64,000 nt of DNA from Alphaproteobacteria bacterium (lineage in GTDB: Bacteria; Pseudomonadota; Alphaproteobacteria; Caulobacterales; Maricaulaceae). A program made the translations under genes and the position numbers. The notes under the pieces were generated by a model that was given only the letters and a program-made list of their open reading frames with translations, made no database searches and had not been told where the DNA came from. Every line of letters begins with the position of its first letter. Within the stretch, counting starts at the first letter, position 1. Positions 1-64,000 of the stretch are shown here, one piece after another. The stretch spans positions 310,001-374,000 of the forward strand of contig WGOD01000001.1 of the NCBI GenBank assembly GCA_016124205.1. Direction: 5' to 3'.

Positions 1-1
1 C

Positions 2-1171
2 ATTCTGGACGGTGTGCGTACGCCGATCGGCCGCTATGGCGGGGCGCTGTCGAGCGTGCGTCCCGACGATCTTGCCGCGCATGCGATGACGGCGCTTCTG
101 GCGCGGCATCCGGGCCTCGATCCCGCTTCGCTCGACGAGGTGATCCTCGGCTGTGCCAACCAGGCGGGCGAAGACAACCGCAATGTCGCGCGCATGGCGC
201 TGCTGGTCGCAGGCCTGCCGCAGAGCGTGCCGGGCGTGACGGTGAACCGGCTGTGCGCCTCGGGCCTCGAAGCCGTGGCGCAGGCGGCGCGCGCGGTGAA
301 GACCGGTGAGGCGCGCTGCGTGATCGCCGGCGGCGTTGAAAGCATGTCGCGCGCGCCCTTCGTGATGGGAAAGGCGGAAAGCGCCTTCGACCGGCGTGCG
401 GAGATGTTCGACACGACGATCGGCTGGCGCTTCGTGAACCCGAAACTCAACGAGATTTACGGCTGCGAGGCGATGGGCGAGACGGCGGAAAACCTCGCCG
501 AGGAATTCGGCATTTCCCGCGAGGACCAGGACGCCTTCGCGCTGCGATCGCAAAGGCTTGCCGGTGCTTCTGAATCCAGACTGGCGGATCAGATCGTCGC
601 CGTTCCCGTGCCGCAACGACGGGGCGATCCGGTGTCGGTGACGAAGGACGAGCATCCACGCCCTGACGTATCACCGGACGATCTCGCCAAGCTGAAGCCG
701 GCCTTTCGCAAGGGTGGCAGCGTGACGGCCGGCAATGCGTCAGGCGTAAATGACGGCGCGGCGGCATTGCTGGTCGGTGGCGGGAAGTCCGGTGATCCAC
801 TGGCGCGGATCGTGTCCTACGCCACCGCCGGGGTCGCGCCGCGCACGATGGGGATCGGCCCGGTCCCGGCGAGCGAAAAGGCGCTGAAGCTTGCTGGCCT
901 CAGCCTCGATCAGATCGATGTGATCGAGCTCAACGAAGCCTTCGCCGCGCAGGTGCTCGCCTGTACGCGCAGCTGGGGCATCGCGGACGACGATCCGCGC
1001 CTCAACGCCTGGGGCGGGGCGGTCGCCCTCGGCCATCCGCTCGGCATGAGCGGCGCACGTCTGGCGCTGACGGCGGCGCACCGGTTGAAAGTGGAACAGG
1101 GTCGATACGCCCTCGTCACGCTGTGTGTCGGCGTCGGGCAGGGCGCGGCGATGGTGCTGGAGCGGGCGTAG
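2..1171 (+). CDS. 3-oxoadipyl-CoA / acetyl-CoA thiolase, 5' truncated by window edge
   Basis: Frame is open to the window start ([14 protein letters not shown]); thiolase motifs [61 protein letters not shown]. Confidence 0.93.
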
Positions 1172-1180
1172 ACGACGAGT

Positions 1181-2011
1181 TCAGTATCCTTGGATGTAGG
1201 GCTCGACTCTTAGATTTCCGACTCTGGACAAACTTCCCTTCGGGCCCATCCCGACAAATTGTTTGAAATCGGTCGAAGTATCAAGCGTGTGATTGGGCAA
1301 TAAGATGAAGCCGTGAAGCCGCGCTTGAGCGCGCTGAATTGCGCCTCCAATTGGGCCGGAATTTTCTTTTACTTTTTCTAATACTATCTCACGGGGGTCA
1401 AATTCAATGTTGCCTTCAAAGCCATCCGATAGTTCTTTTGAAATAGATACCTTGTTGCTACCGATAACACCAAATGAGCCGTTAGGGTCTAAGTTAATTT
1501 TCGTATATTCCACTATGGAAGTTATCGGATTGAATTCGATTTTGTAACAATTTGGCGCAGACGAACCTTTCTTTGAAAGTTCAGAGCCTGTTAAAAAGGC
1601 CTCGAATGGCGATTGAACCTCTTTTATGTAACTGGTTGCTGCGGTGCAAATAAATCTAATAAATTCTTCGAATTCTGGAAATTCTTCATCGTAATTAATA
1701 CGCAAAGACTGGAAGGCGGAGGCACATAGGGAGTAAGTAAGGCTTGCGGATAGCGTGCTACCAGCAAAACAAAATCCAATATCTCCTTGAAACACCCGAC
1801 CGCAACCCGGACCATATTCTTCATCTCTAAATATCTCGAAAGGAAGGCGCAATAATTTTGCTGCGCGATCACTAAGGATCCGGGTGGAAGTGCCTTGAAT
1901 CTGGCTGGTGCTGCTAATGCGACTGTCTGCTACGATATTGAGTTGCTGTGATAGCGAAACTGAACCTTTGAAAATTGTTTCTCGTGGTTGCCAAACGATG
2001 ATGCTGGTCAA
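1181..2011 (-). CDS. Hypothetical protein, possible proteasome-like (Ntn-hydrolase fold) orphan; AT-rich
   Basis: 276-aa ORF in visibly AT-rich DNA (1381-1440 counted as 25/60 GC). N-term MTSIIVW...VADSRIS...ILSDRAAKLLRLP...IGFCFAGSTLSASL resembles proteasome/HslV-type proteins (inference). Confidence 0.6.
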   Translation of the reverse strand: MTSIIVWQPRETIFKGSVSLSQQLNIVADSRISSTSQIQGTSTRILSDRAAKLLRLPFEIFRDEEYGPGCGRVFQGDIGFCFAGSTLSASLTYSLCASAFQSLRINYDEEFPEFEEFIRFICTAATSYIKEVQSPFEAFLTGSELSKKGSSAPNCYKIEFNPITSIVEYTKINLDPNGSFGVIGSNKVSISKELSDGFEGNIEFDPREIVLEKVKENSGPIGGAIQRAQARLHGFILLPNHTLDTSTDFKQFVGMGPKGSLSRVGNLRVEPYIQGY

Positions 2012-2041
2012 TGTGATTTTTCCCTTTTAATCAGTTGGGAA

Positions 2042-2440
2042 CTAGGTTTGTCCCGGGATCACCGCCGTCGTTTCGATCTCGACCTTGGCGCGGGGTTCGA
2101 TCAGGCCGGCGACGATGACGAAGGCCATGACGGGATAGTTGCGGCCCATCATCTCCTTCCAGATCGCGCCGATCTGTTTGCCCGCGGCGAGGTATTCGTC
2201 GCGGTCGGTGATGTAGCCGGTCATGCGCACGACGTGCTCCGGGCCGGCGCCGGCCTCCTTAAGGACGGCGAGCGTATTCTTCAGAACCTGGCGGAATTGT
2301 TCCGTGAAATCATCGGAGACGATGGTCTCGGTCTCGTCCCAGCCGATCTGTCCGGCGACGAAGATCTGGCGGCCAAACACGGCGATGCCGTTGGAATAAC
2401 CCTTGGGTCGCGGCCAGCCTTCGGGTTGAAGTATCTGCAT
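2042..2440 (-). CDS. RidA family protein (YjgF/YER057c/UK114)
   Basis: 132 aa, GRQIFVAGQIGWD, RQVLKNTLAVLKEAGAGPEHVVRMTGYITD, AKVEIETTAVI typical of RidA. Confidence 0.9.
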   Translation of the reverse strand: MQILQPEGWPRPKGYSNGIAVFGRQIFVAGQIGWDETETIVSDDFTEQFRQVLKNTLAVLKEAGAGPEHVVRMTGYITDRDEYLAAGKQIGAIWKEMMGRNYPVMAFVIVAGLIEPRAKVEIETTAVIPGQT

Positions 2441-3606
2441 CAGCTTTCTCCCAGAACCTGCCGCGCAATCACTATTTTCTGGACTTCCGATGCGCCCTCA
2501 TAGATGCGCAGGGCACGGATTTCCCGGTAGAGTGCTTCCGGCACCGAACCGACCGTGACGCCGAGCCCGCCGAAGATCTGCACCGCCTTGTCGATCGTGT
2601 GCTGCGCGGTCTCGGTGGCGTGCAGTTTCGCCATCGCGGCTTCACGGGTCACGCGCGGCGCGCCGCCATCCTTGGCCCAGGCCGCGCGGTAGATGAGGAG
2701 GGCGGAGGCGTCGATGTCGAGCGCCATTTCCGCGATCTGAGACTGGACGATCTGGAGATCGGCAAGCGATGCGCCAAAGAGCTTGCGGCTCGTGGCGCGG
2801 TAGGCCGCCTCGTGCATTGCACGACGGGCGAAACCCAGCGCTGTGGCGGCGACGGTGGATCGGAAGACGTCCAGCGTAGCCATGGCATATTTAAAACCTT
2901 GGTTGATTTCGCCGATCAAAGCTGACTTTGGAATGCGACAGTCCGTGAAACGAAGTCTCGCGAGTGGATGCGGCGCTATCACCTTAATGCGTTCAGCAAT
3001 CTCGAGACCTGGAGTGTCTGCAGGAACGATGAAAGCGGAAATTCCGCGTGCACCTGCTGCGCCTGTCCTCGCAAACAGGGTGTAGAAGTCCGCAATCCCG
3101 CCATTTGATATGTAGGTCTTTTCCCCGTTGAGCACGTAATCATTTCCGTCGGACCGTGCTTCCAACGCTAGTGAAGATACATCTGAACCTGCGTTCGGTT
3201 CAGTTAGTGCAAAGGCTGCCACCGCTGTGCCGTTCGCCACTTTCGGAAGCCACTCGGACTTCTGACTTTCTGATCCGAACAGAGAAATCGTTCCGGACCC
3301 AAGCCCCTGCATGGCGAAGACGAAGTCAGCAAGGCCTGAATGATACGCCAGCTTCTCGCGGATCAGGCAAAGTGATCGAACATCGAGACTTTCTGTTTTT
3401 CCACCGTATGCGGACGGCACTGCGTAGCGTGTGAAACCGGCGTCCGACAACAGAGCGAGGATTTCGCTGCACTCGGTATCAATGTCCTTTTTGTGGATAA
3501 AGCCAGTGTCGGCAAAAATATCCATCGCCCACTGCATAATCGAATGCCCCAAATAGTGATGGGATTCTTCGAAGAAAGGCCAATATAGGTCTTCTCGTTC
3601 GATCAT
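2440..3606 (-). CDS. Acyl-CoA dehydrogenase
   Basis: [74 protein letters not shown]. Start set at ATG 3606 (MIEREDLYW); the longer ORF start lies inside the upstream gene. Confidence 0.93.
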
Positions 3607-3608
3607 CG

Positions 3609-4421
3609 TCAATTGCCCTCGAAGACCGGCTTTTCCTTCTTCACGAAGGCGCGGTAGGCGCGGCGGAAATCCTCGGTCTGCATGCAGATCGCCTGGGCCT
3701 GGGCCTCGGCCTCGATCGCTTGGTGGATGCCCATGTCCCATTCCGCGTTCAGCTGGTTCTTTGTCATGGCGTTGGCGAAGTTCGGCCCGGCGGCGATCCG
3801 CGCTGCGAGGTCGTTGGCGGTGGCCATCAGCTCGCCCTGCGGCACGACACGGTTCCAGAAGCCCCAGGCCTCGCCTTCCTCTGCGCTCATCGAGCGGCCG
3901 AGAAAGAGGAGTTCGCTCGCCCGGCCCTGACCGATGATGCGGGGCAGGATGGCGCAGGCGCCCATGTCGCAGCCTGCGAGGCCGACCCGATTGAACAGGA
4001 AAGCCGTCTTGGTCTCCGGCGTGGCAACGCGCAGGTCGGATGCCATGGCGAGAATCGCCCCGGCACCGACGCAGACCCCGTCCGCTGCCGTGATGACGGG
4101 CTGCGGGCAGTCCCGGATCGCCTTCACGAGGTCGCCCGTCATGCGTGTGAAGGCGAGGAGGCCCGGCATGTCCATCTCGGTCAGCGGACCGATGATCTCG
4201 TGCACATCGCCGCCGGAACAGAAATTCCCGCCTTCGCCGGTCAGGATCACCGCCTTCACTTCGGGCCGGTAGACGAGCGCCCGGAAGGTGTCGCGCAGCT
4301 CGGCATAGCTGTCGAAGGTCAGCGGGTTCTTCCGCTCGGGCCGGTTGAGCGTGACCGTGGCCACGCCCTCGGCGAAATCCCAGCGGAAGTGTTCGGGGAC
4401 GAAGGTTTCCGGGTTCATCAT
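3609..4421 (-). CDS. Enoyl-CoA hydratase/isomerase family protein
   Basis: [50 protein letters not shown] crotonase motifs. Confidence 0.92.
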
Positions 4422-4428
4422 TCTTGCC

Positions 4429-5187
4429 TTATGGCGCGCCGCCGTCGAGCGAAATGGCCTTGCCGTTCACCGTAAAGCTGTTCGGATGACAGAGCCAGAA
4501 GACGCATTCGGCGACTTCCTCGACCTGGATCAGGCGCTTCTGCGGGTTCATGCCCGCCAGTTCGGCGATCGCCTGTTCGCGCGAGCGTCCGGTGTTCGAC
4601 ATGATCGTGTTGATCGCGTTTTCCGCCATGTCGGTCTCGACATAGGCCGGGCAGACGGCGTTCACCGTGACTTTCGTCTGACCCCATTCGGCGGCGAGCG
4701 CCTTGGTCATGCCGACGACGGCATGCTTCGAGGCGCAATAGTGCGAGATGTAGGGTCCGCCGCGCAGACCCGCGACACTGGCGATGTTCACGACGCGGCC
4801 GTAGTCGCCACCCATCAGATCCTTCAGCGCCGCCTTGGTGCAGTGGAAGACACCGTCGACATTGACGTTCTGGATGCGGCGGAACTCGTCATAGTCGAGC
4901 TTGTGGAAGGGCCTCCCCGAAGCGATCCCCGCATTGTTGACGAGGATGTCGATCTTGCCGCCCTCGCTGGCCTTGGCGAAGGCCGCGGCGACACTGGCGG
5001 GATCGGTCACATCGCACTGGATGGCCGTCGCGCCATCGATTTCCGCGGCGGCCTTTTCGAGACGCTCCAGATTGCGGCCCATCAGGACGGTGGACGCGCC
5101 ATCGGCGGCGAGACGTTTCGCGGTCGCGAGGCCGATGCCCGTGCCGCCCCCGGTGATGACCGCGCGGCGGCCCTTGAGAACACTCAT
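4429..5187 (-). CDS. SDR family NAD(P)-dependent oxidoreductase
   Basis: [45 protein letters not shown] Rossmann/SDR motifs. Confidence 0.92.
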
Positions 5188-7469
5188 ACCTTCAATTCCC
5201 CCATTTCTGCGGCGCGCTCGAGATTGCGCGCCAACTGGCTGATTCCGGCTCGATACTGTTTCGGGACGTTCGCCCCGCGATACTGAAGCTCTGCCGCCGC
5301 CCGCAGCGTCCAGTTCGGATCGGCGAGGTGCGGGCGCGCCAGCGCGACGAGGTCGGCGCGGCCGGCGGCGAGGATCGAATTGACGTGATCGGTCTCGTAA
5401 ATGTTGCCGACGGCCATGGTGGCGCAGTGCAGCGTGTTGCGGACCTGATCGGAGAAGGGCGTCTGGAACATGCGGCCATAGACGGGTTGGGCCAGCGGTG
5501 TGGTCTGACCCGCCGAGACATCGATCAGATCGGCGCCCGCCTCAATGAAGGCTTCGGCGATCTTCACCGTGTCATCCGGCGTGATGCCGTCTTCGCCCAG
5601 CCAGTCGGTCGCCGACAGGCGCACGGCCATTGGCTTGTCGGCCGGCCAGGCCGCGCGCATCGCGCGGAACACTTCGAGCGGGAAACGGAGCCGGTTTTCG
5701 AGACTTCCGCCGTATTGGTCCGTCCGCTTGTTCGATACCGGCGTGATGAAGGAGGACAGGAGATAGCCGTGCGCGGCGTGCAGTTCGACCATGTCGAAGC
5801 CGCATGTGAGCGCGCGCATCGTGGCCGCGACAAAATCCTCGCGCACTTCGTCCATGTCAGCGCGGGTCATCTCACGGGGCAGCGGATGGGTCGGATCCCA
5901 CGGGACCGGAGAAGGAGCGATGGTCTGCCAGCCGCCCTCGGTCAGGGGCTGGTTGTCGCCGTCCCACGGCAGCCGCGTCGCGCCCTTGCGCCCGGCATGG
6001 GCCAGCTGGATGGCGATCTTCGCGCCGGAGCGGATGTGGACGAAATCGACGATGCGCGTCCACGCCTCGGCCTGTTCGTCATTCCACAGCCCGGTGCATC
6101 CCGGCGTGATGCGGCCCGTGGGGCTGACATCCGTCATCTCGGTATAGACCAGACCCGCTCCGCCCAGCGCGCGGGCGCCGAGATGGACGAGGTGGAAGTC
6201 GTTCGGGATGCCGTCCTCGGCGGAATACATGCACATCGGCGAAACGACGACGCGGTTCATCAACTCCATGTTCCGGATGCGGAAAGGCGCGAACATGGGC
6301 GGACGTTCGTCCGCACCGGACTTTTCCGCGAACCAGCGCTCCACCTTGCCGAGCCATTCCGGATCACGAAGGCGAAGGTTTTCGTGGCTGACGCGCTGTG
6401 ACCGGGTCAGCAGGGCATAGGCGAACTGGATCGGGTCGAAATGCGTGTAGCGTGGAATGTTCTCGAACCATTCCGTCGAGTTCCGGGCCGCGCTCTGCAG
6501 CTTCAGGACTTCGACCTTCCGCGTCTCCTGATAGTCGTGCAGCGCTTCGTCCAGCGGACGTTCCGATTGCGTCAACGCATCGGCCAGCATGATCGCGTCC
6601 TCGAACGCCAGCTTGGTGCCCGATCCGATGGAGAAGTGCGCCGTGTGGGCGGCATCGCCGAGGAGGATGATGTTGTCCTTGATCCAGGTTTCGCACAGCA
6701 CCCGGCGGAAATTGAGCCAGGACCCGCCGCGCAGGTGTTTGGCGTTGCTCATCAGGGCATGGCCATCGAGCCAGTCCGCGAACAAGGCTTCGCAGGCGCG
6801 GCAGGTCTCGTCCTGGTCCATCGTGTCGAAGCCGAGGCCGCGCCATGTCTCTTCCGAACATTCGACGATGAAGGTCGAGAGGTCATCGTCGAAACGGTAG
6901 GCATGGGCCCAGACCCAGCCATGGGGCGTTTCGACGAAAGCGAAGGTGAAGGCCTCGAACACCTTCTTCGTGCCGAGCCAGACGAATTTGTTGGCGCGCA
7001 GATCGATGTCGGGCTTGAAGACGTCCCTGTGGGCTTCGCGGATCCGGGAATTGATGCCGTCGCTGGCGACGATCATGTCATATCCGGAAAGGCTTTCGAG
7101 AGAGGGATCGATCTCGGTCTCGAACTTCAGCCCGACGCCGAGCTCACGGGCCCGGTCCTGCAACAGGTTCAGAAGCCGCATCCGGCCGATGCCGGAAAAA
7201 CCATGCCCGCCGGAGCGTTCCTCCGTGCCCCGGAAATAGACCGCGATATCGTCCCAATGCGCGAGGCTGTCGGCAATGACGGCCGCGCTTTCCGGGTCGT
7301 TGGCGCGCAGATTGTCCATCGTCTGGTCGGAGAAGACGACGCCCCAGCCGAAAGTGTCATCCGGAGCATTGCGCTCGAAGACATCGACCGTGCAGGACGG
7401 ATCGCGGAGCTTCATCGAGATCGCGAAATAGAGGCCGGCGGGGCCGCCGCCGATGCAGGCGATCTTCAT
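5184..7469 (-). CDS. Bifunctional FAD monooxygenase / old-yellow-enzyme reductase (2-aminobenzoyl-CoA monooxygenase/reductase or salicylyl-CoA 5-hydroxylase type)
   Basis: N-term FAD domain [20 protein letters not shown]...[25 protein letters not shown] fused to OYE domain [29 protein letters not shown]...[18 protein letters not shown]. Confidence 0.9.
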
Positions 7470-7534
7470 GCGCTGAACGTCCTCCCCAGGATCGATTCCG
7501 CTTCGTTGCGTGCGAGACTAGACGCGGGATGGCC

Positions 7535-8779
7535 TCACGTCACGGCGGCACGCTGTGCGTATCTGTCGTTCCGCCATTCACCGCTCTCCATGACGCCGCG
7601 AATGGCCTCAACCGCGTGCCAGACGTCTTCAAAGCTGTTGTAGAGCGGGGCGAAGCCGAATCGCAGAATGTCCGGTGCGCGGAAGTCGCCGATCACGCCG
7701 CGCGCGATGACGGCCTGCATGATCGCGTAGCCGTCCGGGTGGTGGAAGGAGACCTGGCTGCCGCGTTCGGCCTCGTCCGCCGGGCAGGCGAGGGTGAAGC
7801 CGTGTTGGTCGCAGAGGTCTTCCATAAGGGCGACGAAAAGCGAGCCGAGCGCCAGCGACTTGAAGCGGATCATGGTCATGTCAGCGTCGAGCATGAGGTC
7901 GAGGCCGGTTTCGAGCGCGGCCATGCCCAGAATGCCTGGCGTGCCGCACTGGAAACGGTCGATGCCGGGGGCCGGGCGATAGGTGTCGTCGAACTCAAAG
8001 GGCGCGGCATGGCCGAGCCAGCCGGACAGGGCCGGGAAGACACTTTCCTGATGGCGTTTCGCCGCGAAAATGAAGGCCGGGGCGCCGGGCCCGCCATTGA
8101 GATATTTGTAGCCGCAGCCGACGGCGAAGTCGGCGTTTGCACCGTTCAGATCGACCTTCACTGCACCGGCGCTGTGCGACAGATCCCAGATCACCGGGAT
8201 ACCCTTCTCATGGGCTGCGGCGGTGACCGCCTTCATGTCGCGCATGCGTCCGGTCTTGTAGTGAACATGGGTCAGGAGAAGGGCGGCAACGGTTTCGTCG
8301 AGCGCACCCATGATGTCTTCGCCGTCGACAAGCCGGGTCTCGATCCGTCCTCCCGACAGCACGGACAGGCCCTGCATCATGTAGACGTCGGTCGGGAAGT
8401 TCCCGCGCTCCGACAGCAGGGTCGTTCGCTCCGGATTCAGTTGAAGACACGCGGAGAGCGCCTTGAATACATTGATGGATGTGGAGTCCGCTGCGACGAC
8501 TTCATCGGCTCCGGCGCCGATAAGCCGCGCGATCTTCGTGCCGACGCGGCGGGGGGCATGGATCCAGTCGGCCGTGTTCCAGGACCGGATCAGGTCGCGG
8601 CCCCATTCCTCGCGGACGACGGTTTCGATCCGCTCCGGCGTCGCCTTCGGAAGACAGCCCAGCGAATTGCCGTCGAGATAGATCACACCTTCGGGAATCT
8701 CGAAGCGGTCGCGGAAGCTGGCGAGTGGATCCTTGCGGTCCATTTCGCGGACGGAATCGAGCGTCAGTTCGGTCATCAA
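7535..8779 (-). CDS. kynU: Kynureninase
   Basis: PLP-fold protein: YLDGNSLGCLPKATPERI, SINVFKALSACLQLNPERTTLLSERGNFPTDVYMMQGL, VGCGYKYLNGGPGAPAFIF. Confidence 0.95.
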   Translation of the reverse strand: MMTELTLDSVREMDRKDPLASFRDRFEIPEGVIYLDGNSLGCLPKATPERIETVVREEWGRDLIRSWNTADWIHAPRRVGTKIARLIGAGADEVVAADSTSINVFKALSACLQLNPERTTLLSERGNFPTDVYMMQGLSVLSGGRIETRLVDGEDIMGALDETVAALLLTHVHYKTGRMRDMKAVTAAAHEKGIPVIWDLSHSAGAVKVDLNGANADFAVGCGYKYLNGGPGAPAFIFAAKRHQESVFPALSGWLGHAAPFEFDDTYRPAPGIDRFQCGTPGILGMAALETGLDLMLDADMTMIRFKSLALGSLFVALMEDLCDQHGFTLACPADEAERGSQVSFHHPDGYAIMQAVIARGVIGDFRAPDILRFGFAPLYNSFEDVWHAVEAIRGVMESGEWRNDRYAQRAAVT

Positions 8780-9411
8780 AGGCTCCGCAGAATGGCGCGC
8801 ATCGGGGCGGCGTCGGCTCCGGCGATCTTGAGGGGAAGCGCGATCAGCTCGTAATCGCCCTCCGGGACGTCGTCGAGGACGAGGCCTTCGAGGATGCGCA
8901 TGTCCGCCCGGCGTACGGCGTGATGCGCGTCGAGCGTCTTGGAGGTTTCCTTGTCCATCGAGGCACTGTCGATGCCGACGAGTTTCACGCCGGCGCTTGC
9001 GAGCACTTCGATGGTTTCGGGGGCCACGGCGGTGAAGCCGGAATCCCAGACCTCGTGCGGGAAGGCGTCATAGGTTCGGAACAGGACACGGGTCTGACCG
9101 GCGAGCTTGGCGGTGTCGAAGTCCGACGGTTTCACGGTCCCGCGCGCATGCCGCACATCGAAGACGCGGCAGGGGCCGACATAGGGGGCGAGATCGACGG
9201 CTTCGATGGCCGCGCCATCGGGGTCGTAATGCAGGGGCGCATCACCGTGCGCACCGGAATGCGTCGACAGCGTGAGCCTTGAGACATTGACCGGGCAGTC
9301 GCCCTCGAGCGCCCAGGTCCGTTCGATCGAGAAGGCGGTATCACCCGGCCAGACTGGCAGGCCGGGGCGCAGGGTTTGGGAGATGTCCCAGATACGCCTC
9401 GTGTCGCTCAC
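8776..9411 (-). CDS. kynB: Kynurenine formamidase (arylformamidase)
   Basis: WDISQTLRPGLPVWPGDTAFS, LTLSTHSGAHGDAPLHYDPDG cyclase-family motif. GTG start at 9411 overlaps the kynA stop; the ORF-track start at 9552 is inside kynA. Confidence 0.93.
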   Translation of the reverse strand: MSDTRRIWDISQTLRPGLPVWPGDTAFSIERTWALEGDCPVNVSRLTLSTHSGAHGDAPLHYDPDGAAIEAVDLAPYVGPCRVFDVRHARGTVKPSDFDTAKLAGQTRVLFRTYDAFPHEVWDSGFTAVAPETIEVLASAGVKLVGIDSASMDKETSKTLDAHHAVRRADMRILEGLVLDDVPEGDYELIALPLKIAGADAAPMRAILRSL

Positions 9412-10253
9412 AGCTTCGTCCGCACCGTCCAGAGTTCCGGGAAGAAGCGCAGGTCGAGCGCCTTCACGAGATAGCCGACCCCGCTCGATCCGCCGGTGCC
9501 GCGGCGGTAGCCAATGATGCGCTCTACCGTCTTCATGTGGTTGAAGCGCCATTGCTGGAAGCGGTGTTCGAGATCGACCAGCTTTTCCGCGAGTTCATAG
9601 AGCGCCCAGTGCCGTTCCGTGTTCCGGTAGACTTCGGCCCAGGCATCCTCGACCGCCTGCGACGGCTCATAGGGTTTCGACCAGTCGCGGTCCGTCGCGG
9701 CGGCGGGGAGGTCGAAGCCGGATTTGGCCAGGATCTGCAAGGTCACGTCATAGAGACTCGGCGCGTTCAGGGCCGCGACGACTTCACCGTGGACCGGTGT
9801 GTTCTCATGCACGCGGGCAAGGGCGGCATTCTTGTTGCCCAGCTTGTATTCCAGCATGCGGTATTGCGCCGACTGGAAGCCGGAGGACTGACCCAGCTTG
9901 TCGCGGAAGCGCAGATAGTCGGCCGGCGTCATCGTCGCGAGGATCGACCAGGACTGGGTCAGCTGTTCCTGGATGCGGGCGATGCGGGCGATCATCTTGA
10001 AGGCAGGGCCGGTGTCGCCCGCCTTGATGCAGGCGATCGCGCCATCCAGTTCATGAAGACAGAGTTTGAGCCACAACTCGCTGGCCTGGTGGATGACGAT
10101 GAACATGAGTTCGTCATGCTCGTCGGTGATCGGGTTCTGTGCGGACAGAACCTGGTCAAGCGCGAGATAGCGTCCGTAGGAGAGGCCGCCTTCCGGAGAC
10201 CAGTGAATGTCCTCGCCGGTGAGGTCGACCGAGGTGTGGATCTTGTCGGACAT
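9408..10253 (-). CDS. kynA: Tryptophan 2,3-dioxygenase
   Basis: LSYGRYLALDQVLSAQNP, DELMFIVIHQASELWLKLCLHEL, RMLEYKLGNKN, FNHMKTVERIIGYRRGTGGSSGVGYL. Confidence 0.96.
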   Translation of the reverse strand: MSDKIHTSVDLTGEDIHWSPEGGLSYGRYLALDQVLSAQNPITDEHDELMFIVIHQASELWLKLCLHELDGAIACIKAGDTGPAFKMIARIARIQEQLTQSWSILATMTPADYLRFRDKLGQSSGFQSAQYRMLEYKLGNKNAALARVHENTPVHGEVVAALNAPSLYDVTLQILAKSGFDLPAAATDRDWSKPYEPSQAVEDAWAEVYRNTERHWALYELAEKLVDLEHRFQQWRFNHMKTVERIIGYRRGTGGSSGVGYLVKALDLRFFPELWTVRTKL

Positions 10254-10336
10254 CGAAACTCCGATCGGGTTTCCGTTTGGTCCGGTCTATCCCCCGCCGG
10301 GCGCGGGCGGCAAGCCCTGGCTGCGGGCATGAAAAA

Positions 10337-10360
10337 GGGCGGCCCGTTGCCGGACCGCCC
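10337..10360 (-). terminator. Rho-independent terminator downstream of the M2 peptidase gene
   Basis: Minus strand GGGCGGTCCGGCAACGGGCCGCCC followed by TTTTTC. Confidence 0.75.
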
Positions 10361-10383
10361 CGTTTCGAACGCGGATAAGGGAA

Positions 10384-12198
10384 TTACCAGCCGCAGGTGC
10401 GGCCTTCATTCTCTTCTTCGAGATAGGTCATCAGCGGCTGGAAGTAGGCGATGATCGCCGAGCCATCCATTTCGCGGGTGCCCGTGAAGGCCTCCAGCGC
10501 ATCCGGCCAGGGCTGCGATGCGCCCATTTCCAGCATGGCGTTCAAACGCTCGCCGACTTCCGCATTGCCGTAGACCGAGCAACGGTGCAGCGGACCTTCC
10601 CAGCCGGCCATTTCACAGGCCGCCTGGTGGAACTGGTATTGCAGGATGTGCGCGAGGAAATAGCGCAGATAGGGCACGTTGTTCGGAATGTGATACTTCG
10701 CGCCCGGATCGAAGGCGTTGTCCGGCCGGTCGACCGGCGGGGTCACGCCCTGGATCCGCTCCCGCAGCTCCCACCAGGACGAATTGTACTCGTCCGGCGT
10801 GGTTTCGCCGCGGAAGATCTGCCAGCGCCACTGATCCATCAGATAGCCGAAGGGCAGGAAGGCGATCTTGTCGAGCGCCTGCTCCATCAGAAGACCCATG
10901 TCGGCGGATTCGTCCGGCACCTGGCTTTCGTCCAGAACGCCAATCTGAACCAGGTAATCCGGCGTGATCGACAGGGCGATGAAGTCGCCGATGGCTTCGT
11001 GGAAGCCGTCATGCGCACCGGTCTGGAACAGCGTGTCCTGGTTGCGATAGGCGCGCTGATAGTAATTGTGGCCCAGCTCGTGGTGGACGGTCCGGAAATC
11101 GTCCGCATTGATCGAGATGCACATCTTGATGCGGATGTCTTCCTGCGAGTCGAGGTCCCAGGCCGAGGCATGGCAGACGACGTCGCGGTCCTCCGGACGC
11201 GTGAAGAGCGAGCGCTCCCAGAAGGTGTCCGGCAGTTCCTCAAGGCCGAGCGAGGAGAAGAAGCCTTCGCCGGTTTCGACCATGCGGCGGGCGTCATAGC
11301 CCTGTTCGACGAGGAGGGCGGTCAGGTCATACTGCTCGCCGGCACCTTCCGGAGCGACGATGTCGTAGATTCCGCTCCAGCCCTGGGCCCACATATTGCC
11401 AAGGATGTCGGCGCGGATCGGACCGGTTTCCGGCTGGACGTCGTCGCCATATTCCTCGTTCAGCTCGGCGCGGACATAGCAGTGCAGTTGTTCGTAGAGC
11501 GGCGAGACCTGGCCCCAGAGGCGCTCGACCTCGGCTTCCATCTCGTCGGCCGGCATGTCGTAGTTCGACAGCCACATCTCGGCGAGATTGTCGAAGCCCA
11601 GCTCACGGGCGCCCTGGTTGGTGATTTCCACCATACGGGCATAGTCGGCCGCCATCTGGTCGGGGTCGATCGCGGCGCGCCAGTCATTCCAGATATTGGC
11701 GAGGAATTCCGGATTGCGCTCGGTGCGCATCAGGACTTCCAGCTCATTGAGCGGAACCGTTTCGCCGTCCACGTCGATCGTGCCGGTCGAATAGGCCGAG
11801 CTCATGCGCGTCGTGATCGATGCGAGTTCCGTCGCGGCGCTATCGCCCGACGGCGCGGGCAGGGTGATGCCGGCCGTCAGGGCCGTCATCTTGCGGCGCA
11901 GATCCTCGGGCAGTTCGATGTCGGCAAAGGGGGCCGTGCCCGTGGCGAGACGAACGGCCATCTCCGTGCCTTCGGCGCCGACGCGTTCCACGAGGCGTTC
12001 GGTGTCGAAGGTGATGAAGTTCTCATAGACCCAGTACACGCGTGATGCGTATTCGTTGTACTCGGCGAGTTCGGCTTCCGCTTCGCTCAGGAATGCGCGG
12101 GCGTCATCGACCGTGGGCGTTTCGCCTTCGGTCTGTGCCTGGGCCGCGGTCGCGGTCATCAGGGCAGCGATCGCCGCGCTGTAGAACCATTTTTGCAT
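10384..12198 (-). CDS. M2 family (ACE-like) metallopeptidase, secreted
   Basis: HEXXH motif [29 protein letters not shown]; signal peptide [30 protein letters not shown] supports start at 12198. Confidence 0.92.
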
Positions 12199-12351
12199 TG
12201 TCATCCTCCCATTGCGCCGACTGATCGAGTCCCGGCGCGGATGGCGCACACCATAATCCCCGCCGGATTGAAGTGAAGGGCGGAACCCCCCGGTAATGCA
12301 GACGTTCACGCAGAGCGTCCGGATCGGGCGCCGCAGACAGGGATTCTTTCG

Positions 12352-12600
12352 ATGATCGATCTTCTCGGCTGGTTCGCCATGGCGTCCGGCATCATTGCCG
12401 CCGTCATGGTCTCGATCGATGCCGGGCGAAAGATTACCGGCTGGGGCTTCGTCGTCTTCACGGCTTCATCGCTGAGCTGGATCGCGGTCGGGATCGGTGA
12501 GGGCGAGCCGCCCCTGAGCCTGCAGAATGTGGTGCTGACCGTCATCAATATCGTTGGCATCTATCGCTGGCTGATCCGCAAGAAAAAGCCCGCCTCGTAA
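12352..12600 (+). CDS. Small integral membrane protein (unknown)
   Basis: 82 aa, about three hydrophobic segments, ends directly at a terminator stem. Confidence 0.7.
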   Translation: MIDLLGWFAMASGIIAAVMVSIDAGRKITGWGFVVFTASSLSWIAVGIGEGEPPLSLQNVVLTVINIVGIYRWLIRKKKPAS

Positions 12601-12607
12601 GGCGGGC
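12588..12607. terminator. Bidirectional terminator hairpin between convergent genes
   Basis: GCCCGCCTcgtaAGGCGGGC flanked by A-rich and T-containing tracts. Confidence 0.7.
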
Positions 12608-12613
12608 CTTGTC

Positions 12614-13222
12614 CTACCAACGCTGATTGAACACGAAGCCGACGAAGTGGTCCTGTTCGCGCCACTCCGTCATTCCGGAATTGAACGAGCGCTCCTGACG
12701 CACATAGCTGACAGAGACGAAACGATCCGGGGAGAGGCGCCACGCCACGCCGCCATATCCGTCGGCCACGTCCAGCGAGTCCGACATGTTGACGACCGGC
12801 TCGCGAAACCCGTTCAGACCGGGCGCCAGAAATACCGTACGGCGGTCCATGCCGGCCACGATCGCCATGGACGGGAACTGGACGTCCGCATTGTCGAACT
12901 GGATCGTCACGCCGAGCGAGCTGGACTGGCCGGTGCCGTCGTTTGGGCGGTCGAGCCGGGAGAAGGTCGCCAGACGCACCGGGGTGTCGAGCGAATCCGC
13001 GGCGAAGGCTTCGGGCTCGAAAATGTTGAACCGGGCTTCACAATTCCGGGCGTCGCCCAGCGACAGAGAAGGCGTGTAATCCTGGTCGTTCGCGAGCCCG
13101 GAGATTTCGGCGACCACACCGGTCAGACCGCCGGCCGAGGCTTGGCAATCGTCGGCCACTGCGAAGCCCGCAGGGGCAGAGGAAAGTTGGAGGGCAGCAG
13201 CGAGGAGGGTCAGCGCGCTCAT
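12614..13222 (-). CDS. Hypothetical secreted protein
   Basis: 202 aa, N-term signal peptide-like MSALTLLAAALQLSSAPAGFA; no family recognised. Confidence 0.7.
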   Translation of the reverse strand: MSALTLLAAALQLSSAPAGFAVADDCQASAGGLTGVVAEISGLANDQDYTPSLSLGDARNCEARFNIFEPEAFAADSLDTPVRLATFSRLDRPNDGTGQSSSLGVTIQFDNADVQFPSMAIVAGMDRRTVFLAPGLNGFREPVVNMSDSLDVADGYGGVAWRLSPDRFVSVSYVRQERSFNSGMTEWREQDHFVGFVFNQRW

Positions 13223-13346
13223 GTTTTGTCTCCAGCCTGTCGTTCAGTGCGCCTCGACAAAGTCGTGTTGCGCATCGTTGCTGGATCAACGCCGGGACGG
13301 GGCGAGACGTTCCCGGGAAAGCCGCGAAATAGCCGCAGAAAGCAAA

Positions 13347-13370
13347 ACGGGCCGCGTTACCGCAGCCCGT
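13347..13370 (-). terminator. Terminator downstream of phyR
   Basis: ACGGGCTGCGGTAACGCGGCCCGT followed by TTTGC on minus strand. Confidence 0.6.
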
Positions 13371-13396
13371 TGCAACTTTGTCCTGCCGAGGCGGGA

Positions 13397-14170
13397 TCAG
13401 GCGAAGAAAAGCGCCTGACCGATCGCGGCCTTAACGGCATCCGGCAGGAAAGGCTTGGTGATCAGGTAGGTCGGCTCGGGCCGCTCGCCGGTCAGAAGCC
13501 GTTCCGGGAAGGCCGTGATGAAGATCACCGGGCAGGTGTGCGACTTCAGGATCTCGTGCACGGCATCAATGCCTGACGAATTGTCGGCGAGCTGAATGTC
13601 CGCCAGCACGAGGCCCGGCTTGGCAGGCACGGCGCGCTCCAGCGCTTCGGCCTTTGTGCGCGCCTGTCCGGCCACTTCGTGACCGAGGCTCTCGACGATG
13701 CGGCGGAGGTCGGCAGCGATAATCGGTTCGTCCTCGATGATGAAGACATTGGTCTTCAGTACCGCGTCGATTTCCTGCCGCGCCGTGTCGGTCAGCTGAT
13801 CCACCTCGTCGGTGGTGACGCCGAGAATCTGCGCGGCTTCCTTGCCGGAGAAATTCTCCATGGCGGTCAGCAGCAAGGCTTGACGGCTCACAGGCGGCAG
13901 GCGGCGCAGGCGATCTTCGGGACCGGAACCCGCTTCACCTTCATCGTTCGCTGCGTCCAACGTGGCGCCCGCGCTGTTCCAGACAGCGTGGAACAGACGG
14001 TAGAGGGCGACGCGCGCGGGCAGGGACGTGTCGAGCACGCTGCGGTCGGCGATCGCGGCTTCAAGTGCGGCACGGACATGGGCGTCGCCGCTGTTCTGCG
14101 ACCCGGTCAGTGCGCGGGCGTAGCGCCGCAGGAAAGGGAGGTGCGGCCCCAGCTCATTCACGAAACTCAT
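13397..14170 (-). CDS. phyR: General stress response regulator PhyR (sigma-like domain + receiver)
   Basis: N-term EcfG-like SL domain (LGPHLPFLRRYARALTGS...LPPVSRQALLLTAMENFSGKEAAQILG) plus C-term receiver (VFIIEDEPIIAADLRRIVESLGHEV...LVLADIQLADNSSGIDAV). Start MSFVNE at 14170. Confidence 0.96.
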   Translation of the reverse strand: MSFVNELGPHLPFLRRYARALTGSQNSGDAHVRAALEAAIADRSVLDTSLPARVALYRLFHAVWNSAGATLDAANDEGEAGSGPEDRLRRLPPVSRQALLLTAMENFSGKEAAQILGVTTDEVDQLTDTARQEIDAVLKTNVFIIEDEPIIAADLRRIVESLGHEVAGQARTKAEALERAVPAKPGLVLADIQLADNSSGIDAVHEILKSHTCPVIFITAFPERLLTGERPEPTYLITKPFLPDAVKAAIGQALFFA

Positions 14171-14214
14171 GCAGATAATTCCCCGTTTCGAAATCGGTCG
14201 TTTCAAGCGGTTTA

Positions 14215-14239
14215 AACCGTTCATTCGCGATTTGGTTCC
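14215..14239 (-). promoter_or_regulatory. EcfG-type promoter for phyR
   Basis: GGAAC-N16-GGTT on minus strand. Confidence 0.7.
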
Positions 14240-14267
14240 CGCTGCTGAAAAAAAATTGCACCGGCAT

Positions 14268-14292
14268 GGAACCCGACCGCTTTAGGCTTGTT
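14268..14292 (+). promoter_or_regulatory. EcfG-type promoter for nepR-ecfG
   Basis: GGAAC-N16-TGTT on plus strand, divergent to the phyR promoter. Confidence 0.7.
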
Positions 14293-14357
14293 ATATGCGC
14301 TGAAGCAAGCATTCGTGTGCTGGCAGACGGACCCGGCATGACAGCGTGGAAATTGGA

Positions 14358-14561
14358 ATGACCAAAAAAGCAGAAACTTCTCAGGCGCATCGCGACACCT
14401 CTCTGGGTGGAGCTGCCGGCCGGACCGCACAGGATGCGATCGGCCGCCGACTCCGTGAATTCTACGATGAGGTCGTGAACGAGCCGGTGCCGGACGATTT
14501 CATGGACCTTCTGTCCAAGCTGGATCGATCCGATGAGGAGAACGGTAATGACAGCCGCTAG
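14358..14561 (+). CDS. nepR: Anti-sigma factor NepR
   Basis: IGRRLREFYDEVVNEPVPDDFMDLLSKLD NepR core; between phyR and ecfG. Confidence 0.93.
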   Translation: MTKKAETSQAHRDTSLGGAAGRTAQDAIGRRLREFYDEVVNEPVPDDFMDLLSKLDRSDEENGNDSR

Positions 14562-15147
14562 TTCGACTGCGGCGTCGGATGCGGCCGTTTTCCGTCAGGA
14601 CCTGGCGGCGCTGATCCCGCATCTGCGCGCCTTCGCGCGAAGCCTTTGCAACAATGCGAGCGAGGCGGACGATCTGGCGCAAGAGGCGCTGGTCAAAGCC
14701 TGGCAGGCGCGCGAACGCTTCGAGCCGGGCACCAATCTGAAAGCCTGGGTCTTCATGATCCTGCGAAACCATTTCTATTCCGAACGCCGCAAGGCCTGGC
14801 GGAAGAACGAGACCAGCGATGACGGCCTCGAAAGCATGGCAACGATGCCGGCCGGCCAGGATTCGATCATGGAGCTCGCGGATCTGAAGCATGCCATGTC
14901 GTCTCTTCCACCCGAGCAGCGCGAAGCGCTGATCCTCGTGGGGGCGGGTGGCTTTGCCTATGAGGAAGTCGCCGAGATCTGCGAATGCGCCGTCGGGACA
15001 ATCAAGAGCCGAGTGAACCGTGCGCGGGCGGCCCTTACGAAACTGCTGTCCGAGCGACCCGAGACAAAGGTCACCGGAACCGATGCCCTGAAGGCTGCCG
15101 AGGAGATTATCGCCGAGGCCCATGCGCTGGCGGGGGACCGTGGCTGA
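14548..15147 (+). CDS. ecfG: ECF sigma factor EcfG (general stress response)
   Basis: LIPHLRAFARSLCNNASEADDLAQEALVKAWQARERFEPGTNLKAWVFMILRNHFYSERRKAWR; SLPPEQREALILVGAGGFAYEEVAEICECAVGTIKSRVNRARAAL. GAGGAG SD supports start 14548. Confidence 0.95.
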   Translation: MTAASSTAASDAAVFRQDLAALIPHLRAFARSLCNNASEADDLAQEALVKAWQARERFEPGTNLKAWVFMILRNHFYSERRKAWRKNETSDDGLESMATMPAGQDSIMELADLKHAMSSLPPEQREALILVGAGGFAYEEVAEICECAVGTIKSRVNRARAALTKLLSERPETKVTGTDALKAAEEIIAEAHALAGDRG

Positions 15148-16885
15148 AACTGAAGCTTCGCGCTTTCAACCGGGGCTTCGCGCGCGACTTCTGGTCCTCG
15201 TCGCTCTCGCTCTTTCTCCGATCTTTGTGCTCGCCGCGATCCAGGCCTGGATCGACGGGCGTAACCAGCAGGACATTCTGGAGCGCGAACTGGCCGCGTC
15301 CGCGCGACTGCTTGCGCACGATCAGGAAATGCTGATCCGCGGAACCGAGGAGCTGATGATCACCATCTCCTCGATCCCCGAAGTCGCCAGTCTTGGTTCC
15401 GGCTGCAACAACGCAATGGCGCGCGTGACACAACGCAATCGTGCCTACACGAACTTTGCGATCTTCGACCTCGACGGAACGGTGCTGTGTTCGGCCGCAT
15501 CGACCGGAGCACAAACCAATTTCGCCGACGGAGACTGGTTTCAGGAAGCGCTCGAAGCGCAGGATTTCGTGATCGGCCGCTTCCGCATCGGCGCCACAAC
15601 GGGTGAGCCGGTGCTCGTGACCGCGTTGCCATTCTACCAGAATGGTGAGCTCGTCGGCGTCATGGCGACCGGAATCCGTGTCTCGGTGATCCAGCAACTC
15701 GGAATTCGCCGCGAGGACAATGAGCGGGGCCTGATCGCCGGTATCGTCGACCTCAGCGGTGCGGTGATCACCGAACGGACCCAGCTTCACGTCGACAGTA
15801 TCGATCCGTCACTTCTGGCGCGCGCCGATTCCGGTGAGATCGTGGTCTTTGAACGCGCGAATCCTGAATCTGGAATGAGAACACTCGCGGTGGCCTCCCT
15901 TATCGAAGGCGACGTCTACGTGCTTCTTTCGGCGCCGAAACCATCGCTCCTTTCCTGGGCACTGATCGACGTTTCGAGCACATTCGTCCTGCCGCTTCTG
16001 ATGTGGTCGCTCGCACTCGTCGCAATCTGGATTTCGACCGATCACCTGATCCTGCGCTGGCTGTCCTATCTGGGACGGATCGCGCGGCTTTACGGCCTCG
16101 GGCGGTACGAAATCGTTCCGGTCCGCGCCCAACGGGCCCCGCGGGAGATCCGGGAACTGGCTGACAGCTTCCAGTGGATGGCGACACGGATCGCCGAGCG
16201 CGATGAGGAGCTGAATGACGCCCTCGAATACAAGCAGACGCTGATCCGGGAAGTGCATCACAGGGTGAAGAACAATCTGCAGATCGTCACGAGCCTGCTC
16301 AATCTGCAACTCGGCAATGTCGCCGATCCGGAAGCGGTTTCTGCGCTTCGCGAAGCGCAAGCCCGGATCAACGCTCTCGCGATGGTTCACCGCAATCTCT
16401 ACGAGGCCGAAGATCTCCGCTTCATCCGGATTGAACCCTTCCTGTCGGAGCTGTGCCGACTCACGCATGAGGCGGGGCCGGGTCACAATGGATCCGTACG
16501 GCTGGATTTTGTCAGCACATTGAAGGACCGCGTGATCAGCACAGATGAAGCCGTGCCGCTCTCGATGTTCATCACCGAAGCCATGACGAACGCCTACAAG
16601 CACGCCTTCCCGGATCGCCATGCCGACAATGTCCTGACCGTGTCGCTCCGCGAATTCGACCGGGAGGGCGATGTCTGGATCGAGACCCTCGTCACGGACA
16701 ATGGTGTCGGCCTGTCCGAGGAAGAACGCCGGCAGGGGGTCGGGTCGTCCCTTTTCGAGGCGTTCGCGATCCAGCTCGAGGGCGAGTTCGAGATCGACGG
16801 AAAACCGAACGAGGGCGTTCGTATCGCCATTCGTTTCCCGCTCGAACATATCGATCCCGATGCTGAAGAATCTCCCGTTTCGTGA
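15122..16885 (+). CDS. Membrane sensor histidine kinase, HisKA_2/HWE type (PhyK-like)
   Basis: TM + periplasmic cache-like domain + TM/HAMP, EVHHRVKNNLQIVTSLLNLQL, C-term HATPase (ITEAMTNAYKHAF, TDNGVGL). Overlaps the ecfG end. Confidence 0.92.
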   Translation: MRWRGTVAETEASRFQPGLRARLLVLVALALSPIFVLAAIQAWIDGRNQQDILERELAASARLLAHDQEMLIRGTEELMITISSIPEVASLGSGCNNAMARVTQRNRAYTNFAIFDLDGTVLCSAASTGAQTNFADGDWFQEALEAQDFVIGRFRIGATTGEPVLVTALPFYQNGELVGVMATGIRVSVIQQLGIRREDNERGLIAGIVDLSGAVITERTQLHVDSIDPSLLARADSGEIVVFERANPESGMRTLAVASLIEGDVYVLLSAPKPSLLSWALIDVSSTFVLPLLMWSLALVAIWISTDHLILRWLSYLGRIARLYGLGRYEIVPVRAQRAPREIRELADSFQWMATRIAERDEELNDALEYKQTLIREVHHRVKNNLQIVTSLLNLQLGNVADPEAVSALREAQARINALAMVHRNLYEAEDLRFIRIEPFLSELCRLTHEAGPGHNGSVRLDFVSTLKDRVISTDEAVPLSMFITEAMTNAYKHAFPDRHADNVLTVSLREFDREGDVWIETLVTDNGVGLSEEERRQGVGSSLFEAFAIQLEGEFEIDGKPNEGVRIAIRFPLEHIDPDAEESPVS

Positions 16886-16944
16886 AACCCGATCGGGACG
16901 CCATGCGTTTCCTGCCTGGTAGTTCAAACCGAAAGGCAAGACCC

Positions 16945-17073
16945 ATGAACAAGTTTCTCGCGCTTATCTTCCTGTCCCTGTTCGCCGTGACGGCGGCGGG
17001 TTGCAACACCGTCTATGGCGCCGGACAGGACGTCGAGGATGCCGGTGAGGCCGTGCAGGACGCAGCGGACTAG
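16945..17073 (+). CDS. Entericidin A/B family small lipoprotein
   Basis: MNKFLALIFLSLFAVTAAGCNTVYGAGQDVEDAGEAVQDAAD: lipobox AAGC and entericidin GxDVEDAGEAV. Confidence 0.9.
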   Translation: MNKFLALIFLSLFAVTAAGCNTVYGAGQDVEDAGEAVQDAAD

Positions 17074-17092
17074 ATCATCTGCCCATCCCATG

Positions 17093-17126
17093 AAAAAGCC
17101 CCGCTCGATCGAGCGGGGCTTTTTTA
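17093..17126. terminator. Strong rho-independent terminator
   Basis: AAAAAGCCCCGCTCGATCGAGCGGGGCTTTTTT. Confidence 0.9.
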
Positions 17127-17146
17127 ATGGCCGCGTTGGAGCGGCA

Positions 17147-17323
17147 TCAGACCCTGGGCGAACCGCCTCGCACCAGGCGGACCACAAGAGCGATCACGAA
17201 GAGAATGAGGAACAGCACGAACAGGATCTGGGCGATGCTGGCGAATGCCGAAGCAATGCCGCCAAAGCCGAACACGGCTGCGATCAGTGCAAGGACGAAG
17301 AATAGAATGGCCCAACTCAACAT
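17147..17323 (-). CDS. DUF1328 small membrane protein (58 aa, absent from the ORF track)
   Basis: Translated by hand: [58 protein letters not shown]. Confidence 0.9.
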
Positions 17324-17397
17324 GGGGATCTCCTTTTCGGGTCTGGGACGGGATGTTGTGATTGACGGGGAGGGTTTAGGGGCGAGGGATCAGACGG

Positions 17398-18027
17398 TCA
17401 GATGCCGGCCGTCAGCCGGATGACACGTTCGGACGCGTCCCAGCGGGCGTTCTCGGCCGGCCAGGTCTGTCGTTCGGCACGCGAACGGAACCAGTTTCCG
17501 GTTTGCTGGACGGTCACGAGGGCCTGGATGGCGCCATCCGAACCGGTCTCCACATTGACCAAGCGGCCAAGCGGCGTGCCGTCGGCGGCCACCAGCTCTG
17601 CCCCTGCCAGCACGCCTTCGCCGACGCGATTGACGGGCAACCCGCCGCTCCGCGCAACGATACGCGCGTCTTCCTCCGCCCATGACCGCATGATGTCGGC
17701 CCGGGCGTCGGAAATCAGCGTGTTGGCCGAACGGTCATAGGAGAAGCGGTCGACCGACTGGGTCAGGGTGAAAGGGTCTGCGGTCCAGCCGGCGCGCCAG
17801 CGAATGTCGAGCGCTTCGACCTGACCTTCCTGGTTCAGGTGAACCCGTTCGACCGTACCGACAGCGCGGCCGTCGACCTCGGTGATGCGGGCTTCGAAAT
17901 AGGTGTTTCCGTCCAGCCCGCGCGCGGCTTCGAGGGCCGCTTCATCATGGGGAAGAATGGACGGCGCATAGGCGCCGAACAGCGTCGCGGCGGCGATGGC
18001 GGTTCCCGCTTGCCAGATGCGTTTCAT
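17398..18027 (-). CDS. PRC-barrel domain-containing exported protein
   Basis: Signal MKRIWQAGTAIAAATLFGAYA; repeated IGTVERVHLNQEGQVEALDIRWRAG / LGRLVNVETGSDGAIQALVTV PRC-like units. Start set after the EcfG promoter. Confidence 0.8.
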   Translation of the reverse strand: MKRIWQAGTAIAAATLFGAYAPSILPHDEAALEAARGLDGNTYFEARITEVDGRAVGTVERVHLNQEGQVEALDIRWRAGWTADPFTLTQSVDRFSYDRSANTLISDARADIMRSWAEEDARIVARSGGLPVNRVGEGVLAGAELVAADGTPLGRLVNVETGSDGAIQALVTVQQTGNWFRSRAERQTWPAENARWDASERVIRLTAGI

Positions 18028-18058
18028 GCTCACGACTCCTTTTTGAGTTCGTGATCGA

Positions 18059-18083
18059 AACGTTCCGGACACGGTCAGGTTCC
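18059..18083 (-). promoter_or_regulatory. EcfG-type promoter for the PRC-barrel gene
   Basis: GGAAC-N16-CGTT on minus strand. Confidence 0.8.
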
Positions 18084-18131
18084 AAGGATTGTGTCGTCCA
18101 GGAGGCGAAGGGGCGGCAATCAATTGCCTGT

Positions 18132-18157
18132 GGAACCCGGGACCCTGCCGCGGGGTT
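18132..18157 (+). promoter_or_regulatory. EcfG-type promoter for the DUF1328-like gene
   Basis: GGAAC-N17-GGTT on plus strand. Confidence 0.6.
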
Positions 18158-18201
18158 GAGCCCATGAAGGTTACGGACCTGGATCCCTGATGGAGACTGA
18201 C

Positions 18202-18375
18202 ATGCTGGAACTGATGCTTCTGTTCATCATCATCGCGCTGATCGCCGGATATTTCGGGTTCTTCGCCCTGTCCGGCACGGCGGCGATGGTCGCTCAAATC
18301 CTGTTTTTCGTCGCGATCGCGCTGATCATCCTGCGCGGTGTCGGCGATGCCATTCGCGGCCGGCCTCCGGTCTAG
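18202..18375 (+). CDS. DUF1328-like small membrane protein
   Basis: MLELMLLFIIIALIAGYFGFFALSGTAAMVAQILFFVAIALIILRGVGDAIRGRPPV. Confidence 0.85.
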   Translation: MLELMLLFIIIALIAGYFGFFALSGTAAMVAQILFFVAIALIILRGVGDAIRGRPPV

Positions 18376-18401
18376 GCACCGGGGCACATCTTTTCGATGG
18401 G

Positions 18402-18432
18402 AAATGCGCATCCGGTATCGGGTGCGCATTTT
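18402..18432. terminator. Terminator hairpin
   Basis: AAATGCGCATCCGGTATCGGGTGCGCATTTT. Confidence 0.75.
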
Positions 18433-18605
18433 CCATGCCGCCAAGCCTTTGTAATTGTGTTGAAAACTCTATCTGAAATTTTTCTGCAGCGGACCGGAAC
18501 CAATTTTCCGCATCAGACGTTTTCCAATTGTCCGGCTGGTAGAGCGCCTGTCCCCCCCGTTGGATCCCTCCGTCCTCGCTCTACCGGCCGGACACTTGAT
18601 TCCGG

Positions 18606-18767
18606 TCAGTCCGGTTCCTTTTCCCCGACATAGTTTTCCGAGAGTTTCTGGCTCAGCCGATCATCCGGCTCGAGCTGGTTGAGGATGTCGTCTCCGAGGC
18701 GGCGCATCGCCTCACGGATCGCCGCGTCCTTCTTGCTCGTGGCGTCGTCCTTGCGCGTGTCGCTCAT
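18606..18767 (-). CDS. 53-aa NepR-like peptide (candidate anti-sigma), absent from the ORF track
   Basis: Codon-checked: MSDTRKDDATSKKDAAIREAMRRLGDDILNQLEPDDRLSQKLSENYVGEKEPD. Ungapped alignment to the window's NepR core: 7 identities plus 6 conservative changes in 20 columns. Confidence 0.6.
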   Translation of the reverse strand: MSDTRKDDATSKKDAAIREAMRRLGDDILNQLEPDDRLSQKLSENYVGEKEPD

Positions 18768-18787
18768 CGTTGCATTCAACCTCTTTT

Positions 18788-19249
18788 CTATCGCGGCTCG
18801 GATCGGGTGCGGTGGGGCAGGGCTCCGCTCAGCCGTGCCATGGCCCGGTCGGCCCGGGCCGCCAGCATGTCGGCCGGCACGTTCGACGTTGCGCTGGCCA
18901 GGGCCGGGTCGAATTCCTCGACCACGATAAGACAGGCGGCAAGCCGCTCGTCATAGGGGAGGGACCAGAAGGCAGGGAGAAGCTGCGGATCGTTGATTCC
19001 GGTGCTCCGGAACAGTGGAATGACGTTCACCGCTCTTGCGTCCTGTTCGAGGCTCGCTGCGGCAGCGGAGAAGAGCACCCGAACCACGCCCGGATAATCC
19101 CGCGCTTCGCGCAGGGCGATGTGGCACCCTTCAACGGCTGAGAGCAGCGCCGCGTCCGCCCGGGCGGCGTCGGCGATCATGAGCCGTGCAAACCGCCGCA
19201 GGCGGGGAACAAGGCAGAGTGCGAAATCGAGAATGACAATCTCCCGCAA
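18788..19249 (-). CDS. Stand-alone sigma-like protein resembling the PhyR SL domain, no receiver
   Basis: LCLVPRLRRFARLMIADAARADAALLSAVEG matches PhyR LGPHLPFLRRYARAL...HVRAALEA; LPYDERLAACLIVVEEFDPALASATSNVPADMLAARADRAMARL matches region-4-like LPPVSRQALLLTAMENFSGKEAAQILG. Start codon uncertain (TTG 19249 or another non-ATG). Confidence 0.6.
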   Translation of the reverse strand: MREIVILDFALCLVPRLRRFARLMIADAARADAALLSAVEGCHIALREARDYPGVVRVLFSAAAASLEQDARAVNVIPLFRSTGINDPQLLPAFWSLPYDERLAACLIVVEEFDPALASATSNVPADMLAARADRAMARLSGALPHRTRSEPR

Positions 19250-19265
19250 GAGGGTTTTGCGGGAG
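19241..19265 (-). promoter_or_regulatory. Hairpin covering the likely SD of the sigma-like gene
   Basis: CTCCCGCAA-AACCCTC-TTGCGGGAG, 9-bp perfect stem on minus strand. Confidence 0.6.
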
Positions 19266-19269
19266 AGTG

Positions 19270-19290
19270 GCGCGCAAGTTTTTTGCGCGC
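19270..19290 (-). promoter_or_regulatory. Second adjacent hairpin
   Basis: GCGCGCAA-AAAAC-TTGCGCGC, 8-bp perfect stem on minus strand. Confidence 0.6.
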
Positions 19291-19310
19291 GCTAACCTAT
19301 GATACGGGAT

Positions 19311-20066
19311 TCATGCCATTGATCCGCGGCCGTCGCTGAACTGAAGGTTCCGTAGCGGCCGGGCATCGAGATGAAGGTAATGGCTGTCGAACCCGGCAAT
19401 CGACGCGAGCGATTCCGGGTCGAGGATGCGCAGATGCGCGTTCGTCGACACCAGACCCATGCGGCGCATCGTCGAAACCGTTCGAGATACGTGAACCGAT
19501 GAGAGGCCGACGGCATCGGCAATCAGCTGACGGCTGAGCGGCAGAGCCACGGGCTCGTCGGGATCCGCGTTGCCAGTCAGGATGAGTCGGCGGCGGAGTT
19601 CGAAGAGCAGATGCGAGATCCGCTCGATGGCGTTCCGGCGCCCCACGCGCACGATGTGTTCGCGCAAAATGCCCTCTTCCTGGACGGCCGACCACCACAG
19701 GGCCGAGCTGAGGGCAGGGTGGGCCGAAACGACGCTGAGAAACTCCGGTGTCGGAATGGAGCGGACTTCGCTGAGCGTGATTGTCTCGATTCCGTGGTCG
19801 GACTTCGAGTCGATCATCGCCTGCAGGTCGAAGATGTCGCCTGGCAAAAGGAAGTTGATGATCTGGCGGCGTCCGTCTTCCAGTATCCGCTTCCGGATGG
19901 CCCAGCCTTTCTGGATCACATGGATACGGCGGATCACTTCGCCCTCGCTGATTATGGTCTTGCCGCGCGGCATCTGTTTCAGAACGTGCGACATGCCGGT
20001 CAGCGCCGCCTCGGACGGGCGGGGCAGTTCCGCATACTTCTTCAGACGGGCAAGCAGGGCATCCAT
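19311..20066 (-). CDS. Crp/Fnr family transcriptional regulator
   Basis: cNMP-binding-like PRGKTIISEGEVIRRIHVIQKGWAIRKRILEDGRRQIINFLLPGDIFDLQ; HTH LSRQLIADAVGLSSVHVSRTVSTMRRMGLV. Confidence 0.92.
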   Translation of the reverse strand: MDALLARLKKYAELPRPSEAALTGMSHVLKQMPRGKTIISEGEVIRRIHVIQKGWAIRKRILEDGRRQIINFLLPGDIFDLQAMIDSKSDHGIETITLSEVRSIPTPEFLSVVSAHPALSSALWWSAVQEEGILREHIVRVGRRNAIERISHLLFELRRRLILTGNADPDEPVALPLSRQLIADAVGLSSVHVSRTVSTMRRMGLVSTNAHLRILDPESLASIAGFDSHYLHLDARPLRNLQFSDGRGSMA

Positions 20067-20096
20067 CGGTCCAACTCCTCAATCTGTTGAGGGAGT

Positions 20097-20121
20097 AACG
20101 TCGTGCCAAAGACCCGGTTCC
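20097..20121 (-). promoter_or_regulatory. EcfG-type promoter for the Crp-family gene
   Basis: GGAAC-N16-CGTT on minus strand. Confidence 0.8.
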
Positions 20122-20143
20122 CGCGATTCGGATATTCTCCCGC

Positions 20144-20168
20144 GGAACGAATTCACCGAGACAGCGTT
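20144..20168 (+). promoter_or_regulatory. EcfG-type promoter for the 20193 gene
   Basis: GGAAC-N16-CGTT on plus strand. Confidence 0.8.
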
Positions 20169-20192
20169 TTGATGGCCAACAAGGAGGCTGTC

Positions 20193-20354
20193 ATGAACGC
20201 TCGCAAGTCGAATATCCGCCCGGTTCACCTGGCTGTCGCCGGTCTGGCGATCGCCGTCGTCGTCTTGGCCGGCCTCCTCTGGCACGAGAGCCGGACCGAG
20301 CGCGTCGAATTTTCGTTCGGCGGCCAGTCATTCGAGGTTGAAGCCGAGGGCTAG
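20193..20354 (+). CDS. 53-aa single-TM protein
   Basis: MNARKSNIRPVHLAVAGLAIAVVVLAGLLWHESRTERVEFSFGGQSFEVEAEG; SD AAGGAGG upstream of ATG 20193. Confidence 0.75.
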   Translation: MNARKSNIRPVHLAVAGLAIAVVVLAGLLWHESRTERVEFSFGGQSFEVEAEG

Positions 20355-20394
20355 GCGCCACGCCGGCGCAACGGCCCGCCAGGGAGACTGACCC

Positions 20395-21582
20395 ATGCGG
20401 CACTATCGTCTCATCACATCACCGGAATCGATCGCGAGCCTGAAGATCAGGATGTACCTGCAATGGCGCAATGTCGCCTTCCGGGAAACATCGGCATCGC
20501 GCCTCACCCTCAAGAGCGAGATCCTGCCACGGTTGAAGCGTATCGATATCCCGGTTCTGATCACGCCCTCCAACGAGACTGTGCAGGACACGCGATCGAT
20601 GATCGATCACATCGAGGCGCGGGAGCCGGGGGAGGGCCTGATCCCTGATGACAAAGCGGGCCGATTTGCGAGCCGGCTGATCGAGATGTTCGCGGATGAC
20701 TGGCTCGCGCCGACCGCATCATTTGCCGTCTGGTCGAGCGAAGCGCCGCCAGCTGCCAGAAATCTGGCCGCGACGCTTTATCCGGAGCATGACGATGCGA
20801 TGCTGGACCGCGCCGCGAAACGACTGCATGCCCAGGTTCGCGCTCGGCTCGGTCGCCAGGGTCTGATCGATAAGACTTGGCCGTCCCGAGCGGCCCGGGT
20901 CAGTGAACTGGCCGAGTTGCTCGAAACGCGACTGGAATCGTCCCGTTTTCTCTTGGGGAGTCAGCCGAGCGTTGCGGATTGCGCGCTCGCGGCGCCCTTC
21001 CTCTTCCTGTGGACCGAGACCCCCTTCGGCGCCGAATTGCTTTCGCGCCTGCCGAACCTGACGCGTTGGATGCACGTCATGTCGGGCAGCGGCTTGCGCC
21101 CGTCGGCGGCACCGGCCGATGAAACGGACAATTCCACATTGATACCCGTGCTGCGGTTCGCGGCGGAACAATCCCTGCCGCATGCGCTCGGTGCCGCCGA
21201 AGCGGTCGCCGACTGGGCGGCATCGCATCCGGGAATCATCAATCTGCCGCGGTCGGTCGGGAACTCCGCCCCGAAGCAGGATCCGGAAAACGTGTCGCGC
21301 GAATATGCCCCCACCACGGCGTGGATGCTTCAGCGGCTCCTCGACCTCCTCGATGAGGCGGACGACGACACGCTTGAAATCCGGGACGCCAGCGGGTGCG
21401 CCATGCTCGAAAAATATCGACCGCGCCGGACTTTGCGGCACGAGCACCACCGCTTCCGGCTCAATATCGATGCGGACCCGGATGACGAGCCCATCGATAT
21501 CCACACACTCGCCGAACCCCTGCTGAAAGCGCGCAAGCGTGCGGTCGAAACGCGGGACCTCGAGCGACTGGTGCTCGGCTGA
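20395..21582 (+). CDS. Glutathione S-transferase family protein
   Basis: N-term thioredoxin-like RLITSPESIASLKIRMYLQWRNVAF; GST-C FLLGSQPSVADCALAAPFLFLWTET. Confidence 0.75.
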   Translation: MRHYRLITSPESIASLKIRMYLQWRNVAFRETSASRLTLKSEILPRLKRIDIPVLITPSNETVQDTRSMIDHIEAREPGEGLIPDDKAGRFASRLIEMFADDWLAPTASFAVWSSEAPPAARNLAATLYPEHDDAMLDRAAKRLHAQVRARLGRQGLIDKTWPSRAARVSELAELLETRLESSRFLLGSQPSVADCALAAPFLFLWTETPFGAELLSRLPNLTRWMHVMSGSGLRPSAAPADETDNSTLIPVLRFAAEQSLPHALGAAEAVADWAASHPGIINLPRSVGNSAPKQDPENVSREYAPTTAWMLQRLLDLLDEADDDTLEIRDASGCAMLEKYRPRRTLRHEHHRFRLNIDADPDDEPIDIHTLAEPLLKARKRAVETRDLERLVLG

Positions 21583-21608
21583 CCACCGCGGAATTTGACG
21601 AGTTCGAG

Positions 21609-21640
21609 ATGGCGGCGCCCAATTGCCGCCATTTTCTTTA
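21609..21640 (+). terminator. Terminator after the GST-like gene
   Basis: ATGGCGGC-GCCCAATT-GCCGCCAT followed by TTTCTTTA. Confidence 0.7.
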
Positions 21641-21690
21641 TTGTGTTGTTTTAACTACGTAATTCGTTCTGAAGACGACTGCAATCTGGT

Positions 21691-21715
21691 GGAACGACTG
21701 TCGGCCTGCTGCGTT
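21691..21715 (+). promoter_or_regulatory. EcfG-type promoter
   Basis: GGAAC-N16-CGTT. Confidence 0.8.
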
Positions 21716-21776
21716 CATTTCCCGAATGCGGATTGCATTCCGGATGGAGATCCCGAACGCAGATGGAGACACTGCC

Positions 21777-22385
21777 ATGAAACGTTTTCTGATTGCCACC
21801 TCGATGCTGGCCCTCACGACGGCTCCGGCCTTTGCCGACGACCCGCAGACGACGCCGGAAGAAAATCAGACCCCGCCGGTGACGAGCGAGATGCCGCAGA
21901 CCACCGATCCGATCCTCGACGAACCGATGATCGATGACGAGGACGCGGCGTATGACGAACTCGACACCGACGAATCCTGGGACGAGGCCGAACTTCAGAA
22001 CGGTTTCACCGACGACCATGACTGGATCGACACCGACGTGTTCGGTTCGGGCGGTACGGAACTGGGCACGGTTGAACGTGTCCGCCTGTCCGATACCGGT
22101 GACGTCGATGCGATCGTCATCGAAACGGGTGGGATCGCCGAAGTCGGCGGCCGTGAGGTCCTGATCGAGAACGGCGAATTCGAGCTCGTGTCCGACCTTG
22201 AAGGTGACAACACGATCAACCTGATGGTCGACGCGGAAGGCTTCGCGGCGCTTCCGGACTTCGATGAAGACCTCGCGTCCGATTATCCGCTGAGCGACGA
22301 CGATGCGTTCGACGGCATGGATGACGACAACGCCGACGACGTCGACACCCTCGAAGACGACGAAATCGCGGATCCGTCGCGCTAA
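21777..22385 (+). CDS. Highly acidic exported PRC-barrel-like protein
   Basis: Signal MKRFLIATSMLALTTAPAFA; LGTVERVRLSDTGDVDAIVIETGGIAEVGGREVLI PRC-like; D/E-rich flanks. Confidence 0.8.
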   Translation: MKRFLIATSMLALTTAPAFADDPQTTPEENQTPPVTSEMPQTTDPILDEPMIDDEDAAYDELDTDESWDEAELQNGFTDDHDWIDTDVFGSGGTELGTVERVRLSDTGDVDAIVIETGGIAEVGGREVLIENGEFELVSDLEGDNTINLMVDAEGFAALPDFDEDLASDYPLSDDDAFDGMDDDNADDVDTLEDDEIADPSR

Positions 22386-22489
22386 TCGGCGCTGATCCGA
22401 ATGCTCTGGAAGCGGTGCGGTTTTCGCGCCGCTTCCTCACTTCCCGTCTCGATCAACTGCTTTTCGACGAATTGCTCCGTCCCCGCCAG

Positions 22490-22514
22490 GGAACACTCAG
22501 GGTCGGCATGCGTT
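22490..22514 (+). promoter_or_regulatory. EcfG-type promoter
   Basis: GGAAC-N16-CGTT. Confidence 0.8.
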
Positions 22515-22546
22515 TGATCGGTACGACTACCCAGAAGGAGTAACCC

Positions 22547-22906
22547 ATGCGACGCTTCCTGCTTATCGCGAGCCTGGCCCCGGCAATGGCCCTGACCGCC
22601 TGTGCCGGCTACGAGAACACCACGCGTGACGCCGCCATCGGTGGCGCGCTTGGTGCAGCCGCTGGCGCAGCCATCGGCAACAATACCGGTTCCGGCGATG
22701 CGGCGACCGGCGCAGCCATCGGTGCCGCTGTCGGCGCAGCCGGCGGCGCGGCAGTCGGCTGTCAGCGCGACGGCGTTTGCCCGTGGAGCCAGAACAACAA
22801 CCGTCATTCCGAGCTGTACTACGACAGCCGGGCCAATCGCTATTACTACGTGAATAACGGTGATGGTTGCACCTACTGGCGCAACGGCGAATTCCGCGGC
22901 TGCTAA
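22547..22906 (+). CDS. Glycine-zipper (YMGG-like) lipoprotein
   Basis: LTACAGYENTTRDAAIGGALGAAAGAAIGNNTGSGDAATGAAIGAAVGAAGGAAVG: lipobox and glycine zipper. Confidence 0.85.
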   Translation: MRRFLLIASLAPAMALTACAGYENTTRDAAIGGALGAAAGAAIGNNTGSGDAATGAAIGAAVGAAGGAAVGCQRDGVCPWSQNNNRHSELYYDSRANRYYYVNNGDGCTYWRNGEFRGC

Positions 22907-22941
22907 GTCCGGTTTTCCGCACAAACAATCAATCACGATAC

Positions 22942-22969
22942 GCGTCCTGCCGGGTTCCCGGCGGGACGC
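22942..22969 (+). promoter_or_regulatory. Stable stem-loop in the 5' leader of the ompA-like gene
   Basis: GCGTCCTGCCGGG-TT-CCCGGCGGGACGC, 13 paired positions with one G-U, no T tract, 17 nt before ATG. Confidence 0.5.
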
Positions 22970-22986
22970 ACCCTTGGAGGGGATCA

Positions 22987-24090
22987 ATGAAAAAGAACCT
23001 GATGACAGCCGCCGCGATCGGCCTGGCTCTGTCCATCCCGGCCTTCTCGACGGCTCACGCCGACGAGGGCTGGTATGGCAGCCTGTCGGTTGGCTATGGC
23101 GGCCCGAGCGATGCCGACGTCAATCTCGCCGGCACACCGGATCGAGAAATCCAGGGCGAGTCCAACTGGCGCGAGGCGCTGGCCTTCGGCTATGCCTATG
23201 ACAGTGGTTGGCGTTGGGAAGTCGAAGGCTCCCACCGCTACAATGAAACCGGCGCGATCGGTGCCTATGAGGACTCGGCCAGCGACTTCCATATCTGGTC
23301 GGCCATGTTCAACGCCTATTACGACTTCAACCGCGATGGCTGGATCCAACCCTATCTCGGTGCGGGTGCCGGTTACGGCCAGGTCAGCGGTTCGCTGGCG
23401 GGTTGGTCCACCGGGTCTCGACCGGTTCCCAATGCCGGACCGGCCGACACGCGCTATGTCGTGGCGCGCGATGATGATGGCACCTTCGTCTGGAACCTCA
23501 TTGCCGGCGTCGGCTGGGCGATGGGTGACAACTGGTATCTCGACACCCAGTACCGCTATTTCGCGACGGGCGAGACCCAGTTCCAGAACACCGATGTCAG
23601 CTCGCTGAGCGGTCACGAAGTCTGGCTCGGCCTGCGGTATGTGTTCGCGGCTCCGCCGCCCCCGCCGCCGCCTCCGCCTCCTCCGCCGCCGCCCCCTCCG
23701 CCGCCTCCGCCGCCACCCCCTCCGCCTCCGCCGCCCCCGGCGCCGGACTGCGATGATGTCGGCTTCGTCGTCTACTTCGAGTGGGATCGCTCGAACCTGA
23801 CCGATCAGGCGCGTACGGTGATCAACCAGGCGATCGAGCAGGCGCGAACCTGTGGCGTCGCCAGCGTCCAGATCGACGGTCACGCCGACCGTTCGGGTGC
23901 TGCGTCCTACAATGTCGGCCTTTCCGAACGCCGCGCCCGCGCGGTTCGCGACGAGATGGTGCGCCTTGGTGTGCCGGCCGGCGGCATCTCGCTGCAGGCC
24001 TTCGGGGAAACCCGTCCTGCCGTCGAGACGCCGGATGGCGTACGTGAGCCGCTCAACCGCCGCGCAGAGGTCCTTGTCGACCTGCGCTAG
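22987..24090 (+). CDS. OmpA-family outer membrane protein with poly-proline linker
   Basis: Signal peptide, 8-strand barrel-like N-term, C-term OmpA: VYFEWDRSNLTDQARTVINQAIEQ...VQIDGHADRSGAASYNVGLSERRARAVRDEMV. Confidence 0.93.
   Translation: MKKNLMTAAAIGLALSIPAFSTAHADEGWYGSLSVGYGGPSDADVNLAGTPDREIQGESNWREALAFGYAYDSGWRWEVEGSHRYNETGAIGAYEDSASDFHIWSAMFNAYYDFNRDGWIQPYLGAGAGYGQVSGSLAGWSTGSRPVPNAGPADTRYVVARDDDGTFVWNLIAGVGWAMGDNWYLDTQYRYFATGETQFQNTDVSSLSGHEVWLGLRYVFAAPPPPPPPPPPPPPPPPPPPPPPPPPPPPPAPDCDDVGFVVYFEWDRSNLTDQARTVINQAIEQARTCGVASVQIDGHADRSGAASYNVGLSERRARAVRDEMVRLGVPAGGISLQAFGETRPAVETPDGVREPLNRRAEVLVDLR
23653..23739 (+). repeat. Uninterrupted 29-proline codon tract
   Basis: 29 consecutive CCN codons with mixed third bases. 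Confidence 0.95.
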
Positions 24091-24118
24091 GCGATTGATC
24101 GCTCATGCGACGAAATGG

Positions 24119-24146
24119 AACGGCCCGGGGTTCGCCCCGGGCCGTT
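24119..24146. terminator. Bidirectional terminator
   Basis: AACGGCCCGGGG-TTCG-CCCCGGGCCGTT followed by TTCTTT. Confidence 0.9.
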
Positions 24147-24170
24147 TTCTTTGTGTCTGCAATAATCCCG

Positions 24171-24857
24171 TCAGCGGCAAGCCGACACGAAAGCCCTGAA
24201 CAGGGCGCGCATATCTGCCCGGTAGATCATCAGCTCTGGGTGGAACTGGACGCCCATGACGAAGTGGTCGCCATCGGCCTCGATCGCCTGGATGCCACCG
24301 TGGGACTCCCGCGCCGTGACATGCAGCGCGTCTCCTGGCTCGCGGACGGCGCGGCGATGCAGGGAATTGACCTTCAGCCGTGTCTCTCCGGTGATCGCGG
24401 CGAGGCGCGAGTCCGGCTCGAGGTCGATCGGTTTGCGAAAGAAGGTGTAGCCGATCGGTCCTGAGGGATAGGTCTTCAGAACGTCGGGATCGATCGATTG
24501 GACGAGATCGCCGCCGCGCGAAACATTCAGCAGCTGGCATCCACGGCAGATCGCCAGGATCGGCATCTCCGTCTCCCAGGCCTGACGGGCCCAGGCCATT
24601 TCGAGCGCGTCGCGCGCATCGTCATAGCGGCTCGCCGGATCGATCCGGCCTTCGTAGAGGTGCGGATTGAGGTCGAGACCGCCGCTGAGCAGCAGTCCGT
24701 TGAAATCGCCGGGCGCACGGGGCAGGGCGGGCGTGACCTTCACAGGGACGCCGCCGGCCAGGCGCACGGAAAGCGCAAGGGACAGGAAGACGAGCCAGTC
24801 CTGGCCGTCGGGCTTGGTGATCCCAATCCGGGGGTTTTGCCGTTTCCGGCCTGCCAA
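24171..24857 (-). CDS. Gamma-glutamyl-GABA hydrolase-like class I amidotransferase (peptidase C26)
   Basis: GLLLSGGLDLNPHLYEG, MPILAICRGCQLLNVSRGGDLVQ, MGVQFHPEL. Confidence 0.9.
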   Translation of the reverse strand: MAGRKRQNPRIGITKPDGQDWLVFLSLALSVRLAGGVPVKVTPALPRAPGDFNGLLLSGGLDLNPHLYEGRIDPASRYDDARDALEMAWARQAWETEMPILAICRGCQLLNVSRGGDLVQSIDPDVLKTYPSGPIGYTFFRKPIDLEPDSRLAAITGETRLKVNSLHRRAVREPGDALHVTARESHGGIQAIEADGDHFVMGVQFHPELMIYRADMRALFRAFVSACR

Positions 24858-24873
24858 AGCCTAAAGTCCTCGA

Positions 24874-26214
24874 TCAGCCATTCTTCAGTTCGGGCGGCAG
24901 CTTGCCATGCCGTATGAGCGAGCTGGCGACGAACAACGCCCCCAGTGCGGCTCCGGGATCCTCCGGCGGAATGAAGTCCACCGCGGATTCCTCACCCTGT
25001 TTGTGCGCTTCCATGACCGATTTGACCAGATGGGCCAGCGCCGGGGCATCGAATGTCGCCTTGGCGAGCTCGGTCAGCCGGTCGAATGTGCTGCGATCAT
25101 CGTCCTTGCCGTCGGTGAGGTCTTCCCAAGCCTGGTGCAGACGTTGCGGATAATCCTCATGTGCGGCGGCGTCCTGGGCGGCGGCGAGGAACCAGAAGAA
25201 GGGGACTTTTGATTTCCGGCCGATTTCGGCTTCGCGCGGTTCGTCGCAGCGGCCTTCCGTGGCAAGCTGATACCAGAGCCAGGGATATTCGATGCCGCTG
25301 GCGATCGAGTGGAACAAGCCCGCCCAGAAGCGTGCATTGACCTCGATCAGGCAGGGTCGCTCATCTTCCTTGCCGGTCCAGCGATAGTCGATCTCGCATA
25401 CGCCGTTCCATTGGAGGGACTTCATCAGCGGACGGGCTTCCTTCAGGAAGGGCGCGTCGTCGACGGTTTCCCGCAGCACGCCCGCTCCCGTCCCCTTCGG
25501 ATAGGACTGGAGGTTTCGATAGGCCATGTGCGCGACGATCTCGCCGTCATGGCACAGGACGCAGAAACAATAATCTTCGCCCTCGACGAACTCCTGAAGA
25601 ATCGGGAGCGGCTCGTCCTCGGGATGATCGTCCAGATGCGCTTTGAGCGCGTCATGATCGTCATGCCGTTCGATCCCCCGGCCTCCGACGCCCTCGGCCG
25701 GTTTTGTCAGGGCCGGGAGCGGAATCGAGCTGATGGCATCCTCGTGATCGGGATGACCTTCAAGATTGACCGCCTTGGGCGCACGAACGCCGGCGCGCTC
25801 GGCCGTCTCGATCAGCTGGTCCTTGGGTTCAACTCCGGAGATTGCCTCCCAGGGCGGCGCGGCCACGGTGATCACGCCGCGAAAACGGTGAGCGTTACGG
25901 GCGATCAGCTTGGTTTCCCGGAAAACCGGCATCAGCACGTAGGGACGGTCGTCCTCCGGCGCATGCTTTTCAGCGATCGCGACAAGGTCGTCGATGAACC
26001 CTTCCGGGTCCTCGTCGAAGTCCCGGTGCACGGCATAGTCGCTGCAGTAGCGCGAGTGCTGGGTCACGGTCAGGTCGATGGAGTCGCAGCCGATGACGTC
26101 AACACCGCGGTCGTTCAGGACCTGGGCGGCGGCGAGGCTCATGAGGCTGCGGCCATAAGTCAGGATGACCCGGCCGTGCGGTTCGTTCGAAGCGTCTTCG
26201 TTCATTTGGTTCAA
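24874..26214 (-). CDS. ATP-grasp domain carboxylate-amine ligase-like protein
   Basis: PALTKPAEGVGGRGIERHDD, LQEFVEGEDYCFCVLCHDGEI, CLIEVNARFWAGL. Confidence 0.85.
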   Translation of the reverse strand: MNQMNEDASNEPHGRVILTYGRSLMSLAAAQVLNDRGVDVIGCDSIDLTVTQHSRYCSDYAVHRDFDEDPEGFIDDLVAIAEKHAPEDDRPYVLMPVFRETKLIARNAHRFRGVITVAAPPWEAISGVEPKDQLIETAERAGVRAPKAVNLEGHPDHEDAISSIPLPALTKPAEGVGGRGIERHDDHDALKAHLDDHPEDEPLPILQEFVEGEDYCFCVLCHDGEIVAHMAYRNLQSYPKGTGAGVLRETVDDAPFLKEARPLMKSLQWNGVCEIDYRWTGKEDERPCLIEVNARFWAGLFHSIASGIEYPWLWYQLATEGRCDEPREAEIGRKSKVPFFWFLAAAQDAAAHEDYPQRLHQAWEDLTDGKDDDRSTFDRLTELAKATFDAPALAHLVKSVMEAHKQGEESAVDFIPPEDPGAALGALFVASSLIRHGKLPPELKNG

Positions 26215-26221
26215 TCCGGAA

Positions 26222-26566
26222 TCAGGCGCGGGCTGGGGCCGCGATCAGACGGGGACGTTCAGGCAGGGTCGATTGCAGGACACGGGCAAGGCAGGCCGGG
26301 CTGAAGCGTTCCGCAATGTTGAGCGTGCGGTCGATCGGCGCGAAGCGGGTGCGCAGATCCCGAACGACGCGGGCGACAGTCGGGCTGGCACTGATGAGGG
26401 TGACCAGACCGCTTGCCATCAGGACGACGCCGAAGGGCAGGGGGGTGATCGCGATCGTCACACCCAGCACGGTCAGGAGGCCGCCGGCTGCAATCGCAAT
26501 GATGCGCGCGGCTTCCTGAAACCAGGAAGCGCCAACAGGGCGCGGATATGACGAGCGATGTTCCAT
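26222..26566 (-). CDS. Small two-TM membrane protein
   Basis: IIAIAAGGLLTVLGVTIAITPLPFGVVLMASGLVTLISASPTVA; TM-rich; 7 nt before the ATP-grasp gene. Confidence 0.75.
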   Translation of the reverse strand: MEHRSSYPRPVGASWFQEAARIIAIAAGGLLTVLGVTIAITPLPFGVVLMASGLVTLISASPTVARVVRDLRTRFAPIDRTLNIAERFSPACLARVLQSTLPERPRLIAAPARA

Positions 26567-26574
26567 GGCAGATC

Positions 26575-26600
26575 AACGTTCAGCCGGAACGGCAAGTTCC
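26575..26600 (-). promoter_or_regulatory. EcfG-type promoter for the membrane protein/ATP-grasp/C26 operon
   Basis: GGAAC-N17-CGTT on minus strand. Confidence 0.75.
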
Positions 26601-26631
26601 CGATTCGAAGCGCGATTTCCGGCTCTGTGGC

Positions 26632-26663
26632 AAAAAAACACCCCGCCGAAATGGCGGGGTGTT
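26632..26663 (-). terminator. Terminator for the operon ending at 26690
   Basis: Minus strand AACACCCCGCCATTTCGGCGGGGTGTT followed by a T run. Confidence 0.85.
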
Positions 26664-26689
26664 CTCAAGCAGTACAGGTGTCGAGCCGG

Positions 26690-27052
26690 TCAGAGGAAGC
26701 GCCGGATCGCCATCATCGCGAGACCGGGATGGCGGGCGAGCAATGCGCCCAATCCGACCATGACACTGATGCTTTCGAACGGCCGCCGTGTAATGGCCGC
26801 TTCCGCGACCGCGAGCAGGCCGCCGGATTGCGACGGGGCCGGCTCTTCTTCCTTCGGTGGTTCCGACTTGTTCAGAACCAGCGCGATGAGCGCCGATAGC
26901 GACGCGATCAGCAGAAAGGCGATCGCGACGATCATGCTCGCGAAGCTCGCCCCCCAGTTGGCATCCAGCCAGGTCCAGAGCGCGTGCGTTCCGAATATGA
27001 TCGCCACGATCGGTCCGATCAGCGCGATGACGATGAGAAGTCCTCGCATCAT
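26690..27052 (-). CDS. Phage holin/YqjE-like small membrane protein
   Basis: Two TM segments, 120 aa, adjacent to a DUF883-like gene. Confidence 0.6.
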   Translation of the reverse strand: MMRGLLIVIALIGPIVAIIFGTHALWTWLDANWGASFASMIVAIAFLLIASLSALIALVLNKSEPPKEEEPAPSQSGGLLAVAEAAITRRPFESISVMVGLGALLARHPGLAMMAIRRFL

Positions 27053-27058
27053 GTCGCC

Positions 27059-27310
27059 CTACCGGCGCAGCATCAGGGCTCCGAGAAAGCCCGCGCCTAG
27101 CGCGATGCCGCACGCGGCAAGCGGGTTTTCGCGGATCATTTCACGGGTTCGATCCTCGGTCTGCTCGACCTGCTGACCCGCCTTCTTCGCGAGCTTCTTC
27201 GTCGTGTCGACGCCTTGTTCGACCTCGGCTTCCGCCAGCTGGGCAAGGTCCTGAACGAGCTTGTTCACGTCCTTGCGCAGGGCGGCCAGATCCTTCTGGA
27301 TGTCAGCCAT
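27059..27310 (-). CDS. DUF883/ElaB-YqjD-like membrane-anchored protein
   Basis: MADIQKDLAALRKDVNKLVQDLAQLAEAEVEQGVDTTKKLAKKAGQQVEQTEDRTREMIRENPLAACGIALGAGFLGALMLRR. Start 27310 preferred; 27355 possible. Confidence 0.8.
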   Translation of the reverse strand: MADIQKDLAALRKDVNKLVQDLAQLAEAEVEQGVDTTKKLAKKAGQQVEQTEDRTREMIRENPLAACGIALGAGFLGALMLRR

Positions 27311-27375
27311 TTCGGGCTCCTCTGATTTTCTGTTGGCAGCGGGTTGGCGCGCCATCTTCTCTCTCCATTCACGGC

Positions 27376-27570
27376 TTACTGGCGGCCCGGATCGTCGTCC
27401 GTGGCCTCGTCGACATTCTCGCCGGCTTCCTCGAACGTATCGGTGTTCTCGCCGGTCACTTCCTCGACGGCGTCATCGACATCTTCGCCGGCATTCTCGG
27501 CAGGGCCGTCATTGCAGGCCGTCAGCATGGCGGCGGCGAGGATGGTGGCAGACAGGGATGCGTATTTCAT
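27376..27570 (-). CDS. Entericidin-like small lipoprotein, acidic
   Basis: MKYASLSATILAAAMLTACNDGPAENAGEDVDDAVEEVTGENTDTFEEAGENVDEATDDDPGRQ; lipobox LTAC. Confidence 0.75.
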   Translation of the reverse strand: MKYASLSATILAAAMLTACNDGPAENAGEDVDDAVEEVTGENTDTFEEAGENVDEATDDDPGRQ

Positions 27571-27617
27571 CGTGTATCTCCTTGCGGGATCGGTGAGTGA
27601 GCTTCGGTCTTCAACCG

Positions 27618-27794
27618 TCAGACGCGGGGGCCACGGCCGCGCAGGGCACCGCCCAGCGCCGCGATGATCGCGATGATCAGGAAGACGAAGAAAATGATCT
27701 TGGCGATGCCGGCCGCGCTGGCGGCAATTCCGCCGAAACCGAAGACTGCGGCCACAAGGGCAATCACCAGAAATATAAGGGCCCAACGGAGCAT
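27618..27794 (-). CDS. DUF1328 small membrane protein (58 aa, absent from the ORF track)
   Basis: Translated by hand: [58 protein letters not shown]. Confidence 0.9.
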
Positions 27795-27845
27795 GCCGTT
27801 CTCCTTTTCGTTGACCGGACGGAAGTGCCCGGTGTCGAGGCAAAG

Positions 27846-27870
27846 AACGTGCGCTGTTCGGAAAAGTTCC
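27846..27870 (-). promoter_or_regulatory. EcfG-type promoter for DUF1328/entericidin/DUF883 genes
   Basis: GGAAC-N16-CGTT on minus strand. Confidence 0.8.
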
Positions 27871-27888
27871 TGCGGCTCTGAAAGAAAT

Positions 27889-27914
27889 GGAACGAAAATT
27901 CATTTACTTGCGTT
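27889..27914 (+). promoter_or_regulatory. EcfG-type promoter for lipid kinase/phosphoesterase genes
   Basis: GGAAC-N17-CGTT on plus strand, divergent to the previous site. Confidence 0.75.
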
Positions 27915-27959
27915 TGCTGCGGGAGCGGGCCCATGGCCGTGCAATGACGGACGGACATT

Positions 27960-28904
27960 TTGGAAACTGACACGCAAACCAGATCGGCGCGGGATACCGC
28001 GCGGGACAAGCTTCGGGTCGCCCTGATCGTGAATTCACGCAGCGGAAGCCTCGTCGAGGAGGACGCTGAAGCGGCCATCGCGTCGCTGAAAGAGGCATGT
28101 CAATCAAACCTGATCGACGTATTCGAAGTCTCCGACGATTTCGAGGCGGCGTGCGCTGCCGCGCATGAGTGCGGTGCGGACGTCATCGCCATTGCCGGCG
28201 GCGATGGCACGGCCCGGTCCGTCATGCAGATGCTGGCTCAGCGGGGATGCCGTTCGGCCCTGGTGCCCCTGCCTCTTGGAACCGCCAACATCCTGCCGCA
28301 CCGCTTGTATGGGGACCGCGATCCGGAAACCATCATGTCCGAGCTGGAAGACTATGTCGTCGGCGACATCGATGCGGGCGTGATCAACGGCCAGTTCTTC
28401 ATCGTCGCCGCCGCGGTCGGCTTTCCGGCCGTTCTGGGCCGCGCCCGGGAAGCGATGCGGCCCGGTGGCAGTCCCAACGCCTTGTCGACGACCTGGCGCC
28501 GGACCCGGGTGGCGTTCAAACACATGTTCATCCCCCGGATCCGTTTCAAAATGCGCTCGGCGGGCGCGGCCACGCGCTTTCGCGCTAGCGGCGCCTTCTT
28601 CGCGATCAACGATTCCCTGTCCGGTTTCGCCGGGATCGACCCGCCGGAGACGGAGAAACCCGTACTGCAATGCATTGCCTTCCGCCTGCGTGGCATGTGG
28701 GATTTCTTCGGCCTGGGGATCGAGGCGCTTTTCCGCGGCTTGGGTCAAAGCCGCAGAACGCGCATACTCGAGGGCGAACGGGTCGTGATGACGTCGCGCC
28801 GGGCACTCCCGGTCATGCTCGATGGTGAGCCGGCCTTCGCTCATAATCACGCGCGCATTCGCGTGGCCCCGAAAGCCGTCAGGGTGCTCAGACCTCCGGA
28901 ATGA
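27960..28904 (+). CDS. Diacylglycerol/lipid kinase family protein
   Basis: LIVNSRSGSLVEEDAE, VIAIAGGDGTARSVMQML, VPLPLGTANILPHRL DAGK motifs. TTG start. Confidence 0.9.
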   Translation: METDTQTRSARDTARDKLRVALIVNSRSGSLVEEDAEAAIASLKEACQSNLIDVFEVSDDFEAACAAAHECGADVIAIAGGDGTARSVMQMLAQRGCRSALVPLPLGTANILPHRLYGDRDPETIMSELEDYVVGDIDAGVINGQFFIVAAAVGFPAVLGRAREAMRPGGSPNALSTTWRRTRVAFKHMFIPRIRFKMRSAGAATRFRASGAFFAINDSLSGFAGIDPPETEKPVLQCIAFRLRGMWDFFGLGIEALFRGLGQSRRTRILEGERVVMTSRRALPVMLDGEPAFAHNHARIRVAPKAVRVLRPPE

Positions 28905-29731
28905 TCCGTCTCCTGCATATCGCCGATCTTCACTTCGGCCGCGAACATCGGCCGCTGGTCGATGCCTTCACCGAGTACTGCGTGTCATCGCCACCCGATC
29001 TGATCGTCGCGACTGGCGACTTCACCCAGGGCGCGAGGCGCAAGGAATTCGCCGCCGCCCGGCAGTTCTTCGATGCCTTGCCCAGCCCGGTCATTGGAGC
29101 TCCCGGCAATCACGATGTGCCGTCGCGCGCCCTCGACCATCGGTTCTTTACGCCGTGGCAGCGCTTCGAGCGCGTGCTGGGCGGTCGGATCGACCCGAGG
29201 GTCCAGACCGACATCGTGCTGGGCGAAACCCTGCACACCGCACGCCGCGCACAGATGCGGCTCGACTGGTCGCTCGGCCGGGTGTCTCGTGCCGACGCGC
29301 TTATTCTGTCGCGAAAGCTGGAAGCGGGCGCTCAGCCCGTGAAATTCGTGGCCTGTCACCATCCGCTGATTGCGCCGGGCGGATCGCGCGGCCGGGCCAA
29401 AACCAAGCGCGGTGAAGATGCTGCTGATATCCTCGCGCAATCCGCCGATCTGGTGTTGACCGGCCATTTGCATGAGACCTTCGCGCTGCCGCGGGAAGGC
29501 ATGGGTCATGTGTGCTGGTTCGTCGGCGCGTCCACGACGTTCTCCGAACGGACGCGCGACGAGCCCTCCGGTTTCAACGAGATCCTGATCGAAGCTGACC
29601 GGATGGAATTGATCCACCACGAGAGCCGCGAGGCGAAATCATTCGTTCCGGCCCGGCGCTACGAGCTGCCCCGGCGGCCCGGTGACAGCCCGCCAAAGGC
29701 CGTCGACCTCAGTGATCACGCAGCGCGCTGA
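28901..29731 (+). CDS. Calcineurin-like metallophosphoesterase
   Basis: LLHIADLHFGRE, VATGDFTQGARRKEF, GAPGNHDVPSRA, LTGHLHETF. Confidence 0.92.
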   Translation: MIRLLHIADLHFGREHRPLVDAFTEYCVSSPPDLIVATGDFTQGARRKEFAAARQFFDALPSPVIGAPGNHDVPSRALDHRFFTPWQRFERVLGGRIDPRVQTDIVLGETLHTARRAQMRLDWSLGRVSRADALILSRKLEAGAQPVKFVACHHPLIAPGGSRGRAKTKRGEDAADILAQSADLVLTGHLHETFALPREGMGHVCWFVGASTTFSERTRDEPSGFNEILIEADRMELIHHESREAKSFVPARRYELPRRPGDSPPKAVDLSDHAAR

Positions 29732-29969
29732 TCAGCTCGTCCTTCGACATGTCCGACCGCCCTTCGATGCCGATCTCCTGCGCCCGGTCGTAAAGGTCTT
29801 CCTTCGACCAATCCTCATAGGGCGCGTGCTGGCCACCGGTTTTCGACGGCTTGTCTCCGGCGGCTTTCGCATTGGCGATCCGCGCCGCCTTTTCCTTGCT
29901 CATGCCGTCGTCGCGGAGCTCTTCGTAGAGCTTGTCATTCTTGATCGATGAACCATGATCCTTGGTCAT
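29709..29969 (-). CDS. Small protein with Rho_N/SAP-like C-terminus (stress-associated type)
   Basis: DGMSKEKAARIANAKAAG...DWSKEDLYDRAQEIGIEGRSDMSKDELISALR. Confidence 0.75.
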   Translation of the reverse strand: MTKDHGSSIKNDKLYEELRDDGMSKEKAARIANAKAAGDKPSKTGGQHAPYEDWSKEDLYDRAQEIGIEGRSDMSKDELISALRDH

Positions 29970-30044
29970 AGAACTGCACCTCTCTTGATCGCGGCCCGGA
30001 GTGGGCCTTCAGTGAGGAAATGAGCGGCCGGGCAGGGGGTTCCG

Positions 30045-30692
30045 ATGAGCGGTGAGGCAATGCAGGACGGGGTCGACGTCTACTGGTCGTTTCGATCGCC
30101 CTATTCCTATCTGGCCACAAAGCGCCTGCGCGCCATGTCGGAAACGCGCGACATTCCGATCCGGCCGCGTCCGGTCTATCCGCTGGCCGTTCGAGAACCG
30201 GGGTTTTTCAAACAGGTCCGGCCGCAATGGGTGCCGTATCTGATCAATGATGTGATGCGCCTTGCCGAGTATCTCGAGCGTCCGATCGGCATGCTCGACC
30301 CCGATCCGATTGTCATGGATCTCTCGACCGGCGAGGTGGAGGCCGACCAGCCGCATATCGGACGCCTTACGCGGCTCGGCATGCTGGCAACCGAAGAGGG
30401 GATCGCTCGCGGCTGGGCGTTTCTCGATGCGGTCTCGACCTGTATCTGGACAGGTCAGGCATGGACGAAGGACGGCGTGCTGGCCGAGGCGGTTGCCGCG
30501 GAAGGGTTCGACCTTGCCGCGATGGATGCGCGTGAAGCCGCCGAACGCGACCGCCTGGAAGCGGTCATCCGGGAGAACGAAGCCGAACAGGCCAAGCATC
30601 ATTGGGGCGTGCCGCTGATGGTCTATCGCGGCGAAGCCTTCTTCGGGCAGGATCGGCTCGACCTGCTGGAATGGCGTCTGGACGGGGGCTGA
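30045..30692 (+). CDS. 2-hydroxychromene-2-carboxylate isomerase / DsbA-family oxidoreductase
   Basis: VDVYWSFRSPYSYLATKRL, HHWGVPLMVYRGEAFFGQDRLDLLEWRL. Confidence 0.85.
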   Translation: MSGEAMQDGVDVYWSFRSPYSYLATKRLRAMSETRDIPIRPRPVYPLAVREPGFFKQVRPQWVPYLINDVMRLAEYLERPIGMLDPDPIVMDLSTGEVEADQPHIGRLTRLGMLATEEGIARGWAFLDAVSTCIWTGQAWTKDGVLAEAVAAEGFDLAAMDAREAAERDRLEAVIRENEAEQAKHHWGVPLMVYRGEAFFGQDRLDLLEWRLDGG

Positions 30693-30704
30693 GCGGAAAG
30701 GGTG

Positions 30705-31460
30705 TCAGTTCGCGAGAACCGAAAAATCGCGTTTGCCTTGCTCCCAGAGAAGGCGATCCTCGCAGGACGGCGCCTGCGTTTGGCCCGCAAGCTCCGGACA
30801 CGGAATCTCATTGAGCATGTCTGAAATGACGGTCAGCCGTGTCCGGCGCTTGCTGTTTGCCGGGATGACCCTCCAGGCCACGGGAGCGCTGGTCTCGGCC
30901 AGCATCCTGTTGCGCGCCTCCGAATAGGCGTCGAACTTTTCGAGCGCGACGGCGTCGATCGGACTGATCTTCCACCGGGTCAGCGGGCTGGTGTCCCGCT
31001 CGGCCAGGCGCTCGGCCTGCTCCTCCCGCGTGATGTCGAGATAGAATTTCATGAGATGGATGCCGGAATCCAGCAGCATCGTTTCGAACATGCCGACTTC
31101 CCTCAGGAAGGCCTCATATTCCTCCGGCGTGCAGAACCCCATGACGGGTTCGACGCCGGCGCGGTTGTACCAGGACCGGTTGAACAGCACGATTTCACCC
31201 GCTGCCGGCAGATACTGGACATAGCGCTGGAAGTACCAGGAGGTGCGGTCGCGATCTGAAGGCTTGCCCAGAGCCACGACGCGAATATCGCGCGGGCTCA
31301 GATGCTCGATGATGCGCTTGATGGTTCCGTCCTTGCCGGCGGCATCGCGGCCTTCGAACAGGATCACGACCTTGCGTCCGTGCTCGATCACGTCGCGCTG
31401 CAGCGAAACCAGCTGGATCTGAAGCCGGGTGAGCGCCTTCTTGTAGTCCGATTTTTTCAT
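30705..31460 (-). CDS. ppk2: Polyphosphate kinase 2
   Basis: VVILFEGRDAAGKDGTIKRIIEHLSPRDIRVVALGKPSDRDRTSWYFQRYVQYLP, LFNRSWYNRAGVEPVMGFC. Confidence 0.95.
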   Translation of the reverse strand: MKKSDYKKALTRLQIQLVSLQRDVIEHGRKVVILFEGRDAAGKDGTIKRIIEHLSPRDIRVVALGKPSDRDRTSWYFQRYVQYLPAAGEIVLFNRSWYNRAGVEPVMGFCTPEEYEAFLREVGMFETMLLDSGIHLMKFYLDITREEQAERLAERDTSPLTRWKISPIDAVALEKFDAYSEARNRMLAETSAPVAWRVIPANSKRRTRLTVISDMLNEIPCPELAGQTQAPSCEDRLLWEQGKRDFSVLAN

Positions 31461-31537
31461 CAGGGCAGGCTAGCGCATTTCGCCGATATCTGGATAGCGA
31501 TCTTGACGCCGGGTCCGCGGCAACCGAGAGGACGGCC

Positions 31538-32737
31538 ATGTCGTCGGGCAATCTCCATCGAAACGTGGACGCACTGGTGATCGGCGCGGGGGCGGCCGGT
31601 CTGTTCTTTGCCGCTCGTGCGGGAGAGCGGGGCCTGTCGACCTGTGTGATCGATCATGCCGCCAAACCGGCCGAAAAAGTGCGGATCTCGGGCGGCGGCC
31701 GATGCAACTTCACGAATATCCACACGAGCCCGGAAAACTTCATCAGCGAAAATCCGCATTTCGCAAAATCGGCGCTGGCCCGCTTCACGCCGTGGGACTT
31801 CATCGACCGCCTCGATCGGCGGGGGATCACATGGCACGAGAAGACGCTCGGCCAGTTGTTCTGCGACGGGCGGTCCGCGGCAATCATCGACATGCTGCTG
31901 GATGATGTGCGGGCCGCAGGCGGCGAGTTGCGGCTGAACACGTCCGTTCAAACCGTGGAAAAGACGGGGGGCGTATTTCGTGTCGAGACCACCAGTGGTG
32001 CGATCGATTGCCGGCGGCTGATCGTGGCGAGCGGTGGCCTTTCCATACCGAAGATGGGCGCGACCGGGCTGGCCTATGACATTGCTCGGCAGTTCGGCCA
32101 TTCCGTGATTACGCCGCGCCCCGCTCTCGTGCCTTTCACCTTCGAAGGCCGGGCCAAGGAGGACTTCGCCTCGATTTCGGGGGTCGCCTGCCCGGTCTCG
32201 GCGCGCAACGAGCGGGCAGGCTTTGACGAAGCGATGCTGTTCACCCATCGCGGCCTGTCCGGCCCCGCCATCCTGCAGATCTCGTCATACTGGCGGGAAG
32301 GGGAGGATGTGCGGGTGGATATGCTGGCCGGGCGGGATGCCGTGGCCGAGCTGACGGCGTTCAAGGCCGCCCATCCGATGAAGGCGCTGACGACGGCGCT
32401 CGAGACCCTACTGCCGGCCCGCCTGGTTTCGCTGCTCGCGGCGCGCGGCGAACTTCCCGAAGTCGCGCGCATGGCCGACATCTCCCATGCCGCAATCGCG
32501 GCCTTGGTCACCCACCTGTCGGACTGGCCGGTCAGACCGTCCGGGACGGAAGGCTGGCGCACGGCCGAGGTGACAGCGGGCGGGATCGATACCGGCGAAT
32601 TGTCATCGAAGACGATGGAGAGCCGCCTTGTGCCCGGCCTCTATTTCATCGGCGAATGCGTCGATGTGACCGGCTGGCTCGGCGGCTATAATTTCCAGTG
32701 GGCCTGGGCCAGCGCACACGCGGCGGCGAACGGATAG
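31538..32737 (+). CDS. HI0933/BaiN-type NAD(P)/FAD-dependent oxidoreductase
   Basis: ALVIGAGAAGLFFAARAGERG, VRISGGGRCNFTN, YFIGECVDVTGWLGGYNFQWAWASAHAA. Confidence 0.92.
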   Translation: MSSGNLHRNVDALVIGAGAAGLFFAARAGERGLSTCVIDHAAKPAEKVRISGGGRCNFTNIHTSPENFISENPHFAKSALARFTPWDFIDRLDRRGITWHEKTLGQLFCDGRSAAIIDMLLDDVRAAGGELRLNTSVQTVEKTGGVFRVETTSGAIDCRRLIVASGGLSIPKMGATGLAYDIARQFGHSVITPRPALVPFTFEGRAKEDFASISGVACPVSARNERAGFDEAMLFTHRGLSGPAILQISSYWREGEDVRVDMLAGRDAVAELTAFKAAHPMKALTTALETLLPARLVSLLAARGELPEVARMADISHAAIAALVTHLSDWPVRPSGTEGWRTAEVTAGGIDTGELSSKTMESRLVPGLYFIGECVDVTGWLGGYNFQWAWASAHAAANG

Positions 32738-32741
32738 CGCA

Positions 32742-32829
<88 letters not shown>

Positions 32830-32962
32830 GGCGCTCCCCAATTAGCGGGGTCGGGCCTACGGGCGCAACCGTGATGAACCGCCATCTGGAAAGGCGGCTT
32901 ACTCTGCGATAACCATTTGCGGGGAGACTGGGGCAAGGCTTGCGCAATACGGGCGAGGGGTC

Positions 32963-33847
32963 ATGCGACTCAAATCCAAGTCAATCCAGAGGCTTGCAAT
33001 CCTGTCTTCATGTGCTTTGGCAACGGCCTGCGCCAGCACGCCTGAACCCCGTGAAGCGTCCGCGCCGCAACGCACGACGGCTGTGGTGCGAAATGTGCCG
33101 TCACCGAGCGTCACGCCGCCGGCCCGTCCGGGCGGGCGCGTCGAACCCCGCGTCGGCAATCCCTATCAGATCAATGGCCGCACCTATGTGCCCGCGTTCG
33201 ATGACGCGTATGACCGGACTGGGGTCGCGTCCTGGTACGGGCCGGGCTTTCATGGCCGGCTGACCGCCAGCGGCGAGGTGTTCGACGAAAACCTGATGAC
33301 GGCGGCGCACACGACGCTTCCGATTCCGAGCCTCGTCGAGGTCACCAATATCGAGAACGGCCGCACCGTCGTGGTGCGCCTGAATGACCGCGGACCGTTT
33401 GCCGACGACCGGATCATCGATCTCAGCCGCGCCGCGGCCACAGAACTGGGCTTTATCGGCCAGGGACTGGCGAATGTGCGCGTGCGCTATCTCGGTCCCG
33501 TCGACGGGCCGGGCGTGTCTGCGCCGCCCGTGATCTTCACCGCGAGCAATACCGGCGACGACCCGATCGCCGCGCAGGTTCTGGCCGATATGCGCGCCAA
33601 TGGCGAAACCTCGCAGCGCCTGGTGACCATCCAGGCCGGGTCCTTCACCGACCGCGACAATGCGCAAGCGCTGCAAGCGCGCCTCGAACCGCGCGGCGAT
33701 GCGTGGATCGAGGAGGCCATCGTCAATGGCCAGACCGTGTTCCGCGTGCTGCTGGGGCAGTGGGAGAACCGCGCCGAAGCCGAGATGACACGCACCGCAC
33801 TGCGCACGGACGGCATTTTCGACGCACGGGTCGTGTCCTTGCGCTGA
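32963..33847 (+). CDS. rlpA: Septal ring lytic transglycosylase RlpA with SPOR domain
   Basis: GVASWYGPGFHGRLTASGEVFDENLMTAAHTTLPIPSLVEVTNIENGRTVVVRLNDRGPF; C-term SPOR. Confidence 0.93.
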   Translation: MRLKSKSIQRLAILSSCALATACASTPEPREASAPQRTTAVVRNVPSPSVTPPARPGGRVEPRVGNPYQINGRTYVPAFDDAYDRTGVASWYGPGFHGRLTASGEVFDENLMTAAHTTLPIPSLVEVTNIENGRTVVVRLNDRGPFADDRIIDLSRAAATELGFIGQGLANVRVRYLGPVDGPGVSAPPVIFTASNTGDDPIAAQVLADMRANGETSQRLVTIQAGSFTDRDNAQALQARLEPRGDAWIEEAIVNGQTVFRVLLGQWENRAEAEMTRTALRTDGIFDARVVSLR

Positions 33848-33926
33848 CGGCGGGGTTTACGCCGCATCCCCGACACGATTGTATCGTTCAACGTCCCGGC
33901 CAACCGACAAAGGGAGTCGCAGCCCC

Positions 33927-35060
33927 GTGCGCGCCGTTCTTTCCGCCTTCCTGATCTTCGCCCTTGCGCCGCTCGCCCACGCGCAGACCTTCGAAACCGA
34001 AGCCACGCATGCCGTGATCTACGATGTCGGCACCGACACCGTGCTCTGGTCGCACAATGCCGAAGAGCCGATGCCGCCGGCGTCGATGAGCAAGCTGATG
34101 ACGATCCTGATGGCCTTCGAGGCCATCGACGAGGGGCGCCTATCGCTCGACGACGAATTGCCGGTATCCGAAGAGGCCTGGCGGCGGGGCGGGTCAGCCT
34201 CCGGATCGTCGACCATGTTCCTCGACGTGAACAGCCGGGCGCGCGTGGACGACCTGCTTCGTGGAATCATCGTCCAGTCGGGCAATGACGCCTGCATCGT
34301 GATCGCCGAAGCGCTCGGCGGGACGGAGGCCAATTTCGCCGCGATGATGACGGACCGCGCCCATGAGCTGGGCCTGTCCAGCGCCAGCTTCGCGAATTCG
34401 ACCGGCTGGCCGGATCCGCAGCAGCGGATCAGTGCGCTGGATCTGGCGCGCCTGGGCGCGATTATCATCGAGGAACATCCCGAACTCTATGAAATCTATG
34501 CCGAACGGGAATTCACCTATAACGGCATCCGCCAGTTCAACCGCAACCCGCTGCTCGGCACGTTCGAAGGCGCGGATGGCATGAAGACCGGCCATACCGA
34601 GGAAAGCGGATACGGCCTTGTCGGCTCCGCCGTCCGCGGCGATGAGCGCCGGATCATCGTGTTCAACGGCATGGGATCGGACCGCGCCCGCGCCAACGAG
34701 GCCGAGCGCCTGATGCGCGCCGCCTTCGCCGAATTCGCCGTGTACGACCTGTTCGATGCCGGCGCAGAGGTGGGTGAGGCCGAGCTTTTCATGGGCCGCG
34801 ACAGCGACGTGACACTGGTGACGCAAGAGCCGATCTCGATCGGCCTGTCCCGCACCGCGCGCCGCGACATGCAGGTCGCCATTGTCTATGACGGGCCGGT
34901 GCCGGCCCCGGTGGCCGAAGGCGAGGTCATCGCCCATCTCGTGGTCGAGGCGCCGGGCTATGATGCCCAGCGTTTCCCGCTCGTTGCGGCGCAATCCGTC
35001 GAGCGGAAAGGCATGTTCGGCCGCGCCGCCGATGCGCTCGTTCACCTGATCCGCGGTTGA
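33927..35060 (+). CDS. D-alanyl-D-alanine carboxypeptidase (PBP5/6 family)
   Basis: PPASMSKLMTILMAFE (SxxK), SGNDACI (SxN), DGMKTGHTEESGYGLV (KTG). GTG start after which a signal peptide begins. Confidence 0.93.
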   Translation: MRAVLSAFLIFALAPLAHAQTFETEATHAVIYDVGTDTVLWSHNAEEPMPPASMSKLMTILMAFEAIDEGRLSLDDELPVSEEAWRRGGSASGSSTMFLDVNSRARVDDLLRGIIVQSGNDACIVIAEALGGTEANFAAMMTDRAHELGLSSASFANSTGWPDPQQRISALDLARLGAIIIEEHPELYEIYAEREFTYNGIRQFNRNPLLGTFEGADGMKTGHTEESGYGLVGSAVRGDERRIIVFNGMGSDRARANEAERLMRAAFAEFAVYDLFDAGAEVGEAELFMGRDSDVTLVTQEPISIGLSRTARRDMQVAIVYDGPVPAPVAEGEVIAHLVVEAPGYDAQRFPLVAAQSVERKGMFGRAADALVHLIRG

Positions 35061-35064
35061 CGCG

Positions 35065-35694
35065 GTGGCAGGGAAATTCATCACGCTGGAAGGCGGCGAG
35101 GGCGCCGGGAAAACCACGCTGATCGAGGGGCTGAAAGGCGCGCTCGAACGCGACGGGCTGACCGTGGTCAAGACGCGCGAGCCCGGCGGAACGCCGAATG
35201 CCGAGGCAATCCGGGAGCTCCTTCTTTCAGGGGATGTCGAGCGCTGGTCGCCCGTCTCGGAGGCGCTCTTGTTCTATGCCGCCCGGGTGGACCATGTCGA
35301 ACGCGTCATCCGCCCGGCGATCGAACGCGGTGACTGGGTGCTGTGCGACCGCTTTGCCGATTCCACGCGCGCCTATCAGGGTGCGGCGGGCGGTACGGAC
35401 CGGTCGCGCCTTGCGGCCCTGCACAAGGTCGCGCTTGGTGAATTCGAACCGGATCTGACCCTCGTCGTCGATATCGACCCGAATGTCGGTCTCGAGCGCA
35501 CCTGGGCCCGCGGGGAAAAGGAAACCCGGTTCGAAGCCAAGGGCAGCGTTTTTCACGAGCGACTGCGTCAGGCCTTCCTGGAAATCGCTGCCGCCGAACC
35601 GGAGCGCTGCGCCGTGATCGATGGCGGACAGTCGGCCGGCGACGTGCTTGACGCCGCACTCGGCGTCATTTCGAGCCGGTTCGGAACGCCATGA
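35065..35694 (+). CDS. tmk: Thymidylate kinase
   Basis: GKFITLEGGEGAGKTTLIEGL, REPGGTPNAEAIRELLL, CDRFADSTRAYQG. Confidence 0.96.
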   Translation: MAGKFITLEGGEGAGKTTLIEGLKGALERDGLTVVKTREPGGTPNAEAIRELLLSGDVERWSPVSEALLFYAARVDHVERVIRPAIERGDWVLCDRFADSTRAYQGAAGGTDRSRLAALHKVALGEFEPDLTLVVDIDPNVGLERTWARGEKETRFEAKGSVFHERLRQAFLEIAAAEPERCAVIDGGQSAGDVLDAALGVISSRFGTP

Positions 35695-36728
35695 GCGAAA
35701 CCGATCTTCCTGACGAACCCGACCGGCGCCCCGGATGCCCGCATCCGCGCGAGCGCTATGATCTCGTTGGGCATGAGGTGGCTGAGACCGAACTGTCCGC
35801 CTCCATTGCCTCCGGACGGCTGCACCATGGCTGGCTGATCACCGGGCCGTCGGGTGTGGGCAAGGCGACCCTTGCTTACAGAGCGGCGCGGCGGATTCTC
35901 GGTGCGGCACCGGACGGTGAGGGGCTGTCGGCGAACCCGTCCGACCCGAATTGCCGCCGGATCGAGGCGCAATCCCATCCCGGGCTTCTGGTGATCCGGC
36001 GGCCCTGGGACGACAAGACCAAGAAGTTCAAGTCGGTCATCACGGTCGACGAGCTGCGGCGGGTGGGGGAGTTTTTCTCGCTCAGTGCCGGCGCCGACGG
36101 CTGGCGCGTGGCCATTGTCGACAGCGTTGACGAAATGAATCCGAATGCGGCCAACGCGCTGTTGAAATCATTGGAAGAACCGCCGCAGCGGACGATCCTG
36201 TTCCTGCTCACGCATACGCCCGGCAAGCTGTTGCCGACGATCCGCTCGCGCTGCCGCCAGCTGGCGCTGAGAGCACCCGGTATCGATGAGACCGCGGCCT
36301 GGCTGACGCGGCAGAGCGGTGTCTCGGACCCGCAAGGCTGGGCCCGGCGCGGCAAGGGTCTTCCCGGCGAAGCGCTCGCCTTGGCGCGCTCACCGGTTCA
36401 GGACATTGCCGAAACCCTTGACGGGTTGCTGTCCGGCCTGCCTCGGCTTGATGCAGCGCGCTCCCGCGCGCTTGCCAATCGCATGACCGGCAAGGACAAG
36501 GACGCGGCGCGCGATGCATTCAATGACCGCATCCTCGCCTGGACGATGGAACGGGCCCGCGCGACCGGGCAGGCCGGGCAGGACCCCGAGCCGTGGACGG
36601 CGGCGTGGCGCGACCTGCGCGCGCTTGCCGGAGCGGGCACCGGGCTTTATCTCGACCCGAAACAGGTGGCGCTGAGTGCGCTTCACCGCTTGCAGGAAGC
36701 CGCCCGGGCCGCCGATGCTGGTCGATAG
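35691..36728 (+). CDS. holB: DNA polymerase III subunit delta'
   Basis: HHGWLITGPSGVGKATLAYRAAR, NAANALLKSLEEPPQRTILFLLTHTPGKLLPTIRSRCRQL; tmk-holB-tatD order. Confidence 0.94.
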   Translation: MSETDLPDEPDRRPGCPHPRERYDLVGHEVAETELSASIASGRLHHGWLITGPSGVGKATLAYRAARRILGAAPDGEGLSANPSDPNCRRIEAQSHPGLLVIRRPWDDKTKKFKSVITVDELRRVGEFFSLSAGADGWRVAIVDSVDEMNPNAANALLKSLEEPPQRTILFLLTHTPGKLLPTIRSRCRQLALRAPGIDETAAWLTRQSGVSDPQGWARRGKGLPGEALALARSPVQDIAETLDGLLSGLPRLDAARSRALANRMTGKDKDAARDAFNDRILAWTMERARATGQAGQDPEPWTAAWRDLRALAGAGTGLYLDPKQVALSALHRLQEAARAADAGR

Positions 36729-37497
36729 TCACGTTAATCTGCATGGCGAAAGCTTCGCCGAAGACCTCGACGCCGTGATCGATCGCGCGCGAGCCGCCGG
36801 TGTGGCGCGCATGGTGACGATCTGCTGCGAACTGAAGGATTTTCCGGCGGTTTCCGCGATCGCGGAACGCTATGACGACATCTGGTGCACGATCGGCGCA
36901 CACCCGCACCACGCCAAGGACCGGCCGGACATCACCGCCGACGAGCTGATCGAGCTGGCGCAGCATCCGCGCGTCGTCGGGATCGGCGAAACCGGGCTCG
37001 ATTTCCACTATGGGTATAGCCCGGAAGCCGATCAGGTGGCGAGTTTCCTGGCACATGTGGAAGCGGCACGCCGGACCGATCTGCCGCTCGTGATCCATAC
37101 GCGCGAAGCCGACGCAATGATGGCCGACATTCTCGAAGAGGAGATGGGGAAGGGGGCCTTTCGCCCGCTTCTGCACTGCTACACTAGCGGCTCAGACCTC
37201 GCCCGGCGCGGCGTGAAACTGGGCGCGTATTTCGCCGCATCCGGCATCGTGACCTTCAAGAAGGCCGAGGATGTCCGTGCCGTGTTCCGGGACATCGTTC
37301 CGGACGACAAGGTGATGATCGAGACCGATTGCCCCTATCTGGCGCCGGTGCCGCATCGCGGTCGGCGCAACGAGCCAAGCTTCCTTCCGGCGGTCGCCGA
37401 CGGTCTCGCCGCGGTGAAGAACTGGTCCCGGGAGGAGTGCGAACAGCGCACGACAGACGCGTTTTTCGCCGTATTCGACAAGGTGCCAAGGCCGTGA
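36715..37497 (+). CDS. TatD family DNase/hydrolase
   Basis: MLVDSHVNLHGESF, TIGAHPHHAKD, VGIGETGLDFHY, IETDCPYLAPVPHRGRRNEPSFL. Start 36715. Confidence 0.94.
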   Translation: MLVDSHVNLHGESFAEDLDAVIDRARAAGVARMVTICCELKDFPAVSAIAERYDDIWCTIGAHPHHAKDRPDITADELIELAQHPRVVGIGETGLDFHYGYSPEADQVASFLAHVEAARRTDLPLVIHTREADAMMADILEEEMGKGAFRPLLHCYTSGSDLARRGVKLGAYFAASGIVTFKKAEDVRAVFRDIVPDDKVMIETDCPYLAPVPHRGRRNEPSFLPAVADGLAAVKNWSREECEQRTTDAFFAVFDKVPRP

Positions 37498-38348
37498 TCC
37501 TGCGTGCGACGATCCTTGGCTGTGGTTCGTCCGGTGGTGTGCCGCGCGCCGACGGCGATTGGGGTACGTGTGACCCGAGCAATCCGAAAAATGTGAGGCG
37601 ACGCTGCAGCTTGCTGGTGGAAGCTGCGGCTTCGGACGAAGCACTGGCAGCTGGCGAAACCACCAATATCCTGATCGATACGTCACCGGATCTGCGGGCC
37701 CAGGCACTCTCGGTCGGCCTGCAGCGCATCGACGCGGTGATGATCACGCACGACCACGCCGACCAGACGCACGGCATCGACGATCTGCGCGCCTTCGTTT
37801 ACCGCGCGCGCCGCCACATGCCGGTTCACATGAGCCGCGATACCGCCAAAGAGCTCCTGAGCCGCTTCGATTACGCCTTTGAGGGCGATGGAAAGCTCTA
37901 CCGGCCGCTATTCACGCCGCATGTCTGGGATGATTTTGGTGTCCCAATTCGCGTCGAAGGTCCGGGCGGCGCGGTCGACATCATACCGTTTGAACTCCAT
38001 CACGGTCCGATCATGTCGACCGGGTTCCGGTTCGGACCGATTGCGTATTCGCCGGACGTGAACGGCGTGCCGGACGCAGCGTTCGACAGCCTGAGCGGCG
38101 CGCAGGTCTGGATCGTCGATGCGCTGCGCGAGGATCAGCATCCGACGCATGCCTCCGTCAACGACGCGCTCGGCTGGCTGGAACGCTCCGGTATTCCGGA
38201 GGGCGTTCTGACGAACCTTCACATCGATCTCGACTACGACACGCTCGCCAGGAAGCTTCCGAAGGGTGTGCGTCCAGCCCATGACGGGCTCAGTGTGACG
38301 TGGGACGGTGCGAAAACACACTATTCGACCCATCCCTATGTCTCATAA
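37494..38348 (+). CDS. MBL-fold metallo-hydrolase (PhnP/RNase Z-like)
   Basis: ATILGCGSSGGVPR, MITHDHADQTHGIDDLR; GTG start overlaps the tatD-like stop. Confidence 0.92.
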   Translation: MILRATILGCGSSGGVPRADGDWGTCDPSNPKNVRRRCSLLVEAAASDEALAAGETTNILIDTSPDLRAQALSVGLQRIDAVMITHDHADQTHGIDDLRAFVYRARRHMPVHMSRDTAKELLSRFDYAFEGDGKLYRPLFTPHVWDDFGVPIRVEGPGGAVDIIPFELHHGPIMSTGFRFGPIAYSPDVNGVPDAAFDSLSGAQVWIVDALREDQHPTHASVNDALGWLERSGIPEGVLTNLHIDLDYDTLARKLPKGVRPAHDGLSVTWDGAKTHYSTHPYVS

Positions 38349-38372
38349 TATTCATTATGCGCCTTTGATATC

Positions 38373-39173
38373 ATGATGTTCAAGACAACAGACCAAGCCC
38401 TCGCCGACCTCCTTGCTGTCATGGCAAGGCTGCGCGACCCGGAAACCGGTTGTCCGTGGGACGTGGAGCAGACCTTCGAGACGATCGCGCCCTACACGAT
38501 CGAGGAAGCCTATGAGGTCGAGGACGCGATCCGCCGCGGCAACCCGGCCGAGATCAAGGACGAGCTCGGAGATCTCCTCCTGCAGGTCATCTTCCATGCC
38601 CGCATGGCCGAAGAAGCCGGTCTGTTCGACTTCAATGACGTCGCCGCGTCGATCCGCGACAAGATGATCCGCCGGCATCCGCACGTCTTCGGGGATGCGT
38701 CCTACGCCAGTTCGACCGAGCAGACGCAGGCCTGGGAGGAGATCAAGGCGGCCGAGCGCAAGGACACAAAGGGCGCGGAAAGCCTCCTGGACGATGTTCC
38801 CCTCGGCCTCCCGGCCCTGAAACGCGCCCAGAAGCTGCAAAAGCGCGCGGCCACCGTCGGTTTTGACTGGCCGGACGCAGAACGGGTCTGGGACAAGGTC
38901 GAGGAAGAGCTGGCCGAGGTGCGCGAAGCTGCGGCCAGCGGCGACCCCGAAAAGACCGCCGAGGAAATTGGCGATTTGCTATTCGTTATCGTGAATTACG
39001 CACGAAAGCTGAAGCTCGACGCGGAATCCTCGGCGCGGGATGCGAACGCCAAGTTCGAGCGCCGCTTCCGGCACATCGAAATGCGACTGACGGAAGCCGG
39101 GCGCAAGCCGGAAGACACGTCTCTCGACGAAATGGAAGCGCTCTGGGTCGAGGCGAAGACGCTCGAGCGCTAG
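38373..39173 (+). CDS. mazG: Nucleoside triphosphate pyrophosphohydrolase MazG
   Basis: MARLRDPETGCPWDVEQTFETIAPYTIEEAYEVEDAIRRGN; duplicated MazG domain. Confidence 0.96.
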   Translation: MMFKTTDQALADLLAVMARLRDPETGCPWDVEQTFETIAPYTIEEAYEVEDAIRRGNPAEIKDELGDLLLQVIFHARMAEEAGLFDFNDVAASIRDKMIRRHPHVFGDASYASSTEQTQAWEEIKAAERKDTKGAESLLDDVPLGLPALKRAQKLQKRAATVGFDWPDAERVWDKVEEELAEVREAAASGDPEKTAEEIGDLLFVIVNYARKLKLDAESSARDANAKFERRFRHIEMRLTEAGRKPEDTSLDEMEALWVEAKTLER

Positions 39174-40471
39174 AATTCCTGCCCGTGCTTCGGGAAGGCC
39201 ACGGCGAAACGCCCGGCGTCTTCCGGGGTCAGGCGCACCGTCATCGAGATCGCCCCGGTCTCGCTGTTCGAGGTTTCGCGCAGCACCGCGCCATGCTCAT
39301 GCAGCCAGGCATGGGCCTTGCCCTCACCCGGCGCGAGTTCGACCGTCAGGACGCGGGCCCGTTCCAGCAAGGCGCGCTCGATCGCTGCCATGAACCGTTC
39401 CGTGCCCTCGCCCGTCAGCGCGGACATGGCGATCGTCTCGAACACGCCCTCGCCCTTTTTCGGCGGCGCGTCGTCGAGATCGTCATCCCACAGGTCGATC
39501 TTGTTGAAGACCTCGATCACCGTCTGGCCGTGATTCACGCCGGCTTCGAGATCGTCGAGGATGGATTCCACTTCCGCGCGGTGCAGGTCGAAATCGGCGG
39601 CCGAGACATCCATCACATGGATCAGCACGTCGGCGTCCCTCACCTCTTCCAGGGTCGCGCGGAAGGCGGCAATCAGCTCGGTCGGGAGGTCGATGATGAA
39701 ACCGACCGTGTCGGACATCAGTGCCTTGATCCCGTTCGGGGTTTCAAACGCCCGGACCGTGGTGTCGAGCGTCGCGAACGGCATGTCCTTGGCCAGGACG
39801 CGCGCGCCGGTGATCCGGTTGAACAGGGTCGACTTGCCGGCATTCGTGTAGCCGACGAGCGCCACGACCGGATACGGCACGTCCTGGCGTTGCTTGCGGT
39901 GCAGCGCGCGGGTCCGGCGTACGTCTTCCAGCTCGCGGCGTAGCTTCGCCATCTTGTCGGCGAGCAAGCGCCGGTCGGTCTCGATCTGGGTTTCGCCCGG
40001 ACCGGCGAGGAAACCGCCGCCGCCGCGCTGGCGTTCAAGGTGGGTCCAGGTGCGCACAAGGCGCGAGCGCTCATAGGCCAGGCGCGCCAGTTCGACCTGA
40101 AGCCGGCCTTCCTTGGTCCGCGCACGCCGGCCGAAGATTTCAAGGATCAGACCCGTCCGGTCGACGACCTTGACGTTCCACGCCTTCTCGAGATTGCGCT
40201 GCTGCACGGGCGAGAGCTTGGCATCGACGACGCAGACGGCGGCGCCCTTCTCTTCCAGCGTCTCGCGGATCTGTTCGGCCTTGCCGGACCCGAAGAATCG
40301 GCCCGGATCGATGGCGCGGACATGGGTGATGTCTCCGCCGGCCAGTTCCAGGTCGAGCGCCTCGGCGAGCCCGCACGCCTCTTCCAGCCGGGCGTCCACA
40401 TCATAGGCGCGCCCGCTGATCTGCGGATGGATGACGTAAACCCGGTCGGCCGGGGTTTCGGTTTCGATCAA
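39170..40471 (-). CDS. hflX: GTPase HflX
   Basis: [59 protein letters not shown]; next to hfq. Confidence 0.96.
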
Positions 40472-40731
40472 GCCTCGCCGTCCTGATCACCGTCATCGCG
40501 TTCCGCTTCGAACAGCGAAACCGGCTGGGACGGCATGATGGTCGAGATTGCGTGCTTGTAGACCAGCTGCGACTGGCCATCGCGGCGCAGCAGAAGGCAG
40601 AAATTGTCAAACCAGGTGACAATCCCCTGAAGCTTCACGCCATTGACCAGAAAGATCGTCAGCGGGGTTTTCGATTTCCGGACCGCGTTCAGAAACACGT
40701 CCTGCAAATTTTGTTTTTTTTCCTGGGACAT
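40468..40731 (-). CDS. hfq: RNA chaperone Hfq
   Basis: [62 protein letters not shown]. Confidence 0.98.
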
Positions 40732-40775
40732 GCCTTTTCTCCCCGCGACTCGCGCGGCTCACACACTCAATGCCA

Positions 40776-41699
40776 TCAAGGTATACGCCGCTTCGCCCTG
40801 CGCGCAACCAGTGGACCGGCCTCTCTTTTGTGCGGCGCAACAGAATTTTGCCGCGCTGCGGCAAGATAGGCTTTGCGGAGCGCGTTTGCCACCGGCCCCG
40901 GCTTGCCATCGCCGATCTTCTGACCGTCGATCGTCACCACGGCCGTGACATGGGCCGAGGCGGAGGTCACGAAAGCCTCTTTCGCGGCCAGGGCCTCGTC
41001 TCGCGTGAAGGCGCGTTCTTCGAAGCGGATCTTCTCGCCACTGGCAGCTTCGATCACGGCCAGACGCGTAATTCCGTTCAGAATGGAATTGGATGCGGCG
41101 CGCGTGACGAGCACGTTGTCTGCGGTCAGGATCCAGGCATTGGAGGACGATCCTTCGGTCACGGTTCCGTCCGGATCGATCAGCCACGCCTCGCCGGCAC
41201 CCGCTTCCTTCGCGGCTTGCTTGGCGAGCGCGTTGGGCAGAAGGGACACCGTCTTGATGTCGCGCCGTCCCCACCGGATGTCGGGCAAGGTAATGACGCC
41301 GATCCCTTTCTTCGCCTTGGTTTCGGCGGCCGCCAGATCGGTGCGTTTTGCGGTCACGATGACGGTCGGCTGGACCGGTGGCGTCGGAAAGGCATGGTCG
41401 CGCGGGGCCACGCCGCGCGAAACCTGCAGGTAGATCAGACCGTTGCGGAGCCGGTTACGCCGCACGATCTCATGCAGGACGAGAGTCAGCGCCGCGTCGC
41501 TCATCGGCACGGTGATCTGCAACTCGCCAAGCGACCGCCGCAGGCGTCCCAGATGCCCCGGCGTGTCGAGCAAGCCCCCTGCCCGCACCGCCCAGACCTC
41601 GTAGACGGCATCGGCGAACTGGTTGCCGCGATCCTCGATATGCACGGCCGCATCGGCATGGGGCAGAAAGGCACCGTCGACATAGGCAATGCGGGGCAT
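40776..41699 (-). CDS. dat: D-amino-acid aminotransferase (branched-chain aminotransferase fold)
   Basis: MPRIAYVDGAFLPHADAAVHIEDRGNQFADAVYEV, TEGSSSNAWILT. Confidence 0.9.
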   Translation of the reverse strand: MPRIAYVDGAFLPHADAAVHIEDRGNQFADAVYEVWAVRAGGLLDTPGHLGRLRRSLGELQITVPMSDAALTLVLHEIVRRNRLRNGLIYLQVSRGVAPRDHAFPTPPVQPTVIVTAKRTDLAAAETKAKKGIGVITLPDIRWGRRDIKTVSLLPNALAKQAAKEAGAGEAWLIDPDGTVTEGSSSNAWILTADNVLVTRAASNSILNGITRLAVIEAASGEKIRFEERAFTRDEALAAKEAFVTSASAHVTAVVTIDGQKIGDGKPGPVANALRKAYLAAARQNSVAPHKREAGPLVARRAKRRIP

Positions 41700-41705
41700 G
41701 GGGTG

Positions 41706-43115
41706 TCAGTCCTTTCTGAGGATGGCGAGCAATGCGGCGGCTCCGGCCATGATTTCCAGCCGCCCGAGCACCATCACGACGATGAAGAGAATCTGGTTCG
41801 GCGTCGAGAACACCGCCCAGCTCTGCCCGCCCTCGGCGCGGTCGAACAGAGGGCCGGCATTGGCGATCGCGGCCATCGAAGCCGTCCAGCCCTGTTCGAA
41901 GCCGTCGCCAAGCGCTGATCCGATGACGGTCGAGATCGTGACGGTCGCGACGAAGGCGAGCACGGTCGTCCAGAGCGCGGTAAAGCCGCCACTGCGCGCA
42001 TCCTTGTTGCGATAGCGCATGTTGAGCACGCTCGACGGGTGCGGCAGGCGGCCGAGATCGGTGAAGATCTGCCGCCAGAGCAAAACGAAGCGCGAGACCT
42101 TGATCCCGCCGGTCGTCGAGGCCGCCGAACCGCCGACAAGGGCCACGAACAGGGCCGCGACCGGCAGGAAGCCGCTGTCCGCGCTGGCCGTAAAGCCAGC
42201 CGTGGTGATGGCGAATATCGCTTCAGCCAGGGTCGAGAACGGGTGCGCGGCATCGACCGAAACCATGGATATCGCCCAAAGCGCGAGCAATAAGCCGAAA
42301 AAGCCGATCATTTCCGGATCGGGCCGCCAGTCATGGCCGCGATTGAGCGTCCAGAGCACGGCGATATTGATCGAGGCGATCAGACAGGCGCCGCAGAGGA
42401 TTACCGTGGCCATCGCCGGATAGTGCAGAGTCAGCGGCCCGCCCACCGGACTGTATCCTCCCGTGGAGAGGGCCGAGAGTGACAGGCAGATCGAGTCGAA
42501 AGCCGGCACGCCGCTGATCAGCAGAAGCACGAAGCAGAGAAGCGTCAGCAGGCCATAGACCGCGAAAATCCGCCGCGCCGCGACGTGGAGGTGCGAAAAC
42601 ACATTCTCCTGATCCACGGTCAGCAGGATGGTCTTGCGCAGCTGTTGCGCACCGCGATCGAGCACGGCGAGCAAACCCGCCGCGAAGACCAGCGTGCCGA
42701 AGCCGCCGGCAAAACTCATCACGCAGCGCCAGAGTACGACCTCCCGGCCCGCCTCCGCCGGTGCGACGAGAATGGCGCCTGTCGTGGTCAGCGCGGAATA
42801 GGCCTCGAAAATCGAGTCCATCGCCGTGAACTCAGGAACAAGCAGCGCGAAGGCAGGCGCTGCAAAGAGGGGTGAGATAGCCCAGGCGAGTGCAACGAAG
42901 GCGGAGACGTCCGCACCGCGGGTTCGCGTGCCTGACTGGCTGGTGGCCAGTGCCACGACCCCGCCGACCAGAAGCGGCAGAAGCGCGGTGACGGCATAGG
43001 CCACGGCCGCTGCCATCAGCGAAAAGATCAGCGCCAGGAGGCTGGCGGCGATCATGAAAATGCCGAGAGCGATCCAGCTGAGCCCGAGGGGCCGGAGGAA
43101 GGCGAGACTGCCCAC
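41706..43115 (-). CDS. trkH: TrkH-family potassium uptake protein
   Basis: Polytopic; LSTGGYSP, ITTAGFTASADSG, GGSAASTTGGIKVSR; next to trkA. Confidence 0.92.
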   Translation of the reverse strand: MGSLAFLRPLGLSWIALGIFMIAASLLALIFSLMAAAVAYAVTALLPLLVGGVVALATSQSGTRTRGADVSAFVALAWAISPLFAAPAFALLVPEFTAMDSIFEAYSALTTTGAILVAPAEAGREVVLWRCVMSFAGGFGTLVFAAGLLAVLDRGAQQLRKTILLTVDQENVFSHLHVAARRIFAVYGLLTLLCFVLLLISGVPAFDSICLSLSALSTGGYSPVGGPLTLHYPAMATVILCGACLIASINIAVLWTLNRGHDWRPDPEMIGFFGLLLALWAISMVSVDAAHPFSTLAEAIFAITTAGFTASADSGFLPVAALFVALVGGSAASTTGGIKVSRFVLLWRQIFTDLGRLPHPSSVLNMRYRNKDARSGGFTALWTTVLAFVATVTISTVIGSALGDGFEQGWTASMAAIANAGPLFDRAEGGQSWAVFSTPNQILFIVVMVLGRLEIMAGAAALLAILRKD

Positions 43116-43124
43116 GCTAGCGCA

Positions 43125-44498
43125 TCAGAAGTATTCGAGGCTGACCCGGAAAAGCTGCTCGACCTTGGTCACGAGCGCTGTTTCCGCGAACAGAAGGACA
43201 CGGTCATTTTCCCGGACGGTTTCGCCGTCGCCCGGCATCAGCACCTTGTCGCCGCGCACGACGGCGCCGAGCGTGACGCCATCGGGCAGGTCCATGTCGT
43301 CGATCGACTTGCCGACGAGCGGCGAGGTCGCCAGCGCCACGCCTTCCAAGGCTTCGGCCTTGCCACCGCCGAGCGATTGCAGGCCGGTGATCCGGCCCCG
43401 GCGAATGTGCTGGAGGATGGTGGAAACCGTCGTCGAGCGCGGGTCGATGAAGGCGTCGATATCAAGCGGCTCGCGAAGATCGGCGAACGCCTGCTCATTG
43501 ACGAGGCAGATCGTGCGCGCGGCCCCTTCCCGCTTCGCCATAACCGCGCTCATCAGATTGACCTTGTCGTCATTGGTGACGCAGACGACGAGTTCGGCGC
43601 GGTCGGCAGCGGCTTCACGCAGCAGGCTCGGCGACAGGCCGTCACCGTGCAGCACGACCGTCTTGCGCAGCTGGTCGGCAGCCGCTTCGGCCTTCTTCTT
43701 GTCGGCTTCAATGAGGCGGACCTTCAGGCCGCCGAGCCGTTCCAGCGAGCGGGCGACATAAACCCCGATATTGCCGGCGCCCACGATCACCACGCGGCGC
43801 ACCTTCTCGCTGGCGCGGCCGAAGATGTCGAGCACGCGGTCGAGCCGGGCCGGCTCGATCACCAGATAGGCTTCATCGCCGGCCAGAAGCGGGTCGGACC
43901 GATCCGGAATGAAGAGCTTGCCGTCGCGGTCGATGCCCACCAGCGTCAGGCGCAGATCCGGGAAGAGTTCACGCAACTGGTCGGGCGAGGAGCCGGCGAC
44001 CGGCGAGTTCTCATCAACCTGAAGTCCAAGCAGCTGGATACGGCCACCCGCGAACAGGGCGGTGGTGAAGGCGCCGGGCGTTTCCACCCGCTGCAGAATC
44101 GCCCGGCCGACTTCCAGTTCAGGCGAAATCACCACGTCGATCGGCAGGTGGCCGGTGGTGAACAGGTCGCGCCAGGCCGGTTCCAGATAGCTTTGCGCCC
44201 GGACCCGCGCGATACGCATCGGCGTGTTGAACAGCGAATGCGCGACCTGGCAGGCGATCATGTTGGTTTCGTCGGAATAGGTGACGGCGACCAGCAATTC
44301 CGCGTCCGCCGCTCCGGCGCGCTCCAGCGCGTCCGGGTGCGAGCCGTGACCCACAACGCCGCGCACATCGAGATCGGTCGTGATCTTGTTGATCAGTTCC
44401 GGCGACCAGTCGACAACCGTCACCGAATTGCCTTCTCGCGACAGGGCGCGGGCGATCCCGTATCCGACGCGGCCTGCACCGCAGACGACAGCTTTCAT
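43125..44498 (-). CDS. trkA: Trk system potassium transporter TrkA
   Basis: KAVVCGAGRVGYGIARALSREGNSVTVVD and second RCK VVIVGAGNIGVYVARSLERLG. Confidence 0.95.
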   Translation of the reverse strand: MKAVVCGAGRVGYGIARALSREGNSVTVVDWSPELINKITTDLDVRGVVGHGSHPDALERAGAADAELLVAVTYSDETNMIACQVAHSLFNTPMRIARVRAQSYLEPAWRDLFTTGHLPIDVVISPELEVGRAILQRVETPGAFTTALFAGGRIQLLGLQVDENSPVAGSSPDQLRELFPDLRLTLVGIDRDGKLFIPDRSDPLLAGDEAYLVIEPARLDRVLDIFGRASEKVRRVVIVGAGNIGVYVARSLERLGGLKVRLIEADKKKAEAAADQLRKTVVLHGDGLSPSLLREAAADRAELVVCVTNDDKVNLMSAVMAKREGAARTICLVNEQAFADLREPLDIDAFIDPRSTTVSTILQHIRRGRITGLQSLGGGKAEALEGVALATSPLVGKSIDDMDLPDGVTLGAVVRGDKVLMPGDGETVRENDRVLLFAETALVTKVEQLFRVSLEYF

Positions 44499-44517
44499 GT
44501 GAAATCTCCCGCGATCC

Positions 44518-45921
44518 CTACTCGATCATATCGTCGAGATCGGCTCGTGCCGAGGCGGGCGTCACACCCAGTGATTTGAGCTTCCGGTGAAGCGCCGAAC
44601 GTTCCATGCCGATAAAGGCCGCCGTGCGCGAGATGTTCCCGCCGAACCGGCTGATCTGGGCCTTCAGATATTCGCGTTCGAAATTCTCGCGCGCCTCGCG
44701 TAGCGGCAGGGCGATCATCCGTTCGGCATCGAACCCGGCCTCGCTGGTCTCGCGGCCCGCGACTTCCGACGGCAGCGAATCAAGCGTGATCGGCTGGTCG
44801 TCGTCGCCGGAGGCGAGGATCAGCAGTCGCTCCACATTGTTGCGCAACTGGCGGACATTGCCGGGCCAGTCATGCGCCTGCAGCGCGGCCATGGCGTCCT
44901 CGCCGATCTGCCGCCGGCTGAGGCCGGACATGGACGTGATCCGCGTGATGAAATGGTCGACGAGCAAAGGGATATCCTCGCGCCGGTCGGCCAGCGCCGG
45001 GATCTGGACCGGGACCACGGCGATGCGGTGGTAGAGATCCTCGCGGAACCGCCCCTGCCCGATCAGGTCGCGCAGATCCTTCGAGGAACTCGAGACGACC
45101 CGGACATTGACCTGGACGTCCGTCGTACCGCCCAGACGGTGGAAGCGCTGGTCGATCAACATGCGCAGCAGCTTGTTCTGCGAGGCGGTCGGCATGTCGC
45201 CGATCTCGTCGAGGAAGAGCGTGCCGCCATGGGCACGCTCCAGGAGCCCGACGCGGGTGACCGTTCCGTCTTCGCCCTCGTGGCCGAACAATTCTTCTTC
45301 GACCTTTTCCGGGGCCATGCCGGCGGCATTGACCGCGATGAAGCCGGCGTCTGCGCGCGGAGAACTCGCATGAATCAGACGGGCGACCAGCTCCTTGCCG
45401 CATCCGGCCGGTCCGGAAATCAGGACGCGCGAATTGGTTGGCGCGACCCGGTCGATCAGATGGCGCAGCTGGGCGATAAGCGGCGACTTGCCGACCAGCT
45501 CGGTTTCGAGATCGACCTTGGTGCGCAGCTCGGCATTCTCGCGGCGGAGGCGGGACGTTTCGAGCGCGCGCTCGACGGTGACGAGCAATTTGTCGCTCTT
45601 GAACGGTTTTTCGAGGAAGTCGTAAGCGCCCTTCCGGATCGCCGCGACGGCGGTCTCGATCGTCCCGTGCCCCGAGATCACGATCACCGGCAGGTCCGGA
45701 TCGGTCTTGCGGATGACATCGAGGAGTTCGATCCCGTCGAGACGGCTGCCCTGCAGCCAGACATCGAGGACGATCAGCGACGGCTTGCGCGACCGGATCG
45801 CCTGCAGCGCCCCGTCGGCGTCGGCCGCTTCCCGGGCCTGATAGCCCTCGTCTTCGAGGAGTCCGGAGATGAGGTCGCGAATATCGTCCTCGTCATCGAC
45901 GATCAGGATGTCTTTCGCCAT
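44518..45921 (-). CDS. ntrX: Nitrogen-related sigma-54 response regulator NtrX
   Basis: DILIVDDEDDIRDLISGLLEDEGY receiver, AAA+ GHEGEDGTV (GAFTGA-degenerate), Fis-type HTH; partner NtrY. Confidence 0.94.
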   Translation of the reverse strand: MAKDILIVDDEDDIRDLISGLLEDEGYQAREAADADGALQAIRSRKPSLIVLDVWLQGSRLDGIELLDVIRKTDPDLPVIVISGHGTIETAVAAIRKGAYDFLEKPFKSDKLLVTVERALETSRLRRENAELRTKVDLETELVGKSPLIAQLRHLIDRVAPTNSRVLISGPAGCGKELVARLIHASSPRADAGFIAVNAAGMAPEKVEEELFGHEGEDGTVTRVGLLERAHGGTLFLDEIGDMPTASQNKLLRMLIDQRFHRLGGTTDVQVNVRVVSSSSKDLRDLIGQGRFREDLYHRIAVVPVQIPALADRREDIPLLVDHFITRITSMSGLSRRQIGEDAMAALQAHDWPGNVRQLRNNVERLLILASGDDDQPITLDSLPSEVAGRETSEAGFDAERMIALPLREARENFEREYLKAQISRFGGNISRTAAFIGMERSALHRKLKSLGVTPASARADLDDMIE

Positions 45922-45927
45922 GACGGT

Positions 45928-48171
45928 TTACGCTCCTGTTTCAGTCGTTGCGGCCGTGGTCTCGACCATGTCGGCCAGCGGGAAGAAAAGTCGCACAATG
46001 GCGCCCGTTCCGGATTCGGGGACGTCGAGTTCGAGGCGGCCCTGGTGGTCTTCCATGACGCGCTTCACGATCGCGAGGCCAAGACCGGTCCCTTTCTCGC
46101 GGGTCGTCATGTAGGGCTCGGTCAGGCGTTCGCGGTCCGGGGTCGGCCAGCCCAGACCGTTGTCGCAGACCTCGATGACGGCATAGCCGTGCTCGGGGGT
46201 CAGCGTGACCGCGATCCGGCCCTGCAGCGCCTTGCCGCCATCGCGGTCACAGCGTGCGGTCACGCTTTCCGCGGCATTCTTCAGGATATTGGCCAGCGCC
46301 TGAACCGCGAGGCGTTCGTCGCACAGCGCGCGAACAGGCTCCTGTCCTGCCGTGAACTCGACCTTCAGATCCGGACTGGCGACGCGCTGCGCAAATACCG
46401 CGCTCTGCACCATTGAAGTCACGTCCGCGGGGGCGACTTTCGGCGTCGGCATGCGGGCGAAGGACGAGAATTCGTCGACCATGCGGCCGATATCGCTGAC
46501 CTGGCGCACGATCGTGTCGGTGCAGCGGTCGAACGTCTCGACGTCATGATCCTCGACATGCTTGCGGTATTTCCGGCGCAGCCGCTCGGCCGAGAGCTGG
46601 ATCGGGGTCAGCGGGTTCTTGATCTCGTGCGCGATACGGCGGGCGACGTCGCGCCAGGCGGCATTGCGCTGCGCGGCGACGAGTCGCGAAACGTCGTCGA
46701 ACGTCAGAACCAGACCGGCATCGGACGTGACCGCGGCGCGGACATTCAGCGACAGCGCCGCTTCGTCTGAGGATTCGATTTCGGTCTGCATTTCGGCGAC
46801 ATCGCCCGGACGCTTCCGGGCGGCATCGACGGCGGCCAGAAGCGCGGGTGCGACCTCTCCGATCGGATGGCCGACAAGGTCTTCCTCGTCGCGTTCAAGC
46901 AGCGCGCAGGCCGAACGGTTCACCAGGGTGACGCAATTGTCCTCGTCGAGACCGATGATGCCGGCCGTCACGCCGGCCAGCACGGCTTCGGTGAAGGCCC
47001 GGCGCCGTTCGGATTGCGCGTGGGATGCAACCAGCTCACGCCGCTGTCCGCGCAGTTGCCGCGTCATCCGGTTGAAGGCGAGGCCGAGCGTGGCGATCTC
47101 GTCGTCCTCGCGCTTCACCTCGACCCTTGCGTCCAGATCACCGCGCCGCACGCGTTCCGCCGCGCCGACGAGATTGGAAACAGGCCGGACGATCCGGGTT
47201 GCCGCGCCGAGCGCCAGCGAGATCGCCGCCAGCACGATCAGCAAGGCCGTCTCGAGATAGACGAGGATGTAGATCGGGCCGAGCTGGGCTTCGCGCTGAC
47301 CGGCGTTCCTGAGCTCGACGATCGCCGTTTCAGCGCGTTGCAGAACAGAAAGGTCGATGTTCAGGAAGACGTAGAGATAGGCGTCTTCATAAGCCGTCAT
47401 CTGCATCAGGGCGCGCATCGAGGCGTCGCCCGCGCTCGCCTGTTCCGGGGTCGACACGCCAATGTCGCCGTCGCCCGCAAGTTCGAACAGGCGTGGCGAG
47501 GGCGGGATGAAGGCCGGGCTGTCGGGCGTCTCCGCACGCGCCAGAACGGTGCCCTGCCCGTCCACGATGTAGGAGGCCTGAAAGCCGCGCACGATCGTCT
47601 GCTGACGCAGATACTGGGTGTACTGGATCCGCGCGTTGGAAAACGCCGTGACCGCATCGGGCTGACTGAGGTCGAGCGACATCAGACGCATCTGTTCTGA
47701 CGCTTCGCCGGCCTCGCGCTCCACGACTTCACGCGCGGCGCTGGCCGCGCCCTCGACCACCGCGCTGACGCGTTCGCCGAACCAGTATTCAACACCCCGG
47801 GTAAGCACCCCGCCGAGAAACACCGCGACGAGGATGGTCGGGATCGCCGCGGCAATCGTGAACATCGCGATGAAGCGCAGGTGGAGGCGTGGCGCGGGTT
47901 CACCAAAGCGCCGCCCGGTCAGGCGGCGCGCGACGCGCCAACCGACCACGATGGCCAGACCGGCGATGATGACGATGTTGATGTAAAGGAGGATGCGGAG
48001 CGGGGATGACCCGCCCGAGCCGGCCTCATTGCCCAGGATCAGCTGGAAAGCCGACGCGGCGAGAATGACGATGGCGATCGCAAACCCGCCGCCAACCAGG
48101 CTCGAATAGAGGCTTGGCGGGCTGATCTTGCGCCGTGAGGCACGGGAGGGCGTTGCGGAAGTCGCGGTCAC
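45928..48171 (-). CDS. ntrY: Sensor histidine kinase NtrY
   Basis: N-term TMs, HAMP, PAS, RRIAHEIKNPLTPIQLSAERLRRKY, HATPase. Confidence 0.95.
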   Translation of the reverse strand: MTATSATPSRASRRKISPPSLYSSLVGGGFAIAIVILAASAFQLILGNEAGSGGSSPLRILLYINIVIIAGLAIVVGWRVARRLTGRRFGEPAPRLHLRFIAMFTIAAAIPTILVAVFLGGVLTRGVEYWFGERVSAVVEGAASAAREVVEREAGEASEQMRLMSLDLSQPDAVTAFSNARIQYTQYLRQQTIVRGFQASYIVDGQGTVLARAETPDSPAFIPPSPRLFELAGDGDIGVSTPEQASAGDASMRALMQMTAYEDAYLYVFLNIDLSVLQRAETAIVELRNAGQREAQLGPIYILVYLETALLIVLAAISLALGAATRIVRPVSNLVGAAERVRRGDLDARVEVKREDDEIATLGLAFNRMTRQLRGQRRELVASHAQSERRRAFTEAVLAGVTAGIIGLDEDNCVTLVNRSACALLERDEEDLVGHPIGEVAPALLAAVDAARKRPGDVAEMQTEIESSDEAALSLNVRAAVTSDAGLVLTFDDVSRLVAAQRNAAWRDVARRIAHEIKNPLTPIQLSAERLRRKYRKHVEDHDVETFDRCTDTIVRQVSDIGRMVDEFSSFARMPTPKVAPADVTSMVQSAVFAQRVASPDLKVEFTAGQEPVRALCDERLAVQALANILKNAAESVTARCDRDGGKALQGRIAVTLTPEHGYAVIEVCDNGLGWPTPDRERLTEPYMTTREKGTGLGLAIVKRVMEDHQGRLELDVPESGTGAIVRLFFPLADMVETTAATTETGA

Positions 48172-48236
48172 ATCAGGACATTAAACCCGCCTGTTGCCGA
48201 CAATCAACAGCGATGTGTTGTTCCCGCAACAGCGGT

Positions 48237-49229
48237 TCAGGCGGCGACTTTGGGCTCCGCCATCCGGCGGCAGGCGTCGAGCGCGTTCAGGGCTTCGGTT
48301 TCGGTTACGGCACGGCAGAGTGCGGCGCGGAGTGCCGGTTGATCCGCTTCGGGCATTTCCGCCTCAACGAAGGAAGCGAAATGCTTGCGCATCATCCGGA
48401 TACCGATGTGGTCTTCGTAAAGCGCGATCGAGTCGCGCAACTGCTGAGCCAGCGCTTCGATCTTGCGGTCCAGCGGAACATGGAACGCCCGCCCTTCCAG
48501 TTCGGCAGCAATCTGACCCGGCAACCAGGGCAGGCCTTGGGCCGCCCGGCCGATCATCACCATGTCCGCTCCGGAACGGTTGAGCGCCTTACGGGCCTGC
48601 CCGGCGGTTCCGATATCGCCGTTGACAACAAGCGGAATGGTGATGGCCTCACGAACGGCGCGAACGGCGGACCAGTCCGCCTGACCCTTGTAGAATTGCT
48701 GTCGCGTGCGGCCATGCACCGTGACCATCTGCACCCCGGCATCCTGCGCGCGACGCGCAAGTTCCGGCGCGTTGATGCTGTCGTGGTCCCAGCCGAGCCG
48801 CATTTTCAGGGTCACCGGAACCGAGACGGCGGCGACTGTGGCCTCGACCAGCGTCATGGCATGGTCGAGGTCGCGCATGAGCGCCGAGCCGGACAGGCCG
48901 CGCGTCACCTGCTTCGCCGGACAGCCCATATTGATGTCGATGATGTCCGCACCGGCCTCGGCGGCGAGTTCCGCACCGACCGTCATCCATTTCGCTTCGC
49001 GGCCGGCCAGCTGGACGATGTGCGGACCGCCGCCCGTATCGTCCCGGGCCATGCGGCGGATCACGTCGTCGCGGCCCTGTGCCAGGCTTTCGCTGGCGAC
49101 CATCTCGCTGAAGACCAGACCGGCGCCGAACGCCCAGGCCTGCCGCCGGAAGGGCAGGTCGGTGACGCCCGACATCGGCGCCAGCAGAACGGGCGCGCGC
49201 ACGGCATGATTTCCGATCTTCACCGTCAT
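48237..49229 (-). CDS. dusB: tRNA-dihydrouridine synthase (DusB/NifR3)
   Basis: [57 protein letters not shown]. Start ATG 49229. Confidence 0.95.
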
Positions 49230-49297
49230 GGGCTGGACTTTGGGCCGTTCCTGTCTGAAATCGGCGCGGACCCTAGTGAAACCTGACCGGAGCCGCA

Positions 49298-50938
49298 ATG
49301 CCCCGCACCGCCGCCATCATCGTTGCCGCAGGACGCGGCGTTCGCGCGGGTGGCGGTGTTCCGAAGCAATACCGGATGCTGGGCGGTGTCCCTGTTCTTC
49401 GCCGAACGACCGAAGCGTTCGACCGGCATCCCGGTGTCGAGACGCTCGTGGTCGTGATCCATCCTGACGATGCGCGGCTCGCGCACGACGCCCTCGGCGG
49501 GATCGATGCGGACCTCGTGCCGGGTGGTGAGACCCGGACCGCCTCCGTCCGGGCCGGGTTGGCTGCCCTTCCCGCCGGTACGGATCAGGTCCTGATCCAC
49601 GATGCGGCGCGGCCACTGGTTTCCGGCGCCGTCATCAGCCGCGTGATTGAAGCACTGGAGCGGAGCGGCGGCGCCCTGCCCGTCCTGCCGGTCTCGGATG
49701 CGCTCTGGCGCGGCGCGGACGGGATGGCCGGTGAGGCCGTGGACCGGGCCGACCTGTTCCGGGCACAGACGCCGCAAGGCTTTCGTCTGCAGGCATTGAA
49801 AGCGGCCTATGATCATCTGCCCCGCGATGCCGCGATGGCCGACGACGCGGAAGTGGCACGAGCCGCCGGTCTGGACGTCGCTCTGGTGGAGGGCGCAGAG
49901 GAGAATTTCAAACTGACCCTCGCAAGCGATTTCGAACGGGCGGAGCGGATCTTGACCAGCGGCGATTGCGTGACGGGAAACGGGTTCGACGTGCACCGGC
50001 TGGAACCGGCGGACCACATGATGCTGTGCGGTATCCGGGTCGAGGAAGGGCTCGGCCTTGTCGGTCATTCCGACGCCGACGCCGGACTGCATGCGATCAC
50101 CGACGCGCTGCTCGGTGCGATCGCCGCGGGGGATATCGGCCAGCACTTTCCGCCGAGTGATCCGCAATGGCGCGGCGCATCATCTGACCGCTTCCTGCAG
50201 CACGCCGCCGGACTGGCGCGTTCGGCCGGCGCGGATGTCCGGCATGTCGATGTGACGCTGATCTGCGAACGGCCCAAGGTCTCGAAATACCGCGAGGCCA
50301 TGCGCGCGCGCATCGCGGAAATCCTGGAGATTCCCCTGGCCCGGGTGAGTGTGAAGGCAACCACCACCGAAGGACTGGGCTTTACCGGCCGCCGCGAAGG
50401 CCTGGCGGCGCAGGCCAGTGTCACGGTGCGCCGGGGCGTGGGCGCCCTGCCCGCAACGTGCCTCCGCGAACTCGCCAACGAGGTGCTGGAGCGCGCGCGC
50501 AAGGCCGGCGTGAAAGTCGCGACCGCGGAGAGCTGCACCGGCGGACTGATCGCCGCCAGCCTGACCGAGATCGCGGGCAGTTCCGATGTCGTCGACCGTG
50601 GCTTCATCACGTATTCGAACGCCGCGAAGCACGACATGCTGGACGTCCCGGTGGATCTGTTCGAGCATCCCGGTCCGGGGGCGGTGTCAGAAGAGGTGGC
50701 CCGCGCCATGGCGACCGGTGCGAAAACCAATTCGAACGCGCAATTCGCGGTCGCCGTGACCGGCGTCGCGGGTCCGGGCGCATCGGAGAGCAAGCCCGAA
50801 GGTCTTGTCTGGTTCGGACTGGCGGGTCCTGATGGCGTGACGGCTTACAAGAAGGAATTCGGGGCGCTCGGCCGGCCGAATGTCCGCACCGAGACGGTCC
50901 GGTTCGCGCTTCAGCTACTTCGCGATGCGATCGGCTGA
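49298..50938 (+). CDS. IspD-IspF-CinA(C-terminal) trifunctional fusion
   Basis: Single ORF: IspD ([24 protein letters not shown]), IspF ([20 protein letters not shown]...[20 protein letters not shown]), CinA amidase ([41 protein letters not shown]). Confidence 0.92.
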
Positions 50939-51412
50939 CCAGTCGTAGTCCTCCGAGCCGACCATCTCGTAGCGCTTGTCCGCCTCGCTGCGGAAGGCAT
51001 CGATGATGAAGTGAACCGCGCGTTCCTTGTTCGCGGCCAGCAACATCTGTAGCAGCGGATTGGAAAATTCGAAGTCGATCATGAAATCGACCAGAGTCGA
51101 GCCGTCACCCAAGCGGTGGAACACCCAGGCATTCTGAAGCGTCCGGAACGGACCTTCGATGAGCGAGACCTCGACCCCCAGCACGTCGCGATCAAGCGCC
51201 ACGGCCGTGGTGAAGCGTTCGGTCACGAAACGGTAGCGCGCGACTGCCTCGGCTTCGAGATGCGTCATCGAGCCTTCCGTGCGCTCTATGCGCACACGCA
51301 AGGCACTCAGATATTTGATGAATTGCGGGTAGCGGCGCACGTCGGAGACGAGTTCGAATACGTCCTCCGGCCGGTGCCGGATACGCATGCGTTCATGCAG
51401 TCGGCTGCTCAC
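50915..51412 (-). CDS. COQ10/RatA-like ubiquinone-binding START-domain protein
   Basis: [55 protein letters not shown]. Confidence 0.92.
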
Positions 51413-52380
51413 GCCTTCGCCAGTTCCGCTTCGCGTGCGGCACGGAGCCGTTTGAAGTCGTCGCCCGCGTGGTAGCTCGACCGGGTCAGCGGCGTGGCCG
51501 AGACCATCAGGAAGCCCTTGGCCCGCGCGATCGTCTCATAGGCGCGGAACTCCTCCGGCGTCACGAAGCGGTCGACCGGCGCGTGCTTGCGGGTCGGCTG
51601 CAGGTATTGGCCGATGGTCAGGAAGTCGATGCCGGCGGAGCGCATGTCGTCCATCACCTGCATCACCTCTTCCTTCGTCTCGCCGAGGCCGACCATGATG
51701 CCGGACTTGGTGAACTGGGAGGGGTCGCGTTCCTTCACCCGCTCCAGAAGGCGGAGGGAGTGGTAATAACGCGCACCCGGGCGGATCGAGAGATAGAGCC
51801 GCGGCACGGTTTCGAGATTGTGATTGAACACGTCGGCGCGCGCATCGACGACCTGTTCGAGCGCCCCGGCCTTGCGCAGGAAGTCCGGCGTCAGGATTTC
51901 GATCGTCGTCTTCGAAGAGGCGCTGCGGATCGCGTTGATCACGTCCTCGAAATGCTGGGCACCGCCATCATCGAGATCGTCGCGGTCGACCGAGGTGATC
52001 ACGACGTGTTCGAGGCTCATCGTCAGGACGGCTTCGCCGATCCGGCGCGCCTCGTCATGATCGACCGGCGCGGGCATGCCCGTCTTCACATTGCAGAAGC
52101 TGCAGGCGCGGGTGCAGGTGTCGCCCAGAATCATGAAGGTGGCGTGCTTCTGCGACCAGCATTCCCCGATATTCGGGCAGCCGGCCTCCTCGCACACGGT
52201 CACGAGCCCGTTCTCCTTCACGAGCTTCTTGGTCTCGGAGAAGACTTCACCCATCGGCGCGCGGACGCGGATCCAGTCCGGCTTGCGCTGGATGGGTGAA
52301 TCCGGACGCTTCTGCTTTTCCGGGTGACGGGCAGCGCGCGCCTTGGCGGCTTCGGAGAGATTATCGATCAGGGTCGCCAT
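51409..52380 (-). CDS. lipA: Lipoyl synthase
   Basis: [39 protein letters not shown] double cluster motif. Confidence 0.98.
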
Positions 52381-52425
52381 AACGCGGCGGAAAATGGCGC
52401 TGTTGGGCCTTCACTTCAAGCCGGG

Positions 52426-52941
52426 TCAGCGGTCGGGGAAGTCGATCGTTCCGGTTCCGCGCCGTCCCGGTATCTGAAGAACCGTGCGCACCACGCTGCC
52501 GCGGATGACATTCGTCATGTTCGCCTGATCGGGAAATGCGTCGATCAACAAGCGATTATCGATACTTACGGTGTCGTACTCGTCCGGCATCGGGGCCACG
52601 AAATAGATCCAGGCGAACTGGCCGTCGATCTCCGCTCCGACATAGTCGAGTTGCAGGGATGCACCGGCCACATCGATGTCGAACCGGTCCTGCGCATAGG
52701 AGCCGGCTGCGTTCAGCCAGTCTTCGCCAAGTGGTGCGGTGTCATCATCCATGCCGGATTCGATCAGCGCCACTTCGAGATCGTGGAAGAAAACACGGTG
52801 TGCGACCTCCAGTTCGCCAGTGTTCTCGTTCGGGCGGACCTCGGTCAGGGCCGAGTGGATGCGGTGCGCCCAGGCAGACGGCGCGGCAGCGAGCGCAAGG
52901 CTCGCCGCCAGACCGATTGCGAGGGCGCGGACCGGGTTCAC
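52426..52941 (-). CDS. DUF6702-like exported protein
   Basis: Signal + HRIHSALTEVRPNENTGELEVAHRVFFHDLEVAL; overlaps the M1 peptidase start. Confidence 0.75.
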   Translation of the reverse strand: MNPVRALAIGLAASLALAAAPSAWAHRIHSALTEVRPNENTGELEVAHRVFFHDLEVALIESGMDDDTAPLGEDWLNAAGSYAQDRFDIDVAGASLQLDYVGAEIDGQFAWIYFVAPMPDEYDTVSIDNRLLIDAFPDQANMTNVIRGSVVRTVLQIPGRRGTGTIDFPDR

Positions 52942-55337
52942 TCGTCGTCGCCTCCGCGTTCCGGACGCGTGTCGAGGCTGTCGTTCGACACGGTCAGATC
53001 CATGTCCTGCATCATGTTGGTCGATTGCGAGGACCGGTAGAGCTCGATCCGCGAGCGGCGGATCTCCGGCGGGAAGACATTGTCCGACCGGTCGGCATCG
53101 GCGATCTCGTGCAGCGGGTCGATTTCCAGCCGGACGAGCTCGCGGTCGGTTGCGTACTGCCAGGTCACCTCGTGCGCATTGCGGCGCCAGATCTGCGCCG
53201 GGATGCGGACATGTTCCGTCGTCCCGTCGGAGAAGCTGAGGTCGAGGATGATCGGCATCACCACGCCGCCATCATTGCGGAAGGTCATCAGATAGATGTT
53301 GGTCCCGCTTTCGAGGAATTCGCGCTCCCAGTCCTCCAGCCCTTCCAGATAGCGCTCATAGGTGCGCCGCTGGGCATTGGTGACGATGTGCTCGTCATTG
53401 AGGCTGTAGAAGTCGACGACTTCGGGATTGCGCTGGGCATAGGTCTGGATGCCCGCCTCGCGGTTGTGCCGCTGGGTCAGCGATTCCGGAAGCGCGTCCT
53501 CTTCCTCGCGGGCGAGCGCGTTCTCGATTTCCGGATTCCCAGTATCGACCTGCGCGAGAACGATGGATTCGAGACCGATATCGACGTGCTCGGTCGAGTA
53601 GAACCAGCCGCGCCAGAACCAATCAAGATCATGGCCCGACACCTCTTCCATCGTGCGGAAGAAGTCGTAGGGCGTCGGGCGCTTGAAGCGCCAGCGCCGG
53701 GCATAGGTCCGGAAGGCTTCGTCAAACAGTTCACGGCCGAGAATCGTCTCGCGCAGGATGACCAGCGCGGTCGCCGGCTTCGAATAGGCATTCGGGCCGA
53801 GTGCCGTCACCGCATCCGACTGGGTCATGATCGGCTGCTGGTTCGAGGAGGTCATGTAGCCGATGATGTTGTCGGGCTCGGCTTCATTCGTCGGATAGTC
53901 CTCTTCCCACAGACGCTGGGTCATGAAGTCGAGGAAGGAGTTGATCCCCTCGTCCATCCAGGTCCACTGGCGCTCGTCGGAATTGACCGTCATCGGGAAG
54001 TAGATGTGGCCGATCTCGTGCGCGACGACGCCGATCAGGAAGCGCTTCGTGCCCCGCGAATAGGTGACGTTACCGTCCTCGTCACGAACCGTGCGCGGCC
54101 CGTTGAAGGTGATCATCGGGTATTCCATCCCGCCGACCGGACCGGAAACGGACTGCGCGGTCGGATAGGGATAGGGGAAGGAAAAGCTGGAATAGACGTC
54201 CAGCGTGTGCTCGATCACCCGGGTCGAATAGGCCGACCAGATCGGCTCGTTCTCGTTCGGGTAGAAGGACATGGCGAGGACGGTATCGGGATACTCCCCT
54301 TCCCCGTCCTGCTCGACGCCGAGTGCGTCCCAGATGAATTTGCGCGAGCCGGCCCAGGCGAAATCGCGGACATTCTCGGCGCGGAACTGCCAGGTGGCGG
54401 TCTCGTCCGTGCCTTCGCGCTCGTTGGCGAGCGCTTCCTCGCGCGTCACGACGAAGACCGGCTCTTCGGACGTCATGGCCTGTTCCAGACGGTCACGCTG
54501 GGCCTGCGTCAGGACGTTCTCCGGGTTCTGAAGCTCGCCGGTCGCAGCGACGATGAAGTCGGCCGGAACGGTGATCGCGACCTCGTAATTGCCGAACTCC
54601 AGCGTGAATTCACCGCTGCCGAGGAAGGGCAGGTTGTGCCAGCCCTCATAATCGGTGAAGGCGGCGGCACGCGGGAACCATTGCGCGACGAGATAGATGC
54701 AGTCGCCGTTTTCGGTCTCTTCCTCGAAACATTCATAGCCGGCTCGTGCGCCGACCACGTTTTCCTCGGGCAGATTGTATTCCCAGGAGATGGTGAAGGA
54801 GACTTCCTCCCCGGGCTGAAGCGCATCGGGCAGGTCGATCCGCATGAGCGTGTCGACGAGGCGGGTCTCAAGCGCGCGGCCTTCGGAATCGGTGACAGTT
54901 CCGACATCGAAACCGCCCTCCCATTCCTGCATCCGCATCATGCGGCGGGCGGCGCCGGAGGAAATCTGGTCGGTGCTCGATACCGTCCGGGTGAGATTGT
55001 CCCAGCTGTCTCGGCGGAAGCGGTTCTGGTCCATCAGGAACCAGAGGTATTCGAGCGCGAAGGGCGAGTTGTTGTGATAGGTGATCTCGGCGATGCCGCT
55101 GATGCGCTTTTCGTCCTCGTCGAGGCGGACATCGATCCAGTAATCGACTTGCTGCTGCCAGTATTCCGGCCCGGGCGCGCCATGCGCAGGACGAATCTCG
55201 TTCGGCGTCGGCCAGTCCTCGTTCTCGAGCTGACGGAAAGCGTCGCGGTAATCGCTGACGGTCTGACGGATGGTCTGGGCCTCGGCATTGGCCGAGAACG
55301 CCGAAATGGCCACAACGGCCAGAATCAGGTGTCTCAC
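52938..55337 (-). CDS. M1 family metallopeptidase, secreted
   Basis: VVAHEIGHIYFPMTVNSDERQWTWMDEGINSFLDF (HEXXH...E); signal peptide. Confidence 0.93.
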   Translation of the reverse strand: MRHLILAVVAISAFSANAEAQTIRQTVSDYRDAFRQLENEDWPTPNEIRPAHGAPGPEYWQQQVDYWIDVRLDEDEKRISGIAEITYHNNSPFALEYLWFLMDQNRFRRDSWDNLTRTVSSTDQISSGAARRMMRMQEWEGGFDVGTVTDSEGRALETRLVDTLMRIDLPDALQPGEEVSFTISWEYNLPEENVVGARAGYECFEEETENGDCIYLVAQWFPRAAAFTDYEGWHNLPFLGSGEFTLEFGNYEVAITVPADFIVAATGELQNPENVLTQAQRDRLEQAMTSEEPVFVVTREEALANEREGTDETATWQFRAENVRDFAWAGSRKFIWDALGVEQDGEGEYPDTVLAMSFYPNENEPIWSAYSTRVIEHTLDVYSSFSFPYPYPTAQSVSGPVGGMEYPMITFNGPRTVRDEDGNVTYSRGTKRFLIGVVAHEIGHIYFPMTVNSDERQWTWMDEGINSFLDFMTQRLWEEDYPTNEAEPDNIIGYMTSSNQQPIMTQSDAVTALGPNAYSKPATALVILRETILGRELFDEAFRTYARRWRFKRPTPYDFFRTMEEVSGHDLDWFWRGWFYSTEHVDIGLESIVLAQVDTGNPEIENALAREEEDALPESLTQRHNREAGIQTYAQRNPEVVDFYSLNDEHIVTNAQRRTYERYLEGLEDWEREFLESGTNIYLMTFRNDGGVVMPIILDLSFSDGTTEHVRIPAQIWRRNAHEVTWQYATDRELVRLEIDPLHEIADADRSDNVFPPEIRRSRIELYRSSQSTNMMQDMDLTVSNDSLDTRPERGGDDE

Positions 55338-55401
55338 AGCAGTCTCCCCCGGAGGCGTCCAGTGCCTCCGGGGTCAGGTATAAGACGCGCGTTTCAGGTC
55401 G

Positions 55402-56619
55402 TCACGCGGCGGGCTGCGTTACAACCGGTTCACGTTTCCCAAGGGCGAACAGCCAGGCTCCGAGGCCGATCCAGGTCAGGACGCACCAGCCGACCACTCC
55501 GAGGAAGGGCACGACCCACAAGGCCGCGGCGAGCACCAGCACGCCGAGCGTGGTGAGGAGCCGCATGCCAAGACCGAGGCCGGTCCCCTTGCGGTTGAAG
55601 ACGAGGTCGCCGATCGCCGCTGCGCCAAAGGGATAGGACAGCGACAGGACGAAGAAGACGACCAGGATCCAGAACGGGATCAGAAGCGCGCCGACGATGG
55701 TGATCGCCAGAAGGATGATCCCGACCACGAGGATGATCGGCCAGAAGGCCCAGGTCACGAATCCGATCAGCGGTGCGACCACCGGACGGGCCCGGAATTC
55801 GCCGACCATGCGCGTGACGCCATTGGGCATCAGAGCAGACGCGAGCAGGAAGAACAGGAAGTAGAAACCGACGAAGAAGGCACCGATGACCGGCCCGGGC
55901 GGTGCGAAATCGAGATCGAGATCGACACCGTCAAAATCGAATTCATCGATATAGACCGCATTGGTGTAGTCGACGCCGCCGGTGATCGTGGCCCCTGCAC
56001 CGACATCGGGTTCATTGGGGCCGCGGTGACGCAGTTCGCCGGAGATGGTCGCGCCGGGGGCGATACGGACATAGTCCGCATAGGTATCGACATCGCCGTT
56101 GATCGTGCCTTCGATCGTGATTTCATCACCCGACAGATCGGCATCGCCGGTGACCGACCCGCGAATGACGATCTGTTCGGCAACGAGGTCGACGCCGTCA
56201 CTGCCGCTGAAATCGCGATCGAGCTCGATGAAGCCGCCAGCGGCGCTGACCCGCCCCGCGACGGGCGCGTTCACGTGAACGACGCCGCCCGCGAGATCAG
56301 CCGTGCCGGAAACAACGGTTTCGATATCGAGATCGCCGCCCGCGACGCTGAGATCGCCACCCACGGAGCCTCGGACCCGGATATCACCGCCCGCGAGATT
56401 GGCGTCGCCGCCGATCTGCGCATCGACATTCATGTCGCCGCCGATGGCGCGCAATTCACCGCCGATCCGGCCGCGGACATCAACCTCGCCCGCGAAAATG
56501 GTGAGATCGCCGTCGCGGTCGACATCCATGTCGACCTCGCCGCCAATAACCTGTGCGCTGACCGGCGATGCGAGGGCGACAGCCAGCCCTGCAGCCAGGA
56601 TGAGTCTCTTCAGAAACAT
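55402..56619 (-). CDS. Polymer-forming/bactofilin-like beta-helix protein with C-terminal TM segments
   Basis: Signal peptide; 17-aa repeats GGDMNVDAQIGGDANLA-GGDIRVRGSVGGDLSVA-GGDLDIETVVSGTADLA; multi-TM C-terminus. Confidence 0.82.
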   Translation of the reverse strand: MFLKRLILAAGLAVALASPVSAQVIGGEVDMDVDRDGDLTIFAGEVDVRGRIGGELRAIGGDMNVDAQIGGDANLAGGDIRVRGSVGGDLSVAGGDLDIETVVSGTADLAGGVVHVNAPVAGRVSAAGGFIELDRDFSGSDGVDLVAEQIVIRGSVTGDADLSGDEITIEGTINGDVDTYADYVRIAPGATISGELRHRGPNEPDVGAGATITGGVDYTNAVYIDEFDFDGVDLDLDFAPPGPVIGAFFVGFYFLFFLLASALMPNGVTRMVGEFRARPVVAPLIGFVTWAFWPIILVVGIILLAITIVGALLIPFWILVVFFVLSLSYPFGAAAIGDLVFNRKGTGLGLGMRLLTTLGVLVLAAALWVVPFLGVVGWCVLTWIGLGAWLFALGKREPVVTQPAA

Positions 56620-56672
56620 CGGTAACTCCCTTCGCCCCCCGGCGTGACGGGACCAGATGAAATGGGGTTCAT

Positions 56673-57539
56673 TCAACGCCTGTCGAGGTCGTCGAAAATG
56701 TCGTCACAGTCGCGGCCGTTCCGGTTTTCGAACGAGACCGAACCGAGTTCTGCCGCATCGGCGACTTCGGGTTCTGAATCGGCCCAGACATGGATCGGAC
56801 CTTCGACGCTCGCATTGCGCAGGAAGTTCACCCGGCGCGCGCAGACATGGAGCGCATCACCAAACTCTCCGCTGATTTCAACGAGACCATTCGTGCTGCC
56901 GGCACGGGCTCCGTCCTCATCGATTTCGGCATGCCAGCCGCGGCGGCCCTCATGAGGATCGGCCATCAGCCAGGCTTCGCCGCCGACTTCACCGCGCACC
57001 TGAACGAAAGCGCCCGCGGCTTCGAGCGTGCCGTCGATCTGACCGTTCAGCTGGATTTCGGCAGCGGCCAGTTCGGCATTGCCGCGAATGTGCGAGCCGC
57101 GCGTGATTTCCATCTCGCCGCTGGCCGCTTCCAGATCGCCGCCGATCGCGGAATCAATCGTCAGATCGCCGCCGGCGATTTCGAGATCCTGCGCAACGTC
57201 AGCATTCCATTCGATGTCGCCGCCCGCGATGGACGCGCCCTCACCGATCGAACCGTCGACTTCCATATTGCCGCCGGCGACCGAAAGCTCGCCGCCGATG
57301 TCGAGATCGAGCTCGATATTGCCGCCAACCAGGCTGACATCGCCGCCAACGCGGCCGCGGAGGTCCATATTGCCACCGATCAGCGACAGATCGCCGTCCT
57401 GATCGAGGGTGCGGGTCATGTTCCCGCCGATCGAAATGCCGGAGCCTTGCGCATCCGTGCCGTGGGCCATGGCCGCATTCGTGCAACCCGCCGCGCCGAT
57501 CAAGGCCAGCGCGGCCGCGCCCAGAGAAAGGGTCTTCAT
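56673..57539 (-). CDS. Beta-helix repeat lipoprotein, paralog of the neighbour
   Basis: Lipobox LIGAAGC; 17-aa repeats GGNMDLRGRVGGDVSLV-GGNIELDLDIGGELSVA-GGNMEVDGSIGEGASIA. Start ATG 57539 (ORF-track start 57953 is upstream noise). Confidence 0.82.
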   Translation of the reverse strand: MKTLSLGAAALALIGAAGCTNAAMAHGTDAQGSGISIGGNMTRTLDQDGDLSLIGGNMDLRGRVGGDVSLVGGNIELDLDIGGELSVAGGNMEVDGSIGEGASIAGGDIEWNADVAQDLEIAGGDLTIDSAIGGDLEAASGEMEITRGSHIRGNAELAAAEIQLNGQIDGTLEAAGAFVQVRGEVGGEAWLMADPHEGRRGWHAEIDEDGARAGSTNGLVEISGEFGDALHVCARRVNFLRNASVEGPIHVWADSEPEVADAAELGSVSFENRNGRDCDDIFDDLDRR

Positions 57540-57604
57540 AAAACCGTCTCCAGTCGTGAACCGCGATGCGGTTCTACGCTCCCCAGCGTTGATTCCAGAC
57601 CTAC

Positions 57605-57623
57605 CATATCGAATTTCGATATG
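57605..57623. promoter_or_regulatory. Perfect inverted repeat, candidate operator
   Basis: CATATCGAA-T-TTCGATATG; a further TTCGATAAA half-like site at about 57641. Confidence 0.55.
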
Positions 57624-57756
57624 AAAGAGATTTTTCGTTTTTCGATAAATTTTTTGCAGTGAACCGGACTCCTGTTTCCGCCCTTTCATCCAAGCGCGCG
57701 CTTGAATAACCTGTGCGAACAGAAGGTCCGGAAACAGGACCGCACGGGAGACATAC

Positions 57757-59409
57757 ATGAACGATGGTACGGCATCGGCGTTCGCGCCGGAGGGTGTCGC
57801 AGTGGATGGTCCGCTCGATCCCATGGACGCGCCGGATACGGCCCTCACCCGCGTTTCGGGCGCCGACTTTCCGCGCAGCCGCCACAATCGCTCAATTTTC
57901 GACGCCCTGCTTCGATCCCGTTCGAAAGCCGGCGGATCGAAAGTCTGCATCATCGACGCCGATGGCCGCGAGCTGACCTATGACCAGCTCGTCCAGGGCG
58001 CGTTTGCGCTCGGCAATGCGCTGAAGGCCCACGCCCGCAAGGGTGAAAAAGTCGCCATCCTCTTGCCGACCGGCGCGGGCGCAGCGATCGCCTTCTTCGC
58101 CTTGCAGGCCTATGGCCGCATTCCGGCGATGCTGAACTTCACTGCCGGTCCGCGCGCGCTGAAAGCTGCATGCAAGGCTGCCGAGGCCAAGACGATCATC
58201 ACGGCGCGCAAATTCATCGAGCTCGGCGGCCTCGATTCGCTGGCCGAGTCGCTGGGTGAGACGCTGAACCTCGTCTATCTCGAGGACGTTCGGGACAATC
58301 TGACCTGGAAGGACAAGGCGATGGCCGCGGCCGGGTCCTATCTGCCCTTCCTCGTCGCGTCGCGTCCCAATCCCGACGATACGGCGGTCGTGCTGTTCAC
58401 CTCCGGTACCGAAGGCGATCCCAAGGGCGTGGCGCTGAGCCACATCAATCTGGTGTCGAACTGCGAGCAGGCCGCCGCGCATGTCGATATCTTCGAGACC
58501 GATATCTGCTTCAACCCGCTGCCGACCTTCCACTGTTTCGGCCTGACGGGCGGGCTGTTGCTGCCGTTGCTGGTCGGCATCCCGGCGGTGCTGCACCCCT
58601 CACCCCTGCAGGCGAAGACGATTGCGAAACGGGTCGGCGAGACGAAGTCGACCATCCTGTTCGCGACCGACACCTTCCTCAATCAGTACGCCCGCAATGC
58701 CGACCCCGACGATCTGAAGACGCTGCGCTTCGCCGTGTGCGGCGCGGAGCGCGTGAAGGACGAGACGCGCGCACTGGTGCGCAAGATGTTCTCGCTCGAC
58801 ATCCTTGAAGGTTATGGCGCGACGGAAGCCTCACCCGTGATCGCGGTGAATCAGCCGGGCCGAAACCGGCCGGGCACGGTCGGCACGCTGCTGCCCGGAA
58901 TGGAAGGCAAGCTGGAGCCGGTCGAAGGCATCACCGGCGCGGGCCGGCTCTGGGTGCGCGGTCCGAATATCATGGCCGGTTATATCTACACGACGGAACC
59001 GGGAAAGGTTGTGGAACCGGCCGGCGGATGGCACGACACCGGCGACATTTGCTCGATCGACGAGGACGGCTTCATCGCCATCCGCGGCCGGATGAAACGC
59101 TTTGCCAAGATCGGCGGCGAGATGGTCTCGCTTGCCGTCGTGGAGAATTGCGCAACCTCGATCTGGCCGGACGATCTGCACGCCGCGGTCACCCTGCCTG
59201 ACCCGCGCAAGGGCGAGCAGATCATCCTTCTGACGGCCTGCAAGAACGCCGACCGGGCCGAGTTTGTCGCCTTCACCCGCAATCACGGCGTCGCGGAGCT
59301 TTCGATCCCGAAGAAGATCGTCGCGGTCGAGGAAATCCCGGTCCTGGGAACCGGCAAGATCGACTATGTCGCGGTCGAGAAGTTGGCCAAGGACGCGACC
59401 GGCGGATAA
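57757..59409 (+). CDS. AMP-dependent acyl-CoA/acyl-ACP synthetase (Aas-like ligase domain)
   Basis: VVLFTSGTEGDPKGVALSHINL, GYGATEASPVIAVN, GRMKRFAKIGGEMVSLAVVE. Confidence 0.9.
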   Translation: MNDGTASAFAPEGVAVDGPLDPMDAPDTALTRVSGADFPRSRHNRSIFDALLRSRSKAGGSKVCIIDADGRELTYDQLVQGAFALGNALKAHARKGEKVAILLPTGAGAAIAFFALQAYGRIPAMLNFTAGPRALKAACKAAEAKTIITARKFIELGGLDSLAESLGETLNLVYLEDVRDNLTWKDKAMAAAGSYLPFLVASRPNPDDTAVVLFTSGTEGDPKGVALSHINLVSNCEQAAAHVDIFETDICFNPLPTFHCFGLTGGLLLPLLVGIPAVLHPSPLQAKTIAKRVGETKSTILFATDTFLNQYARNADPDDLKTLRFAVCGAERVKDETRALVRKMFSLDILEGYGATEASPVIAVNQPGRNRPGTVGTLLPGMEGKLEPVEGITGAGRLWVRGPNIMAGYIYTTEPGKVVEPAGGWHDTGDICSIDEDGFIAIRGRMKRFAKIGGEMVSLAVVENCATSIWPDDLHAAVTLPDPRKGEQIILLTACKNADRAEFVAFTRNHGVAELSIPKKIVAVEEIPVLGTGKIDYVAVEKLAKDATGG

Positions 59410-59413
59410 GCGA

Positions 59414-59442
59414 AAGGGCGGCTGCCAATGGCAACCGCCCTT
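59414..59442. terminator. Bidirectional terminator-like hairpin
   Basis: AAGGGCGGCTGCCAATGGCAACCGCCCTT. Confidence 0.65.
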
Positions 59443-59468
59443 ACCGTTTCAGTCGTGCGGAATGAGGC

Positions 59469-60197
59469 CTAGCGGCACTCTTCCCCGTCGCGCTCCACAA
59501 AGCGGACATTCGAACTGTCGAAGCCCGACGGATAGTCCGGAGCTTCGTCGGCGGTCACGGTCAGCGTGCCGCTGACCGATGCGCCGTTCTCGAAGATCAC
59601 TTCATGGGCGCAGACCGACCCGCCCGCCTCAATGCGGCCGGCGATGGTCACTTCGCTGCGGTCACGGCGGTTGAACATGCCGCGGCGGCGTTCGGCGTTG
59701 ATCTCGATCGGACCCATGGCCACGCCGTCGAATTCGGCATCGCCGACCTCGGCCATCAGGCGGCCTTCAACCTGGCCGGAAAAGTCGAGCGCGCCGGCCG
59801 CGATCTCCACGTCACCGGCGAAGGTCGATCCGCGCTGAATGTCGGCGGCCCCGGCGTTGATCTCGACATCGGATCCGAAGTCGCCCTCGATCTCGACAGC
59901 GCCGGCGTTGAACTCGGCTTCGCCGGTTACATTGCCTGCGAAGTCGATGGCACCGCCGTCTGCGGTCAGTCGGCCACCCACAACGGCGCGGGCATCGATC
60001 GCCGCGCCGGAGAGGACCAGATTGCCGCCGAACGTGCCGTTGACGTCGATGGCAGCGGCGGAAAACTCACCATCACCTTCAACATCGCCGGACCAGTCCA
60101 CGACGATCCCGGACATGTCCACCGAACGCGATTGTGCGAAAGCGGTTTCGCCGACGAGCGCGGTCAGCGCGGCGGCGGTCATCAGAACGTATTTCAT
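59469..60197 (-). CDS. Third beta-helix repeat exported protein (paralog)
   Basis: Signal MKYVLMTAAALTALVGETAFAQ; repeats GAAIDARAVVGGRLTAD-GGAIDFAGNVTGEAEFN-AGAVEIEGDFGSDVEIN. Confidence 0.8.
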   Translation of the reverse strand: MKYVLMTAAALTALVGETAFAQSRSVDMSGIVVDWSGDVEGDGEFSAAAIDVNGTFGGNLVLSGAAIDARAVVGGRLTADGGAIDFAGNVTGEAEFNAGAVEIEGDFGSDVEINAGAADIQRGSTFAGDVEIAAGALDFSGQVEGRLMAEVGDAEFDGVAMGPIEINAERRRGMFNRRDRSEVTIAGRIEAGGSVCAHEVIFENGASVSGTLTVTADEAPDYPSGFDSSNVRFVERDGEECR

Positions 60198-60289
60198 TTG
60201 CCAGCTCCTCCTGAGCACAGAAAAGGAGCCCCTTCCGGGGATCCATCGTCCCCATCACGATGCGTTTGGCAAGGGGTTTGGATGCGCGC

Positions 60290-61702
60290 CTAGATGTGAA
60301 TCACGCGCCCATAGGCATCCAGCACGCTTTCGTGCATGGCTTCGGACACGGTCGGGTGCGGGAAGACGGTGTGCATCAGTTCCGCTTCCGTTGTTTCCAG
60401 CTGACGCCCGACGACATAGCCCTGGATCATCTCGGTGACTTCCGGGCCGACCATGTGCGCACCCAGCAGTTCGCCTGTCTTCGCGTCGAACACGGTCTTG
60501 ATCAGACCCTGGTCGTCGCCCATCGCGATGGCCTTGCCGTTGCCGACGAGCGGGAAACGGCCGACCTTCACCTCGTGACCGGCTTCCTTCGCCTTGGCTT
60601 CGGTCAGACCGACCGAGGCGACCTGCGGATGGCAATACGTGCAGCCCGGGATGTTCGACTTGTCGAAGGCGTGCGGCTTCTGGCCGGCGATCGCCTCGAC
60701 GCAGATGATGCCTTCATGGCTCGCCTTGTGCGCCAGCCAGGGCGCGCCGGCGACGTCGCCGATGGCGTAGAGGCCCTTCACATTCGTCTTCCCATAGCCG
60801 TCATTGACGACATGGCCGCGGTCCATTTTCACACCAAGCGCGTCGAGGCCCATATTCTCGGTGTTCGCTACAATGCCGATGGCGAGGATGACGCGCTCGG
60901 CCTCGATCACCTCCGTCTTGCCGGCCTTGGTCTTGACCGAGACCTTCACCGACTTCGCGCCCTTGTCGAGCTTCTCGACCTGCGCGCCGGTGTGGATGGT
61001 CATGCCCTGCTTCTTGAAGGCCTTCTCGGCGAATTTCGAGATTTCCTCGTCCTCGACCGGCATGACGCGGTCCATCATCTCCACCACCGTCACGTCCGCG
61101 CCGAAGGTGCGATAGACACTCGCGAATTCGATGCCGATCGCGCCGGAACCGATGACCAGGACCGATTTCGGCATGGCGTCGGGCACCATCGCTTCGCGAT
61201 AGGTCCAGACCAGCTTGCCATCGGGTTCGAGACCCGCCTGCGGTACGGTCCGCGCCCGCGCACCCGTCGCGAGGATGACGTGCTTGGCGGCGTAGGAGGC
61301 GTCCTTGCCGTCCTTGCCCCTCACGATCACCTTCGGAGCGTCGCCGCCCTTTTCGAGGCGCGCCGTCCCCTCGATCACGGTGATCTTGTTCTTCTTCATC
61401 AGCATGCCGACGCCGCCGGACAGGCGTTCGGACACTTTCCGCGAGCGCTGGACGATGGCCTTGGTGTCGAAGCCGATCTTCTCGGCGCTGAGGCCGAAGT
61501 CCGAGGCGTGCTGCATCAGGTGATAGACCTCGGCGGAGCGCAAGAGCGCCTTGGTCGGGATACAGCCCCAGTTGAGGCAGATGCCGCCCAGCTTGTCGCG
61601 CTCCACGACGGCGGTCTTCATGCCCAGCTGCGCCGCCCGGATCGCGGCGACATAGCCGCCCGGTCCGCCGCCGATCACGATCACGTCGAATTGGTCCGCC
61701 AT
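60290..61702 (-). CDS. lpdA: Dihydrolipoyl dehydrogenase
   Basis: FDVIVIGGGPGGYVAAIRAAQLGMKTAVVE, GGICLNWGCIPTKALL, HTVFPHPTVSEAMHE. Confidence 0.96.
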   Translation of the reverse strand: MADQFDVIVIGGGPGGYVAAIRAAQLGMKTAVVERDKLGGICLNWGCIPTKALLRSAEVYHLMQHASDFGLSAEKIGFDTKAIVQRSRKVSERLSGGVGMLMKKNKITVIEGTARLEKGGDAPKVIVRGKDGKDASYAAKHVILATGARARTVPQAGLEPDGKLVWTYREAMVPDAMPKSVLVIGSGAIGIEFASVYRTFGADVTVVEMMDRVMPVEDEEISKFAEKAFKKQGMTIHTGAQVEKLDKGAKSVKVSVKTKAGKTEVIEAERVILAIGIVANTENMGLDALGVKMDRGHVVNDGYGKTNVKGLYAIGDVAGAPWLAHKASHEGIICVEAIAGQKPHAFDKSNIPGCTYCHPQVASVGLTEAKAKEAGHEVKVGRFPLVGNGKAIAMGDDQGLIKTVFDAKTGELLGAHMVGPEVTEMIQGYVVGRQLETTEAELMHTVFPHPTVSEAMHESVLDAYGRVIHI

Positions 61703-61855
61703 GGCGCTCATCCTCTCGAGGGATTTCCGTGGAAAGGGTGATGGACGGGGGCCGCAGCAAAATCAACTACAACGCCGCAGAGGCGATATTCGCGATTGCA
61801 AGCTTGGGCCCGGCCGCCAATCACGCCATGCTGCATCTATCAAGGGAGGACCAAC

Positions 61856-62752
61856 ATGATCGATGCGCTGCGCACACCGGAAGACCGCTTCATGGGGCTG
61901 CCGGACTGGGACTATGAACCCCACTATATCGACGACCTGCCCGGTTATGAGGGGCTGCGCGTCCATTATGTCGACGAGGGTCCGAAGGACGGGCCGGTCT
62001 TTCTCTGCCTCCATGGCGAGCCGAGCTGGGCCTATCTCTACCGCAAGATGATCCCGGTCTTCCGAAAGGCCGGCGGGCGCGTGATCGCGCCGGACTTTCT
62101 CGGCTTCGGCCGGTCGGACAAGCCGGTCGACGACGCGGTCTATACCTTCGACTTCCACCGCAATTTCCTGAAAGCCTTCCTCGACCGGATGGACGTTCAA
62201 GACGTCTGCCTCGTCTGTCAGGACTGGGGCGGCTTGCTCGGCCTGACCCTGCCGATGGATTATCCGGACCGGTTCACGCGCCTGATCGTGATGAATACCG
62301 GCATCGGCGTCGGGATGAATCCGGGGCCGGGATTCCTCGCCTGGCGCGACTATGTCGCGACCAATCCCGAATTCAATGTCGGCGATCTGATGAAGCGCGC
62401 CACGCCGATCCTCAACGAGGCGGAAGTCGCGGCCTATCAGGCCCCCTTCCCCGACCCGCGCTATATGGGCGGCGTAAGGCGCTTCCCGGCCCTGGTCCCG
62501 ATCGATCCGTCTATGGAAGGCGTCGACACCGGCATGGCGGCGGCGAAATTCTGGAGCCAGGACTGGACGGGCGACAGCTTCATGGCGATCGGCATGCAGG
62601 ACCCCGTGCTCGGTCCGCCCGCGATGAAAATGATGCGCAAGATCATCCGGAATTGCCCGGAGCCGATGGAAATCGCCGATGGCGGCCATTTCGTGCAGGA
62701 ATGGGGCGAGCCGATCGCCCGGGCGGCGTGCGAGCGGTTCGGGTTGCTGTAG
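61856..62752 (+). CDS. Haloalkane dehalogenase (DhlA/HLD-I type)
   Basis: MIDALRTPEDRF, FLCLHGEPSWAYLYRKMIPVF, VCQDWGGLLGLTLPM nucleophile elbow, IADGGHFVQEWGE. Start 61856 with AGGGAGGA SD. Confidence 0.9.
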   Translation: MIDALRTPEDRFMGLPDWDYEPHYIDDLPGYEGLRVHYVDEGPKDGPVFLCLHGEPSWAYLYRKMIPVFRKAGGRVIAPDFLGFGRSDKPVDDAVYTFDFHRNFLKAFLDRMDVQDVCLVCQDWGGLLGLTLPMDYPDRFTRLIVMNTGIGVGMNPGPGFLAWRDYVATNPEFNVGDLMKRATPILNEAEVAAYQAPFPDPRYMGGVRRFPALVPIDPSMEGVDTGMAAAKFWSQDWTGDSFMAIGMQDPVLGPPAMKMMRKIIRNCPEPMEIADGGHFVQEWGEPIARAACERFGLL

Positions 62753-62754
62753 CC

Positions 62755-62821
62755 GTCATCCCGACGAAAGTCGGGATCCAGATTGACGGGCGTTCTGGAT
62801 TCCGGCTTCCGCCGGAATGAC
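62755..62821. repeat. Palindromic intergenic repeat (REP/BIME-like)
   Basis: GTCATCCCGACGAAAGTCGGGATCCAG...CTGGATTCCGGCTTCCGCCGGAATGAC: two hairpins in mirror arrangement. Confidence 0.8.
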
Positions 62822-62827
62822 GCGGTG

Positions 62828-63199
62828 TCAGATATCCTCGACGACCGCGGTCAGATCACCGCCGGCATCGCCGGTATTCACCACTCCTGCGCGTTCGAGC
62901 AGGAGCATGTGAACCGGCCCCTCCTCGACCACGGGGCGATGGCGGACGCCTTTCGGGATCACGGTCATCTCCCCGGGGCCGAGAATCGCCGGGTCGGCAT
63001 TCTCGATCTCGATCCGCAGGCGTCCCTGGGTGACGAGGAAAAGCTCGTCCTCGTGCGCGTGGTGGTGCCAGACGAATTCGCCCTCGGCCTTGGCCAGCTT
63101 CACCTCATAGTCGTCGAGCCGTGCAATGCGCTTCGGCGACCAGGTCTCGGTGAATGTCGCGTGCTTCTCGGCGAGATTGAGGACGGGCGGGGTTTTCAT
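62828..63199 (-). CDS. Cupin domain protein
   Basis: FVWHHHAHEDELFLVTQGRLRIEIE...GEMTVIPKGVRHRPVVEEG. Start 63199 overlaps the E2 stop (TGATG). Confidence 0.9.
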   Translation of the reverse strand: MKTPPVLNLAEKHATFTETWSPKRIARLDDYEVKLAKAEGEFVWHHHAHEDELFLVTQGRLRIEIENADPAILGPGEMTVIPKGVRHRPVVEEGPVHMLLLERAGVVNTGDAGGDLTAVVEDI

Positions 63200-64000
63200 C
63201 ACATCAGCAGCGTCATCGGGTCTTCGATGAAACCCTTGAAGGCCGCGATCCAGCCCGCACCGGTCGCGCCATCGACGACGCGGTGATCGCAGGTCAGCGT
63301 CACCGTCATGACGGTCGCCTTGGCGAGCGCGCCGTCGGTGATGACCGGGCGTTCCTCGCCCGCGCCAACTGACAGGATCATGCCCTGCGGCGGGTTGAGG
63401 ATCGAGGCGAAGGACTTGATCCCGAACATGCCGAGATTGGACAGGGAGAAGGTGCCGCCCTGGAATTCCTCGGGCTTCAGCTTGCGCTCGCGGGCGCGGC
63501 TGGCGAGGTCCTTCATCTCCTTCGAGATCTGGACGAGCCCCTTCGCGTCGGCGTCGCGGATGATCGGCGTGATCAGACCGCCCTCGATCGCCACGGCGAC
63601 CGACACGTCGGCATGTTTGTGGCGGGCAATGCGGCCGTCCTCGATCCAGCTTGAATTGGCCTCCGGCACCTGCTTCAGGGCGACGCCGGCGGCCTTGATC
63701 AGGATGTCGTTGACCGAGACCTTCACGCCCTCGGGCGCCTTGTCGTTGATCTGCTTCCTGAACGCCAGCAGCGCGTCGAGGCGGCAATCCACATTCAGCG
63801 GGAAGTGCGGCACGTCGCGGAAGGAGTCCGTCAGGCGCTTCGCCGACACCTTGGTGATGTTATCGGCCTTCTCGATCTCGTAGCGGTCGCGCGCAATCCC
63901 GGCCTTCGCCAGCGGATCGTCAGCATCGACAGCGGCGGCCTGCGGCGCTTCCTTCGCAGCGGACGCCGCGGGTTTTTCCGCGGCGGCGGACTTGGCCGCG
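63199..64000 (-). CDS. Dihydrolipoamide acyltransferase (2-oxoacid dehydrogenase E2), truncated by window edge
   Basis: FPLNVDCRLDALLAFRKQIND, GGTFSLSNLGMFGIKSFASILNPPQGMILSVGAGEERPV, LTCDHRVVDGATGAGWIAAFK; open frame with A/K/P-rich linker to window end. Confidence 0.93.
   Translation of the reverse strand, partial: AAKSAAAEKPAASAAKEAPQAAAVDADDPLAKAGIARDRYEIEKADNITKVSAKRLTDSFRDVPHFPLNVDCRLDALLAFRKQINDKAPEGVKVSVNDILIKAAGVALKQVPEANSSWIEDGRIARHKHADVSVAVAIEGGLITPIIRDADAKGLVQISKEMKDLASRARERKLKPEEFQGGTFSLSNLGMFGIKSFASILNPPQGMILSVGAGEERPVITDGALAKATVMTVTLTCDHRVVDGATGAGWIAAFKGFIEDPMTLLM

Follow-up and report, generated by a model that had tools for sequence, protein, structure and literature searches.

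The general stress response (GSR) of alphaproteobacteria is classically switched by PhyR, which mimics a sigma factor and is generally assumed to require a phosphorylated receiver for this. What, then, might be the task of a protein that looks like the sigma-mimicking half of PhyR, carries no receiver and is encoded close to a canonical PhyR system? This question is raised by a stretch of 64,000 nucleotides, in the following called the window, from the genome of a marine bacterium of Hyphobacterium type; among named relatives, Hyphobacterium sp. SN044 (L099) is the closest. The canonical genes span positions 13397–16885 and were assigned by matches to Pfam and NCBIfam profiles. They encode PhyR with its sigma-like domain and receiver (13397–14170, minus strand), NepR (14346–14561, plus strand, Pfam NepR 2e-17), the sigma factor EcfG (14533–15147, plus strand) and a PhyK-like HisKA_2 histidine kinase (15122–16885, plus strand). 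Further along, an operon on the minus strand starts with the gene of a Crp/FNR-family regulator (19311–20066; Pfam cNMP_binding and HTH_Crp_2; dN/dS = 0.04 against SN044), continues with an open reading frame of 153 codons with a TTG start (18788–19249), here called SL, and is followed by a small open reading frame of 53 codons (18606–18767). A preliminary description of the window had proposed that these last two form a second PhyR/NepR-like pair acting as a phosphorylation-independent partner switch.

A sigma-like protein without a receiver

The SL reading frame was found as described: it ends after a sigma4-like domain, and no receiver follows. Helices predicted for the protein make up a sigma2-like part (residues 2–74) and a sigma4-like part (residues 90–140). 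Single SL proteins have only weak sequence similarity to PhyR (11–31 bits). The window copy matches Pfam PhyR_sigma2 with E=0.0018 and 18.7 bits, where the cut-off is 27, and among the NCBIfam models its best match is that of an ECF sigma factor (PRK12511, E=1.3e-4), which covers the sigma4 part, followed by PhyR (PRK09191, E=0.015). When the SL family described below was compared profile to profile with hhalign, the E-value was 8e-10 for the PhyR sigma-like domain and 2e-8 for EcfG. A hidden Markov model (HMM) of the PhyR domain outscored that of EcfG for all seven SL proteins of the first set, and the seven SL proteins first found in the genus g25 yielded 19–31 bits on the PhyR model, with no EcfG match at E<=1e-3. 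Most of the g25 proteins also carry a motif LTGDQ..AD, close to LTGSQ..GD of PhyR. A search of the sequences in the PDB with the SL profile returned PhyR proteins as the top four of 177,635 entries. The resemblance to the PhyR domain is thus above chance.

Structure prediction points in the same direction. An AlphaFold2 model calculated from four sequences has eight helices, a mean pLDDT of 81 and a pTM of 0.76. Its best fold matches include the PhyR:NepR complex (4qic, rank 1), EcfG:NepR (5uxx) and the PhyR sigma-like domain with NepR (2lfw), with TM scores of 0.56–0.66; Foldseek E-values are about 0.002, and other sigma:anti-sigma complexes are also among the best matches. The PhyR domain (PF22029 PhyR_sigma2, PF22233 PhyR_sigma-like; PDB 3n0r, 4qic, 2lfw) is the best profile and fold match of SL and shares with it the two-domain fold, the size and the occurrence at the GSR locus. 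In contrast to PhyR, SL has no receiver, falls below all curated cut-offs and forms a clade of its own; it is located behind a Crp gene, whereas phyR is divergent from nepR-ecfG. By sequence and model, SL resembles the sigma-mimicking half of PhyR without the phosphorylation domain. The tree, which has long branches, joins the SL proteins to one clade (support 99/97) apart from a fully supported EcfG clade. Seven columns diagnostic for PhyR or EcfG could not decide on the ancestry of the family, as they split 28 to 30, so that the family is not established as a descendant of the PhyR domain, an ECF sigma factor being the alternative ancestor.

The preliminary description had also considered that SL might be a degenerate sigma factor. 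Read this way, SL would still function as an ECF sigma factor despite its degeneration, and the small protein encoded behind it would control it. It could appeal to the ECF sigma factor as best NCBIfam match and to an end of region 4.2 resembling RA.RA..RL, which is retained in the SL proteins of Hyphobacterium and IN14. Against this, the core-binding motif of region 2.2, AQE..KAW, which is nearly invariant in EcfG, is lost across the SL family, as are the basic residues of regions 2.4 and 4.2. The mean net charge of regions 2.3–2.4 is -1.7 in SL as compared to +4.5 in EcfG, and that of the region 4.2 helix is -0.2 as compared to +4.6. With the motif lost and these charges reversed or near zero, binding of DNA and of core polymerase is unlikely. 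Fold and shared ancestry are common to SL and EcfG (ECF15; PDB 5uxx with NepR). PhyR has undergone the same kind of loss of sigma-factor residues as SL, and it is PhyR that is favoured by the profile and PDB searches. SL is therefore probably not a sigma factor, and a working one appears quite improbable.

Distribution, gene order and expression signals

The SL family, previously unnamed and unannotated, was found in 19 genomes from two families of one order, and a receiver is absent from every member. No description of a stand-alone SL protein was found in the open-licence literature. The first survey covered 60 fetched loci of relatives, almost all centred on a nepR gene from the same family. 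In IN14, G009, G020, G034 and G062 it revealed an SL-type reading frame immediately following the orthologous Crp gene. A profile search over the order added the genus g25 of a second family, and a search of the family added g43 and g56. The class was sampled with 387 genomes, and apart from the window itself only a reading frame of 267 amino acids, long enough to be a PhyR, came up. Several candidates were discarded: the first search had matched G006 and G007 through sigma factors of the ordinary kind with different neighbours, and the order-level matches L109 and L110 are ordinary ECF sigma factors. The gaps between Crp and PhyR of other Maricaulaceae are no SL sites either, since they are occupied by a different, convergent gene for a protein of about 140 amino acids with unassigned role (L041, L044, L048, L052, L058, L063, L066). 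As a separate observation, two of the surveyed loci, L060 (G021) and L084 (G035), contain two nepR-ecfG pairs in tandem within about 1–2 kb.

Gene order is nearly fixed. SL lies directly behind the Crp orthologue in 18 of the 19 genomes, the exception being L106, where it is located tail to tail with phyR. The genes phyR-nepR-ecfG occur within the fetched few kilobases of SL in 15 genomes; in three g43 genomes crp-SL lies outside the GSR locus, and the flanks that were fetched contain none of its genes, while the piece available for L111 does not extend far enough to judge. The neighbourhood described for the window is hence conserved in relatives. The SL protein of SN044 is 88% identical to the window copy, and the next nearest, from the Maricaulis sp. 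IN14 bin (L100, on the same contig as G001), is 49% identical. A decaying duplicate without function could account for the low sequence conservation between genera and for a start codon buried in a hairpin (see below). The comparison with SN044 yields a dN/dS of 0.11, however, and none of 5000 neutral simulations was as conserved, which indicates purifying selection; since SL has moreover been kept in 19 genomes of two families in a nearly constant order, decay is the least credible of the explanations and very improbable.

Upstream of crp-SL an EcfG-type promoter, GGAAC-N16-CGTT, is present at 20097–20121 on the minus strand, as the preliminary description had reported. It is found at the same place in SN044 and IN14, with a distance to the ATG of crp of 55 nucleotides in the window and in SN044 and of 57 in IN14. 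A strict match to this promoter precedes crp-SL in 11 of the 19 genomes, and none was seen on that strand in the eight g25 genomes. In the window the promoter is one of two arranged back to back (20121 on the minus and 20144 on the plus strand, in 20097–20168) in the interval that separates crp from a short divergent gene; SN044 and IN14 have the same pair. The gap between crp and SL is filled by two tandem hairpins (19237–19290, minus strand, -31.6 kcal/mol, z -6.8), the second of which contains the TTG start codon of SL in its 3' arm. Both are kept in SN044 with changes in the loops (-28.7 kcal/mol, z -5.5). As the start codon lies inside a stable hairpin, expression of SL may be low or otherwise regulated, and the hairpins point to some control of SL at the RNA level.

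On the opposite strand a candidate small RNA is convergent with the SL operon, its 3' flank running toward the small reading frame. It is predicted from an EcfG-type promoter GGAAC-N17-CGTT (18496–18521, plus strand) and a hairpin (18529–18594, plus strand) with an 18-bp stem and a 30-nucleotide loop that contains CCCCCCC and CCCUCC. An EcfG promoter, a place at the GSR locus and an exposed C-rich loop characterize GsrN of Caulobacter (PMC5869019), and the predicted RNA shares all three, so it is considered a GsrN-like candidate. In IN14 the element (18496–18594) has 90% identity and is succeeded by a strong terminator, which lies, on the other strand, directly behind SL. Small RNAs of the same architecture with EcfG promoters occur at the GSR loci of five further genomes, SN044, IN14, G004, G010 and G019 (L099 10755(-), L039 10607(+), L046 12361(+), L050 11068(+), L061 4838(-)); in the last three of these genomes the stem sequences are largely different. 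The fold z-scores are -6.75 in the window, -5.5/-8.4 in IN14, -5.1 in G004 and -6.5 in G010, and in G019 the fold is not better than shuffles (z -0.35). In G004 the RNA is found at the same place, with neither Crp nor SL there. Rfam yielded only sub-threshold chance matches over the element.

Small proteins encoded behind SL

The 53-codon reading frame was likewise present as described, with an ATG at 18767 on the minus strand, exactly 20 nucleotides past the SL stop codon, and the quoted alignment of 20 columns with NepR does have seven identities. The GC contents by codon position (0.65/0.37/0.81) together with the conserved length in SN044 make it probable that the frame is translated. In SN044 the orthologue is 77% identical, with start, stop and length kept. 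Signs of constraint are weak: the three codon positions have taken up substitutions evenly, at a dN/dS of about 0.5, and in neutral simulations the frame stayed open in 27% of cases and amino acid changes were as few in 10%. The sequence is fast evolving. Conservation in relatives, on which the proposal of a second pair had depended, was found in part: the small frame has its orthologue in SN044, but the syntenic Maricaulis locus of IN14, each of the three g14 genomes and one genome of g25 (L106) lack it. A search in 60 relatives found the frame itself only, other matches having E>0.04 and lying nearly all inside long open frames.

Beyond the window, a small reading frame behind SL is recurrent. 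It occurs in 10 of the 19 genomes, namely in seven of the eight g25 genomes, in the two Hyphobacterium genomes and in G009. The seven of g25 encode related proteins of 55–79 amino acids whose start codons adjoin the stop codon of SL or overlap it; that of G009, of about 75 amino acids and with a good ribosome site, starts in the same manner. In g43 and g56 (L112, L114, L115, L113) SL is followed instead by a gene for a short peptide with a single membrane helix, which in g43 has a strong ribosome site.

Are these proteins relatives of NepR? The 53-residue protein is like NepR (PF18557) in size, in its position beside a sigma-like gene and in a weak match to the register of helix 1. Most of the strongly conserved NepR positions are missing from the window copy, among them the G that follows I, the Y and F..LL; it is not encoded beside ecfG, and no match to the Pfam and NCBIfam models of NepR (PF18557, NF051865) was obtained even at E<=10. 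On a local HMM of 60 NepR sequences it reached 7.2 bits, a score equalled by 7 of 2000 shuffles, and its ungapped score was equalled by 0.3% of shuffles. The SN044 orthologue performs worse, with 1.9% (HMM) and 4% (ungapped), and the individual g25 proteins scored nothing above shuffles on the local HMM. As a family, the g25 proteins align to the NepR profile with a P of 0.007 in hhalign (1 of 200 column shuffles was as good), and the pair from Hyphobacterium does so with a P of 0.004. Between themselves the two groups have no clear match (P 0.016, in a register differing from the NepR register), and a single family of small proteins is not supported. An AlphaFold2 model of the window protein has two helices (3–31 and 36–45) and a pTM of 0.43 from two sequences. 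The claim of a NepR-like peptide is therefore upheld as far as a recurrent small frame and two weak alignments go, which is suggestive, not proof, of NepR-like partners, and it fails as to recognition by any NepR model.

These data bear on an explanation in which SL and the small protein, a diverged NepR-like antagonist, form a closed pair parallel to PhyR and NepR, which need not touch the canonical NepR. The adjacency in 10 of 19 genomes, the abutting or overlapping starts in g25 and G009, the two alignments and the two-helix model would fit such a pair. The missing match to NepR models, the absence of the small frame from IN14, g14 and L106, its replacement by a membrane peptide in g43 and g56, the missing mutual match of the Hyphobacterium and g25 proteins and the dN/dS of about 0.5 in the window speak against it, and it is considered rather unlikely.

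A possible kinase-free arm of the stress response

The reading preferred here, which is given an even chance, is that SL is a phosphorylation-independent decoy of NepR under the control of EcfG, feeding back on the stress response. It builds on the SL family, its predicted fold, the lost residues of sigma function, purifying selection, the gene order and the EcfG promoter in 11 of 19 genomes, and it best fits fold, residue losses and gene order. What speaks against it is the weak sequence similarity to PhyR, the even split of the diagnostic columns, the eight g25 genomes in which no strict EcfG promoter precedes crp-SL, the three g43 genomes with crp-SL away from the GSR locus, and the SL start codon buried in a hairpin. 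That SL binds NepR, in which direction it feeds back and what the small proteins do, we infer. As a stand-alone sigma mimic of the GSR, SL would be made when active EcfG transcribes crp-SL from the operon's own EcfG promoter. Resembling the half of PhyR that lacks the phosphorylation domain, it might then engage NepR without phosphorylation or a kinase and push the stress response on, and the outcome would be an arm of the GSR that feeds forward or latches. In several lineages, the small protein whose gene directly follows SL would bind to it and adjust its action.

Gene order and promoter fit either sign of feedback, and SL might instead bind NepR as a brake or another kind of sink, for instance as a chaperone stabilising NepR or as a blocker of phosphorylated PhyR, which would give negative feedback. 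By the established mechanism of PhyR, however, SL and EcfG would compete for the same surface of NepR, so that binding should free EcfG; a brake is for this reason unlikely. The decoy reading has a counterpart in RT-PhyR' of Rubellimicrobium thermophilum, in which NepR binding is uncoupled from phosphorylation (PMC12148442). The function is the same as that proposed for SL, but RT-PhyR' retains its receiver.

The partner switch of the preliminary description has thus divided into two parts. A receiver-less SL in a Crp operon with an EcfG promoter is conserved beyond this genome, and this part is now better supported, with a conserved family in place of the single sequence. The other part, a second NepR, is no more than possible; no NepR model recognises the small proteins. 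A kinase-free switch in which EcfG-induced SL and a diverged NepR-like antagonist behind it are layered, in several lineages, on PhyR, NepR and EcfG is put forward as a tentative proposal, clearly less probable than the decoy.

As the decoy idea concerns two small soluble proteins, it is directly testable. If it is true, a receiver-less mimic inside the EcfG regulon would provide a latch or amplitude control which no kinase can reset, and it would mean that the mimic domain can evolve separately from its receiver.
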